41,282 bases of DNA. It comes from Candidatus Sulfopaludibacter sp. SbA3. Its GTDB lineage: Bacteria; Acidobacteriota; Vicinamibacteria; Vicinamibacterales; UBA2999. The notes beneath the pieces are model-generated. The model saw nothing but the letters and a program-made list of their open reading frames with translations, made no database searches and had not been told where the DNA came from. Location of the stretch: the NCBI GenBank assembly GCA_945903265.1, contig CAMDNQ010000026.1, forward strand, positions 1 to 41,282, in the 5' to 3' direction. Positions 1 to 41,282 of this stretch are shown here, one piece after another; the stretch's first letter is position 1, and every line of letters begins with the position of its first letter. Made by a program: the position numbers and the translations under genes.

Positions 1-791
1 ATCCAGGGCTTGAACTGCTCTTCGCGTTCGAGACGGCCGGCGACGGTCTCCGCCTGGCGGCGGTCTTCGAACTTGCCAACGCGCACCCTAAAGTTGGCGC
101 CGGCGGTCGTCACGAACGCCGGATAGCCCTTGCCGCTCAGACGCGCGGCAATGCGCTCCGCTTCCGCGCGCTGACGCGTCGCGGCTACCTGCACGACAAA
201 CCCCGTTCCGCCTGGCTCGGTGAGTGACGTTGCCGCGACCGCCGCCACGGGTGCCGCAGCGGGAGCCGGCGCCGGGCGCGCGACCGGGGGCGGCACCGGA
301 AGCGGCGCAGGAGCCAGCGCTGCGGCCGCCGGTTTCGGGGCCGGCGTCAGAGCCGGCTTTGGAGCAGGCGCCGGAGCAGGCGTGGGAGCCGCAGCCACGG
401 CGGATGGCGGACGCAGAGCCGGCGCTGGCGCAGGCGTCGGAGAAGGCTTCGGAGCAGGCGCCGTCGCCACGGCCGTTTCCGCAAGCGGTGCGAGCGTTTC
501 AGCCGGGGGATTCGGGTCTTCGAGGAGCGACGGATAGCTCAGATCTTCGGCGGCGGTCAGCGACTGCGTGCCCGTTCCCGTGCTTGCTGTGGATGATGGC
601 GGAGGAACGGAGGCAGTAGGGTCGATCGGTGAGGACTCGCCGGCATCGGCGATGAGCGCCCGGGACGGGACCCCGCGGCCCACCATCACCCCGCAGAGGA
701 AGATCACGACAGCCACCACGGTGCCTGCCATGAAGAGAAATACGAGCTGTTTCCCGTTTAACTGGATCTCGTGAAATCCCTCATCCTGCAT
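1..791 (-). CDS. SPOR-domain inner-membrane protein, 3' end cut by window
   Basis: Translating the minus strand from the ATG at 791 gives an open frame that runs off the window. The start MQDEGFHEIQLNGKQ is followed by a membrane segment at about residues 15-38 (LVFLFMAGTVVAVVIFLCG). A long Pro/Ala-rich linker (about residues 95-180) comes next. The visible C-terminus is a SPOR domain: FVVQVAATRQRAEAERIAAR, then GYPAFVT and FRVRVGKFEDRRQAE. SPOR domains bind denuded peptidoglycan at the division septum, so this is probably a bitopic periplasmic protein of the FtsN/DedD layout. The linker explains the Gly/Ala-rich reading frames on the opposite strand. The last few residues lie outside the window. 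The layout is clear; the exact role in division is inferred. Confidence 0.85.
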   Translation of the reverse strand, partial: MQDEGFHEIQLNGKQLVFLFMAGTVVAVVIFLCGVMVGRGVPSRALIADAGESSPIDPTASVPPPSSTASTGTGTQSLTAAEDLSYPSLLEDPNPPAETLAPLAETAVATAPAPKPSPTPAPAPALRPPSAVAAAPTPAPAPAPKPALTPAPKPAAAALAPAPLPVPPPVARPAPAPAAAPVAAVAATSLTEPGGTGFVVQVAATRQRAEAERIAARLSGKGYPAFVTTAGANFRVRVGKFEDRRQAETVAGRLEREEQFKPW

Positions 792-840
792 GAGTTATGG
801 CGCCGATAGTAGCACGATTGCCGAGTCCGGAGCACCACGC

Positions 841-2367
841 CTACTTCAACGAGTCGAGCAGCTCCTTCGCCGCCGCGTTGGCCGGATCGCTCCAGACGGC
901 AATCGTCAGCGCATCGACAGCATCCTGCTGCCGGCCCGTCCGAAGGTAGATGCGTCCGAGCAGCAGATGCGCCTCGCTCTCGTACGGCGAGAGGAAGAGC
1001 GTCCGCCGCAGCTCGCCCACCGCCTCCTCGTCTCGCGCGTCGGCGAACAGCCGGCGCCCGCGGTCCAGATGGAACGCCGCGACCGCCCGTTGATCGCTCT
1101 GCTCCGCCTTGACGACCGCCGCATCCACCCTGAGGGAGAGCGGGACGTCGAGCTCCGTCCGGAGCCGCTCGAGGCCGCGTGGCACCGTGTTGGCGCCCGG
1201 CTGCTTGGCTTCCCACTCGGCGTAGGTCGACGACAGCCGGCGGGCCAGCTCTTTCTCGCGCGCCGCTTCGGCCGCCTGACCTGACGCCTGCAGCACCACC
1301 CCCAGCACGTAATGCGCCTCGTCGTCGGCCGGATTTCTGCGGACGGCTTCGCGCAGCCAGTAGGTGGCGCCCTGCGGATCCTTGTCCAGCCAGTAGGCGT
1401 ACCCGAGATTGAAGAAGAGATCCGGGTCGCTCGCGTCCAGCGTCACCGCTTCGCCGAAGAATGAGACCGCACGGCCCCCGGTTGCGCCTGGCGGCCGGCG
1501 CAGCTGCGCGACGCCCATGTTGTTGAGCAGCGCCGGGTCGGGCGCGAGGCGGTTGAGAACGCTGTATTCGGCGAATGCGGCCTGCTGCTGCCCCAGATGC
1601 AGCATCGAGGTGGCGGCCAGGAACCGTGCGTCGCGCGACAGGCGATGCTCGGGCGGCACTTTGGCGATGACGTCGAGTGCGTCCGAATGCTCGCCCAGGT
1701 CGGTGTGCACTTCCCACAGGGCGAGCCGCGCGCGATGAAACGTCGGCGCCAGCTTGAGCGCCTGCGTCAGAAAGGTCACGCGTGCTTCGAACGCTTCCGC
1801 GAGGAGGCCCTTGATGTACTGCTCGAATGCCGGCAGGGACGGATAGATCTGCGCGAGCTGTTCCGCCGAGATCCCGGCATTCGGCGGCGCGATGCGCCGC
1901 GCCAGGCGGCCGTAAATATTCAGGATGTCGGTGAGCGGGCCCCGCTCGGAGAGCTCGGGCGTCATGCGGCCGGTGTCGAGGCGGATGACGCGGGCGCGGA
2001 CCACGAGCTCCTCGCCCTGCAGTTCATACGCCCCGGTTACGACGTCGATGGCACCCACGACCTGCCCGACGCGAATCACCGTGGCATGGCTGAGGGCGGC
2101 CACGGGAGGCACGCGCAGCCGCTCGAAGGCGCGAAGCCGATCCTCCCGCCTGATGGCCGGAGCACCGAGAGCGACCAGGTCGTCGGTGAGCAGGACCGCC
2201 GACGCTTCGCTCAGCCAGTAGATGCGCGGCTCGCCGGTCGCGTTCTCGAAAGGGACGACGAGATAGAGCGCTGAGGGCGCCGCCTGCACTGCCGGCGGAA
2301 CGGTTTGCGTCGATGCCTCCCGCGCGACAAGGAGCAGGCACAGGACCGCAAGGACGCCACGCGTCAT
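841..2367 (-). CDS. Exported TPR-repeat protein with CsgG/FlgO-like N-terminal domain
   Basis: 508 aa from the ATG at 2367, which overlaps the upstream stop as ATGA; longer starts inside the upstream gene are less likely. The N-terminus MTRGVLAVLCLLLVAREAST is a signal peptide. Residues of about 30-150 (LYLVVPFENATGEPRIYWLS, then VIRVGQVVGAIDVVTGAYEL) resemble the CsgG/FlgO-type domain often placed before TPRs in Acidobacteria. The rest is TPR helices, including FNLGYAYWLDKDPQGATYWL and AHLLLGRIYLRTGRQQDAVD. Role is probably periplasmic protein-protein scaffolding; no catalytic motif is visible. It is translationally coupled to the V4R-like gene and ends 49 bp before the SPOR gene, which points the same way. 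Confidence 0.8.
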   Translation of the reverse strand: MTRGVLAVLCLLLVAREASTQTVPPAVQAAPSALYLVVPFENATGEPRIYWLSEASAVLLTDDLVALGAPAIRREDRLRAFERLRVPPVAALSHATVIRVGQVVGAIDVVTGAYELQGEELVVRARVIRLDTGRMTPELSERGPLTDILNIYGRLARRIAPPNAGISAEQLAQIYPSLPAFEQYIKGLLAEAFEARVTFLTQALKLAPTFHRARLALWEVHTDLGEHSDALDVIAKVPPEHRLSRDARFLAATSMLHLGQQQAAFAEYSVLNRLAPDPALLNNMGVAQLRRPPGATGGRAVSFFGEAVTLDASDPDLFFNLGYAYWLDKDPQGATYWLREAVRRNPADDEAHYVLGVVLQASGQAAEAAREKELARRLSSTYAEWEAKQPGANTVPRGLERLRTELDVPLSLRVDAAVVKAEQSDQRAVAAFHLDRGRRLFADARDEEAVGELRRTLFLSPYESEAHLLLGRIYLRTGRQQDAVDALTIAVWSDPANAAAKELLDSLK

Positions 2368-2954
2368 CCCGCCGCTCCAGCCGGACGCACGAGCACCACC
2401 ATCTGGCATTGGGCCGCCCCTCCTCGTGTTGCGCGGCAGTGCTCCATGTCGACGTCAACCTCGAGGTCGAACAGGTGCATCAACCGCCGGATTCCCGCTG
2501 CGTAGAACTCGCAGAGCGGCTGCTCCACGCGGTCGCGCACCTCGCAGAAGATCGATCCGCGAATGTCGACTGCGCCCCTTCCGCGCCGCCATTTCCCAAT
2601 CGCGCGGCTCCCGGTATAGGTCCGGCGGATCATGGCGCGCGTGAGCCGCATCACCAGGTGCACACGAATGACGGTCGGCATCGCGAGAATCCAGCGGCGG
2701 CGGAGCGGCGACATGTCCAGGACGCTCCACTCCGCGGCGTACTCGCCGGCGCGCGCCGTGACGAGGCGATAGGGCTCCCCTTCCTGGCGCAGAAAGCTCA
2801 GCACCGCGGCGAGCGGCGCCAGTCCAATCTTGCCGTCGCGCAGTCCGGTCGGATGCAGCCACGCCTCGTAGAACTCGAGCCGTGTCGGCAGCAGATCGGC
2901 GATCGCCTGATGGAGGCTCGCCACGAGGAGCCGCCCGATGCCCGCGTCATTCAT
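2364..2954 (-). CDS. V4R/heme-NO-binding-fold-like sensor protein
   Basis: 196 aa, MNDAGIGRLLVASLHQAIAD onward. I do not recognise a named family with certainty. The C-terminal part (about 140-190) has the pattern of V4R (4-vinyl reductase) small-molecule domains: FCEVRDRVEQPLCEFYAAG, then HLFDLEVDVDMEHCRATRGG and CQMVVLV, with cysteines at the usual places. Known V4R domains bind hydrophobic ligands or metals, so a cytoplasmic ligand sensor is a reasonable inference. No signal peptide or DNA-binding domain is seen. It is the first gene of a coupled pair (ATGA overlap with the TPR gene) and starts only 13 bp from the divergent mobA frame. Confidence 0.55.
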   Translation of the reverse strand: MNDAGIGRLLVASLHQAIADLLPTRLEFYEAWLHPTGLRDGKIGLAPLAAVLSFLRQEGEPYRLVTARAGEYAAEWSVLDMSPLRRRWILAMPTVIRVHLVMRLTRAMIRRTYTGSRAIGKWRRGRGAVDIRGSIFCEVRDRVEQPLCEFYAAGIRRLMHLFDLEVDVDMEHCRATRGGAAQCQMVVLVRPAGAAG

Positions 2955-2956
2955 GG

Positions 2957-2962
2957 TTTAAT
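2957..2962 (+). promoter_or_regulatory. -10-like hexamer TTTAAT before mobA
   Basis: TTTAAT lies 5 nt before the ATT at 2968 that best fits as the mobA start. The spacing is like other -10/start pairs in this window and would give a leaderless mRNA. No clear -35 is visible. Confidence 0.35.
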
Positions 2963-2967
2963 GGGTT

Positions 2968-3573
2968 ATTTCCTGGACAGCAGCCATCCTTGCCGGCGGT
3001 CGGGCGCGACGGCTGGGCGGCGTCGACAAGAGCGCGCTGGTCATCGGTTCCGCATCGATCCTCGATCGGCAGTTGTCCCTGCTGCGAGCGCTGACCCCGC
3101 ACATTCTGATCGTCACGAGCGACGGATCGCGCGTCGAGCGGCGCGATCGCAGTCACGGCCAGCATGTCGGCGTGGCGATCGATCGCGTGGCCGGGGCGGG
3201 GGCACTCGGCGGCATTTATACGGCGCTCATGGACGCGCCCACGGAGCAGGTCATCGTGATTGGGTGTGACATGCCGTTCCTGACGACGCCGTTCCTCGCG
3301 TTTCTCGCCGCGCAGGGAGCCGATGTCGATGTCGCGGTGCCGGCTGACGAACGAGGCCGTCATCCGCTGTGCGCCTCGTATCTCCGCCGGACGGCCCCGC
3401 ACTTTCGCTCGTGCATCGACGCGGGACAGCTGCGCGTCGGCGATGCGCTCGCCGCCCTGGCCGTGCGCGAGCTGGGAGCCGATGAGCTGGCGCCGTTCAA
3501 TTCCGATGGCCGGTTGCTCGTCAACGTGAACACGCCCGACGACTACGCGCGCGCGCAATCATCCGGCAGTTGA
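2968..3573 (+). CDS. mobA: Molybdenum cofactor guanylyltransferase (MobA-like), unusual start
   Basis: Transfers GMP from GTP to molybdopterin to make the MGD form of the cofactor, in the cytoplasm. The frame reads SWTAAILAGGRARRLGGVDK, the nucleotide-binding loop LAGGxxxRxGxxDK of the NTP-transferase fold. VIVIGCDMPFLTTPFL supplies the metal-binding Asp region, and VNVNTPDDYARA is the usual C-terminal NTPDD motif. Length from ATT is 201 aa, normal for MobA. The oddity is the start: after the in-frame stop at 2959-2961 there is no ATG, GTG or TTG before the essential LAGG loop. The first such codon, TTG at 3073, would delete the loop. Initiation at ATT 2968, or a 1-nt assembly error (an ATG lies at 2961 in another frame), are the options. 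argS follows after 30 bp. Confidence 0.8.
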   Translation: MSWTAAILAGGRARRLGGVDKSALVIGSASILDRQLSLLRALTPHILIVTSDGSRVERRDRSHGQHVGVAIDRVAGAGALGGIYTALMDAPTEQVIVIGCDMPFLTTPFLAFLAAQGADVDVAVPADERGRHPLCASYLRRTAPHFRSCIDAGQLRVGDALAALAVRELGADELAPFNSDGRLLVNVNTPDDYARAQSSGS

Positions 3574-3603
3574 TCAGCGTACCGCAGCAGGATACCAATC
3601 GCA

Positions 3604-5634
3604 ATGATTCTGCCCGTTCATGACCGCCTCCGCGGCCACCTCACCGGTGTGCTGCGCGAGCTGTACGCGCTCGACGAGACCTCCGTGCCGTCGATCGCGC
3701 TCGAATATCCGCCGAACCGGACGCTCGGCGACCTCGGCACGCCCGTCGCCTTCGAGCTGGCCCGCCGGCTCCGCAAGGCGCCGCGCGCCATCGCCCAGGA
3801 GATTGCCGGTGCCTTCGGCACGCTCGAGGGCATTACCCAGGTCGGCGCCGCTCCGAACGGTTATCTCAATTTCTTTCTCGAGCGCCGGCCCTTTCTGATC
3901 GACCGCATCGCCGGCCGTTACCCCACCGCGCCGGCGCCGGCAGGCAAGGCGATCGTCGAGCACACGGCAATCAATCCAAACAAGGCGGCCCACGTGGGCC
4001 ACCTGAGGAACTCCGCGCTCGGAGACACGCTCGTCCGCGTGCTGCGCTTCCGCGGCATTCCCGTCGAAGTACAGAACTACATCGACGACACCGGCGTGCA
4101 GGTCGCGGATGTCATCGTCGGCTTCAGGGTGATCGAGCAGAAGACCCTCGAACAGATCCAGGAGATCGCCGATTCCACGCGGTTCGACTACTACTGCTGG
4201 GACCTCTACTCCCGCGTCACCCAGTGGTACGACGGCGACAAGGATCGCCTGAAGCATCGCGCGGATACGCTGCACGAGATCGAGCATGGCGGCACGGAAG
4301 CCGCCGCGATTGGCGCGTTCGTCGCCGACCGGATTGTCCGGACGCACCTCCGGACGATGGCGCGGATGAACGTCGACTACGACCTGCTGACGTGGGAGGG
4401 CGACATCCTGCGGCTGAAATTCTGGGCGCAGGCGTTCGACGTGCTCAAGGCAAGCGGCGCCGTCTACCTGCAGACCGAAGGACGGCTCGCAGGCTGCTGG
4501 GTGATGCCGATCCAGGAGGACGAGGAGGCAACTCCCAAGACGCAACTCCCAACTCCCAAGGAGAAGACGGAGAAATCGGAAGAGGCGGAGGAACCGGAGG
4601 AAGAGCGCGAGAAAGTCATTGTGCGCTCCAATGGCGTCGTCACCTATGTCGGCAAGGACATCGCTTACCAGTTCTGGAAACTGGGACTGCTGGGGCGGGA
4701 TTTCTGTTATCGGGTCTTCACGACTCGCCCGCACGGTCCGTTGTGGGCGACATGCGCATCCGACGGCGAGAACGACCATCCGGACTTCGGCGGCGCCGCG
4801 TACGTCTATAACGTCATCGACGTGCGGCAGTCGTACCTGCAGAAACTGCTGAAGCAGGCGCTCGTCGCCGCGGCCCACCCGGAGGCGGCGGATCGATCGC
4901 ACCACTTCTCGTACGAAATGGTCACCCTGTCGCACGCGACGGCGCGCGAGCTCGGGTACACACCCAGTGAGGACGATGCGAAGCGGCCGTTCGTCGAGGT
5001 GTCAGGCCGCAAGGGACTCGGCGTCAAGGCCGACGACCTGCTCGATACGGTCATCCGGAAAGCGGGCAGCGAAGTAGCGTCGCGCAACCCCGAGCTTTCG
5101 GGCGAGGAGCGCGACCGCATCGCGCAGATGATTGGCATCGCCGCGGTGCGCTACTTTCTCATCAAGTTCTCGCGCGGCAAGATGATCGTGTTCGACCTGG
5201 ACGAGGCGTTGAGCTTCGAGGGAGAAAGCGGTCCGTACATCCAGTATGCCGTCGTGCGCGCGAACAACATCTTCCAGAAGCTGAAGCAGCGCGACGGGAC
5301 TGACGAAGCCACGCTGCGTGCGGCGCTCAACGACGTTCCGGCGGGTGAACTGGCCGGAGACAACGGGTCGCACGAGCTGTGGGAACTGGTGCTGGAGGCG
5401 TCGCGCCTGGATGAAGTCGTCGATCAGGTGATCCGATCGCTCGAATTCTCGGTCCTGGCGAAATACGCGTTTTCGCTGGCGCAGGCGTTCAACGCGTTCT
5501 ACCATCGGTCACCCATCCTCAACGAAGAGCGCGATGACGTCCGTCGCTGGCGGGCCGCGGCGGTCATTTACCTGCGGGATCAGCTGACGCGCGCGCTCGA
5601 TCTGATGGGAGTCTCGGTTCCTCCACGCATGTAA
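3604..5634 (+). CDS. argS: Arginyl-tRNA synthetase with a low-complexity insertion
   Basis: Class I synthetase that charges tRNA-Arg. The N-terminal Add1 domain is at about 1-105. The HIGH box is HVGHLRNSALGD at about residue 127, followed by YIDDTGVQVADVIVGF. The KMSKS-equivalent loop is degenerate (VSGRKGLGVKADDL), as in many ArgRS. The anticodon-binding DALR domain contains the GPYIQYAVVRANNIFQKLK region, and the protein ends LMGVSVPPRM. At 676 aa it is longer than typical bacterial ArgRS (about 550-600). Part of the excess is a charged insert at about residues 305-338 (PKEKTEKSEEAEEPEEE), whose first half is encoded by heptanucleotide repeats. The flanking catalytic sequence resumes intact (VIVRSNGVVTYVGKDIAYQF), so the insert is probably a tolerated surface loop. 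An AGGA lies before the ATG. Confidence 0.97.
   Translation: MILPVHDRLRGHLTGVLRELYALDETSVPSIALEYPPNRTLGDLGTPVAFELARRLRKAPRAIAQEIAGAFGTLEGITQVGAAPNGYLNFFLERRPFLIDRIAGRYPTAPAPAGKAIVEHTAINPNKAAHVGHLRNSALGDTLVRVLRFRGIPVEVQNYIDDTGVQVADVIVGFRVIEQKTLEQIQEIADSTRFDYYCWDLYSRVTQWYDGDKDRLKHRADTLHEIEHGGTEAAAIGAFVADRIVRTHLRTMARMNVDYDLLTWEGDILRLKFWAQAFDVLKASGAVYLQTEGRLAGCWVMPIQEDEEATPKTQLPTPKEKTEKSEEAEEPEEEREKVIVRSNGVVTYVGKDIAYQFWKLGLLGRDFCYRVFTTRPHGPLWATCASDGENDHPDFGGAAYVYNVIDVRQSYLQKLLKQALVAAAHPEAADRSHHFSYEMVTLSHATARELGYTPSEDDAKRPFVEVSGRKGLGVKADDLLDTVIRKAGSEVASRNPELSGEERDRIAQMIGIAAVRYFLIKFSRGKMIVFDLDEALSFEGESGPYIQYAVVRANNIFQKLKQRDGTDEATLRAALNDVPAGELAGDNGSHELWELVLEASRLDEVVDQVIRSLEFSVLAKYAFSLAQAFNAFYHRSPILNEERDDVRRWRAAAVIYLRDQLTRALDLMGVSVPPRM
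4530..4557 (+). repeat. Heptanucleotide tandem array (AACTCCC) inside argS
   Basis: Four units in register: AACTCCC, AAGACGC, AACTCCC, AACTCCC. The array encodes the start of the extra ArgRS loop and is followed by a purine-rich stretch (4558-4614) encoding Lys/Glu. It resembles short tandemly repeated heptamers known from cyanobacteria, but lies within an essential gene. Confidence 0.75.
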
Positions 5635-5636
5635 CC

Positions 5637-6329
5637 ATGGCCAGGATTGCAATCGCCCCGTGCGGCAAACTGCACGACTACGAAGAATCGGTTCGCCGCG
5701 CCGGCGGCGACCCGTGGATTCTCGACTCGTCCACCGACCATCCCGACGCGGTCATCGGGTCCGTACAGGGGCTGCTGCTGGCGGGCGGAGGCGACGTGCA
5801 TCCGGATCTCTATGGGGCCGCCATGCATCCGTCGTTTTCACCCGCCGAGACGGGGCGCGACGTCTACGAGTTCGAGCTGATCGAGCGCGCCCTGGCCGCC
5901 GACGTTCCGCTCTTTGCCATCTGCCGCGGCATTCAGGTGCTGAACGTGTCGCGGGGCGGCACGCTGGTGCAGGACATCGCGACGCTGGTCCCGGACGCGC
6001 TCGATCACCGGCTCGAGATACCGCCGCACGAAGCGATGACGCTCGCGCACGAAATCTGGATTGACAAAGGATCTCTGCTGGCGCGCATCACGCGCGAGGC
6101 GCTCGAAGGGAACGACAGCTGCCAGGTGAACAGCCGCCACCATCAGGCGGTCGATCGACTCGGCAAGGGATTCGTCTCGACGGCGACCGCACCGGACGGG
6201 GTCATCGAAGCGATTGAAGATCCGTCCCGCCGCTTCTGCCTGGGCGTTCAGTGGCACCCCGAGAACTTCTACCGGACAGGCGAGTTCCGCTCTCTGTTCG
6301 AGGGATTCATCGCGGCGTGCCGGGTCTGA
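5637..6329 (+). CDS. Gamma-glutamyl-gamma-aminobutyrate hydrolase family protein (peptidase C26)
   Basis: 230 aa class I glutamine amidotransferase-like hydrolase. Members such as PuuD cleave gamma-glutamyl bonds, for example gamma-Glu-GABA in putrescine breakdown. Visible features are GLLLAGGGDVHPDLYG, the nucleophile Cys in LFAICRGIQVLNVSRGG, the SRHHQAVDRLG segment, and the catalytic His-Glu in GVQWHPENFY. No signal peptide is present, so it should be cytoplasmic. The ATG follows the argS stop by 2 bp, so it is probably co-transcribed with mobA and argS. The substrate is not evident from the neighbours; no other polyamine genes are visible. Confidence 0.9.
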   Translation: MARIAIAPCGKLHDYEESVRRAGGDPWILDSSTDHPDAVIGSVQGLLLAGGGDVHPDLYGAAMHPSFSPAETGRDVYEFELIERALAADVPLFAICRGIQVLNVSRGGTLVQDIATLVPDALDHRLEIPPHEAMTLAHEIWIDKGSLLARITREALEGNDSCQVNSRHHQAVDRLGKGFVSTATAPDGVIEAIEDPSRRFCLGVQWHPENFYRTGEFRSLFEGFIAACRV

Positions 6330-6353
6330 AGCCTTCCTCCTAAAAGCCCGGGC

Positions 6354-7661
6354 CTACATCCGGACGAACCGCGCGATGGCTTCGACGTGCGCGGTGTTCG
6401 GAAAGAGATCCATCCCGCTCACCCGCTCCAGCGCATAGCCCGCATCGAGCAGCGTGCGCGTATCCCGCGCGAACGTCGCCACGTCGCACGACACGTAGAC
6501 CAGCCGCTCGGGCCCGCTGCGAATGATCCCCGCCAGCGCCTCTTTCGACATGCCGGTCCTCGGAGGATCGACGATGTACGTGGGGCGGGTTCCGCGGCGA
6601 GCGGTTTCCGTATCGAGCCGCGGACCCGCCGACAGATACGACTCCACGCTCTTACGCTCGACGCGCACGCGCGATCCAAACGGCTCGGCATTCTCCACAA
6701 GCGACGCGCCGCTGATCGGATCCCCTTCGACCAGCGTCACCTGCTCGTAGCCGGCCGCGGCCAGCGACAACCCGAACAGTCCGACCCCCGCATATAAATC
6801 GACGACGGGACACGGTGGCACCAGGCTCATCACGTACCGCACGAGCGGCTCGAGCAGAAAGCGGTTGGCCTGAAAAAACGCCCGGACGTCGCGCGTCAGA
6901 CGCAGGTGCGTGCCGGGGTCATCGGCGCGAACGTGAAGGATGTCGGTGACCGAAGGAACGCCCGACAGAATTTCGATGCCGGCCCGATCCGCGCACTCGG
7001 CGGACAGTCCCGTGATGCCGGGCAGCCGTCCAAGAACAGCGAACGGCGCCGCGACGACGCGCGCATCGAGCAGGAGATGACACGCGCGCTCGTCGCCCGC
7101 GGCATTCTCCGACAGCTCCACGCCTGACAGTCCGCTCAACCGGCTGTGGGCAATCGCCTGCTCCGCCTCGGCAATCCACGCGACCGCGGCCGGCAGCAGC
7201 TGTCCGGTGGAACCTGCATCGCAGAGGTCGTGGGTCCCCTCTCGAAAAAACCCGAGGCGGCGGTCGCGGCAATGCAGCCGCGCGCGCATGCGATAGGCCT
7301 GTTCCGGCGATCCGACAATGTCCGGAGCCGCCTCCATCCGCACGCGGCCGATCCGTTCCAGGGCGTCCCGAAGAATGTCGCCCTTGAGCAGCCGCTGCCG
7401 CTCGTAATTGATGTGCGCAAAGACGTTGCCGCCGCACAGACCGTCTCCGGCCGCCGAACGACGATCGGGGGAAGCCTCGACAACCTCGGTGGTGGCGGCG
7501 TACAGGACGCTTTTCGCTGCCCGCTCGACACGCGCGCGGACCCGCTCGCCCGGGATGGTTCCGGACACGAGCACGATCTGGCCGTCGTGACGGGCCAGCA
7601 TGCGTCCGCCAGCCGCCGGCTTCTCTATCGAGAGAACGAGTTCCGTACCGGGCTCAATCAA
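6354..7661 (-). CDS. TrmA/RlmC/RlmD-family RNA (uracil-5-)-methyltransferase
   Basis: 435 aa if it starts at TTG 7661, which overlaps the upstream stop; TTG 7667 is an alternative. An N-terminal TRAM domain (about 1-60: SIEKPAAGGRMLARHDGQIV) is followed by a SAM-dependent domain: VVDLYAGVGLFGLSLA, VEGDPISGASLVENA, YIVDPPRTGMSKEAL. The catalytic Cys is in LVYVSCDVATFARD and the C-terminal base region is DLFPNTAHVEAIA. Family members make m5U in 23S rRNA or tRNA. The 4Fe-4S motif of RlmD (CxnCxxC near the TRAM/linker region) looks degraded: only one Cys remains in GLCGGNVFAHINYERQ, so this paralogue probably lacks the cluster. Last gene of the long minus-strand operon; converges on the peptidase gene with a 24-bp gap. 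Confidence 0.88.
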   Translation of the reverse strand: MIEPGTELVLSIEKPAAGGRMLARHDGQIVLVSGTIPGERVRARVERAAKSVLYAATTEVVEASPDRRSAAGDGLCGGNVFAHINYERQRLLKGDILRDALERIGRVRMEAAPDIVGSPEQAYRMRARLHCRDRRLGFFREGTHDLCDAGSTGQLLPAAVAWIAEAEQAIAHSRLSGLSGVELSENAAGDERACHLLLDARVVAAPFAVLGRLPGITGLSAECADRAGIEILSGVPSVTDILHVRADDPGTHLRLTRDVRAFFQANRFLLEPLVRYVMSLVPPCPVVDLYAGVGLFGLSLAAAGYEQVTLVEGDPISGASLVENAEPFGSRVRVERKSVESYLSAGPRLDTETARRGTRPTYIVDPPRTGMSKEALAGIIRSGPERLVYVSCDVATFARDTRTLLDAGYALERVSGMDLFPNTAHVEAIARFVRM

Positions 7662-8406
7662 AGGCAATACTGGGAAGCTGAGCTCGCTCCCGAATGAGCC
7701 GGTCGACGCAGGCCTGGTGCGATTGCGCGTAGATCGCCGGGGCCATGCGGTCCCTGAAGGGGGCGAGCTGGGTGTCGGCTTCCGACGCGAGGCTGCGGAG
7801 CGCGTCGGCGTCGCACCCGTCGCGCGCGGCCGCCAGCAGCATGCGATCGAGCTCCCGCAGCCGCTCGAGCAGCGCCTCACGGCGCTCGCCACGCACTCCC
7901 TTCGCGCCCGCGCGCGCTGCGTCGAGCTCGCGGACTATGGCTTCCAAAGCGGCGTCCAATGCCGTATCCAGCGCCGCGCCGAGCGATCGATCCGCGCCTC
8001 CACGGCGCGTCGTCAGCCTCGCGACCACCTTTTCGAGATGCGCCGACAGCGATTCGCGCGGCCGGACGGTCCGCTCGCCGGCGGGATCGTGCGCGTCCGT
8101 CGACGCATCCACGCTTGTCTCCACGCTTGTCTCCACGACGCCAACCGAACGCCGCCACTCGTCGAACACGTCCATCACGTCGGCTTCGCAGAACTCCACG
8201 CGCACAGGACGCCGACGCGGTCCCTTGGCGTAGTAACGCTCGAAGTACCGATCGACGCCGCGACACACCACCTTGAGCGGAATCCCGCGCGCCGCCCAGC
8301 CGCGGACCTGCTCGAACGCCGGGCCGACGATGCGTACGAGGTGGCCGTCGTTCTTCCGGCACAAGTAGGCCTCGACGTCGCGGCAGAATGTTTCGGGATC
8401 GTCCAT
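7654..8406 (-). CDS. Hypothetical helical protein between birA and the rRNA methyltransferase
   Basis: 250 aa from ATG 8406, which overlaps the birA stop as TGATG; a GTG at 8415 is possible. I do not recognise a family. The N-terminus is MDDPETFCRDVEAYLCRKND, with a conserved-looking segment GIPLKVVCRGVDRYFERYYA and VRVEFCEADVMDVFDEWRR. A variable Thr/Val/Glu linker (about 95-120) follows, containing a 12-bp tandem repeat. The C-terminal half is rich in Ala, Arg, Leu and Glu, likely helical. No signal peptide, membrane segment or catalytic motif is seen. Start and stop overlap both neighbours, so expression with birA and the methyltransferase is likely; function unknown. Confidence 0.75.
   Translation of the reverse strand: MDDPETFCRDVEAYLCRKNDGHLVRIVGPAFEQVRGWAARGIPLKVVCRGVDRYFERYYAKGPRRRPVRVEFCEADVMDVFDEWRRSVGVVETSVETSVDASTDAHDPAGERTVRPRESLSAHLEKVVARLTTRRGGADRSLGAALDTALDAALEAIVRELDAARAGAKGVRGERREALLERLRELDRMLLAAARDGCDADALRSLASEADTQLAPFRDRMAPAIYAQSHQACVDRLIRERAQLPSIAFD
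8108..8140. repeat. 12-bp tandem repeat in the hypothetical gene
   Basis: TCCACGCTTGTC occurs twice in tandem, followed by a partial third unit (TCCACGACG). On the coding strand this gives the short SVETSVET linker, and the 12-bp unit keeps the frame. Confidence 0.7.
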
Positions 8407-9185
8407 CAGAGCCACGTTACTTCACCGGAGATCACCCTGGCCGTGCCATCGGACGTTCGTACCAGCAGCGCTCCGTCCGCGTCGATGTCATCGGCGATCC
8501 CTTCCACCTGTGTCCCCTGCGCCTCCCATCGGACGCGCTTCTTGAGGCTGGCGACCGCGCGCGCGCGCCACGCGTCCACGACGGCCGTGCGCTGCCCCTC
8601 CCGAAGCTGAGCGTAGCGTGTGGCGAACGCCGACAGGCATTCCACGAGGAGCGATCCGCGATCGACGGCGCGGCCAAGCTCGCGCTCCAGACTCGTGGCG
8701 CGCGACGCCACGGCAGGCGGATACGCAGCGGGGAGGACGTTGATCCCGAATCCGAGAATCACATACCGAAGCGTGCCTTCGGCCAGAATTCCTGCGACCT
8801 TGCGGCCGGCGATCAGCACATCATTCGGCCATTTGAGATCCGTCCGCAGGCCCGTCGCTGCCTGGATGCCCTCCGTCAGCGCGACGCCGGCAGCGATCGT
8901 GACGAGCGGAATGACGTCAGCATCCGGCCGGAGGACGATCGACACGTACAGCCCGGCGCCTGCCGGCGACACCCACGTCCGGCCAAGACGTCCCCGGCCC
9001 GCAGACTGCGCATCGCCGACGACCACGCATCCCTCGGGCGCACTACCATCGCCGAGGCCGGCGGCGACGTCGTTCGTCGACGGTACGTTGTCGTAGTAGA
9101 GGACCTGCCGGCCGAACCGGCCCAGGCGAGGCGCGGCGGCATTCAGCGGATCGGCAAGATCAGCCGGTAACGGGCTCGATTTCAA
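8406..9185 (-). CDS. birA: Biotin--[acetyl-CoA-carboxylase] ligase, no HTH domain
   Basis: Joins biotin to the carboxyl carrier protein through biotinyl-AMP. 259 aa from TTG 9185. Motifs: YYDNVPSTNDVAA (substrate-binding STN), SAGRGRLGRTWVSPAGAGLY (biotinyl-AMP loop GRGRxGR), LKWPNDVLIAGRKVAGIL (catalytic Lys region), ILGFGINVLPAAYP, and a C-terminal SH3-like domain ending in VISGEVTWL. The N-terminal winged helix that lets E. coli BirA act as a repressor is absent, so this is the monofunctional type. It overlaps nadC by 26 bp and the downstream gene by 1 bp, so expression is coupled within the operon. Confidence 0.95.
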   Translation of the reverse strand: MKSSPLPADLADPLNAAAPRLGRFGRQVLYYDNVPSTNDVAAGLGDGSAPEGCVVVGDAQSAGRGRLGRTWVSPAGAGLYVSIVLRPDADVIPLVTIAAGVALTEGIQAATGLRTDLKWPNDVLIAGRKVAGILAEGTLRYVILGFGINVLPAAYPPAVASRATSLERELGRAVDRGSLLVECLSAFATRYAQLREGQRTAVVDAWRARAVASLKKRVRWEAQGTQVEGIADDIDADGALLVRTSDGTARVISGEVTWL

Positions 9186-10020
9186 AGCTCAGGTCGATTG
9201 CGGGAGCGGAGTGTGTGAGGGCGCCGATCGAGACGTAGTCGGCTCCGGTCGCCGCCAGGTCGCGCATCCGCGCCAGTGTGACGCCGCCGGAAATTTCCGT
9301 CTTCGCGCGTCCGCGGCAGCGCGTCACGGCTTCGGTGATGTCAGCGGTCGACATGTTGTCGAGGAGGACGATATCGGCGCCTGCGTCGAGCGCTTCATCA
9401 ACCTCCGCGAGTGTCGTCGCCTCGACTTCAGTCGGCATCTCGCGGTTGCCCTTCCGCATCTTCGTGACGGCCGGGCCGACGCCCCCGGCCAGGCGGATGT
9501 GGTTGTCCTTGATCAGGATGCCATCGTCCAGGCCGCTGCGATGATTCACCCCGCCGCCGACCCGAACGGCGTACTTCTCGAGCGCCCGCAGCAGTGGCGT
9601 CGTCTTCCGCGTGTCGAGAACGGTAATGCGCCCTCCCGCGGAGTCCACGAACTGGCGCGTCAGCGTCGCGATGCCGGAGAGCCGCTGCAGGAAGTTGAGC
9701 GCCGTGCGCTCGGCGGTCAGCATCGCCGCGGCGTAGCCGTGGTACTCAGCTACGACGTGACCGGGTTCGCACCGGTGGCCATCAGCACACTTCAGGGTGA
9801 TGGCGATCGCGGGATCCATCTGGCGGAACGCCTCGGCCGCCACGTCGAGACCGGCAACCACACACGGCGCCTTAGCGAGCATGATGCCCTTCGCCTTCTG
9901 GTTTCGATCGATCACCGTCTCGGTCGTCACGTCTCCCCACCCGAAATCCTCGGCCAGGGTCCGCCGGACGATCTCCCGGTACACGCCGGGATCGAGCGGT
10001 TCGAGCGGCACCGCGATCAT
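9160..10020 (-). CDS. nadC: Nicotinate-nucleotide pyrophosphorylase (quinolinate phosphoribosyltransferase)
   Basis: Converts quinolinate and PRPP to nicotinate mononucleotide and CO2 in de novo NAD synthesis. 286 aa, normal length. Seen: LAEDFGWGDVTTE near the N-terminus, LTAERTALNFLQRLSGIAT, VLDTRKTTPLLRALEKYAVR (PRPP/quinolinate site), VGGGVNHRSGLDDGILIKDN, and the barrel phosphate-binding loops ADIVLLDN, EISGGV and VSIGALTHSAPAIDLS. The ATG overlaps the valS stop as ATGA. nadA and nadB are not in the window. Confidence 0.97.
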   Translation of the reverse strand: MIAVPLEPLDPGVYREIVRRTLAEDFGWGDVTTETVIDRNQKAKGIMLAKAPCVVAGLDVAAEAFRQMDPAIAITLKCADGHRCEPGHVVAEYHGYAAAMLTAERTALNFLQRLSGIATLTRQFVDSAGGRITVLDTRKTTPLLRALEKYAVRVGGGVNHRSGLDDGILIKDNHIRLAGGVGPAVTKMRKGNREMPTEVEATTLAEVDEALDAGADIVLLDNMSTADITEAVTRCRGRAKTEISGGVTLARMRDLAATGADYVSIGALTHSAPAIDLSFEIEPVTG

Positions 10021-12614
10021 GCGGCTGGCTCCTCAGCGAAGATCAACTCGGGCGCCGTCACATCCGCAAACGTGAGCTGACGGATATGCGTCGCCGCCTG
10101 GAAGTCCTGTGCCGCGGGTGTCAGCGCCTCGAAGGCGGCCGGCAGTACGGCGCTCGCAATGACCGCCTTCGTGGCCTTCTTCGTTGCGGCCTTGATGCGG
10201 CGGACTTCGGCCAGCGCCGCCTGTGTCTGGATGTAGACATTCAGCGCAGAGGCCTGGGCCCCGCCTATCGGTTCCACGATCTCGGCCGGCGTGGGCCATC
10301 GCGCCTGGTGGACCGACCCCGGCCGCCACCAGGACCACACTTCCTCGGTCACGAACGGCAGGTACGGCGCGAACAGTCTGAGGAGCGTCGACAACGCGAC
10401 GAGCATCGCACTGTTGGCCGATGCGGCCCCTTCGGGCGTGAAGTCGCCATAGCGGCGCGACTTCACCAGCTCGAGATAGTCGTCACAGAACGTCCAGAAG
10501 AAGCGCTCGGTCCGCTCGAGCACACGGGCGTAGTCGTACGCCTCGAGCTGCTCCGTAGCCTCGTGGGCCAGGTGCGACAGCGCGGTCAGCATCCCCTTGT
10601 CGAGTGGCTCGGTGATCGGGCCGCGCGGGTGGGCCTGCAGCAGCGCGAAGCGCGCCGCGTTCAGGAGCTTCATCGACAGACGGCGGCCGATCTTCATCTG
10701 GCTCGGATCGTTCGGATCGAACGCCGCATCGCCGCCGGGCCTGGCACTGGCCGCCCAGTAGCGCACGCCATCGGATCCGAACTGCTCGAGCAGTCCCACG
10801 GGCGTGACGACGTTCCCCTTGGACTTCGACATTTTCTTGCGGTCGGGATCCACGATGAAGCCCGACAGCGCGGCATGCGTCCACGGCAGCGAGTCGTGTT
10901 CGAGATGCGAGCGCAGGACTGTCGTAAAAAGCCAGGTACGGATGATGTCGTGCCCCTGCGGGCGCAGGTCCATCGGGAACACGCGCGAACACAGTTCGGG
11001 ATCGTCCAGCCAGCCCGACACGATTTGCGGCGTCACCGAGGACGTCGCCCACGTGTCCATCACGTCGGGTTCGGCAGTAAATCCGCCCGGCTGGTCTCGC
11101 TGCTCGGCGCGATAGCCATCCGGAAGGTCGATCGACGGATCCACAGGCAGCCGCGATTCGTCGGGCACGATCGGCTTCGTGAAATCGGCCGCACCGTCCG
11201 CAGCGACGGGATACCAGACGGGAAACGGCACGCCGAAGAAGCGCTGCCGGCTGATGCACCAGTCGCCGGCAAGACCGTTGACCCAGTTCTCGTACCGATG
11301 ACGCATGAAGTCGGGGTGCCAGTGCAGCTGGCGCCCCCGCTCCAGCAGCGCCTCCTTGTAGTCCATCGTCTTGATGAACCACTGGCGGCTCGTGATGATT
11401 TCGAGCGGCCGGTCGCCCTTCTCGTAAAACTTGACGGGATGCGTGATCGCGCGCGGCTCGCCAATCAGGTCAGACGACTCGCGGAGCAACTCGACGATGC
11501 GCGTGCGGGCCTTCGTGGCGGAGAGGCCGACGATCTGATCGTACGCCTGCTGCGCGCCCGCGGCGTCGGCGCTTTCCCAGCCCGACGATCCCCATGCGAC
11601 CTGGCGGAGCGTCCCGGTCGGCGTGAGCACCGCGCGCACCGGCAGCCCGAGCTCGCGCCACCAGATGACGTCGGTCACGTCGCCAAACGTGCAGATCATC
11701 GCGACGCCAGTCCCCTTTTCAGGATCGGCGAGCGCGTGCGGACGGATCGGGACCGGCACGGAAAACAGCGGCGTACGCACTTCCGTTCCGAATAACGGCT
11801 TGTACCGCTCGTCGTCGGGATGCGCCACGAGCGCCACGCAGGCGGGAATCAGCTCGGGGCGGGTGGTATCGATCTCTATGTAGCCGCCCGTGGCGGGAAG
11901 CAGCGAGGGCGTTACATGCTGGAAGCGGATGCGGTGATACGCGCCCGGCATGTCGCGATCTTCGAGCTCGGCCTGCGCCACCGCGGTGCGGAAGTCGACG
12001 TCCCAGAGCGTCGGCGCTTCGAGCTGATAAGCGACCCCTCGTGTGAACAGCCGCAGGAATGACGCCTGCGACACGCGCTGCGCGCGCCGATCGATCGTGG
12101 CGTAGGTCATCGACCAGTCAACCGACAAGCCGAGGGAGCGCCATAAGTGCTCGAACGCCTTCTCGTCCTCGTGCGTCAGCCGGTTGCACAGCTCGACGAA
12201 GTTCGGCCGCGATACGGCGACTGGCTGCTTCCCGGGCTTTTCCGGGGGCTGGAATGACGAATCGTACGGCAGCGATGGATCGCAGCGGACGCCGTAATAA
12301 TTCTGGACGCGACGTTCGGTCGGCAGGCCGTTGTCGTCCCAGCCCATCGGATAAAACACTGCCTTGCCGCGCATGCGCTGAAAGCGCGCGATCAGATCCG
12401 TATGCGTATACGAGAAGACGTGACCGATGTGGAGCGACCCGCTGACTGTTGGCGGCGGCGTGTCGATCGAGTACACGTCCGCCCGACTACGAGTGCGATC
12501 GAACCGATAGGTGCCGTCCCGCTCCCACCGCTCGTTCCACTTCGCCTCGAGCCCCTCGAGGGCCGGCTTCTCGGGAAGGGTAATGGGATGGTCCGGAGTA
12601 CTGACGTCAGACAT
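10017..12614 (-). CDS. valS: Valyl-tRNA synthetase
   Basis: Class I synthetase charging tRNA-Val, 865 aa. The HIGH box is VSGSLHIGHVFSYTHTD at about residue 60, and the KMSKS box is DRKKMSKSKGNVVTPVG at about 600. Between them is the CP1 editing domain, containing IEIDTTRPELIPACVALVAH. The C-terminal part carries the anticodon-binding helices and ends with a short tail; the long coiled-coil arm of many bacterial ValRS (about 880-950 aa) appears shortened. The start at 12614 overlaps the preceding small gene by 8 bp and the stop overlaps nadC. A DRKKMSKS rather than DMQGKMSKS context and the FYEKGDRPLEIITSRQWFIK segment suggest the compact ValRS subtype. Confidence 0.97.
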   Translation of the reverse strand: MSDVSTPDHPITLPEKPALEGLEAKWNERWERDGTYRFDRTRSRADVYSIDTPPPTVSGSLHIGHVFSYTHTDLIARFQRMRGKAVFYPMGWDDNGLPTERRVQNYYGVRCDPSLPYDSSFQPPEKPGKQPVAVSRPNFVELCNRLTHEDEKAFEHLWRSLGLSVDWSMTYATIDRRAQRVSQASFLRLFTRGVAYQLEAPTLWDVDFRTAVAQAELEDRDMPGAYHRIRFQHVTPSLLPATGGYIEIDTTRPELIPACVALVAHPDDERYKPLFGTEVRTPLFSVPVPIRPHALADPEKGTGVAMICTFGDVTDVIWWRELGLPVRAVLTPTGTLRQVAWGSSGWESADAAGAQQAYDQIVGLSATKARTRIVELLRESSDLIGEPRAITHPVKFYEKGDRPLEIITSRQWFIKTMDYKEALLERGRQLHWHPDFMRHRYENWVNGLAGDWCISRQRFFGVPFPVWYPVAADGAADFTKPIVPDESRLPVDPSIDLPDGYRAEQRDQPGGFTAEPDVMDTWATSSVTPQIVSGWLDDPELCSRVFPMDLRPQGHDIIRTWLFTTVLRSHLEHDSLPWTHAALSGFIVDPDRKKMSKSKGNVVTPVGLLEQFGSDGVRYWAASARPGGDAAFDPNDPSQMKIGRRLSMKLLNAARFALLQAHPRGPITEPLDKGMLTALSHLAHEATEQLEAYDYARVLERTERFFWTFCDDYLELVKSRRYGDFTPEGAASANSAMLVALSTLLRLFAPYLPFVTEEVWSWWRPGSVHQARWPTPAEIVEPIGGAQASALNVYIQTQAALAEVRRIKAATKKATKAVIASAVLPAAFEALTPAAQDFQAATHIRQLTFADVTAPELIFAEEPAA

Positions 12615-12921
12615 TTTTCAAACGCTCCGCCACCCGTCGCGCCAGTTCGTCGAGAAAGCCGTCCGTCAGCCGCGGCTCGCCGCCGCCCAGGATGAGGCGC
12701 ACCGGCTTTGCGCCAGGCTCGCCTTCTTCGAGCGCCAGCAGCGCCGCGAACGCTTCGGCGACGAGGCTCGGCTCTGCCGCCCGCGTCCGTGCCGGAAGCG
12801 CCGGTTCGGGCTGTGTTTGCTCGGACGGCGCGTGCTCTGACGGCGTCGGCTCGGAGGGCGCCGCCTCCCGCGCTTTGAGCGCGGCTTCCAGCTCGTTGAA
12901 GTACTCGTCGACGTCCGTCAT
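12607..12921 (-). CDS. Small acidic protein with proline-rich repeats, unknown function
   Basis: 104 aa from ATG 12921. An acidic N-terminal helix (MTDVDEYFNELEAALKAREA) is followed by a repetitive linker at about 21-42 (PSEPT, PSEHA, PSEQT, PEPAL). A helical segment (LVAEAFAALLALEEG) and an amphipathic C-terminus (LTDGFLDELARRVAERLKNV) complete it. I do not recognise a family. The helix, acidic Pro-rich linker, helix arrangement loosely recalls PopZ-type (DUF2497) proteins, but the match is too weak to name it. It sits 2 bp after the cobalamin-binding subunit of methylmalonyl-CoA mutase and overlaps valS by 8 bp, so coding is well supported by context. Confidence 0.7.
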   Translation of the reverse strand: MTDVDEYFNELEAALKAREAAPSEPTPSEHAPSEQTQPEPALPARTRAAEPSLVAEAFAALLALEEGEPGAKPVRLILGGGEPRLTDGFLDELARRVAERLKNV

Positions 12922-12923
12922 GG

Positions 12924-13333
12924 TCACAGCGTGTCCACGCGCGACCGCGCGTTCTTGCGGATGAAGTCCACGATGTCCTGCATGGGTGTCCCCGGCAGGA
13001 AGATTCCTGTAATCCCGATCTCGCGCAGCTTCGGGATGTCCACGTCCGGAATGATGCCGCCAATGACGACCCGCACGTCGTGCAGACCCTTCTCCTTCAG
13101 CAGCGTCATGATGCGCGGGCAGATGTGCATGTGCGCGCCTGACAGAATGGACAGCCCGATGACGTCGGCGTCCTCCTGCAGCGCAGCCGACACGATCATC
13201 TCCGGCGTCTGGCGCAGACCCGTATAGATCACTTCCATGCCAGCGTCCCGAAGCGCGCGGGCAATCACACGCGCGCCGCGGTCGTGGCCGTCGAGTCCCG
13301 GCTTGGCGATGACGACGCGGATCTTCGGATCGG

Positions 13334-13337
<4 letters not shown>
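12924..13337 (-). CDS. Methylmalonyl-CoA mutase, small cobalamin-binding subunit
   Basis: 137 aa from TTG 13337, which overlaps the large-subunit stop (ATTTGA); an upstream in-frame start would add unrelated residues. The B12-binding signature is present: [18 protein letters not shown] (DxHxxG, His ligand to cobalt), then [20 protein letters not shown] (SxL) and [17 protein letters not shown] (GG). It ends [20 protein letters not shown]. Together with the large subunit it makes the two-gene form of the mutase, which interconverts (R)-methylmalonyl-CoA and succinyl-CoA. Adenosylcobalamin is required; no MeaB-type chaperone is seen nearby. Confidence 0.95.
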
Positions 13338-14914
<1,577 letters not shown>

Positions 14915-14922
14915 TGGCTTTC

Positions 14923-14928
14923 ATTCTA
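14923..14928 (-). promoter_or_regulatory. -10-like hexamer TAGAAT for the mutase operon
   Basis: TAGAAT on the minus strand lies 8 nt before the GTG start at 14914. There is room for only a very short or absent 5' leader, and no Shine-Dalgarno sequence is visible. Confidence 0.45.
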
Positions 14929-14934
14929 GCCGGG

Positions 14935-14940
14935 TACAAT
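14935..14940 (+). promoter_or_regulatory. -10-like hexamer TACAAT for glutamate dehydrogenase
   Basis: TACAAT lies 6 nt before the ATG at 14947. It is back-to-back with the mutase hexamer in a 32-bp intergenic space, so each -35 region would fall in or beside the other gene. Confidence 0.5.
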
Positions 14941-14946
14941 CGACCC

Positions 14947-16197
14947 ATGGCCGAGCACGGCGCTATTTTCGGCGCGATGCTCCAGGAGTTCGACGAAGCC
15001 GCGCGGCTCCTGAAGCTCGAACCGGGCATCTGGAAGATCCTCACGCACCCGAAGCGGCAGATCGTCGTCTCGTGTCCCATCCAGATGGACAACGGCGAGA
15101 TCGAGGTCTTCACGGGCTACCGCGTGCAATACAACATCACGCTCGGTCCGGCCAAGGGCGGGATCCGGTATCACCCGGACGTGAGCCTCGACGAGGTGAC
15201 GGCGCTCGCCGCCTGGATGACGTGGAAGTGCGCGGTCGCACACATTCCGTTCGGCGGCGGCAAGGGCGGCATCATCTGCGACCCGACCCGCATGTCGAAG
15301 CGCGAGCTCGAAGCGCTCACGCGCCGCTACATCGCTGAAATCATCGATGCGATCGGTCCTGAGAAGGACGTGCCCGCACCCGACGTCAACACCAACGAGC
15401 AGGTGATGGCGTGGATCATGGACACCTACAGCATGCACGTCGGTCACACCGAGACGGCGGTCGTGACCGGCAAGCCGATTGAACTCGGGGGATCGCTCGG
15501 GCGCCGCGAAGCCACCGGGCGCGGCGTGATGATCGTCACGCGGGAGGCCGCGAAGCATCTCGGGAAAGAGCTCGCAGGCTCCACGATCGCCATTCAGGGG
15601 TTCGGCAACGTCGGATCCGTGTCGGCGGATCTCCTGGCAAAGGCGGGCGCGACGATCGTCGCCATCACCGACTACAAAGGCGGCGTCTATAGCAAAGCTG
15701 GCCTCGACGTGCAGAAGATGCTCGAGTACGTCGCGAAGAACAAGACGATCGACAAGTTCCCTGGCGGCGAGGCGCTCAGCAACGAGGATCTGTTCGGCCT
15801 CGACGTCGATATCCTGATTCCGGCGGCGCTCGAAAACCAGATCACCGTGGCGAATGCCAAAGACATCCGCGCGAAGATCATCGTCGAGGCCGCCAACGGA
15901 CCTGTGACGCCCGAGGCGAACAATATCCTGCACGACCGCGGCGTCTTCGTCGTCCCCGACATCCTCGCGAACTCCGGCGGCGTCACCGTCTCGTACTTCG
16001 AGTGGGTGCAGGATCGCTACGGATACTTCTGGGAAGAGGTGGACGTGAACGATCGCCTCGAGAAGAAGATGCACGAGGCCTTCCACGACGTGCTGCAGAC
16101 CTCAATCAAGTACAAGTGCGACATGCGCACCGCCGCCTACATCGTCGCCATCGCCCGCGTCGGGACGGTGACGAAGATGCGCGGCATGTACGCGTAG
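14947..16197 (+). CDS. gdhA: NAD(P)-dependent glutamate dehydrogenase
   Basis: 416 aa hexameric-type Glu dehydrogenase, interconverting glutamate and 2-oxoglutarate plus ammonia. Features: YNITLGPAKGGIRYHPDVSL, the catalytic Lys segment AHIPFGGGKGGIICDP, PAPDVNTNEQVMAWIMDTYS, and the Rossmann motif IAIQGFGNVGSVSADLL followed by ITDYKGGVY (the acidic residue favours NAD, not proven). Further on are ILIPAALENQITVANA, VEAANGPVTPEANNIL and VPDILANSGGVTVSYFEWVQ. Divergent from the mutase operon; no downstream partner gene. The preceding hexamer and short spacing suggest a leaderless mRNA. Confidence 0.97.
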   Translation: MAEHGAIFGAMLQEFDEAARLLKLEPGIWKILTHPKRQIVVSCPIQMDNGEIEVFTGYRVQYNITLGPAKGGIRYHPDVSLDEVTALAAWMTWKCAVAHIPFGGGKGGIICDPTRMSKRELEALTRRYIAEIIDAIGPEKDVPAPDVNTNEQVMAWIMDTYSMHVGHTETAVVTGKPIELGGSLGRREATGRGVMIVTREAAKHLGKELAGSTIAIQGFGNVGSVSADLLAKAGATIVAITDYKGGVYSKAGLDVQKMLEYVAKNKTIDKFPGGEALSNEDLFGLDVDILIPAALENQITVANAKDIRAKIIVEAANGPVTPEANNILHDRGVFVVPDILANSGGVTVSYFEWVQDRYGYFWEEVDVNDRLEKKMHEAFHDVLQTSIKYKCDMRTAAYIVAIARVGTVTKMRGMYA

Positions 16198-16246
16198 GCA
16201 ACACTTCCCCTATCCGTTCGCAACGCTTCCCCTTACGCGTACGTAG

Positions 16247-16266
16247 AGTCCGGCTTTGGCCGGACT
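16247..16266. repeat. REP-like palindrome, copy 1
   Basis: AGTCCGGC-TTTG-GCCGGACT, a perfect 8-bp stem with a 4-nt loop, 49 bp after the gdhA stop. The same GTCCGGC-TTT-GCCGGAC core recurs at 40635-40652. It could act as a terminator or stabiliser for gdhA mRNA, but the second copy makes a dispersed repeat family more likely. Confidence 0.7.
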
Positions 16267-16589
16267 CCCACGCACCCCGCGTCATCGGGTATCTCGACTC
16301 CGCGTCCGGCTCGGCTCGCCCGCTGAGAGGCGTGACGTTCGAGCCTTCGTCCTGACGCCGGTTCCCCGGCGACCGAGTCCGGCCGCTCCGCGAGACACCC
16401 GACGCCGCAGGGTGCGCAGGCCGCCGTCACAGATACAGCTGGGGAAACGTCACAACTGGGTGACGAGTGTCGGTGCGCTTCCTGCGTACATTCCTGATCA
16501 GTGCGCGCTTGCCGCCATTCCCCGGGCGGCAGGCTTTCTGCCTCTGCAAACTCATGTCTGGAGGGCGCGAGCCGGACGACGGTATGCTG

Positions 16590-16596
16590 AAGGAGG
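16590..16596 (+). promoter_or_regulatory. Strong Shine-Dalgarno sequence deciding a GTG start
   Basis: AAGGAGG lies 5 nt before GTG 16602 and inside the frame that would follow the upstream ATG 16584. It therefore argues for the shorter, GTG-initiated protein. Confidence 0.7.
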
Positions 16597-16601
16597 CGGA
16601 A

Positions 16602-16799
16602 GTGCCGAATGTCATCGAGCGAGTTTCCTATGTCGAGGGGCAGGTGAACGAACTCTCGTTGCGATTATCGGGAGTTGAAACAGCCATCGTCAGGCTGGAG
16701 CAACGGATAGACACGCGGTTCGACGCCGTCGACCGTCGTTTCTTCTGGATTATCGGTATTCAGATCGCGACGCTGATTGCGATGCTGTCGCGCGCGTAG
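16602..16799 (+). CDS. Small coiled-coil protein with C-terminal membrane anchor
   Basis: 65 aa from GTG 16602, chosen because AAGGAGG precedes it; longer starts (ATG 16584) would place that site inside the gene. The first 45 residues are a heptad-like coiled coil (VSYVEGQVNELSLRLSGVET, then LEQRIDTRFDAVDRR). They are followed by one membrane helix (FFWIIGIQIATLIAML) and a short SRA tail. Small tail-anchored coiled-coil proteins of this shape are common in bacteria and mostly uncharacterised. No operon partner; convergent with the DinB-like gene 3 bp away. Confidence 0.75.
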   Translation: MPNVIERVSYVEGQVNELSLRLSGVETAIVRLEQRIDTRFDAVDRRFFWIIGIQIATLIAMLSRA

Positions 16800-16802
16800 G
16801 TC

Positions 16803-17204
16803 TCAGAACTGCGCGAGGTGATGGCGGAGGTGACGCAGGTAGTCCTTCATCAGGAACTCCAGCGTGACCGGATCGCCTGCATTGATGACGCAGCGAGTCG
16901 CGAGCTTCGTTTCGGGAACTGATTCGATCGCGCTCGCGACCTGGGTGTTGAAGGCAATCCACACATCGACGAGCTCGGACCAGGCGCGCGTTTTGTAGCG
17001 CTGCGCGGCTACCCAGCTGTCCTGCTCGTACCCCGGAAACACCAGCGCGTCGCCGAGTTGCGCACGCACGATGCGCTGATGGTTGTTGGCGGCGGAGTCG
17101 ATCAGGTGGCCGAGCAGCTCCTTGCGGTTCCACTTTCTGGACTCGAGGCCTGCGGACGCGTCGGCGTCGGTGAACTTGCGCAGGACGGGCGTGGCTCGTG
17201 CCAT
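16803..17204 (-). CDS. DinB-like (DUF664-type) four-helix protein
   Basis: 133 aa from ATG 17204; the frame is open further upstream but without a good start before the VWFA gene stop. The helices carry the histidine pattern of DinB/YfiT metal proteins: KWNRKELLGHLIDSAANNHQ early, and LMKDYLRHLRHHLAQF at the end. Known relatives are metal-dependent thiol-S-transferases or putative hydrolases, but the substrate cannot be told. It follows the VWFA-domain gene by 34 bp on the same strand and may be co-transcribed. Confidence 0.75.
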   Translation of the reverse strand: MARATPVLRKFTDADASAGLESRKWNRKELLGHLIDSAANNHQRIVRAQLGDALVFPGYEQDSWVAAQRYKTRAWSELVDVWIAFNTQVASAIESVPETKLATRCVINAGDPVTLEFLMKDYLRHLRHHLAQF

Positions 17205-17238
17205 CTCGTCGCGAAGGTCATTAGCGAGGGGTTGCAGA

Positions 17239-19335
17239 TCAGGCTCCGACGCGAAGCGGGATGAGTTCCTTCACTTCACCGGTCGCGCCTTTGACGGTGA
17301 TCTCGATCAGATACTCGCCGGACGCGATTGCCGCCAGGCTCATGTCGATCTGGTGCGTGCCGCCGACGGATACCGTCGCCACAGGGATGTCGGCCATCCT
17401 CTGGCCATTGCGGTTCATCAGCAGCGCCGTCGGCGTCGCGTTGCCGTAGACATCAAACCGAATCAGCAGCCGCTCGCTGCGGGAGAAGTCGCGGGCGATG
17501 GCCGGAATGGCGGCGGCGTCGGCGGATATGGTCCGGAAGTCGAGCGCCGTGCGAGCGCGATGCACGCGCGGCGTGCTGATGGCAGCATCCGGAGCCGTCA
17601 AATCGGGGATGGTGATGGTGCGAATCTCGCTGTCGAGCACGCCTCCGGCGCCGACACCTTCCACCGAGAGCCGAAGCTCGAGCGCTCCCGGCGGCGCATC
17701 GAACTCGAGCCGTTGCGGGGTGGTTGCCGCCGTCGCCCCAGGAGTCGCGGTTGGCGTCGTCGAAGCAATCGCCGCGTCCGGGACACGCCCACGGAACACC
17801 AGGTCGCCGTTCACACCGGCCGCAATCACCGACACGCGCCCGGGCTGCGGCTGATTGCGCAATGCGCCTGCCGCCGATGCCGGGATCGGTTCCCAGATCA
17901 GCGTGACGCGCGTCTTCCCCGCCTCACCCTTCGACGTGCCGAGCCACGTGCGCACGTACTTGCCGGCCTGCACGGACGTCGAGATCGACGCGAGCGCCTG
18001 CTGAATCGGCTTCGGGGTTTCCGGCGTGACGATGTCGGCTTTCCGGACGTCGTCGGGCGTCAGCGCCCAGTAGCCCTTGCGCGCGCGAACATCGGCGCCG
18101 CGGCGGCGCACGCGCACCTGGATCGGATGGAACTTTCCGTCCTGCGGCGCCTGCGTGGAGTTGTAGCCCATGAGGTAATAAAAGCTGGAGTCGCGGACGA
18201 TCTGCGCGAGCCCCGGCCCGAGATCATTCTGGTTGACGATTGCGCGACCGTCGGTTTCCTCAGCGAGTGACCGGAGCGTGTCCTGCGTCAGCCGCAGCGC
18301 GCTGGCGTCCTGCCGCGGCCCGACGCCTTCATCGATCCCGTACTCGAACGGCGTCAACCCTCGCGGGTCGAGCGTGTAGATCGCGGCATTGTTTCGATTC
18401 GCGGTCGTGAACACGTCGCGCAGCTGGGAATAGAGGTCCGCTTCAGCGAAGACCGCGGCCGTCTGCTCGCGGGGGTTGTTCTCCCCCGCCATCGGACTCA
18501 CCGGAGCAATGCCGCCGCCCGGATTTCCCAGCCGTCCCCTCGAGGCGTCCATGTTGCGCATCTGCGGGGGCAGCAGCACCGTCAGGCCCTCGCTGACATA
18601 GATGATCGCCTTGCGCCCCTCGCGAAGCCCGCCGAGCCGCGTCGACAGGCCGCGCAGCGCCGTCATCACGACCTGGTTGCGGATCTGCTCCACGATCTCT
18701 GATGGCGCGCGCGCGTATTGTTCCTCGAGCTGATTCCGCGGCCGATAGTCGAACTTCCGCCCCTCGAACCGTTCGATCGCGCTGATGATCGACGCCGTGT
18801 TCCGCGTGAACGAGATGCCGTCGAGCGGCGTCAGCGGATACATGATGCCGACGATGTCGTTGGGACGAAGCTGCGTTTGAACGAACTGGATGAGCGGCGC
18901 CTTGACAGAGAGCGAGTTGCCGAGCCGCACGTGGTAGTCGTCGAAAAACAGCACGAACACCCGCACGTCGTCTCTGCCGAGTTCGAGCTCTTCGTCGATG
19001 CGGTTGCGCAGCTGCCGCGGCACCGGATCGCCTGGACGCGGATTGCCGTCGACGCGCACGAGGCGGAACTGTTCGATCTTCTGGGCCTTGCCGTCCTCGA
19101 GGACTTCGAAGTCGGCTTCGGTGAGGTCGGTGATCGGCTGGCCCTTGCCATCGCTCACGATCACGTCCACGCGGACGAAGTTGATGCCCGCGCGAAACAC
19201 GGGCTGCTGACCCTCAGGCGGCGCCGTCTGCTGCGGCGTCTGCGGCGGCGTCTGCTGGGGCTCCTGCGCGCTCGAGCCGGCCTGACAGAGGCCGAGAGTG
19301 ACGGCAAGGGCGAGCGCGATCCGCGTGCAGTTCAT
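17239..19335 (-). CDS. Exported VWFA-related domain protein
   Basis: 698 aa from ATG 19335, chosen because a signal peptide follows (MNCTRIALALAVTLGLCQAG). A Gln/Pro/Thr-rich stretch leads to FVRVDVIVSDGKGQPITDLT and FEVLEDGKAQKIEQF, the conserved opening of the VWFA-related domain typical of Acidobacteria. The MIDAS-like region is altered: VRVFVLFFDDYHVRLGNS, with later LGGLREGRKAIIYVSEGL. The middle part has SFYYLMGYNSTQAPQDGKFH followed by VRVRRRGADVRARKGYWA, and the C-terminal third is beta-rich. It is probably periplasmic or surface-bound; function of the family is unknown. Divergent from the acyl-CoA dehydrogenase over 33 bp. Confidence 0.9.
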   Translation of the reverse strand: MNCTRIALALAVTLGLCQAGSSAQEPQQTPPQTPQQTAPPEGQQPVFRAGINFVRVDVIVSDGKGQPITDLTEADFEVLEDGKAQKIEQFRLVRVDGNPRPGDPVPRQLRNRIDEELELGRDDVRVFVLFFDDYHVRLGNSLSVKAPLIQFVQTQLRPNDIVGIMYPLTPLDGISFTRNTASIISAIERFEGRKFDYRPRNQLEEQYARAPSEIVEQIRNQVVMTALRGLSTRLGGLREGRKAIIYVSEGLTVLLPPQMRNMDASRGRLGNPGGGIAPVSPMAGENNPREQTAAVFAEADLYSQLRDVFTTANRNNAAIYTLDPRGLTPFEYGIDEGVGPRQDASALRLTQDTLRSLAEETDGRAIVNQNDLGPGLAQIVRDSSFYYLMGYNSTQAPQDGKFHPIQVRVRRRGADVRARKGYWALTPDDVRKADIVTPETPKPIQQALASISTSVQAGKYVRTWLGTSKGEAGKTRVTLIWEPIPASAAGALRNQPQPGRVSVIAAGVNGDLVFRGRVPDAAIASTTPTATPGATAATTPQRLEFDAPPGALELRLSVEGVGAGGVLDSEIRTITIPDLTAPDAAISTPRVHRARTALDFRTISADAAAIPAIARDFSRSERLLIRFDVYGNATPTALLMNRNGQRMADIPVATVSVGGTHQIDMSLAAIASGEYLIEITVKGATGEVKELIPLRVGA

Positions 19336-19356
19336 GCGCAAGATCAGCCTTTCCGC

Positions 19357-19362
19357 GATAAT
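19357..19362 (+). promoter_or_regulatory. -10-like hexamer GATAAT for the acyl-CoA dehydrogenase
   Basis: GATAAT lies exactly 6 nt before TTG 19369. This supports that TTG as the start and suggests a leaderless mRNA. Confidence 0.45.
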
Positions 19363-19363
19363 A
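19358..19363 (-). promoter_or_regulatory. -10-like hexamer TATTAT for the VWFA gene
   Basis: TATTAT on the minus strand overlaps the opposing GATAAT by five bases and lies 22 nt before ATG 19335. A purine-rich GGAAAGG lies between and could serve as a weak ribosome site. Confidence 0.35.
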
Positions 19364-19368
19364 GCACC

Positions 19369-20529
19369 TTGCCACACGTCGAGGCGGCCTCCGGATTGAC
19401 CACCCTTCACGAGGACGAAGCACTCTTTCGCGACAGCGTGTACGAGTTCGCGGACCGCGAGATTCGGCCGCTCGTCCGCGAGATGGACGAGCAGGCCTCG
19501 ATACCGCGCCAACTGATCGACCGGCTCTTCGAGCTCGGGGTGATGGGCATTGAGATACCCAAAGCGCGGGGCGGGTCAGGGGCCCAGTTCTTTCACGCCG
19601 TGCTCGCCGTCGAAGCGCTCTCCCGCGTCGACCCCTCGGTCGGTGTGCTCGTCGACGTCCAGAATACGCTCGTCGTGAATGCCCTGCTGCGGTGGGGATC
19701 GGAGGAACTCAAGCGCGGGTACTTGCCTCCGCTCGCGTCCGGCACCGTCGGCGCATATGCCCTGTCCGAAGCCGGATCGGGGAGCGATGCGTTCGGGCTC
19801 GCCACACGCGCAACCGAAAGCGGCGAGGAGTTCATCCTCACCGGCCGCAAGCTCTGGATCACCAACGCGAACGAGGCGGACATCTTCATCGTGTTCGCCA
19901 CCATCAATCCCGACGCGGGCTATCGCGGTATCACGGCGTTCGTCGTGGAGCGTGGCTTCGAGGGATTCTCTGTCGGCAAGAAGGAAGACAAGCTCGGGAT
20001 TCGCGCGAGCAGCACGTGCGAGCTACTGCTCGAGGAGTGCCGTGTCCCTCGCGCCAATGTCCTCGGCGAAGTCGGCAAGGGCTACAAGGTGGCGATCGAA
20101 ACGCTGAACGAGGGACGCATCGGGATTGGCGCGCAGATGATCGGGCTGGCCCAGGGCGCCTTCGATCACGCGGTGCACTACACGCGCGAGCGCAAGCAGT
20201 TCGGCAAGGCCATCTCGGAGTTCCAGGGGGTGCAGTTTCAGCTGGCGCGCGCGGCGACCGACCTCGAGGCCGCGCGGCTGATGGTCTACAACGCGGCGCG
20301 GCTCCGCGATGCGCGCGTGCCGTTCCTCAAGGAAGCGGCGATGTGCAAGCTGTTCTCATCGGAGGTGGCCGAGCGCGTGACGTCGCTCGCCGTCAACCTG
20401 TTCGGCGGGTACGGGTTCGTCAAGGACTACCCGGTCGAAAAACTGTACCGCGACGCGAAGATTGGACAGATCTACGAGGGGACGTCCAACCTGCAGCTGC
20501 AGACGATCGCGAAACAGATCCTCGGCTGA
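19369..20529 (+). CDS. Acyl-CoA dehydrogenase
   Basis: 386 aa from TTG 19369 (TTG 19396 is possible); family length is about 380. The frame is open far upstream but that part is antisense to the VWFA gene. FAD/substrate motifs: YALSEAGSGSDAFGLATRAT, LTGRKLWITNANEADIFIVF, VGKKEDKLGIRASSTCELLL, RIGIGAQMIGLAQGAFDHAV, RKQFGKAISEFQGVQFQLA and LFGGYGFVKDYPVEKLYRDA. The catalytic Glu lies in IGQIYEGTSNLQLQTIAKQI, as in short/branched and butyryl-CoA dehydrogenases. It fits beta-oxidation or branched-chain catabolism that would feed the mutase at 13-15 kb, but no electron-transfer flavoprotein genes are near. Confidence 0.95.
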   Translation: MPHVEAASGLTTLHEDEALFRDSVYEFADREIRPLVREMDEQASIPRQLIDRLFELGVMGIEIPKARGGSGAQFFHAVLAVEALSRVDPSVGVLVDVQNTLVVNALLRWGSEELKRGYLPPLASGTVGAYALSEAGSGSDAFGLATRATESGEEFILTGRKLWITNANEADIFIVFATINPDAGYRGITAFVVERGFEGFSVGKKEDKLGIRASSTCELLLEECRVPRANVLGEVGKGYKVAIETLNEGRIGIGAQMIGLAQGAFDHAVHYTRERKQFGKAISEFQGVQFQLARAATDLEAARLMVYNAARLRDARVPFLKEAAMCKLFSSEVAERVTSLAVNLFGGYGFVKDYPVEKLYRDAKIGQIYEGTSNLQLQTIAKQILG

Positions 20530-20547
20530 AGCCTCACTTCGGCTTCA
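20527..20547. terminator. Bidirectional terminator-like hairpin between convergent genes
   Basis: TGAAGCC-TCACTTC-GGCTTCA: a 7-bp stem. The left arm begins with the acyl-CoA dehydrogenase stop, and the opposing VOC stop lies in the loop. There is no T-run. Confidence 0.45.
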
Positions 20548-20920
20548 CCTCACTCATGAGGGCGAGCACCTTGCCGTCGGGGTCTTCGAAAAACGCCATC
20601 CACTCCTCGACGCCCGATGCGTGACGGTGAATCATGTGCGGCGCGCCCCGGAACGTGACAGCCCGGTCCGCCAGCTGGCGACACGTCGCCTCGATGTCCT
20701 CGGTTCGGAAGTACAGGACCGAGTCGCCCGGTTCGCCGACCTCCTTCACGCCAGCCGAGAGAAACAGCCGGGTGCCATGACAATCGAAAAAGGCCAGATT
20801 GCCGAAGGTAAAGAGATGGGGCAGGCCGAGGACGTCGCGGTACCACTTGACGGCGGCGTCGATGTCGCGGACCTGGCGCGAGATCTGTCCGATCGGCCCC
20901 AGCGTTGCGGTTCCAGGCAT
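20534..20920 (-). CDS. VOC (glyoxalase/bleomycin-resistance) family protein
   Basis: 128 aa from ATG 20920, preceded by GAGGAG at 7-8 nt. The paired beta-alpha-beta modules are visible: IGQISRQVRDIDAAVKWYRD, VLGLPHLFTFGNLAFFDC, then SVLYFRTEDIEATCRQLADR and EEWMAFFEDPDGKVLALMSE. Metal ligand positions (His/Gln near the first strand, Glu in FFEDPDG) are partly kept. It could be a dioxygenase, lyase or epimerase; methylmalonyl-CoA epimerase belongs to this fold but the diagnostic residues are not convincing. Convergent with the acyl-CoA dehydrogenase. Confidence 0.85.
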   Translation of the reverse strand: MPGTATLGPIGQISRQVRDIDAAVKWYRDVLGLPHLFTFGNLAFFDCHGTRLFLSAGVKEVGEPGDSVLYFRTEDIEATCRQLADRAVTFRGAPHMIHRHASGVEEWMAFFEDPDGKVLALMSEVKPK

Positions 20921-20938
20921 CACATGTCTCCTCTCAGT

Positions 20939-21096
20939 CTATCTAATAGGGGCACCGTGCCAGTGCTTGAGCTCCGCCCGTGAATCGAGTCCGAGTTTTC
21001 CGAGCACGTTTGACACGTGATATTTGACGGCATCCAGGCTGACGCTCAGCCGGCGGCTGAATGACGCGGACGACCTCGTCCCATAACTCAATGCGC
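20939..21096 (-). pseudogene. Remnant of a LuxR-family HTH C-terminus
   Basis: On the minus strand the frame ending at TAG 20939 reads RRLSVSLDAVKYHVSNVLGK followed by LGLDSRAELKHWH. This is the recognition helix and dimerisation tail of a LuxR-type (GerE) helix-turn-helix. Upstream, the expected LTPRExEVL segment is replaced by unrelated residues (LQSGALSYGTRSSASF). No receiver or sensor domain is present and no clear start exists. It looks like the decayed end of a response regulator just upstream of the VOC gene. Confidence 0.6.
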
Positions 21097-21250
21097 CGGA
21101 TTGTAGGCTAGGGAGTCGACGAATTTCCTTCCCGCACTCTCGCGGAGACGGGGATGCTACGGGCGATGAACCGAAGGGGATGTGTTCGGAGATTCGCTCA
21201 AGGTCGTCTGCCGCGTCCGCTGTCCAGGCAGGCGAACTTGAACACGAACC

Positions 21251-21278
21251 GAGAATGGAGAACTGAGAAGGGTGAACG
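21251..21278. repeat. Heptanucleotide array (GAGAANN type) downstream of a beta-propeller gene
   Basis: Units in register: GAGAATG, GAGAACT, GAGAAGG, GTGAACG. It is the second of three heptamer arrays in the window. It partly overlaps the left arm of the inverted repeat at the gene end. Confidence 0.55.
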
Positions 21279-21293
21279 ACGCCTTCTCAGTTC
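21260..21293 (-). terminator. 12-bp inverted repeat containing the stop codon
   Basis: GAACTGAGAAGG, a 10-nt loop, then CCTTCTCAGTTC: perfect 12-bp arms. The TGA at 21289-21287 of the beta-propeller gene lies within one arm. A likely transcript-end hairpin, though without a T-run. Confidence 0.5.
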
Positions 21294-22513
21294 AGCGTCC
21301 AGAGCGTCAGGCTCGACAGATCCTTCACGAAAATACGGTTGCCGGAAAGCGCGGGCTGCGTCCACGTGTCTGTGTCCGCCACCTTGTAGCGCTTCACCAC
21401 GTCGAATCCGGCACGGCTCGTCCTGAAGATGACGAGCTCCCCATCGTTCTCGAGGGCGAAGATCGTATTGCCCGCGCGCTGCATTGCGACGTTGCCTGCC
21501 TGGCGCGGATCGGAGGACCAGAGCGTCTTCCCGCTCTTGGCGTCCACGCCGTAGTACTGGCCCATGTTGCGGCTGGTGAGCCCGAACATCACGTCGCCGT
21601 CGAGTACCGAGTTGCTCATGCGGCCGGGCAGGTCGGCGTTCTCCCATGCGGTCTCGGCCACCCACTTGTTGTCGCGACGCGCGATCGTCACCGCGGTCAT
21701 GGGCCCGCCGTGTCCCCAGACGATGACGGAGTCGCCGAATTTGACCGGGGTGATCGAGTTCGTGAAATTCGGGCTGACGAGCGGACGCTCCCACAGCGCG
21801 GCGCCCGTCGCGGCGTCCACGCCAACCAGCTTGCCCTGAGTAATCGTCACGAGCTGCCGGACGCCACCGAAGGCACCGACGATCGGCGAGCCGTACCCGG
21901 GACCGTCGCCGGCCCACGTCCAGCGCACTGCGCCCGTGTTGACGTCGTAGGCCGTCAGCGCGCCCTTGTCGTGGCCGCCGACATGAAAGATCACCGTGCC
22001 GCCCTCGACGATCGGCGAAAACGCGTGCGACGTATACATCGGCACGGGCATCGTGCCTGGCTTCTGCCAGAGCTGCTTGCCGGACGCCGCGTCAAACGCC
22101 GTCACTGTCCCGGTCATGCCGATGGAATAGAGCCGGCCGTTTGAAAACGCCGGCGTGGACTTCGGGCCGGGACCGTGTGGCTTGGCCGCGCTGTTCATCT
22201 CGAACGGAGCGGCATACCCCGTGCGCCAGATCTGCTTGCCCGTCGCCGCATCAAGCGCGAGCATCACTTCGTCGTCTGCCTGGCGCGCAAAGACGTAGAC
22301 ACGGTTGCCGACGACCAGCGGCGTCGCGTAGCCGGAGCCGACCTCGACCTTCCACCGCTGCGTCAGCTGCTCGGGCCACGTGGCGGGGGCGGTGAATCCG
22401 GTGACCACGCCGTCGCGATTGGCGCCGCGCCACTGCGTGACATCGGTGGACTGCGCCAGACCGGACGTGGCGGCGCAAACGACAAGAATGGCTGCGATCG
22501 CTGTTGTGCGCAT
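21287..22513 (-). CDS. Exported PQQ-like beta-propeller protein
   Basis: 408 aa with signal peptide MRTTAIAAILVVCAATSGLA. The mature part opens with DVTQWRGANRDGVVTGF, the WRGxxRDG motif common to this group. Propeller blades repeat the AxDAxTGKxxW pattern: LALDAATGKQIWRTGYAAPF, TAFDAASGKQLWQKPGTMPV, TAYDVNTGAVRWTWAGDGPG, VGVDAATGAALWERPLV and YGVDAKSGKTLWSSD. The fold is BamB/quinoprotein-like; conserved PQQ ligands of alcohol dehydrogenases are not evident, so binding of PQQ is unproven. Last gene of the TonB receptor operon, 2 bp after the preceding propeller gene. Confidence 0.9.
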   Translation of the reverse strand: MRTTAIAAILVVCAATSGLAQSTDVTQWRGANRDGVVTGFTAPATWPEQLTQRWKVEVGSGYATPLVVGNRVYVFARQADDEVMLALDAATGKQIWRTGYAAPFEMNSAAKPHGPGPKSTPAFSNGRLYSIGMTGTVTAFDAASGKQLWQKPGTMPVPMYTSHAFSPIVEGGTVIFHVGGHDKGALTAYDVNTGAVRWTWAGDGPGYGSPIVGAFGGVRQLVTITQGKLVGVDAATGAALWERPLVSPNFTNSITPVKFGDSVIVWGHGGPMTAVTIARRDNKWVAETAWENADLPGRMSNSVLDGDVMFGLTSRNMGQYYGVDAKSGKTLWSSDPRQAGNVAMQRAGNTIFALENDGELVIFRTSRAGFDVVKRYKVADTDTWTQPALSGNRIFVKDLSSLTLWTLN

Positions 22514-22515
22514 AG

Positions 22516-23748
22516 TTAGTTAGCCTTGATGTTGTAGGCGGTAAGAATACCCTGATCGCGGACGTACAACCGGCCGCCGGTGATGACCGGATGGGCCCAC
22601 GACGGCCACCCCTGATCAGGAATCGTGAAGCGCCCTTTTTCGCGATACGCGGCGGGCGTCGCTTCCGCCAGTCCCACCACGTTGTTTTCGCTGAGCAGGT
22701 ACAGATGGCCGTCGGCGTACGCCAGCGAGCCCTTGCCGACGCTGCGATGGCGCCACATCACTTTGCCGGTCGCAAACTCCATGCAGGTCAGGATCGAGTT
22801 GTTGAACCCATAGAGATAGCCGTTCACGACGATGACGCCGCCGTGGTGGTTCTGCATGTCGCGCGTGAAGTACACCTCCTGCGCCCGGACTTCGCCTTTC
22901 TCCGCGCGCAGCGCCAGCAGCGCGCCGCCCGTGCCGTAGTCCGAGGTATAGAAGACGCGATTCTCCGAGAACACCGGCGTCGCAATGTTGGCCGTGCCGT
23001 TCGCAACCGACGGATGACGCCACATCACCTTTCCGTCCGACGCACGAACACCGATGCCCGCTCCAGACGTGAGCGACATGATGGTGCGCACGCCCTGCAC
23101 ATCCGCGATGATGGGCGACGAGTAGCTCGCCTCGTCGCTCAGCTCCTTGCTGACCCAGACGGTCTTTCCCGTCATCTTGTCCAGCGCGACCATCCCCGCG
23201 GCACGCCCGCCCGGCGAGACGATCACGTTGTTGCCGTCAATCAGCGGCGACTCGCTGATCAGCCATCCGATGTTGCGCCCGCCGAAATCGCGCAGGATGT
23301 TCCGCTGCCAGACAATGGTGCCGTCCTGCTGGGTGAGCGAAGCCAGATCGCCGTTCTCCGTCAGCACGTACAGACGGTCGCCGTCGACCGTTGGTGTGCC
23401 CCGCGGCCCCGGGCCCTGGTAGTTGTCGACCGACCGCCCGACCGGCTTGCCCCACACAAGCTTTCCATCGGCGCGGTTCAGAGCCGAGACGATGCTCTGG
23501 TTCGCGCGCATCCCCTGCACGTAGATGCGATCACGGCTGACCGCGATCGAGCCGAAGCCGCCCCCGAGGTTTGACGCCGCCCAGACACGGGATGGGCCCG
23601 CAGCCGGCCACGTGGCGAGCAGACCGGTCTCAGGCGAAATAGCAGAACGGGATGGACCCCGCCACTGCGGCCAGTCGGTCGTCACCTGGGCGTGCGGAGC
23701 GGCGACGCCGAGGCAGAGAATCGAGGCCAGCAGAAGGACTTTGCGCAT
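22516..23748 (-). CDS. Exported PQQ-like beta-propeller protein
   Basis: 410 aa from ATG 23748, which overlaps the TonB receptor stop (TGATG). Signal peptide MRKVLLLASILCLGVAAPHA, then TDWPQWRGPSRSAISPETGL, the shared opening motif. Blades: SALNRADGKLVWGKPVG, ASLTQQDGTIVWQRN, VALDKMTGKTVWVSKELSDE, VRASDGKVMWRHPSV and CMEFATGKVMWRHRSVGKGS. Similar in layout to, but clearly diverged from, the neighbour at 21287, suggesting an old duplication. It is coupled to the receptor, so it probably acts in the periplasm on, or in sensing, whatever the receptor imports; no catalytic residues can be named. Confidence 0.9.
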   Translation of the reverse strand: MRKVLLLASILCLGVAAPHAQVTTDWPQWRGPSRSAISPETGLLATWPAAGPSRVWAASNLGGGFGSIAVSRDRIYVQGMRANQSIVSALNRADGKLVWGKPVGRSVDNYQGPGPRGTPTVDGDRLYVLTENGDLASLTQQDGTIVWQRNILRDFGGRNIGWLISESPLIDGNNVIVSPGGRAAGMVALDKMTGKTVWVSKELSDEASYSSPIIADVQGVRTIMSLTSGAGIGVRASDGKVMWRHPSVANGTANIATPVFSENRVFYTSDYGTGGALLALRAEKGEVRAQEVYFTRDMQNHHGGVIVVNGYLYGFNNSILTCMEFATGKVMWRHRSVGKGSLAYADGHLYLLSENNVVGLAEATPAAYREKGRFTIPDQGWPSWAHPVITGGRLYVRDQGILTAYNIKAN

Positions 23749-25865
23749 CAAAACGTGACTCCTGCGCTGATGCCGAACGTCCGGGGCGCGCCCATCTCGC
23801 CGAGAAATCCCGAGGGTGCCAGCTGCGGATCGAACGGCAGCGCGACCGGAATATAGCGCGTATCGAATGCGTTCCTCACCCACGCTTCGCCGAACAGCGA
23901 TCCGGCGCGGATGCCGGCGCGAAGATTCGCCAGCGAGTACGCCTCCTGCCCTGCCCGATTCAGATCGTCGTACTGGAACGCGCCATAGCGGGTCATCTCC
24001 GCCCGGCCGTAGACCGTTCGATCGGCCCGAAGCGCGCGCGATAACTGCGCGCCGAACGTCGCCGTGTAGTCGGGCGTGTTCGGGATCTCGTTGCCGCCGA
24101 CGCTCACGCCGCTCGAGACGCTCCCCTGCTCGAACTCTGCGCTGGTGAAGCCGAGGGCACTGAACAGATCGATCCCGTCACGAACCCGGGCGTTGACCTC
24201 GAGCTCCGCGCCATTGCTGACCGCACCGCCCACGTTGGCGATATAGAACTGCGCGAGAACGAGCGGGTTCGACAGATTGAGCTGCAGGTCGTCCCAGTCA
24301 ATCCGGAAGAGCGCGGCATTTGCCGTGACGCGGCCTTCGAGCCAGGCGGTCTTCACGCCCCCCTCGAGGTTCCACGTCTGCTCTTCCCCGTACGCCTGAA
24401 AACCCGGTGGCGACGCGGCGTTGAATCCGCCGGCCTTGAACCCGCGGGCGATTGCGCCGTACACCATCCGGTCCGGCTGGAGCCGGTAGGCGATGGCGAT
24501 CTGGGGAGACACGTTCGAGAACGATTCCTCGGCGTCAAGCTCCTGCGGAGGCGCGATGGGCGGCGTGAAGAATGAACTCAGCGACGCCGACTTGCGCTCG
24601 TGATCGAGCCTCGCGCCGACGACGATGTCGATGATGTCGTCGAAGGTGGTCGTCGCCTGGCCGTAGATGCCGAGCCCGAGATCGTCAAGGACGGCCGGCG
24701 CGTGCTGCGCGACGCTGAACGGCAACAGCGGGGACAGGACGAACGGTCCGAGGGTATTGACCGCCTCCTGGTCGTAATTCTGCGTAAATACCAGCGCCCC
24801 CGCCTGCCAGCGCAGCGTCGCGTGCTCGGAGATCTGCACGCGTGAGACCTCGGTCGACGCAATCCGCACTTCCTGCGTGAACTGGACGCTCTCCTCCGCG
24901 TTGCTGCGCGTGAGCAGCGGCCGCCGTGTGTAATCCAGATCCGTTTCGTCCAAAGTCTTCCAGCGCACCACGCCTGTCGTGGACGACAGGTTGAACGCCT
25001 CGCCAACACGTCTCGCGAGGAGCGTCGTCGCCAGCACCGTGCGATCGGTGTGCCCCTCGAAGTTGCGCGACACCTCGAACGGGCTCGCGCGCAGCGCGCG
25101 GAGGTCGTTGAGGGCGTAGTCGCCATCGCGCGCGTGCTCTCCGCTGACGACGAGCCGCGTGTCCCAGATGGCTGATGGGGCCCAGAGGACCTGCCCCTTG
25201 CCGAGGAACGCCGCCCGCTCGTCCACGTCGCGGCCGGTGACGGTGTTCCGGGTAAAGCCGTCGCGCTGCGCGTAGGCCAGCGTGCCGCTGACGCCGATCC
25301 GTCCAACCGCCAGCGGTCCTGAGAAGCTGGCTCGGAGATCGCGTGAATCGAAGTTGGCGACAGGCACGACGACCGTCCGCGTCCAGTCGGTGAGCGACGG
25401 CAGGGTGCTCACGACATGGACGACGCCCGCGAGGGTATTGCGCCCATAGAGCGCGCTCTGCGGTCCGCGGACAAACTCCACGCGCTCGACGTCGAGCAGA
25501 TCCATGCTCGACGTATTCGCGTGCAACTGCGGGACGCCGTCAACGTAGGTGGTGATGGCCGGGTTCGACGGGCTGGATCCAATCCCTCGAAAGCGCGCGT
25601 TACTCAGCTTGCGCGCAGTGAAATCCGAAAAGTACACGTTCGGGGCATAGATGGCGGCTTCGCGCAGTACGGTGATGCCGGCGTTCGCCAACGTGTCGCG
25701 TGTGACCGCGGTCACACTCACCGGCAGCGTCTGCGCATCGGCCGGCTCTTTCTGAGCCGTCACGACGACCGTCGGGAGGACGATGGGCGACACCTGACCC
25801 TGCGCGCTGAGCTCGGATACAGGCGCGTAAATACAGAACAACACGACGAAGAGGACACGAAGCAT
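23748..25865 (-). CDS. TonB-dependent outer-membrane receptor
   Basis: 705 aa. Signal peptide MLRVLFVVLFCIYAPVSELS, then a TonB-box-like LPTVVVTAQKEPADAQTLPV. The plug domain is at about 45-160: VLREAAIYAPNVYFSDFTAR, NARFRGIGSSPSNPAITTYV, DLLDVERVEFVRGPQSALYG and RNTLAGVVHVVSTLPS. The rest is a beta-barrel (FGRNIGW-type strands absent; barrel strands such as YGAIARGFKAGGFNAASPPG and AELEVNARVRDGIDLFSAL), ending in Phe (FGISAGVTF), the usual outer-membrane signal. It lacks the N-terminal carboxypeptidase-like domain typical of Acidobacteria Oar-type receptors and instead looks proteobacterial. The substrate is unknown; first gene of an operon with two propeller proteins. Confidence 0.95.
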   Translation of the reverse strand: MLRVLFVVLFCIYAPVSELSAQGQVSPIVLPTVVVTAQKEPADAQTLPVSVTAVTRDTLANAGITVLREAAIYAPNVYFSDFTARKLSNARFRGIGSSPSNPAITTYVDGVPQLHANTSSMDLLDVERVEFVRGPQSALYGRNTLAGVVHVVSTLPSLTDWTRTVVVPVANFDSRDLRASFSGPLAVGRIGVSGTLAYAQRDGFTRNTVTGRDVDERAAFLGKGQVLWAPSAIWDTRLVVSGEHARDGDYALNDLRALRASPFEVSRNFEGHTDRTVLATTLLARRVGEAFNLSSTTGVVRWKTLDETDLDYTRRPLLTRSNAEESVQFTQEVRIASTEVSRVQISEHATLRWQAGALVFTQNYDQEAVNTLGPFVLSPLLPFSVAQHAPAVLDDLGLGIYGQATTTFDDIIDIVVGARLDHERKSASLSSFFTPPIAPPQELDAEESFSNVSPQIAIAYRLQPDRMVYGAIARGFKAGGFNAASPPGFQAYGEEQTWNLEGGVKTAWLEGRVTANAALFRIDWDDLQLNLSNPLVLAQFYIANVGGAVSNGAELEVNARVRDGIDLFSALGFTSAEFEQGSVSSGVSVGGNEIPNTPDYTATFGAQLSRALRADRTVYGRAEMTRYGAFQYDDLNRAGQEAYSLANLRAGIRAGSLFGEAWVRNAFDTRYIPVALPFDPQLAPSGFLGEMGAPRTFGISAGVTF

Positions 25866-25872
25866 GAGGCCA

Positions 25873-25878
25873 ATTATG
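25873..25878 (-). promoter_or_regulatory. -10-like hexamer CATAAT for the TonB receptor operon
   Basis: CATAAT on the minus strand lies 7 nt before ATG 25865; a leaderless start is implied. There is no Shine-Dalgarno sequence. Confidence 0.5.
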
Positions 25879-25882
25879 CAGG

Positions 25883-25888
25883 TATATT
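25883..25888 (+). promoter_or_regulatory. -10-like hexamer TATATT for the three-propeller operon
   Basis: TATATT lies 6 nt before ATG 25895 and only 4 bp from the opposing hexamer. Both promoters share a 29-bp intergenic region, so polymerase can hardly occupy both at once. Confidence 0.5.
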
Positions 25889-25894
25889 TGTCGC

Positions 25895-28123
25895 ATGCTG
25901 AAGAAGAGTTGCGCCGCGGCGACAGCGGTGTGCGCGCTGACGCTCTCGCTGCAGGCGCAGGGGCCCGCGCGGGTCGCCGTCGGCGACTGGCCCGAGATGC
26001 GCGGCCCGAGTCGCGACGGTGTGTCGCGCGAGACGGGCCTCATCGAGAAGTGGGCGCTCAACGGCGAGAACTTCCTGTGGCGCGCGCCCTACGGCGGCCG
26101 CTCGGCGCCGATCGTCATGGGCAACCGCCTCTACGTGCAGAACCCGTCCGGCCGCGGCGTCAATCTTCAGGAGCGCGTCATGGCGCTCGACACCGACAGC
26201 GGCAAGGTCGTCTGGGAATATAAGTTCAACCTGTATCAGAGCGACGTGCCCTCGCACCGTATCGGCTGGGCGTCTCCCGCCGCCGATCCCCAGACCGGCA
26301 ACATCTACGCGTTGAGCGGCGGCGCCGAAGTGATCGCGCTGAGCCGCGACGGAAAGCTCCTCTGGTCACGCTCTTTCGGCGAGGAGTTCGCCGCCTTCAC
26401 CACACACGGCGGCCGGACGATGTCGCCGGTCGTCGATGGGGATCTGGTGATCGTGAGCGCCGCGGTGTCGAACTGGGGGACGTCGGCGGCACGGGCACAC
26501 CGGTTCATCGCGCTCGACAAGCGCACCGGCGACGTCGCGTACGTGGCCAATCCCGGCGGCCGGCCGTATGACACTGCCTACGCGTCGCCGATCATTGCGA
26601 ACATCAACGGCATGCGGCTGCTGATTGCCGGACTGGGCGACGGCGGCATCCACGCCATCAAGCCGCAGACCGGCGAGAAGGTGTGGAGCTTCCCCGCCGC
26701 CAAGCGCGCCATCAACACCGGCGTGGTGGTGCGCGGCAACGAGGTGTTCGTCTCGCACGGCGACGAAAACCTCGAAGGCAACGAACTCGGCATCCTCGCA
26801 GCCATCGACGGTTCGCAGACCGGCGACATCAAGACCACGAAGTGGGCGGTGAAGGGCATCGAATTCACGTACTCCCCGCCGGTGCTCGATGGAGCGCGGC
26901 TGTACCAGATCGACAACAGCTCGAAGCTGAAAGCCTTCGATGCTGCAACCGGCAAGGAACTCTGGGAGCTTCCCCTCGGGACGGCACAGAAGGCGCCGCC
27001 GGTGTTCGCGGACGGCAAGATTTACGTCGGGACCGACAACGGCACGTTCCACATCGTGCGGCCGCATGCCGAGCGCGGCGAAATGCTGTCGGAAGTGGAG
27101 CTGCCCAACAGCGTGACGAGCTGCTGCGGATCCGAAGGCACGCCTGAACAGATTCTGGCAGGCGCAGCGGTCTCACGCGGACGCATTTTCTTCGTGTCGA
27201 GCGACGCGATTTACGCGATCGGTCCTCGACAACCCCGGGCGGTGAGCGGGTTCGCTGTCGATACGCCGGCCGACACAGGCCAGGCGGGAGCGCCCGCGCA
27301 TCTCCAGGTGATGCCGACGGAGCTCGTGCTCGAACCGGGTCAGACCGTGAAGCTGCGCGCCCGGCTCTTTGACGACAAGGGCCGCTTTCTTCGTGAGGAC
27401 AGCAGCGCCACGTGGACGCTCGAGGGACTCAAGGGCACGCTCGCGAATGGCGCATTGACGGTGGCCAACGAACCTGTCGAGCAGGCGGGGTTCATTAAAG
27501 CGACCGTCGGGACGCTCACCGGCCAGGCGCGCGCCCGCGTCGTCCATCCGCTCCCGTGGAAGGAAACGTTCGAGGGATACGCGGACAAGGCGATCCCCGC
27601 GGGCTGGGTGAACGCGCAGGCGCTGGCGTTTTCAGTCGGCACGCTCGACGGGCAGAAGGTGCTGCAGAAGGCGCCGGTCGATACGATCTTCATGCGCGGC
27701 CGCGCGTTCATTGGTCCCGTCACCTGGTCGGACTACACCTTCGAATCCGATGTCCGGACCGCCACACGACGCCGGCAGCTGGGCGATGTGGGCATCACCG
27801 CGCAGCGGTACTCGCTGGTGCTGTACGGCAATTCGCAGAAACTGAAACTCGAACCGTGGGAACCCGAAACAGCCCGGACCATTACGGTGCCGTTCGCGTG
27901 GAAGCCGGACACCTGGTATCGGCTGAAGCTGCGGGTCGATAACCTGCCAAACGGGCAGGTGCGCGCGCGCGGCAAAGCGTGGCCCGCCGGCGACGCGGAA
28001 CCGGCCGCCTGGACGATCGACATGACCGACCCGAGCGGCAACCGCCAGGGAGCCCCGGGCATGTTCATCAACGCGCAGTTCGGCGCCTACTACGACAACT
28101 TCGTCCTGACCAAGAACCAGTAG
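25895..28123 (+). CDS. Large exported beta-propeller protein with Ig-like and C-terminal jelly-roll-type domains
   Basis: 742 aa. Signal peptide MLKKSCAAATAVCALTLSLQ, then DWPEMRGPSRDGVSRETGLI, matching the neighbours. Propeller at about 30-450 with blades such as MALDTDSGKVVWEYKFNLYQ, IALDKRTGDVAYVANPGG, HAIKPQTGEKVWSFPAAKRA and KAFDAATGKELWELPLGTA. An adjacent Cys pair occurs in NSVTSCCGSEGTPEQI. From about 470 there is an Ig-like stretch (LVLEPGQTVKLRARLFDDKG). The C-terminus has a LamG/DUF1080-like pattern (WKETFEGYADKAIPAGWVNA, then KPDTWYRLKLRVDNLPNGQV, and GMFINAQFGAYYDNFVLTK). The latter suggests carbohydrate or matrix binding. First gene of a three-propeller operon. Confidence 0.9.
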   Translation: MLKKSCAAATAVCALTLSLQAQGPARVAVGDWPEMRGPSRDGVSRETGLIEKWALNGENFLWRAPYGGRSAPIVMGNRLYVQNPSGRGVNLQERVMALDTDSGKVVWEYKFNLYQSDVPSHRIGWASPAADPQTGNIYALSGGAEVIALSRDGKLLWSRSFGEEFAAFTTHGGRTMSPVVDGDLVIVSAAVSNWGTSAARAHRFIALDKRTGDVAYVANPGGRPYDTAYASPIIANINGMRLLIAGLGDGGIHAIKPQTGEKVWSFPAAKRAINTGVVVRGNEVFVSHGDENLEGNELGILAAIDGSQTGDIKTTKWAVKGIEFTYSPPVLDGARLYQIDNSSKLKAFDAATGKELWELPLGTAQKAPPVFADGKIYVGTDNGTFHIVRPHAERGEMLSEVELPNSVTSCCGSEGTPEQILAGAAVSRGRIFFVSSDAIYAIGPRQPRAVSGFAVDTPADTGQAGAPAHLQVMPTELVLEPGQTVKLRARLFDDKGRFLREDSSATWTLEGLKGTLANGALTVANEPVEQAGFIKATVGTLTGQARARVVHPLPWKETFEGYADKAIPAGWVNAQALAFSVGTLDGQKVLQKAPVDTIFMRGRAFIGPVTWSDYTFESDVRTATRRRQLGDVGITAQRYSLVLYGNSQKLKLEPWEPETARTITVPFAWKPDTWYRLKLRVDNLPNGQVRARGKAWPAGDAEPAAWTIDMTDPSGNRQGAPGMFINAQFGAYYDNFVLTKNQ

Positions 28124-28125
28124 TC

Positions 28126-29544
28126 ATGAAAAAAGCCGTCCTCATCGCGTTACTCGTCGCCGGCGCGTCGCCGATCAGCGCGTCTGACCCCGGCACTCCC
28201 AACTGGCCCATGTGGGGCGGCACGCCCGATCGCAACATGGTGTCGAACATGAAGGGCGCTCCGACGGAGTGGGACGTCAAGACGAAGAAGAACATCAAGT
28301 GGGTGGCCGACCTCGGGTCACAGAGCTACGGCAATCCGGTTGTCGCGGGCGGGATGGTATTCGTCGGGACGAACAACGAGCTGCTGCGCGACCCGAAGCA
28401 GCCCGGCGATCGCGGCGTGCTCATGGCGTTCAGGGAATCCGACGGCATGTTCCTGTGGCAGCAGGCGCATCCGAAGCTCGAGTCGGGCCGCGCCAACGAC
28501 TGGCCGTTCCAGGGCGTCGCGTCGTCTCCCCTCGTCGAAGGCGAGCGGCTCTACTACGTCAGCAACCGCGGCGTCGTGCACTGTCTCGACATCCAGGGAT
28601 TCCGCGACAACGAAAACGACGGGGCGTTCAAGGATGAGAAGCTGACCGGCCAGTTCGACGCCGATGTCATCTGGACGTTCGACATGATGGAGCAGGTCGG
28701 CTCCTATCCGCACAACCTGTCGAACTCGTCACCGGTGATCTGGGGAGACCTGCTGTACGTGTCTACGTCGAATGGGCAGGACGAGAGCCACGTGAATATT
28801 CCGTCGCCGCGCGCGCCGGCAATCATCGCGCTCAACAAGAACACCGGCGAGCTCCGGTGGGAAGACAACTCTGTCGAGGACCGGATCCTGCACGGCCAGT
28901 GGTCGACGCCTTCGGTGGGGACCATCGGCGGCGTCCTGCAGGTCGTGTCGGCGCAGGGTGACGGCTGGGTGCGGGGCTATGAGGCGGAGAGCGGCAAGAA
29001 ACTGTGGGAGTTCGACACCAATCCCAAGGAGTCGGTGTGGCCGCGGACGCGCAACGAGGTCATCTCGACGCCGGTCATCTATGACAACCGCGTCTACATT
29101 GCCAACGGGCAGGATCCGGAGCATGGGGAAGGGACCGGCCACTTCTACGCCATCGATGCCACCAAGCGGGGCGACATCACGCAAAGCGGGGCGATTTTCC
29201 ACTTCGAGAAGATCCGCCGCTCGATTTCCACGGCGGCGATTGCCGACGGCCTGCTCTATATCGCCGACTTCAGCGGCTACCTCCACTGCCTCGACGCGAA
29301 GACCGGGCAGCTGCACTGGACGCATGACGTCCTGGCCGCCGTCTGGGGCTCGCCGTTCGTGGTCGACGGCAAGGTCTATCTGGCGGACGAGGACGGCGAC
29401 GTGATCATCCTGGCGCACAGCAAAGAGAAGAAGGTGCTGGCGGAGCTGAACATGGGCAGCGCCGTCTACGGGACGATCGTCCCCGCGAACGGCACGATCT
29501 ACCTGAATAACCGGAGCCAGCTGTTCGCGATTGCGAATCAGTAA
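28126..29544 (+). CDS. Exported PQQ-like beta-propeller protein
   Basis: 472 aa from ATG 28126, 2 bp after the preceding stop. Signal peptide MKKAVLIALLVAGASPISAS, then PNWPMWGGTPDRNMVSNMKG. Blades: IKWVADLGSQSYGNPVVAGG, LMAFRESDGMFLWQQAHPK, HCLDIQGFRDNENDGAFKD, IALNKNTGELRWEDNSVEDR, GYEAESGKKLWEFDTNPKES and HCLDAKTGQLHWTHDVL. An insertion (DPKQPGDRGVL, GQDPEHGEGTGHFYAID) is typical of a subgroup of these proteins. The WGGTPDRN opening differs from the WRGPSRDG of its neighbours, so it belongs to a separate subfamily. No PQQ-ligand set is recognisable. Confidence 0.9.
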   Translation: MKKAVLIALLVAGASPISASDPGTPNWPMWGGTPDRNMVSNMKGAPTEWDVKTKKNIKWVADLGSQSYGNPVVAGGMVFVGTNNELLRDPKQPGDRGVLMAFRESDGMFLWQQAHPKLESGRANDWPFQGVASSPLVEGERLYYVSNRGVVHCLDIQGFRDNENDGAFKDEKLTGQFDADVIWTFDMMEQVGSYPHNLSNSSPVIWGDLLYVSTSNGQDESHVNIPSPRAPAIIALNKNTGELRWEDNSVEDRILHGQWSTPSVGTIGGVLQVVSAQGDGWVRGYEAESGKKLWEFDTNPKESVWPRTRNEVISTPVIYDNRVYIANGQDPEHGEGTGHFYAIDATKRGDITQSGAIFHFEKIRRSISTAAIADGLLYIADFSGYLHCLDAKTGQLHWTHDVLAAVWGSPFVVDGKVYLADEDGDVIILAHSKEKKVLAELNMGSAVYGTIVPANGTIYLNNRSQLFAIANQ

Positions 29545-30674
29545 TGGGGATCAGGGATCAGGGATCGGGGATCGGTAAGACGTTCTTCGTTCTGGTTCTG
29601 CTGGCCGCGGCGCTTCGACTCGCTGCGCAGGCACCTGCGGGTGAATGGCGGCAGTTCCGGGGGTCACCGGCGCTGACCGGCGCATCCTCCGCTACCCTCA
29701 GCGCCTCGCCAAAGCTTCTGTGGAGCTACGACGCCGGCGATCCGATCGACTCCTCCGCCGCCATCGTTGACGGTGTCGTCTATGTCGGCGCCGGCACGGG
29801 CGATCTTCTGGCGCTCGACCTCGCGTCGGGCAAGCTGCGCTGGAAGTACACGACCGGCAATCTGATTGGTGAGTCCTCCCCTGCCGTTGGAACGGAAACG
29901 GTGTATGTCGGCGATCTCGCTGGACTGTTCCACGCGGTCAACCTGCGTGACGGCTCGAAGCGGTGGACGTTCAAGACCGGCGCGGAGATCAAGTCGTCGC
30001 CGGTGATCGTCGGCAACGTCGTGCTGATCGGGTCGTATGACACGCAGCTCTACGCCCTGGATGCGGCCACCGGTGCGCTGCGCTGGAAGGTAGCGACGAA
30101 GGGCCAGGTCCACGCGACACCGGCCGTGCGCGACGGGCTGGCGTTCATCGCCGGCTGCGACACGATCTTTCGCGCGATCCGCGTGACCGACGGCCGCGAG
30201 ATGTACCAGATCGTCTCGGGCGCCTACACCGGTGCGTCACCAGTGCTCGACGGCGGCCGCGCCTACTTCGGCACGTTCAACAACGAAGTGCTCGCCCTGG
30301 ATCTGGCATCGCGCAAGGTCGTCTGGCGCTACGACGATCCCGACACCGACTTCCCCTTCTACTCGTCCGGGGCGCTGGCCGGCGGCCGCATGTTCGTGGG
30401 CGGCCGCGACAAATTGCTTCACGCCATCGATACCGCGAAAGGCACGCGCGCGTGGACCTTCGCCACGCGCGCCCGCGTCGACTCGTCACCTGTGGTCGCC
30501 GCCGGGAAGGTCTATTTCGGCTCGAGCGACGGACGTCTCTACGCGCTCGACGCTGCGTCCGGGAAGAAGGTGTGGGAGTTCGAAGTCGGCGCCGGCCTCA
30601 CGGCCTCACCCGCGATTGCCGGAGGCCGCCTCGTCATCGGCGGCCAGGACGGCCGCATCTACGTCTTCGGATAG
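29544..30674 (+). CDS. Exported PQQ-like beta-propeller protein whose start lies on a heptamer array
   Basis: 376 aa. The ATG overlaps the upstream stop (TAATG). The first residues MGIRDQGSGIGKT are encoded by heptanucleotide repeats, followed by the hydrophobic signal core FFVLVLLAAALRLAAQAPAG and EWRQFRGSPALTGA. Seven regular blades repeat DxxxGKxxWxxxTGxxIxSSPAV: LALDLASGKLRWKYTTGNLI, HAVNLRDGSKRWTFKTGAEI, YALDAATGALRWKVATKGQV, HAIDTAKGTRAWTFATRARV and YALDAASGKKVWEFEVGAGL. No other start codon lies between the array and the signal core, so translation must pass through the repeats. Closest to BamB-like structural propellers. Confidence 0.88.
   Translation: MGIRDQGSGIGKTFFVLVLLAAALRLAAQAPAGEWRQFRGSPALTGASSATLSASPKLLWSYDAGDPIDSSAAIVDGVVYVGAGTGDLLALDLASGKLRWKYTTGNLIGESSPAVGTETVYVGDLAGLFHAVNLRDGSKRWTFKTGAEIKSSPVIVGNVVLIGSYDTQLYALDAATGALRWKVATKGQVHATPAVRDGLAFIAGCDTIFRAIRVTDGREMYQIVSGAYTGASPVLDGGRAYFGTFNNEVLALDLASRKVVWRYDDPDTDFPFYSSGALAGGRMFVGGRDKLLHAIDTAKGTRAWTFATRARVDSSPVVAAGKVYFGSSDGRLYALDAASGKKVWEFEVGAGLTASPAIAGGRLVIGGQDGRIYVFG
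29547..29574 (+). repeat. Heptanucleotide array (GGGATCR) at the 5' end of a gene
   Basis: Four perfect tandem units: GGGATCA, GGGATCA, GGGATCG, GGGATCG. They begin right at the ATG and encode the charged n-region of the signal peptide. One unit gained or lost would shift the frame. Confidence 0.85.
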
Positions 30675-30688
30675 CTCTCACCCCCACG

Positions 30689-31435
30689 CTACCAGCAGAC
30701 GCCGGACGCAGTTCTGAGATACGCATTGTCCGACATCTGGTTCAACATGAAATCGGCGACGTCGGCTCGAGAGATCCGCACCGTCCACAGAAGGCTTCCA
30801 ACGATGTGGCCGTGGCGATAGCCGCCACGTTTCGCGCCATCTGTCAGGGCGCCTGGCCTCACCACGACCCAGTCAACATTGCTCGCCGCGATCAGTCGTT
30901 CCTGCCGCGTCTTATCCCAGAAGTAGAACGGCAGAATGACGGGGATCACGAAGAAGGTGTAATAGAGACCCATCCGTCCGGCACTGGCCCCGATGCCGAG
31001 GCTGGTCTCGCAGACGAAGCGCCGGACGCCATGAGTTTCCATGGCGCGCAGCACGTTCCGTGTTCCCTCCGACAGCGTACGAGTTGGACGAAAGAACTGC
31101 TTGTGCCCGAGCGCAGAGACCACCGCATCCTGACCGCGCACCGCCGCTTCAACCGACGGGTAGTCGAGCACATTGCCCCGCAGGACAGTGAGTCGCGGAT
31201 GTTCGACGTGAAGCGCCGACGGATCACGGGCCAGCGCCGTCACCACGTGGCCACGTGCAAGGGCCTGCTCGACGAGCTGACGACCCGTTCCGCCGGTCGC
31301 TCCCACGATCAACACTCGGGTGGGCCGTTCTGCCGGCGTCGGAGCCACGCTGCCCGCAATCGACGGAAGTCCCCGACGTCGAAGTCCGACTGAAAGCGCC
31401 ATCGCGTACAGCAAGAACAGCAGGAACAGTTTCAT
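30689..31435 (-). CDS. NAD(P)-binding (SDR/NmrA-like) protein with N-terminal membrane segment
   Basis: 248 aa from ATG 31435, overlapping the upstream stop as ATGA. MKLFLLFLLYAMALSVGL is a membrane anchor or signal; then RVLIVGATGGTGRQLVEQAL is the atypical-SDR Rossmann motif. Further on are VTALARDPSALHVEHPRL, VRGQDAVVSALGHKQFFRP, GVRRFVCETSLGIGAS and VDWVVVRPGALTDGAKRGG. No YxxxK is evident, as in other NmrA/SDR_a5-type proteins. A membrane helix in front of this fold is unusual. Coupled to the membrane methyltransferase. Converges on the beta-propeller operon (14-bp gap). Confidence 0.85.
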   Translation of the reverse strand: MKLFLLFLLYAMALSVGLRRRGLPSIAGSVAPTPAERPTRVLIVGATGGTGRQLVEQALARGHVVTALARDPSALHVEHPRLTVLRGNVLDYPSVEAAVRGQDAVVSALGHKQFFRPTRTLSEGTRNVLRAMETHGVRRFVCETSLGIGASAGRMGLYYTFFVIPVILPFYFWDKTRQERLIAASNVDWVVVRPGALTDGAKRGGYRHGHIVGSLLWTVRISRADVADFMLNQMSDNAYLRTASGVCW

Positions 31436-32046
31436 AGTCGAGCAATCGACGTCGCTCTCGTTCGCGGCAAAAAGCGCCCGGTCCGCTGCATGTACGCCCG
31501 ATAGGCCTCGCCAAAGCGAGCCAACAGCTTCTCTTCTTCGGTGTGCGTTCGGACGACGAGGAGAGCAAAGGCTAGTCCGCCGGTCAGCAGGAGGAACCAA
31601 TTCGCCGCAATCACAGAAACCGCCATCATGAGCAGCGCAGCGGAGTCGTAGAGCGGATGCCGGACCCACCGATAGGGGCCATGTATGACCAGCGCGTGCT
31701 GTTGCCGTGTGACCACCGTATCCGTCAGGTTCTTCCCGAGGCAGAGGAACGTCCATACCAGCAGCCCGCAGGCCATCGCGATCATGCCGACTCCTGTCCA
31801 CCTCAGCCATGCTGGCAGGGACACTGAAGACCAGGCCAGCCAGCCAGGATCGACCATCCAGGCTATCAGCCCCAGCCAGAAAGCCATGCCCACAGGCCGT
31901 AGCGTCGCCAGAATGAACAGGCCCTCCTGCGATCGATCGAGTTTCTCGCGCGTCGCTTGTGACCTGAGCCTGTGGTAAATGCCGATTGGAAGGATCAAGA
32001 GAAAGACAACAATCAGTACCGCCCGGAAAGTGTGTTCGTGGTTCAT
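31432..32046 (-). CDS. Isoprenylcysteine-methyltransferase-like membrane protein
   Basis: 204 aa with about five hydrophobic helices (AVLIVVFLLILPIGIYHRL, PVGMAFWLGLIAWMV, GVGMIAMACGLLVWTFLCL, LLMMAVSVIAANWFLLLTGG). The ICMT/PEMT-type SAM signature follows: VIHGPYRWVRHPLYDSAALL, and EEEKLLARFGEAYRAYMQRT at the end. It should methylate a lipid or small hydrophobic substrate in the inner membrane; the substrate is not evident. First of two coupled genes, starting about 58 bp beyond the attC-like site, so it lies just outside the cassette. Confidence 0.85.
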   Translation of the reverse strand: MNHEHTFRAVLIVVFLLILPIGIYHRLRSQATREKLDRSQEGLFILATLRPVGMAFWLGLIAWMVDPGWLAWSSVSLPAWLRWTGVGMIAMACGLLVWTFLCLGKNLTDTVVTRQQHALVIHGPYRWVRHPLYDSAALLMMAVSVIAANWFLLLTGGLAFALLVVRTHTEEEKLLARFGEAYRAYMQRTGRFLPRTRATSIARL

Positions 32047-32104
32047 GGGCGATATGACTTTGCCGCGCTGGCTATTACTCGCATCCGTTCTGTCGTTCGT
32101 GTGC

Positions 32105-32177
32105 GCTTAGCGTGGCGCTTCAGCCGCGCCGGCCGATGATGCGATCGGCGGGCGTAGGCTGCAAGCGAATGTTAGGC
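32105..32177 (-). other. attC-like recombination site of an integron gene cassette
   Basis: Read on the minus strand: R'' GCCTAAC (32177-32171), L'' CGCTTGCAGCC (32167-32157), a central hairpin with GCCGAT/ATCGGC arms (32032 excluded; arms 32132-32137 and 32144-32149), L' GGCTGAAGCG (32125-32116) and R' GCTAAGC (32111-32105). L'' and L' are perfectly complementary except for one extra G in L'' (32162), the extrahelical base that marks true attC sites. The cassette gene's TAA lies inside R'', as is usual. R' deviates from GTTRRRY at its second base. Confidence 0.82.
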
Positions 32178-32915
32178 GACGCATTGGCGGGACCGCAGAA
32201 TCCGTTGATTGCGAGCCTCGAGGAACGCGGTCGTGGCCTCACGGTACTCTCGGTACTCATCCGCGGTGGACGGAACCGGGGAACGGCTAAAGTCGCTGAA
32301 TGGCGCTGCAATCTTGACGGCGGAGCTATCCGGACCAACTAGGTCTTGAAGCAGAAAGAACTCCACGTAGCCCCGGAAGTCCCGAAACAGGCCAAAGAAG
32401 TCGGAGTACCTAGCCAGCACGTCAGCGAGGGGACTGTTGCCACCGGAGTAGTGACGGCGTATGCATTCGAGCGTCAGGTCAAAACGATCTGCGATAAGTC
32501 CCTCGCAGCCCCGTGCCTGATTGATCGTCCACTTGCGATCGATTTGGAATCCCGGAAACACCATCATTCCGCCAATGGTGTAGCTGATAGCATCAAAGGC
32601 CTCGAGTGCGTCGGCAGAAGTTAAGCTCAGGATGTCTGGTCGGTAGTTGTAGGTGGGAATCACTGAGTCGCTCGACAAGAAGAACTCTCCCGCGACCGAC
32701 TTGTGGTGGAGATAGCACCCAGGTGTCAGGTCGTCGAGAACAAAGACCAAGCCGCTGGGCAACGGCTTACTCCAGAGGATCCTGTGATACCGGCGGAGAG
32801 TCTTGCTGTGGGTATCGGGATCCCTTCCCTTGGAGGTATCCCGCCTGACGTCAAATGTGACGTCGATGTCTGTGCTCAACCCTCGATTCATATCCCGCTT
32901 GCACTCGGTATCCAT
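32172..32915 (-). CDS. Cassette-borne hypothetical protein (DUF6994-like)
   Basis: 247 aa from ATG 32915; the TAA lies inside the attC R'' core. The sequence RGLSTDIDVTFDVRRDTSKG, DPDTHSKTLRRYHRILWSKP, LPSGLVFVLDDLTPGCYLHH and GEFFLSSDSVIPTYN resembles, as I recall, the DUF6994 family found on mobile DNA. Function unknown. No signal peptide; probably cytoplasmic and alpha/beta. Conserved Asp/His/Tyr-rich patches (RYHRILW, CYLHHKS) might form an active site, but this is speculative. By eye the gene is less G+C-rich than its neighbours, with many TTG/AAT codons, in keeping with transfer. The only gene in the cassette. Confidence 0.85.
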   Translation of the reverse strand: MDTECKRDMNRGLSTDIDVTFDVRRDTSKGRDPDTHSKTLRRYHRILWSKPLPSGLVFVLDDLTPGCYLHHKSVAGEFFLSSDSVIPTYNYRPDILSLTSADALEAFDAISYTIGGMMVFPGFQIDRKWTINQARGCEGLIADRFDLTLECIRRHYSGGNSPLADVLARYSDFFGLFRDFRGYVEFFLLQDLVGPDSSAVKIAAPFSDFSRSPVPSTADEYREYREATTAFLEARNQRILRSRQCVA

Positions 32916-32929
32916 GTTGGCGTCCGCTC

Positions 32930-32936
32930 GCCTAAC
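32930..32936 (-). other. Upstream cassette boundary core site GTTAGGC
   Basis: GTTAGGC (GTTRRRY) lies 14 nt before the cassette gene ATG on the minus strand. It is the exact reverse complement of R'' in the attC at the other end. That is expected of a real cassette, whose first bases (TTAGGC) rebuild R' in the circular form. Confidence 0.7.
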
Positions 32937-33161
32937 GAATAGTAGGCGGATCTGGATATTCCAATACGCCTGCGGTGGCCGCAGTGTAGCGCCGAGGGCG
33001 GAGACCTTCCAATACCTCGGAACTCGCTCAGGAAGCGTGCCCTGGCGCCGAATCGCAGGAACGAAGCGGACCGGAATATGCGGATCTGCATAGCAGGAAA
33101 TGGCACTTCGGCTGTCGCTGCATAACCGGCGCAGCGCCGGCGAGCCGCGGCCAGCAGGGCG
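32937..33161. other. Non-coding flank of the cassette with short direct repeats
   Basis: 225 bp without a convincing gene; a 72-codon minus-strand frame runs through it but has no family features. GCGGATCTG occurs at 32946-32954 and 33080-33088, and TTCCAATAC occurs twice. No second attC, attI or integrase gene can be seen. If a promoter for the cassette gene exists it should lie here. Confidence 0.45.
33126..33140. terminator. GC-rich hairpin downstream of the NUDIX gene
   Basis: CCGGCGC-A-GCGCCGG, followed on the minus strand by TTAT, 22 nt beyond the NUDIX stop. Terminator-like, weakly. Confidence 0.4.
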
Positions 33162-33731
33162 TCACGGTCGGTCCTGAATCGACTCGAGTAACGCCAGGAA
33201 CTCCGCTAGCACCATTGCGGTCGCGCCCCAGACCTGTTCGCCGTCGATGCAGAAGCACGGGACTTCCATCTCCTCGACGCGGCCGTCAACTTCTCTTGTC
33301 CGATGCGCGATCTGGACGATCGAGGTGTCGCGGAGCGATTCGAGCGGCAATTCAATCAAACGCGCCACTTCCCACTCGTCTGGACGGAACTGCGGACGCG
33401 CGTCCGTGACACCGATGACAGGATGGAGCAGAAATCCGCTGATAGGTATCCGTACCGGCGTCAACTGGCCGACGACGCGGACTGCGGCCGGATCGACGCC
33501 GACCTCCTCGGCCGCTTCGCGCAGTGCGGCCGCCTCAATCGACTCGCCGGCGTCCACTCGCCCACCCGGGAGCGACACCTGGCCGGTGTGGTGGCGCAGG
33601 TCGGACCCGCGAACCGTCAGCGGAATATGCCAGTCGCCGGCGTGGGGATACAGGAGGAGCAGCGCCGCGGCGTCGCGGCCGCCATCCGGAAAGCGCGAGG
33701 GGTCCCACGGCATGCGCGGGTTCGGCGACAT
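33162..33731 (-). CDS. NUDIX hydrolase, CoA pyrophosphatase (NudL/YeaB) type
   Basis: 189 aa from ATG 33731. The NUDIX box is GGRVDAGESIEAAALREAAEEVG, with the REAAEEVG core, preceded by LRHHTGQVSLPGG, the UPF0035 pattern of CoA pyrophosphatases that cleave CoA to phosphopantetheine and 3',5'-ADP. Upstream of the ATG the same frame reads ETELRTAIARLPGSEAQLR, which looks like the family N-terminus, but no ATG/GTG/TTG is available before the frame enters hicA. The natural start may therefore be lost or non-standard. It follows the hicA stop by 74 bp. Confidence 0.9.
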   Translation of the reverse strand: MSPNPRMPWDPSRFPDGGRDAAALLLLYPHAGDWHIPLTVRGSDLRHHTGQVSLPGGRVDAGESIEAAALREAAEEVGVDPAAVRVVGQLTPVRIPISGFLLHPVIGVTDARPQFRPDEWEVARLIELPLESLRDTSIVQIAHRTREVDGRVEEMEVPCFCIDGEQVWGATAMVLAEFLALLESIQDRP

Positions 33732-33805
33732 GCGGAGCTGCGCCTCGCTGCCGGGCAGTCGCGCGATGGCGGTGCGGAGCTCCGTTTCAAGCGAGGAGCG
33801 CAGGG

Positions 33806-34000
33806 CTACGCCCTTCCAATTTCGGGGACGCCAAGGTTTCGGCAGATCTTCCGAACCAGGTTGTTGGGGATTTCGGTATGGCGGGGTATTGCTTCGACGG
33901 CACCCGTCCGGGGGTTAGTCCAGAGCGAGTGAGCGCCGCCTTCGCGTTTCAGGGCGCATCCGTGCCTGCGCAGATACTGCAGCAGGGAGCTCCGTTTCAC
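33806..34000 (-). CDS. hicA: HicA-type toxin (mRNA interferase)
   Basis: 64 aa. MKRSSLLQYLRRHGCALKRE, GGAHSLWTNPRTGAVEAIPR and HTEIPNNLVRKICRNLGV: the compact double-stranded-RNA-binding-like fold with the catalytic His in the GGxHxxW segment. HicA toxins cleave mRNA and are neutralised by HicB. Its start overlaps the hicB stop as ATGA. The order is antitoxin first, the reverse of the classical hicA-hicB arrangement. Confidence 0.9.
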   Translation of the reverse strand: MKRSSLLQYLRRHGCALKREGGAHSLWTNPRTGAVEAIPRHTEIPNNLVRKICRNLGVPEIGRA

Positions 34001-34212
34001 TTCACGGTTACCGTCTCACGTTCGGCATCCGGCGGAACTCCCCGAAGGCCGTCTTCGCGTCTGTCCTGAAGAATGAGCGCAATCGCATCAGCAAGGCTCG
34101 TACGCGCTTCCTCTTTGGTTCGTCCCTGGCCGTTGGCGCCAGGAATCTCCGGCGAATACGCAACGTACCACTCGCCGTCGTGTTCGAACACCGCAGTGAA
34201 TTCGTTGTGCAT
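33997..34212 (-). CDS. hicB: HicB-type antitoxin
   Basis: 71 aa: FTAVFEHDGEWYVAYSPEIP, GANGQGRTKEEARTSLADAI, ALILQDRREDGLRG. This is the partially degraded RNase-H-like HicB fold. The usual C-terminal DNA-binding domain (HTH or ribbon-helix-helix) is missing, so it is a short HicB that may not autoregulate by itself. An AGGA lies about 6 nt before the ATG. It follows the amidase gene by 26 bp. Confidence 0.9.
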   Translation of the reverse strand: MHNEFTAVFEHDGEWYVAYSPEIPGANGQGRTKEEARTSLADAIALILQDRREDGLRGVPPDAERETVTVK

Positions 34213-34238
34213 GATGTCCTGCGATTACGATACGCCAC

Positions 34239-35450
34239 CTATGGCTGACTGTCGAACGTGTCAGTCAGGCGTAGCGCCGTCTGCAGCAACAGCCCATCTT
34301 CGCCGCGATCGGCGGTGATCTGCAGGCCGAGCGGCAGGCCGTGGTGCGTCCCCATCGGAATCGAGATGGCAGGCGTCCCGAGCGCCGTCCAGGGTGCGTT
34401 CATGCGCGGGTCGCCCGTCGATGACAATCCTGCCGGCGCCGGTCCCGCAGCGGCCGGGACGAGAATCGCCGGCGTCTGCTTGTAGACCTCGCCGATCAGC
34501 TCGCGGGAGGCATCCACACAGCGCCGCGCCTCGTCGTACGCGGCCGTCGTCATCGCCAGGCCGTCGCGAATGAGGTTCGCGATGACGCCAAGCGCGTCGC
34601 CGTGCTCGCGATAGCGGGCTTCGTGAAAGCGCGCGGCTTCATACGACATGATCACGCGCGAGGCATCGTTCAACCTGTCGAGCATGTCGCCGAGATCGAT
34701 GGGATGAAGCGACGCTCCGGCGTCTCGCAGCCGGGTCAGCGCGTTCTCGAAGGCGGCCGCCATTGGCGGTTCGACGACAGGCATCGGATCGGGATAGCCG
34801 AGATCGAAATCTGGATTTTGGCGGGTCCGCGGCTCGCGTGACGGGACGTCTCGCCGCGGGAGCCGCCCTACGTACGACTGGAGTGACTCCCACACTTCCA
34901 CCGCGTCGGCGACGGTGCGCGTGAAGATGCCGAGGGTGTCGAGGCTGGACGCGAACTGGAGGATGCCTTCCATCGACAACAGGCCGTACGTGGGTTTGAA
35001 GCCGACGATGCCGCAGAAGGAGGCGGGACGGAGGACGGACCCCTGCGTCTGCGTGCCGAGGGCGAGCGGCACCATGCCTGCCGCCACCGCTGCGGCCGAT
35101 CCGCTGGAGCTGCCGCCGGGCGTGTGCTGCAGGTTGTGCGGATTACGTGTCGGCGCCGGATCCCGGTAGGCGAACGCCGTCGTGTGGGTCTTGCCGACGA
35201 GGACCGCGCCAAGGCCGCGCAGCATTGTGATAATCGCTGCGTCGCCGGTGCCGATGCGCCCGCGATAGACCGGCGATCCGTACTCGGTCGGCAGGCCGCG
35301 GGTCTCGATGATGTCTTTGGCGCCGAACGGCACGCCCAGGAGCGGCCCCTCTTCCGTCGCCGGCTGCGGGTCGACTTTCACCCACGCGTGAATCGAGGGA
35401 TCGCGCTCGCGGATGCGCGCGAGGCAGGCGTCGAGGTCCCTCGCGATCAC
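34239..35450 (-). CDS. Amidase signature-family enzyme
   Basis: 403 aa, Ser-cis-Ser-Lys hydrolase. Lys is in [20 protein letters not shown], the Ser-rich stretch is [16 protein letters not shown], and the nucleophile region is [20 protein letters not shown] followed by FKPTYG. The protein is shorter than GatA (about 480 aa), and no gatB/gatC are near, so a catabolic amidase is likelier than the tRNA amidotransferase. No signal peptide is seen. The ATG overlaps the NHL-protein stop as ATGA, so expression is coupled to the exported acetamidase. Shorter N-terminus than usual: about 30 residues before the first Lys motif. Confidence 0.93.
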
Positions 35451-36547
35451 CGCGTCGCGTTCGTCAGGCCGACGAACGTGAACTTCTGAACGCGGCGGTT
35501 TTCCGGGCGGAGGGGCGTGACTTCGGTGACGTAGAGATTCCCCTTCGAGTCAGCGTTCATGTGGTGCATCGTGCCGAACTCGCCTGGCGCGGACCCCCAC
35601 TGCCCGAACTCGTCGAGCAGCTCCAGCGTCTTCCGCTCGAACACCATGATCTTCGCCTGGCTGCGATTCGCGACGTAGAGGAAGCGCTGCGCCGGATCGG
35701 CCGAGAACGCCGTGCTCGCGGCGGTCGTGCCGTTCCCGCACGCGGGCACGCGGCACTCGCGGCCGATGAACACCTGCGTCACATACGTGCCGTCCAGATT
35801 GAACACCTGCACGCGCTTGCCGCCGCGGTCCGACACGTACACGAGTCCATCGCGCGATACGCGCACCGCGTGGAGCGGCTGCACGAACTGCGCGGCGCCG
35901 CGCAGATAGCCGTCTGCGACGGCGGGATTCGGACCCTCGTCCAGCGCCTTGTTGCCGAACGCGCCCCACATCCTCTTGAAGGCGCCTGAATCGGCGTCGA
36001 ACACGATGATGCGGCGGTTGCCGTAGCCATCGGCGACGAAGAGCTCGTTGCTCGGCGCGTGCAGAAAGACGTCGGCCGGCATGTTCACGTTCATCGTGTC
36101 GCCGTTCCCCTTGCTCTGCTTCGCGCGGCCGATCTGCATCACGAACTTGCCGGCACGAGTGAACTTCAGGAGCTGGTGATCGCCGGCGCCGTTCCCGCCA
36201 ATCCAGACGAAGCCTTTTGGATCGACGTAGATGCCATGCTCGGTCGTCGGCCACTCGTAGCCCTGCCCCGAGCCGCCCCACCCCTGGATGTACTTGCCGG
36301 AGGCGTCGAACTCGAGCACGGGCGGTGCGGCGCGCCCCTTCTCCTCTGGCGCCAGCGTGCCGGGCCGCTGCAGCACCCAGACGTGGTCCTGCGCGTCGAT
36401 CGAGACGCTCGAGACCTGTCCGAACTGCCAGTTATTCGGGATCGTCGGCCAGGACGGGTCTACCTTGAAGCGCGGCACATCGCGGACCTGCGCATGGCTG
36501 GCGGCCGTGACGAGCAGCAGGACGATCAGCGCCAAGAGTTTTTTCAT
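35447..36547 (-). CDS. Exported NHL-repeat six-bladed beta-propeller protein
   Basis: 366 aa, signal peptide MKKLLALIVLLLVTAASHAQ. NHL-type blades: FGQVSSVSIDAQDHVWVLQR, EHGIYVDPKGFVWIGGNGAG, ADVFLHAPSNELFVADGYGN and LHAVRVSRDGLVYVSDRGGK. It resembles the lyase-like propeller of peptidylglycine alpha-amidating enzymes, which cleaves alpha-hydroxyglycine amides, but catalytic residues cannot be judged from here. A Cys pair is present (GRECRVPACGNG). It lies between an exported acetamidase and a cytoplasmic amidase with ATGA overlaps on both sides; a role in amide metabolism is inferred from context. Confidence 0.88.
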   Translation of the reverse strand: MKKLLALIVLLLVTAASHAQVRDVPRFKVDPSWPTIPNNWQFGQVSSVSIDAQDHVWVLQRPGTLAPEEKGRAAPPVLEFDASGKYIQGWGGSGQGYEWPTTEHGIYVDPKGFVWIGGNGAGDHQLLKFTRAGKFVMQIGRAKQSKGNGDTMNVNMPADVFLHAPSNELFVADGYGNRRIIVFDADSGAFKRMWGAFGNKALDEGPNPAVADGYLRGAAQFVQPLHAVRVSRDGLVYVSDRGGKRVQVFNLDGTYVTQVFIGRECRVPACGNGTTAASTAFSADPAQRFLYVANRSQAKIMVFERKTLELLDEFGQWGSAPGEFGTMHHMNADSKGNLYVTEVTPLRPENRRVQKFTFVGLTNATR

Positions 36548-37581
36548 TTTGTAAAAATCGATTTCGGGATCATCGCGTGGATCCCCTTGGTGCCATCCAC
36601 GAGCTGCGTGACATGCAGGTCCATGCCAATCGACGCCAGGATGTAGGCATCGTCACGGCTCAGGCCTTTTGTCGCCACCAGAAACTCAATCATCTCGCGC
36701 GTCGCAATCTGTGACGCCTCGTCGAGATCGGGATGCAGTCCCATGAGGATGAAATGCGTCGGCGTCTCGGCGCGCGGCCACGTGATGCGCATGTCCTTCC
36801 GCAGGAGCACCTGCACGGTGCCGCGGACCGACGTCTCGAGCCCCGTCAGCGTCACTTCCCCATTCCCCTGCATCGCGTGCGCATCGCCAAAGGACAGCAG
36901 CGCGCCCGGCACGTGTACCGGCACGTACAACGTCGATCCGGCCACGAGCTCCTTGTTATCGAGATTGCCGGTATGCGGTCCGGGCGGGCCGCTCGAGACA
37001 CGCCGAACCAGCGCGCTCGGCGCCACCCCGATCGAGCCGAAGAACGGCCGCAGCGGCAGCGCAATGCCGGGCGCGAAGTTCGCCACGCCGCGGTCGAGAT
37101 CGAATCGAATCAGCTTGAATCGGGAGTACGGGAATTCGTCCGGGAGCGTCCCGCTTCCCGGGATGAATCCGGTCACTCCGTACGGATGCAGAAACTCGAA
37201 ATTCTGGATGCGGACTTCGAGCACGTCGCCCGGTTCGGCGCCTTCGACCCAGACAGGCCCGGTCAGCGGATGGACGCCCGGGCCGCGTTCCGTGATCGCC
37301 CCTTCGACGGCTTTCAGCGAGTCCGGAATCTCTGACTCCGGAATCCCCGCCGCGCGCAGCCGTCCCAGCCCTCCGGCGACCATCGTCTCGACGCGCAGCG
37401 CATCGCCGGATGCGATCCGCAGCACGGGTTTCACTCCGGAGTCGTAGTACCCCCACTGCTGGACGTTCTGGGGCGTGAGGGGCAGGTCGTGCGTGCGCGG
37501 AGTCTGCGCAAAAGACGGCGTAAATAAAAAGGCGGCAACGGAAACCGCTGCCGCCCCAAAACCAATCGTCAGCTTGTTCAT
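36544..37581 (-). CDS. Exported acetamidase/formamidase family protein
   Basis: 345 aa. Signal peptide MNKLTIGFGAAAVSVAAFLF, which is unusual since FmdA/AmdA enzymes are normally cytoplasmic. Family features: IASGDALRVETMVAGGLGRL, THRLTGPVWVEGAEPGDVLEV-like segment (HPLTGPVWVEGAEPGD), FKLIRFDLDRGVANFAPGIA, LRPFFGSIGVAPS, GPPGPHTGNLDNKELVAGST, LSFGDAHAMQGNGEVTLTGL (metal-binding Asp/His) and THFILMGLHPDLDEASQIAT. Probably releases ammonia from small amides in the periplasm. Starts 21 bp after the alpha/beta-hydrolase stop; ATGA overlap with the NHL gene. Confidence 0.93.
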   Translation of the reverse strand: MNKLTIGFGAAAVSVAAFLFTPSFAQTPRTHDLPLTPQNVQQWGYYDSGVKPVLRIASGDALRVETMVAGGLGRLRAAGIPESEIPDSLKAVEGAITERGPGVHPLTGPVWVEGAEPGDVLEVRIQNFEFLHPYGVTGFIPGSGTLPDEFPYSRFKLIRFDLDRGVANFAPGIALPLRPFFGSIGVAPSALVRRVSSGPPGPHTGNLDNKELVAGSTLYVPVHVPGALLSFGDAHAMQGNGEVTLTGLETSVRGTVQVLLRKDMRITWPRAETPTHFILMGLHPDLDEASQIATREMIEFLVATKGLSRDDAYILASIGMDLHVTQLVDGTKGIHAMIPKSIFTK

Positions 37582-37602
37582 GGCTGACCCAAGGCTACCC
37601 TG

Positions 37603-39672
37603 CTACCTGCTCGTATTGTTAGCCGCAAGAACGTTGCTTGCCGCCGCTTCTGCGACAAGTCTGTCGGCATCTTCCTGGAGCAGGAACTTCGAGGCAACCG
37701 CCTTCGTGGCCGCCGCCTTCACCGCGGCGACGTAGCCTTCGTGCGTCTTATAGCGCTCTTCCAGCGAGAGCCGCGGATCGCCACTTGCCATCCGCTCCGC
37801 CCGGGTGCGCGCAAACGGCACCATGCCGCCGGCGTAGTTGCAGATCTTCCCCTGGTGGAAGCCGGCAGCGACGACGTTCCAGCCGAGATACGTGCCGAGC
37901 GGGGCTTCGCGCAGGACGACCGGCACGCCACCGAGCTCGTTGCCGTCGGCATCCACCCTCGGCACCTTCATCCTGATCACGTTCTTGATACGGGGCGGCA
38001 CCTGCGAGGGGACGCCCGAGCCGTCGATGTAATTGAAGTTGGTGCCCCAGTCGTAGTCGAGCATCGGGTTCACCATGCCGGTCGGCGCGTTCGCGGGCAC
38101 ACCCGGAATCGTCGGGAAGCCGGTCGCTTCCTTCGTCGGGTCAACCAGCATCTTGTTCCCGAGCGACGGATAGACGCTCGCCGGCATCTCGCCGTTCTTC
38201 ATGACCCAGTTGCGGAAGTGGACGCGCAGGGCGTTGATGGTCTCGTCGTGCGGAACCGGATTCGCGGGGAACATGCCGCGGCCGAAGTTCGGACCCGGAC
38301 AGTTCGGCGCATCGCCGGGAGTGACGCTGAAGCCACCGTCGCCGCCGCCATGCGGCGTGCTGCCGATGTAATAGCGGCGCACGTTCGCCGGGACCGGCAG
38401 ATCGCGGTTCGCAGCCGTCCCGATGAAGGACGGGCTGAGTGTCAGCGCCCACATCTCCGCCGCGCCGAAATGCTCGAGAATTTTCGGACACGTTTTCGTC
38501 GCGGTGCAGCGGTCCAGAATGCCCGCTGCCGGCAGTCCGCGCACGGTATCGGCTTCCTTCGTCCACCACTGCGGCCCTTCACTGCCCGCCTCGTACAGCT
38601 TCAGCGCGCCGTCCGGCATCGCGAAGCGCGTGTTCAGCGAGAGGCGGCGGCCGGCGATGATCGGCCATGCGCCGTCATGCACGATGCGGTTCGCCTCGTC
38701 CTGGTTGAATCCGAGGTGCAGGAAGCCGCGGATGAAGTTCCCGGCCTGCGACTGCCCGCGCGACACCGCCCACTGGACGTTGCCGGCCACCGGATTCGGC
38801 GTGCCCTCGGCATCCGCCTTCGCATGCTTGAAGAACGACGCGACGTCACGGAACGCGGCGTAGCCGACGCCAAGGACATACGGGTCCTGCGCCGTGAACG
38901 TCACCTGATACAGCAGCTTGGGATCGAATCCGCCCTTGACGCAGATCTGCGTCGGGTCGGGCTTGCCCGGGAATGGATTCTCGGCGGTGCAGCTGGCCCA
39001 CGCCCAGTCGCCCGCGGGAACCGCACGCTCGCCCATGACCTTGCCGTCGATCGTCTCGCCGGTCCTCGTCACGAGTGTCGACGTCGACGGGTCGAGGCTG
39101 ACGGGCTTGTACGGAACCGGATTGGCGTTGACCAGCATGGGTCGCGACGCGGGGCCGTTGGCGTTGACGATCCGGCCGATCACGAGTCCGGTAATCGGGG
39201 AGCCGTCGGCATTCTTCGCCACGGGCACCGTCACCCAGTCGTTGTTGTCAGCCGGCGCGGTGCGCCCGGAGTTGTCACCCTGCCACCCACTGCTCAGGCC
39301 GATGTCGCCCAGCATCCGCTCGGCTTCCGGAATCGTGAGCCGGCCGCCGCGGTTCGGCACGCCGTGCCACAGCAGGCGGCTGCTCTTCGACATGTCGATC
39401 GGCTTCACGAGGAAGAACGACGACACGTACTCGACGCGCCCATTGCGGTTCCGGGGCGCAAACTGGAGGTCGGTGATGATCTTGTTCTGAGGCGCGTTGG
39501 GGTCGAGCTCTCCGAACGCGCGTCCGGCGAGGGTTTCGTATGCCCCGATAGTCCCGTAGGTCTTGCCGTCAAACGCCGGCGACACCTTCCGGTCGATCAC
39601 GATGCGCTTCACTTCGGCCGATGCCGTGGACGCGGCGGTCAGCAGCGCCAGCACGATGGCGAAGAACTTCAT
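37603..39672 (-). CDS. Large exported alpha/beta-hydrolase-domain protein
   Basis: 689 aa, signal peptide MKFFAIVLALLTAASTASAE. The sequence VKRIVIDRKVSPAFDGKTYG, TIGAYETLAGRAFGELDP and FFLVKPIDMSKSSRLLWHGV matches the large alpha/beta hydrolase family common in Acidobacteria and Sphingomonads. The nucleophile elbow is AVSRGQSQAGNFIRGFLHLG (GxSxxG). Other features: RYYIGSTPHGGGDGGFSV (possible His) and PMLDYDWGTNFNYIDGSG. Substrate unknown; an ester or lactone is likely. A near-perfect AGGAGGTT precedes the ATG. First or second gene in the hydrolase operon. Long frames antisense to it are shadows. Confidence 0.9.
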   Translation of the reverse strand: MKFFAIVLALLTAASTASAEVKRIVIDRKVSPAFDGKTYGTIGAYETLAGRAFGELDPNAPQNKIITDLQFAPRNRNGRVEYVSSFFLVKPIDMSKSSRLLWHGVPNRGGRLTIPEAERMLGDIGLSSGWQGDNSGRTAPADNNDWVTVPVAKNADGSPITGLVIGRIVNANGPASRPMLVNANPVPYKPVSLDPSTSTLVTRTGETIDGKVMGERAVPAGDWAWASCTAENPFPGKPDPTQICVKGGFDPKLLYQVTFTAQDPYVLGVGYAAFRDVASFFKHAKADAEGTPNPVAGNVQWAVSRGQSQAGNFIRGFLHLGFNQDEANRIVHDGAWPIIAGRRLSLNTRFAMPDGALKLYEAGSEGPQWWTKEADTVRGLPAAGILDRCTATKTCPKILEHFGAAEMWALTLSPSFIGTAANRDLPVPANVRRYYIGSTPHGGGDGGFSVTPGDAPNCPGPNFGRGMFPANPVPHDETINALRVHFRNWVMKNGEMPASVYPSLGNKMLVDPTKEATGFPTIPGVPANAPTGMVNPMLDYDWGTNFNYIDGSGVPSQVPPRIKNVIRMKVPRVDADGNELGGVPVVLREAPLGTYLGWNVVAAGFHQGKICNYAGGMVPFARTRAERMASGDPRLSLEERYKTHEGYVAAVKAAATKAVASKFLLQEDADRLVAEAAASNVLAANNTSR

Positions 39673-39675
39673 CTC

Positions 39676-39683
39676 AACCTCCT
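39676..39683 (-). promoter_or_regulatory. Strong Shine-Dalgarno sequence of the alpha/beta-hydrolase gene
   Basis: AGGAGGTT on the minus strand, 3 nt of spacer before ATG 39672. It is the best ribosome site in the window and contrasts with the leaderless-looking genes. Confidence 0.75.
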
Positions 39684-39724
39684 CTAAAGCCGAGCCGGGA
39701 TTTCCTGGTACCGGGCGGATCTTA

Positions 39725-40180
39725 CTACCGACCGGGCACGACCTCGCCGGTATCGCGAATGACCATCCACGTGCCGTCCGCCTGCAGCTGGTACATGGTC
39801 ATGAAGCGCCCGTTGAACTTCCTCGTCCCCGGGCCGGACTTCGGCATTTCGGTGCAGGTGTCGGTGCCCCAGATCGCCGCAAGCCGGTGGACAACGGTCA
39901 CACCCTGAATCGTCCACGCGCAGTCGAAGCGCACCTGCTCGAACTGTCCCGCGTGAAAGCGCTGGATGGCGTCCTTCCCCTGCATGGTGATGCCCCCTAC
40001 GAGGAGCACGGCATCGGGTGCATGCATGTTGGCCAGCTCAGTCGCGTTCCCCGAATTGAACGCGTTGTACCAGGCCGTCGTCCGCTCGCGCGCCCAGTCG
40101 GGAACCGCCTGCGCCGACGCCGTCGCGGCCGACCCGATCACCAGCATCATCATCGACACGATCGTCAGGAACCTTCTCAT
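39725..40180 (-). CDS. Exported SnoaL/NTF2-like (DUF4440-type) protein
   Basis: 151 aa from ATG 40180 (GTG 40183 is possible), overlapping the thioesterase stop. Signal peptide MRRFLTIVSMMMLVIGSAAT. The NTF2-like cone is visible in WYNAFNSGNATELANMHAPD, AVLLVGGITMQGKDAIQRFH, FDCAWTIQGVTVVHRLAAIW, GTRKFNGRFMTMYQLQADGT and WMVIRDTGE. Such proteins are enzymes or ligand-binding scaffolds; role unknown. It is 52 bp before the alpha/beta-hydrolase gene. Confidence 0.88.
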   Translation of the reverse strand: MRRFLTIVSMMMLVIGSAATASAQAVPDWARERTTAWYNAFNSGNATELANMHAPDAVLLVGGITMQGKDAIQRFHAGQFEQVRFDCAWTIQGVTVVHRLAAIWGTDTCTEMPKSGPGTRKFNGRFMTMYQLQADGTWMVIRDTGEVVPGR

Positions 40181-40623
40181 CACGCCTCCGGACTGCCTTC
40201 CTGAACAGGGGCTACGGCGAACCGATCGCGGATCGCCTGTGGAATCGGAACCGCCTTAAGCGGCTGTCCCGGTGTGACACTGACACACGCCGCAACGAGC
40301 GTCCCCCGCGCAATGGGCGTCTCGCCGCGCGACATTTCGCAGGCGTACCGAATGGTTCTCTCCGAGAACCCGGTTACGCGGATGACCATCTCGAATTCGT
40401 CGCCGAACCGAAGCGGGCTCTTGAAATCGAACGACGCCGAGACACGCGGAAAGAAGACGTCCTGCACTGCCGCGACCGACAGACCCGCCGCGCGCCAGAG
40501 CGCGTGCTCGGCCTCTTCCATGTAGCGATAGAACCAGCTGAAATGCACCATGCCCGCCGCGTCGGTCTCGTGAAACTGCACGAGCCGATGGAGCCGATGC
40601 TCGGATACGCGCGCGGAATCCAT
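40180..40623 (-). CDS. Acyl-CoA thioesterase, 4-hydroxybenzoyl-CoA type (hotdog fold)
   Basis: 147 aa from ATG 40623. HRLVQFHETDAAGMVHFSWF holds the active Asp (ETDAAGxVHF), followed by YRYMEEAEHALWRAAGL, FKSPLRFGDEFEMVIRVTGF and IRYACEMSRGETPIARGTLV. The family hydrolyses acyl- or aryl-CoA esters in the cytoplasm. A longer frame starting near 40677 would read through the palindromic repeat (PGPAKAGHYG), so the shorter start is preferred. Coupled to the NTF2-like gene and divergent from the DMT transporter. Confidence 0.92.
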   Translation of the reverse strand: MDSARVSEHRLHRLVQFHETDAAGMVHFSWFYRYMEEAEHALWRAAGLSVAAVQDVFFPRVSASFDFKSPLRFGDEFEMVIRVTGFSERTIRYACEMSRGETPIARGTLVAACVSVTPGQPLKAVPIPQAIRDRFAVAPVQEGSPEA

Positions 40624-40634
40624 GCACCCGTAGT

Positions 40635-40652
40635 GTCCGGCTTTCGCCGGAC
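40635..40652. repeat. REP-like palindrome, copy 2
   Basis: GTCCGGC-TTTC-GCCGGAC, a 7-bp stem with a 4-nt loop, in the intergenic region between the thioesterase and the transporter. The same core is found at 16247-16266. Read on the minus strand it encodes PGPAKAGHYG, the sort of peptide that appears spuriously in annotations of related genomes. Confidence 0.7.
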
Positions 40653-40672
40653 CCGGCGCAAGCACGATGACA

Positions 40673-40678
40673 TACAAT
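40673..40678 (+). promoter_or_regulatory. -10-like hexamer TACAAT for the DMT transporter
   Basis: TACAAT ends 7 nt before ATG 40686, the same hexamer and nearly the same spacing as at glutamate dehydrogenase. Confidence 0.45.
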
Positions 40679-40685
40679 CCGCCCC

Positions 40686-41135
40686 ATGACGTGGGTATGG
40701 TTTGTGATCGGCGCAGTGCTCTCGTGGGGATCGTACGGCGTGCTGCTCCACATGGGACAGACGCTGCTGGGCAATCCGCTGAAGGCGCTGCTCTGCGTCG
40801 GGATCGCCTATTTCCTCATCGGCGTGCTCGTCCCCGTTGCGGCACTCGCCTCGCAGGGGCAGCTCGGAGGATTCAATACGACCGGACTCATGACGGCGAC
40901 GATTGCCGGCGCGCTCGGCGCCGCGGGCGCGGCCTGCATCATCTGGGCGTTCCGGACGGGTGGGCTGCCTGTCTATGTGATGCCGCTGGTGTTCGGCGGC
41001 GCGCCGATCGTCAACGTGCTCGTCTCGATGGCCATCCATCCGCCGAAGCAGCCGATCAATCCGATGTTCGTCGTGGGATTCGGGCTGGCGTCGGTCGGCG
41101 CCGCGCTCGTGCTGTATTACCGGCCGACCGCGTAA
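40686..41135 (+). CDS. Half-size DMT (EamA-like) membrane transporter
   Basis: 149 aa with about five hydrophobic helices: MTWVWFVIGAVLSWGSYGVL, LKALLCVGIAYFLIGVLVPV, MTATIAGALGAAGAACIIWA, LPVYVMPLVFGGAPIVNVLV and MFVVGFGLASVGAALVLYYR. The length is about half that of a ten-helix DMT exporter, as in small multidrug-resistance-like or single-EamA proteins that work as dimers. The substrate is unknown. The 3' end overlaps the convergent beta-propeller gene by 19 bp. Confidence 0.82.
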   Translation: MTWVWFVIGAVLSWGSYGVLLHMGQTLLGNPLKALLCVGIAYFLIGVLVPVAALASQGQLGGFNTTGLMTATIAGALGAAGAACIIWAFRTGGLPVYVMPLVFGGAPIVNVLVSMAIHPPKQPINPMFVVGFGLASVGAALVLYYRPTA

Positions 41136-41282
41136 AGATTCCGCTGCGCCCGGAAGTACCACCGGCCGTCGACGAGCGCCGGCGACGCCAGGATGCTCTC
41201 CCCCAGCTGGTTCACGTGCATCAGCTCGAACTTCGGCCCCGCCCGCAGCACGAACGTCTCGCCATCGTCGTTGGTGAAGAAG
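41117..41282 (-). CDS. C-terminal end of another PQQ-like beta-propeller protein (partial)
   Basis: The minus strand entering from the window edge is open to TAA 41117 and reads FFTNDDGETFVLRAGPKFEL, MHVNQLGESILASPALVDGR and WYFRAQRNLYAVGR. The last motif (ASPALVDGRxYxRxxxxLYAV) is a typical final blade of these propellers. Only about 54 residues are in the window, so signal peptide and neighbours are unknown. Confidence 0.8.
   Translation of the reverse strand, partial: FFTNDDGETFVLRAGPKFELMHVNQLGESILASPALVDGRWYFRAQRNLYAVGR

Follow-up and report, generated by a model that had tools for sequence, protein, structure and literature searches.

A DUF6994 integron cassette behind a conserved attI leader: a likely integrase-less integron remnant in Candidatus Sulfopaludibacter sp. 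SbA3

Integron cassettes that stand without an integrase are usually explained by integron degradation or by insertion at scattered sites. Such a cassette is found on contig CAMDNQ010000026.1 of Candidatus Sulfopaludibacter sp. SbA3 (assembly GCA_945903265.1), of which the stretch of 41,282 nt analysed here is hereafter called the window, and the question is by which of these routes it came to its place. The original prediction held that one circular cassette had been inserted at a secondary GNT-type site of the chromosome. Here we explore the flanks of the cassette, the missing integrase gene (intI) and related loci in other genomes, and we consider it very likely that the window contains an integrase-less integron remnant that has kept its attI, one DUF6994 cassette and possibly a second cassette, that of an ICMT-like gene. 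Features are listed in Table 1.

Table 1. Features of the window and attC-like sites on other contigs of the same genome
Feature	Position	Strand	Basis or score
NAD(P)-binding protein, start overlaps ICMT stop; host gene or part of a second unit	30689..31435	-	
ICMT-like gene, possible second cassette with attC lost	31432..32046	-	profile match, comparison with G037
attC, R'' GCCTAAC to R' GCTAAGC	32105..32177	-	covariance model, geometric scan, folding
Cassette gene DUF6994 (PF22507), 247 aa	32172..32915	-	ORF and Pfam match
Junction core GTTAGGC, G|TTAGGC between attI and cassette	32930..32936	-	sequence reading
attI leader (attI and promoter-like element)	32937..33099	-	homology to C10 copy and leader family
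TACACT, possible -10, 18 nt after TTGGAA	32983..32988	-	best conserved leader block
TTGGAA, possible -35 of cassette promoter	33007..33012	-	by eye
NUDIX hydrolase, host gene, stop near expected intI stop	33162..33731	-	profile match and reckoned position
attC-like	C17:756-839		52.6 bits
attC-like	C17:1957-2031		47.4 bits
attC-like	C17:3165-3260		18.4 bits
attC-like	C2:235796-235867		31.9 bits
attC-like, second C2 site			24.4 bits
attC-like, two adjacent C10 sites			19.5 and 19.6 bits

On reading the sequence, the parts of the cassette are found on the minus strand as had been claimed. The ATG of the gene, at 32915, lies 14 nt past the GTTAGGC core, its TAA stop falls within GCCTAAC (32177-32171, minus), and from there an attC of 73 nt runs to R' GCTAAGC (32111-32105, minus), its arms CGCTTgCAGCC and GGCTGAAGCG pairing with one extrahelical G. 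An attC covariance model was made from 23 aligned attC of relatives, gathered near their intI genes by means of a geometric detector, and the window site was excluded from its building; because the detector demands a stem, the pairing statistics of this alignment are partly built in. The window attC scores 46.0 bits with this model (E about 1e-9, a rough value) versus 15.6 bits for the runner-up anywhere in the window. In a geometric scan of both strands of the window it was the sole match, with 0 matches in 20 Markov resamples. Its two strands fold as DNA at -20.2 and -22.4 kcal/mol (z -2.3 and -2.6), and 6/200 and 2/200 shuffles, respectively, folded as well. Searching 31.0-34.5 kb against Rfam at E ≤ 1 gave no match. 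The DUF6994 unit is a genuine integron cassette.

The cassette gene was assigned to DUF6994, which is described here after Pfam's published description (in part, PMC11701544), with 298.5 bits against a gathering cut-off of 27 (E 4.5e-89). The domain is present in one of the 43 genomes of the family, namely the present one, and exceeds the cut-off in two among 396 genomes sampled from the phylum, and therefore the cassette looks foreign to the lineage as far as this distribution tells. On mobile DNA DUF6994 was found in four plasmid records, one phage record and six loci of viral contigs, the flanks being inspected for three of the plasmids. The attC model R1 detected sites near DUF6994 at 3 of 87 loci elsewhere (E ≤ 1; L056, L059 and L081), one of which is partial. 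In L056, from Candidatus Chloroploca mongolica, DUF6994 (2913-3690) follows a GTTGGGC core and has its stop inside GCCTAAC, like in the window, and directly behind this stop the model finds no attC; judged by this arrangement, the gene may also move as a cassette outside the present phylum. In L047 (G390, 1340-2400) it is flanked on both sides by a copy of the 3' end of a gene resembling dienelactone hydrolase (named by eye), an arrangement that looks like insertion with duplication; no attC was found at this locus.

To the left of the junction, about 190 nt match another place in the same genome, C10:59387-59572, with 73% identity (E 3.4e-23). The homology extends about 187 nt upstream of the junction and the similarity ends at G|TT, and the C10 copy precedes another cassette array. 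The alignment of both copies scores 185 versus a maximum of 60 in 200 shuffles. BLASTN of this leader against the collected loci matched only its own copies and C10; weak matches of the leader family were found in G001 and G018, each preceding a cassette with an attC (44.2 and 45.1 bits). A sequence-only leader model was made with these four copies (window, C10, G001 and G018) as seeds. It identified the leader at E ≤ 0.01 in 39 of 162 genomes of the order, a lower bound, as only some candidates per genome were scored and weaker matches fall outside the sample. In the control, another order of the phylum, a match was found in 4 of 119 genomes, none better than E 0.004.

Forty-five leader copies were examined, comprising those of 40 fetched regions plus C26 and C10 of the present genome as well as G001 and G018, with a second, weak match inside L322 excluded. 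In nine of them (9/41 when the four seeds are taken out) a complete or partial intI match is found upstream in the same orientation, with 12-342 nt between its end and the leader match; in G017 this intI is nearly full-length and the distance is 128 nt. Downstream, attC is found in 27 of the 36 copies that have at least 1.5 kb on that side. Of 41 copies whose junction was read, 34 have GTT at this point; L309, L324 and L337, whose matches stop short, and one of two L318 copies are not among the 41. For 13 of 14 pairs the leader homology breaks off somewhere from -11 to +8 relative to the junction, and for the remaining one at +15. The consensus of the leader ends as TATCGAGTTCRGCCGACTACTY|GTTRGGC and the window copy as TATCCAGATCCGCCTACTATTC|GTTAGGC. 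Since the family stands just downstream of intI in nine of 45 copies, we take the left flank to be attI. In many intI-bearing genomes of relatives intI is transcribed toward the array, and the window leader is, judged by its homology, the attI region of integrons of that orientation. An imperfect direct repeat of 16 nt (88%, 134 nt apart, 32943-32958 and 33077-33092) was seen at the two ends of the leader. A further side observation is that genome G469 has at least four closely related leaders (L318, 3501-6192, and also L299 and L332), two of which are about 2.5 kb apart, and that the L299 leader lies behind an intI with an internal gap.

The leader also contains a promoter-like element (Table 1), which would drive expression of the first cassette from a position 68 nt before the start codon. 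A consensus promoter scan of 32000-33200 called no promoter. Selection to keep both promoter and cassettes is a plausible possibility.

These results bear directly on the proposed insertion of one cassette circle into an ordinary GNT site between the NUDIX and ICMT genes. Insertions at such attG sites are reportedly a published phenomenon, described by Loot et al. in 2024, and they would account for cassettes outside integrons; R' of the window, G|CTAAGC, departs from GTTRRRY, and the genome has no intI over the cut-off. Nevertheless, whereas attG are scattered secondary sites, the site in the window is attI, its flank being a leader found behind intI in nine of 45 copies and before the C10 array, rather than a sequence unrelated to attI. 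The departure of R' amounts to one base, and the ortholog of ICMT is a cassette gene in G037. We consider an attG-type event very improbable, and an ordinary chromosomal site on the left side was abandoned. The predicted empty site, queried with the right flank taken from 32105, was absent at five ICMT loci of relatives, where nothing scored above shuffles, and no near relative is among these loci. The genus contains only the present genome, and it counts against the remnant reading that the locus is found with intI, or empty, in no close genome.

The right side was thought to adjoin a neighbour that is not a cassette. Since R' is one base from GTTRRRY it is no proof of a chromosomal neighbour, and the ICMT ortholog of G037, 69% identical, is itself flanked by an attI of the C2 type and by an attC at its stop (36.3 bits); comparison of this attI with those of C2, G006 and G304 gave 0/500 shuffles against each. 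The start of the G037 cassette weakly resembles the window after R' at the same offset, 13/2000 shuffles and 11/2230 genomic pieces scoring as high, and the other four ICMT loci do not resemble the window sequence after R'. Behind the window ICMT no attC was found (best 11.4 bits); nor does any adjoin the gene at the other four loci, G036 having one on the opposite strand at a distance of about 1.5 kb. Taken together, we lean slightly towards ICMT being a second, decayed cassette. As separate observations, ICMT in L041 (G037, minus 4460-3586) is a single cassette between attI and attC with no intI in view, and in G035 a similar pair of ICMT and NAD(P)-binding genes is adjacent in reversed order.

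The absence of an integrase, noted from the window, extends to the entire genome: the intI profile TIGR02249 (cut-off 265 bits) has no match over cut-off in the assembly. The best matches are two proteins of 81 and 70 bits with the middle unmatched, which by context we read as XerD (C21) and XerC (C32); sub-cut-off matches of such kind also occur in 14 of 14 control genomes. These names, like those of TrmFO, peptide deformylase, D-Ala-D-Ala carboxypeptidase, dienelactone hydrolase and transposase, were given from translations and context. For the phylum, intI over cut-off was found in 113 of 396 genomes.

A profile search upstream of the window leader found nothing like intI. Likewise, 33 of the 45 leaders have no intI in at least 1 kb upstream (29 without the four seeds), and 20 of these 33 are followed by attC, 14 by one and six by two or more (16 leaders in total without the seeds). 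A more sensitive profile search identified intI traces at two of the 33, L303 and L313. Where intI is present beside leaders its state varies: it is nearly complete at L323 and L315, truncated, or interrupted by a contig end, at L308, L321 and L301, and has internal gaps or frame changes at L299, L317, L329 and L337. At L301, L308, L315, L317 and L321, by our own reckoning, some 54-75 nt separate the end of the intI match from the beginning of the leader model, a spacing that places the equivalent end in the window at about 33155; the NUDIX gene stops at 33162. At the NUDIX loci of 24 relatives the flanks contain no leader, and two weak attC-like matches were seen (22.3 and 17.7 bits).

That the cassette is solitary holds for the window, and fails for the genome, where the covariance model finds eight attC-like sites at four loci including the window, three of them below 20 bits. 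The left flank of the C2 array matches the attI of intI-bearing genomes G006 and G304 (0/200 shuffles each), and no intI lies beside this array. Between the window-type leader and the attI type of C2, G006 and G304 no relationship was detectable, the C10 piece being offset by two bases. A second attI type without intI supports, as far as the sequences go, the remnant picture. Some details of these loci are worth recording on their own. The C2 locus (L239, 229000-242000) has, at minus 7690-6025, an array of two cassettes at a G006/G304-type attI, the first cassette encoding a CAP12/Pycsar-type TIR protein (PDC-S35 in PADLOC). In the C10 locus (L240, 56000-64000), 3400-5800, a window-type leader is followed by an Abi-alpha protein and then by the candidate defence pair PDC-M34A/B, and at about 5752 there is what by eye looks like the truncated start of an attC-like site. 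Defence-like genes are present in the other cassette units at C2 and C10. On C17 (L238, 1-16000) the array, with three attC-like sites in 1-3260, meets a transposase-like frame at the contig end, and a toxin-antitoxin-like pair (named by eye) lies behind it on the opposite strand.

The finding of 33 intI-less leaders among 45 implies that loss of intI is very frequent or that leaders spread without it. If the latter were true, the leader, with attI and promoter, would spread over the chromosome as a unit and catch cassettes by IntI acting in trans, which agrees with the attC sites downstream of 20 of the 33 and with the neighbouring genes, which vary between leader copies. In the leader tree, leaders of the same genome form a clade in five of the 15 genomes with several rows, that of G028 joining an intI-bearing and an intI-less copy (support 0.99) and that of G469 four copies (0.992); the pair of our own genome has a support of 0.69 in this tree, which was built on short sequences. 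Such clades would be consistent with within-genome duplication. In the remaining ten of the 15, however, the copies are not sisters, broken intI copies and intI traces next to leaders point to decay in situ, no mechanism for moving the leader was seen, and the genome itself has no intI to act in trans. We hold such spreading to be unlikely.

Alternatively, an intI may exist that was left unassembled, the integrons of the genome being complete or served by it. A position in an assembly gap is possible because the draft consists of 45 contigs and the C17 array reaches a contig end, and the authors of IntegronFinder caution, in a passage of PMC9024848, that drafts overstate CALIN. The locus in the window is contiguous, though, with the NUDIX gene directly before the leader and nothing like intI upstream, and the assembly is 98.9% complete. 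A missed integrase thus appears distinctly unlikely.

Under the preferred reading, a remnant that retains attI, the ancestral integron would have had an intI transcribed toward attI and the array, like that of its relatives. By normal attI x attC recombination, an IntI would have cut attI at G|TT and integrated the DUF6994 circle at this point. Later intI would have been lost by deletion or decay, with the NUDIX gene, an intact host gene, now at its place, while expression of the first cassette from the retained promoter would continue. The attC is probably still usable by IntI supplied in trans; a passage of PMC9668308 says the same of CALIN cassettes.

In terms of known systems the unit is best filed as a SALIN that retains attI, SALIN being the term used in part of PMC12690207 for a single attC lacking integrase. 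Like SALIN and CALIN (as described in passages of PMC12690207 and PMC9024848), it has a cassette with an attC, recognised here by the model from relatives, and no intI nearby, but unlike these it keeps a conserved attI leader before the cassette. With one attC at the locus it stays below the default CALIN threshold of two attC (given in PMC9024848), and with attI in front of its cassette and no intI gene it is not a complete integron. Chromosomal integrons of Treponema, according to a portion of PMC3607928, have intI transcribed toward attI, and T. phagedenis has lost intI while attC sites remain; orientation in the intI-bearing relatives and the kind of loss are the same here, whereas several integrase-less units in a single genome and an attI sequence family across an order are particular to the present case. 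In archaeal integrons attI is placed immediately downstream of intI and is partly conserved, as stated in part of PMC9668308. Position and partial conservation are alike, while here we deal with a bacterial order and a locus where the integrase is missing. The unusual points are that attI has been retained in recognisable form and how many units of this kind the order contains. A literature search among openly licensed papers returned no title on integrase-less units retaining attI in this order.

Outside class 1 integrons attI is rarely sought, and IntegronFinder, by its authors' account in a section of PMC9024848, detects none there. Having attI as an order-wide sequence family separates the two usual explanations, degraded integron and scattered-site insertion, locus by locus, and reveals many integrase-less units of attI and cassette. 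Tentatively, and on the doubtful side, the orphan modules of attI and promoter across the order could serve integrase-independent expression and act as landing pads for an IntI encoded elsewhere. If so, one genome would carry a dispersed, multi-site integron rather than one array, each pad capturing one or few cassettes, with defence-like genes among them. This makes it possible to test if these units are dead or serve as pads for an IntI in trans, and if it is their promoter that preserves them.
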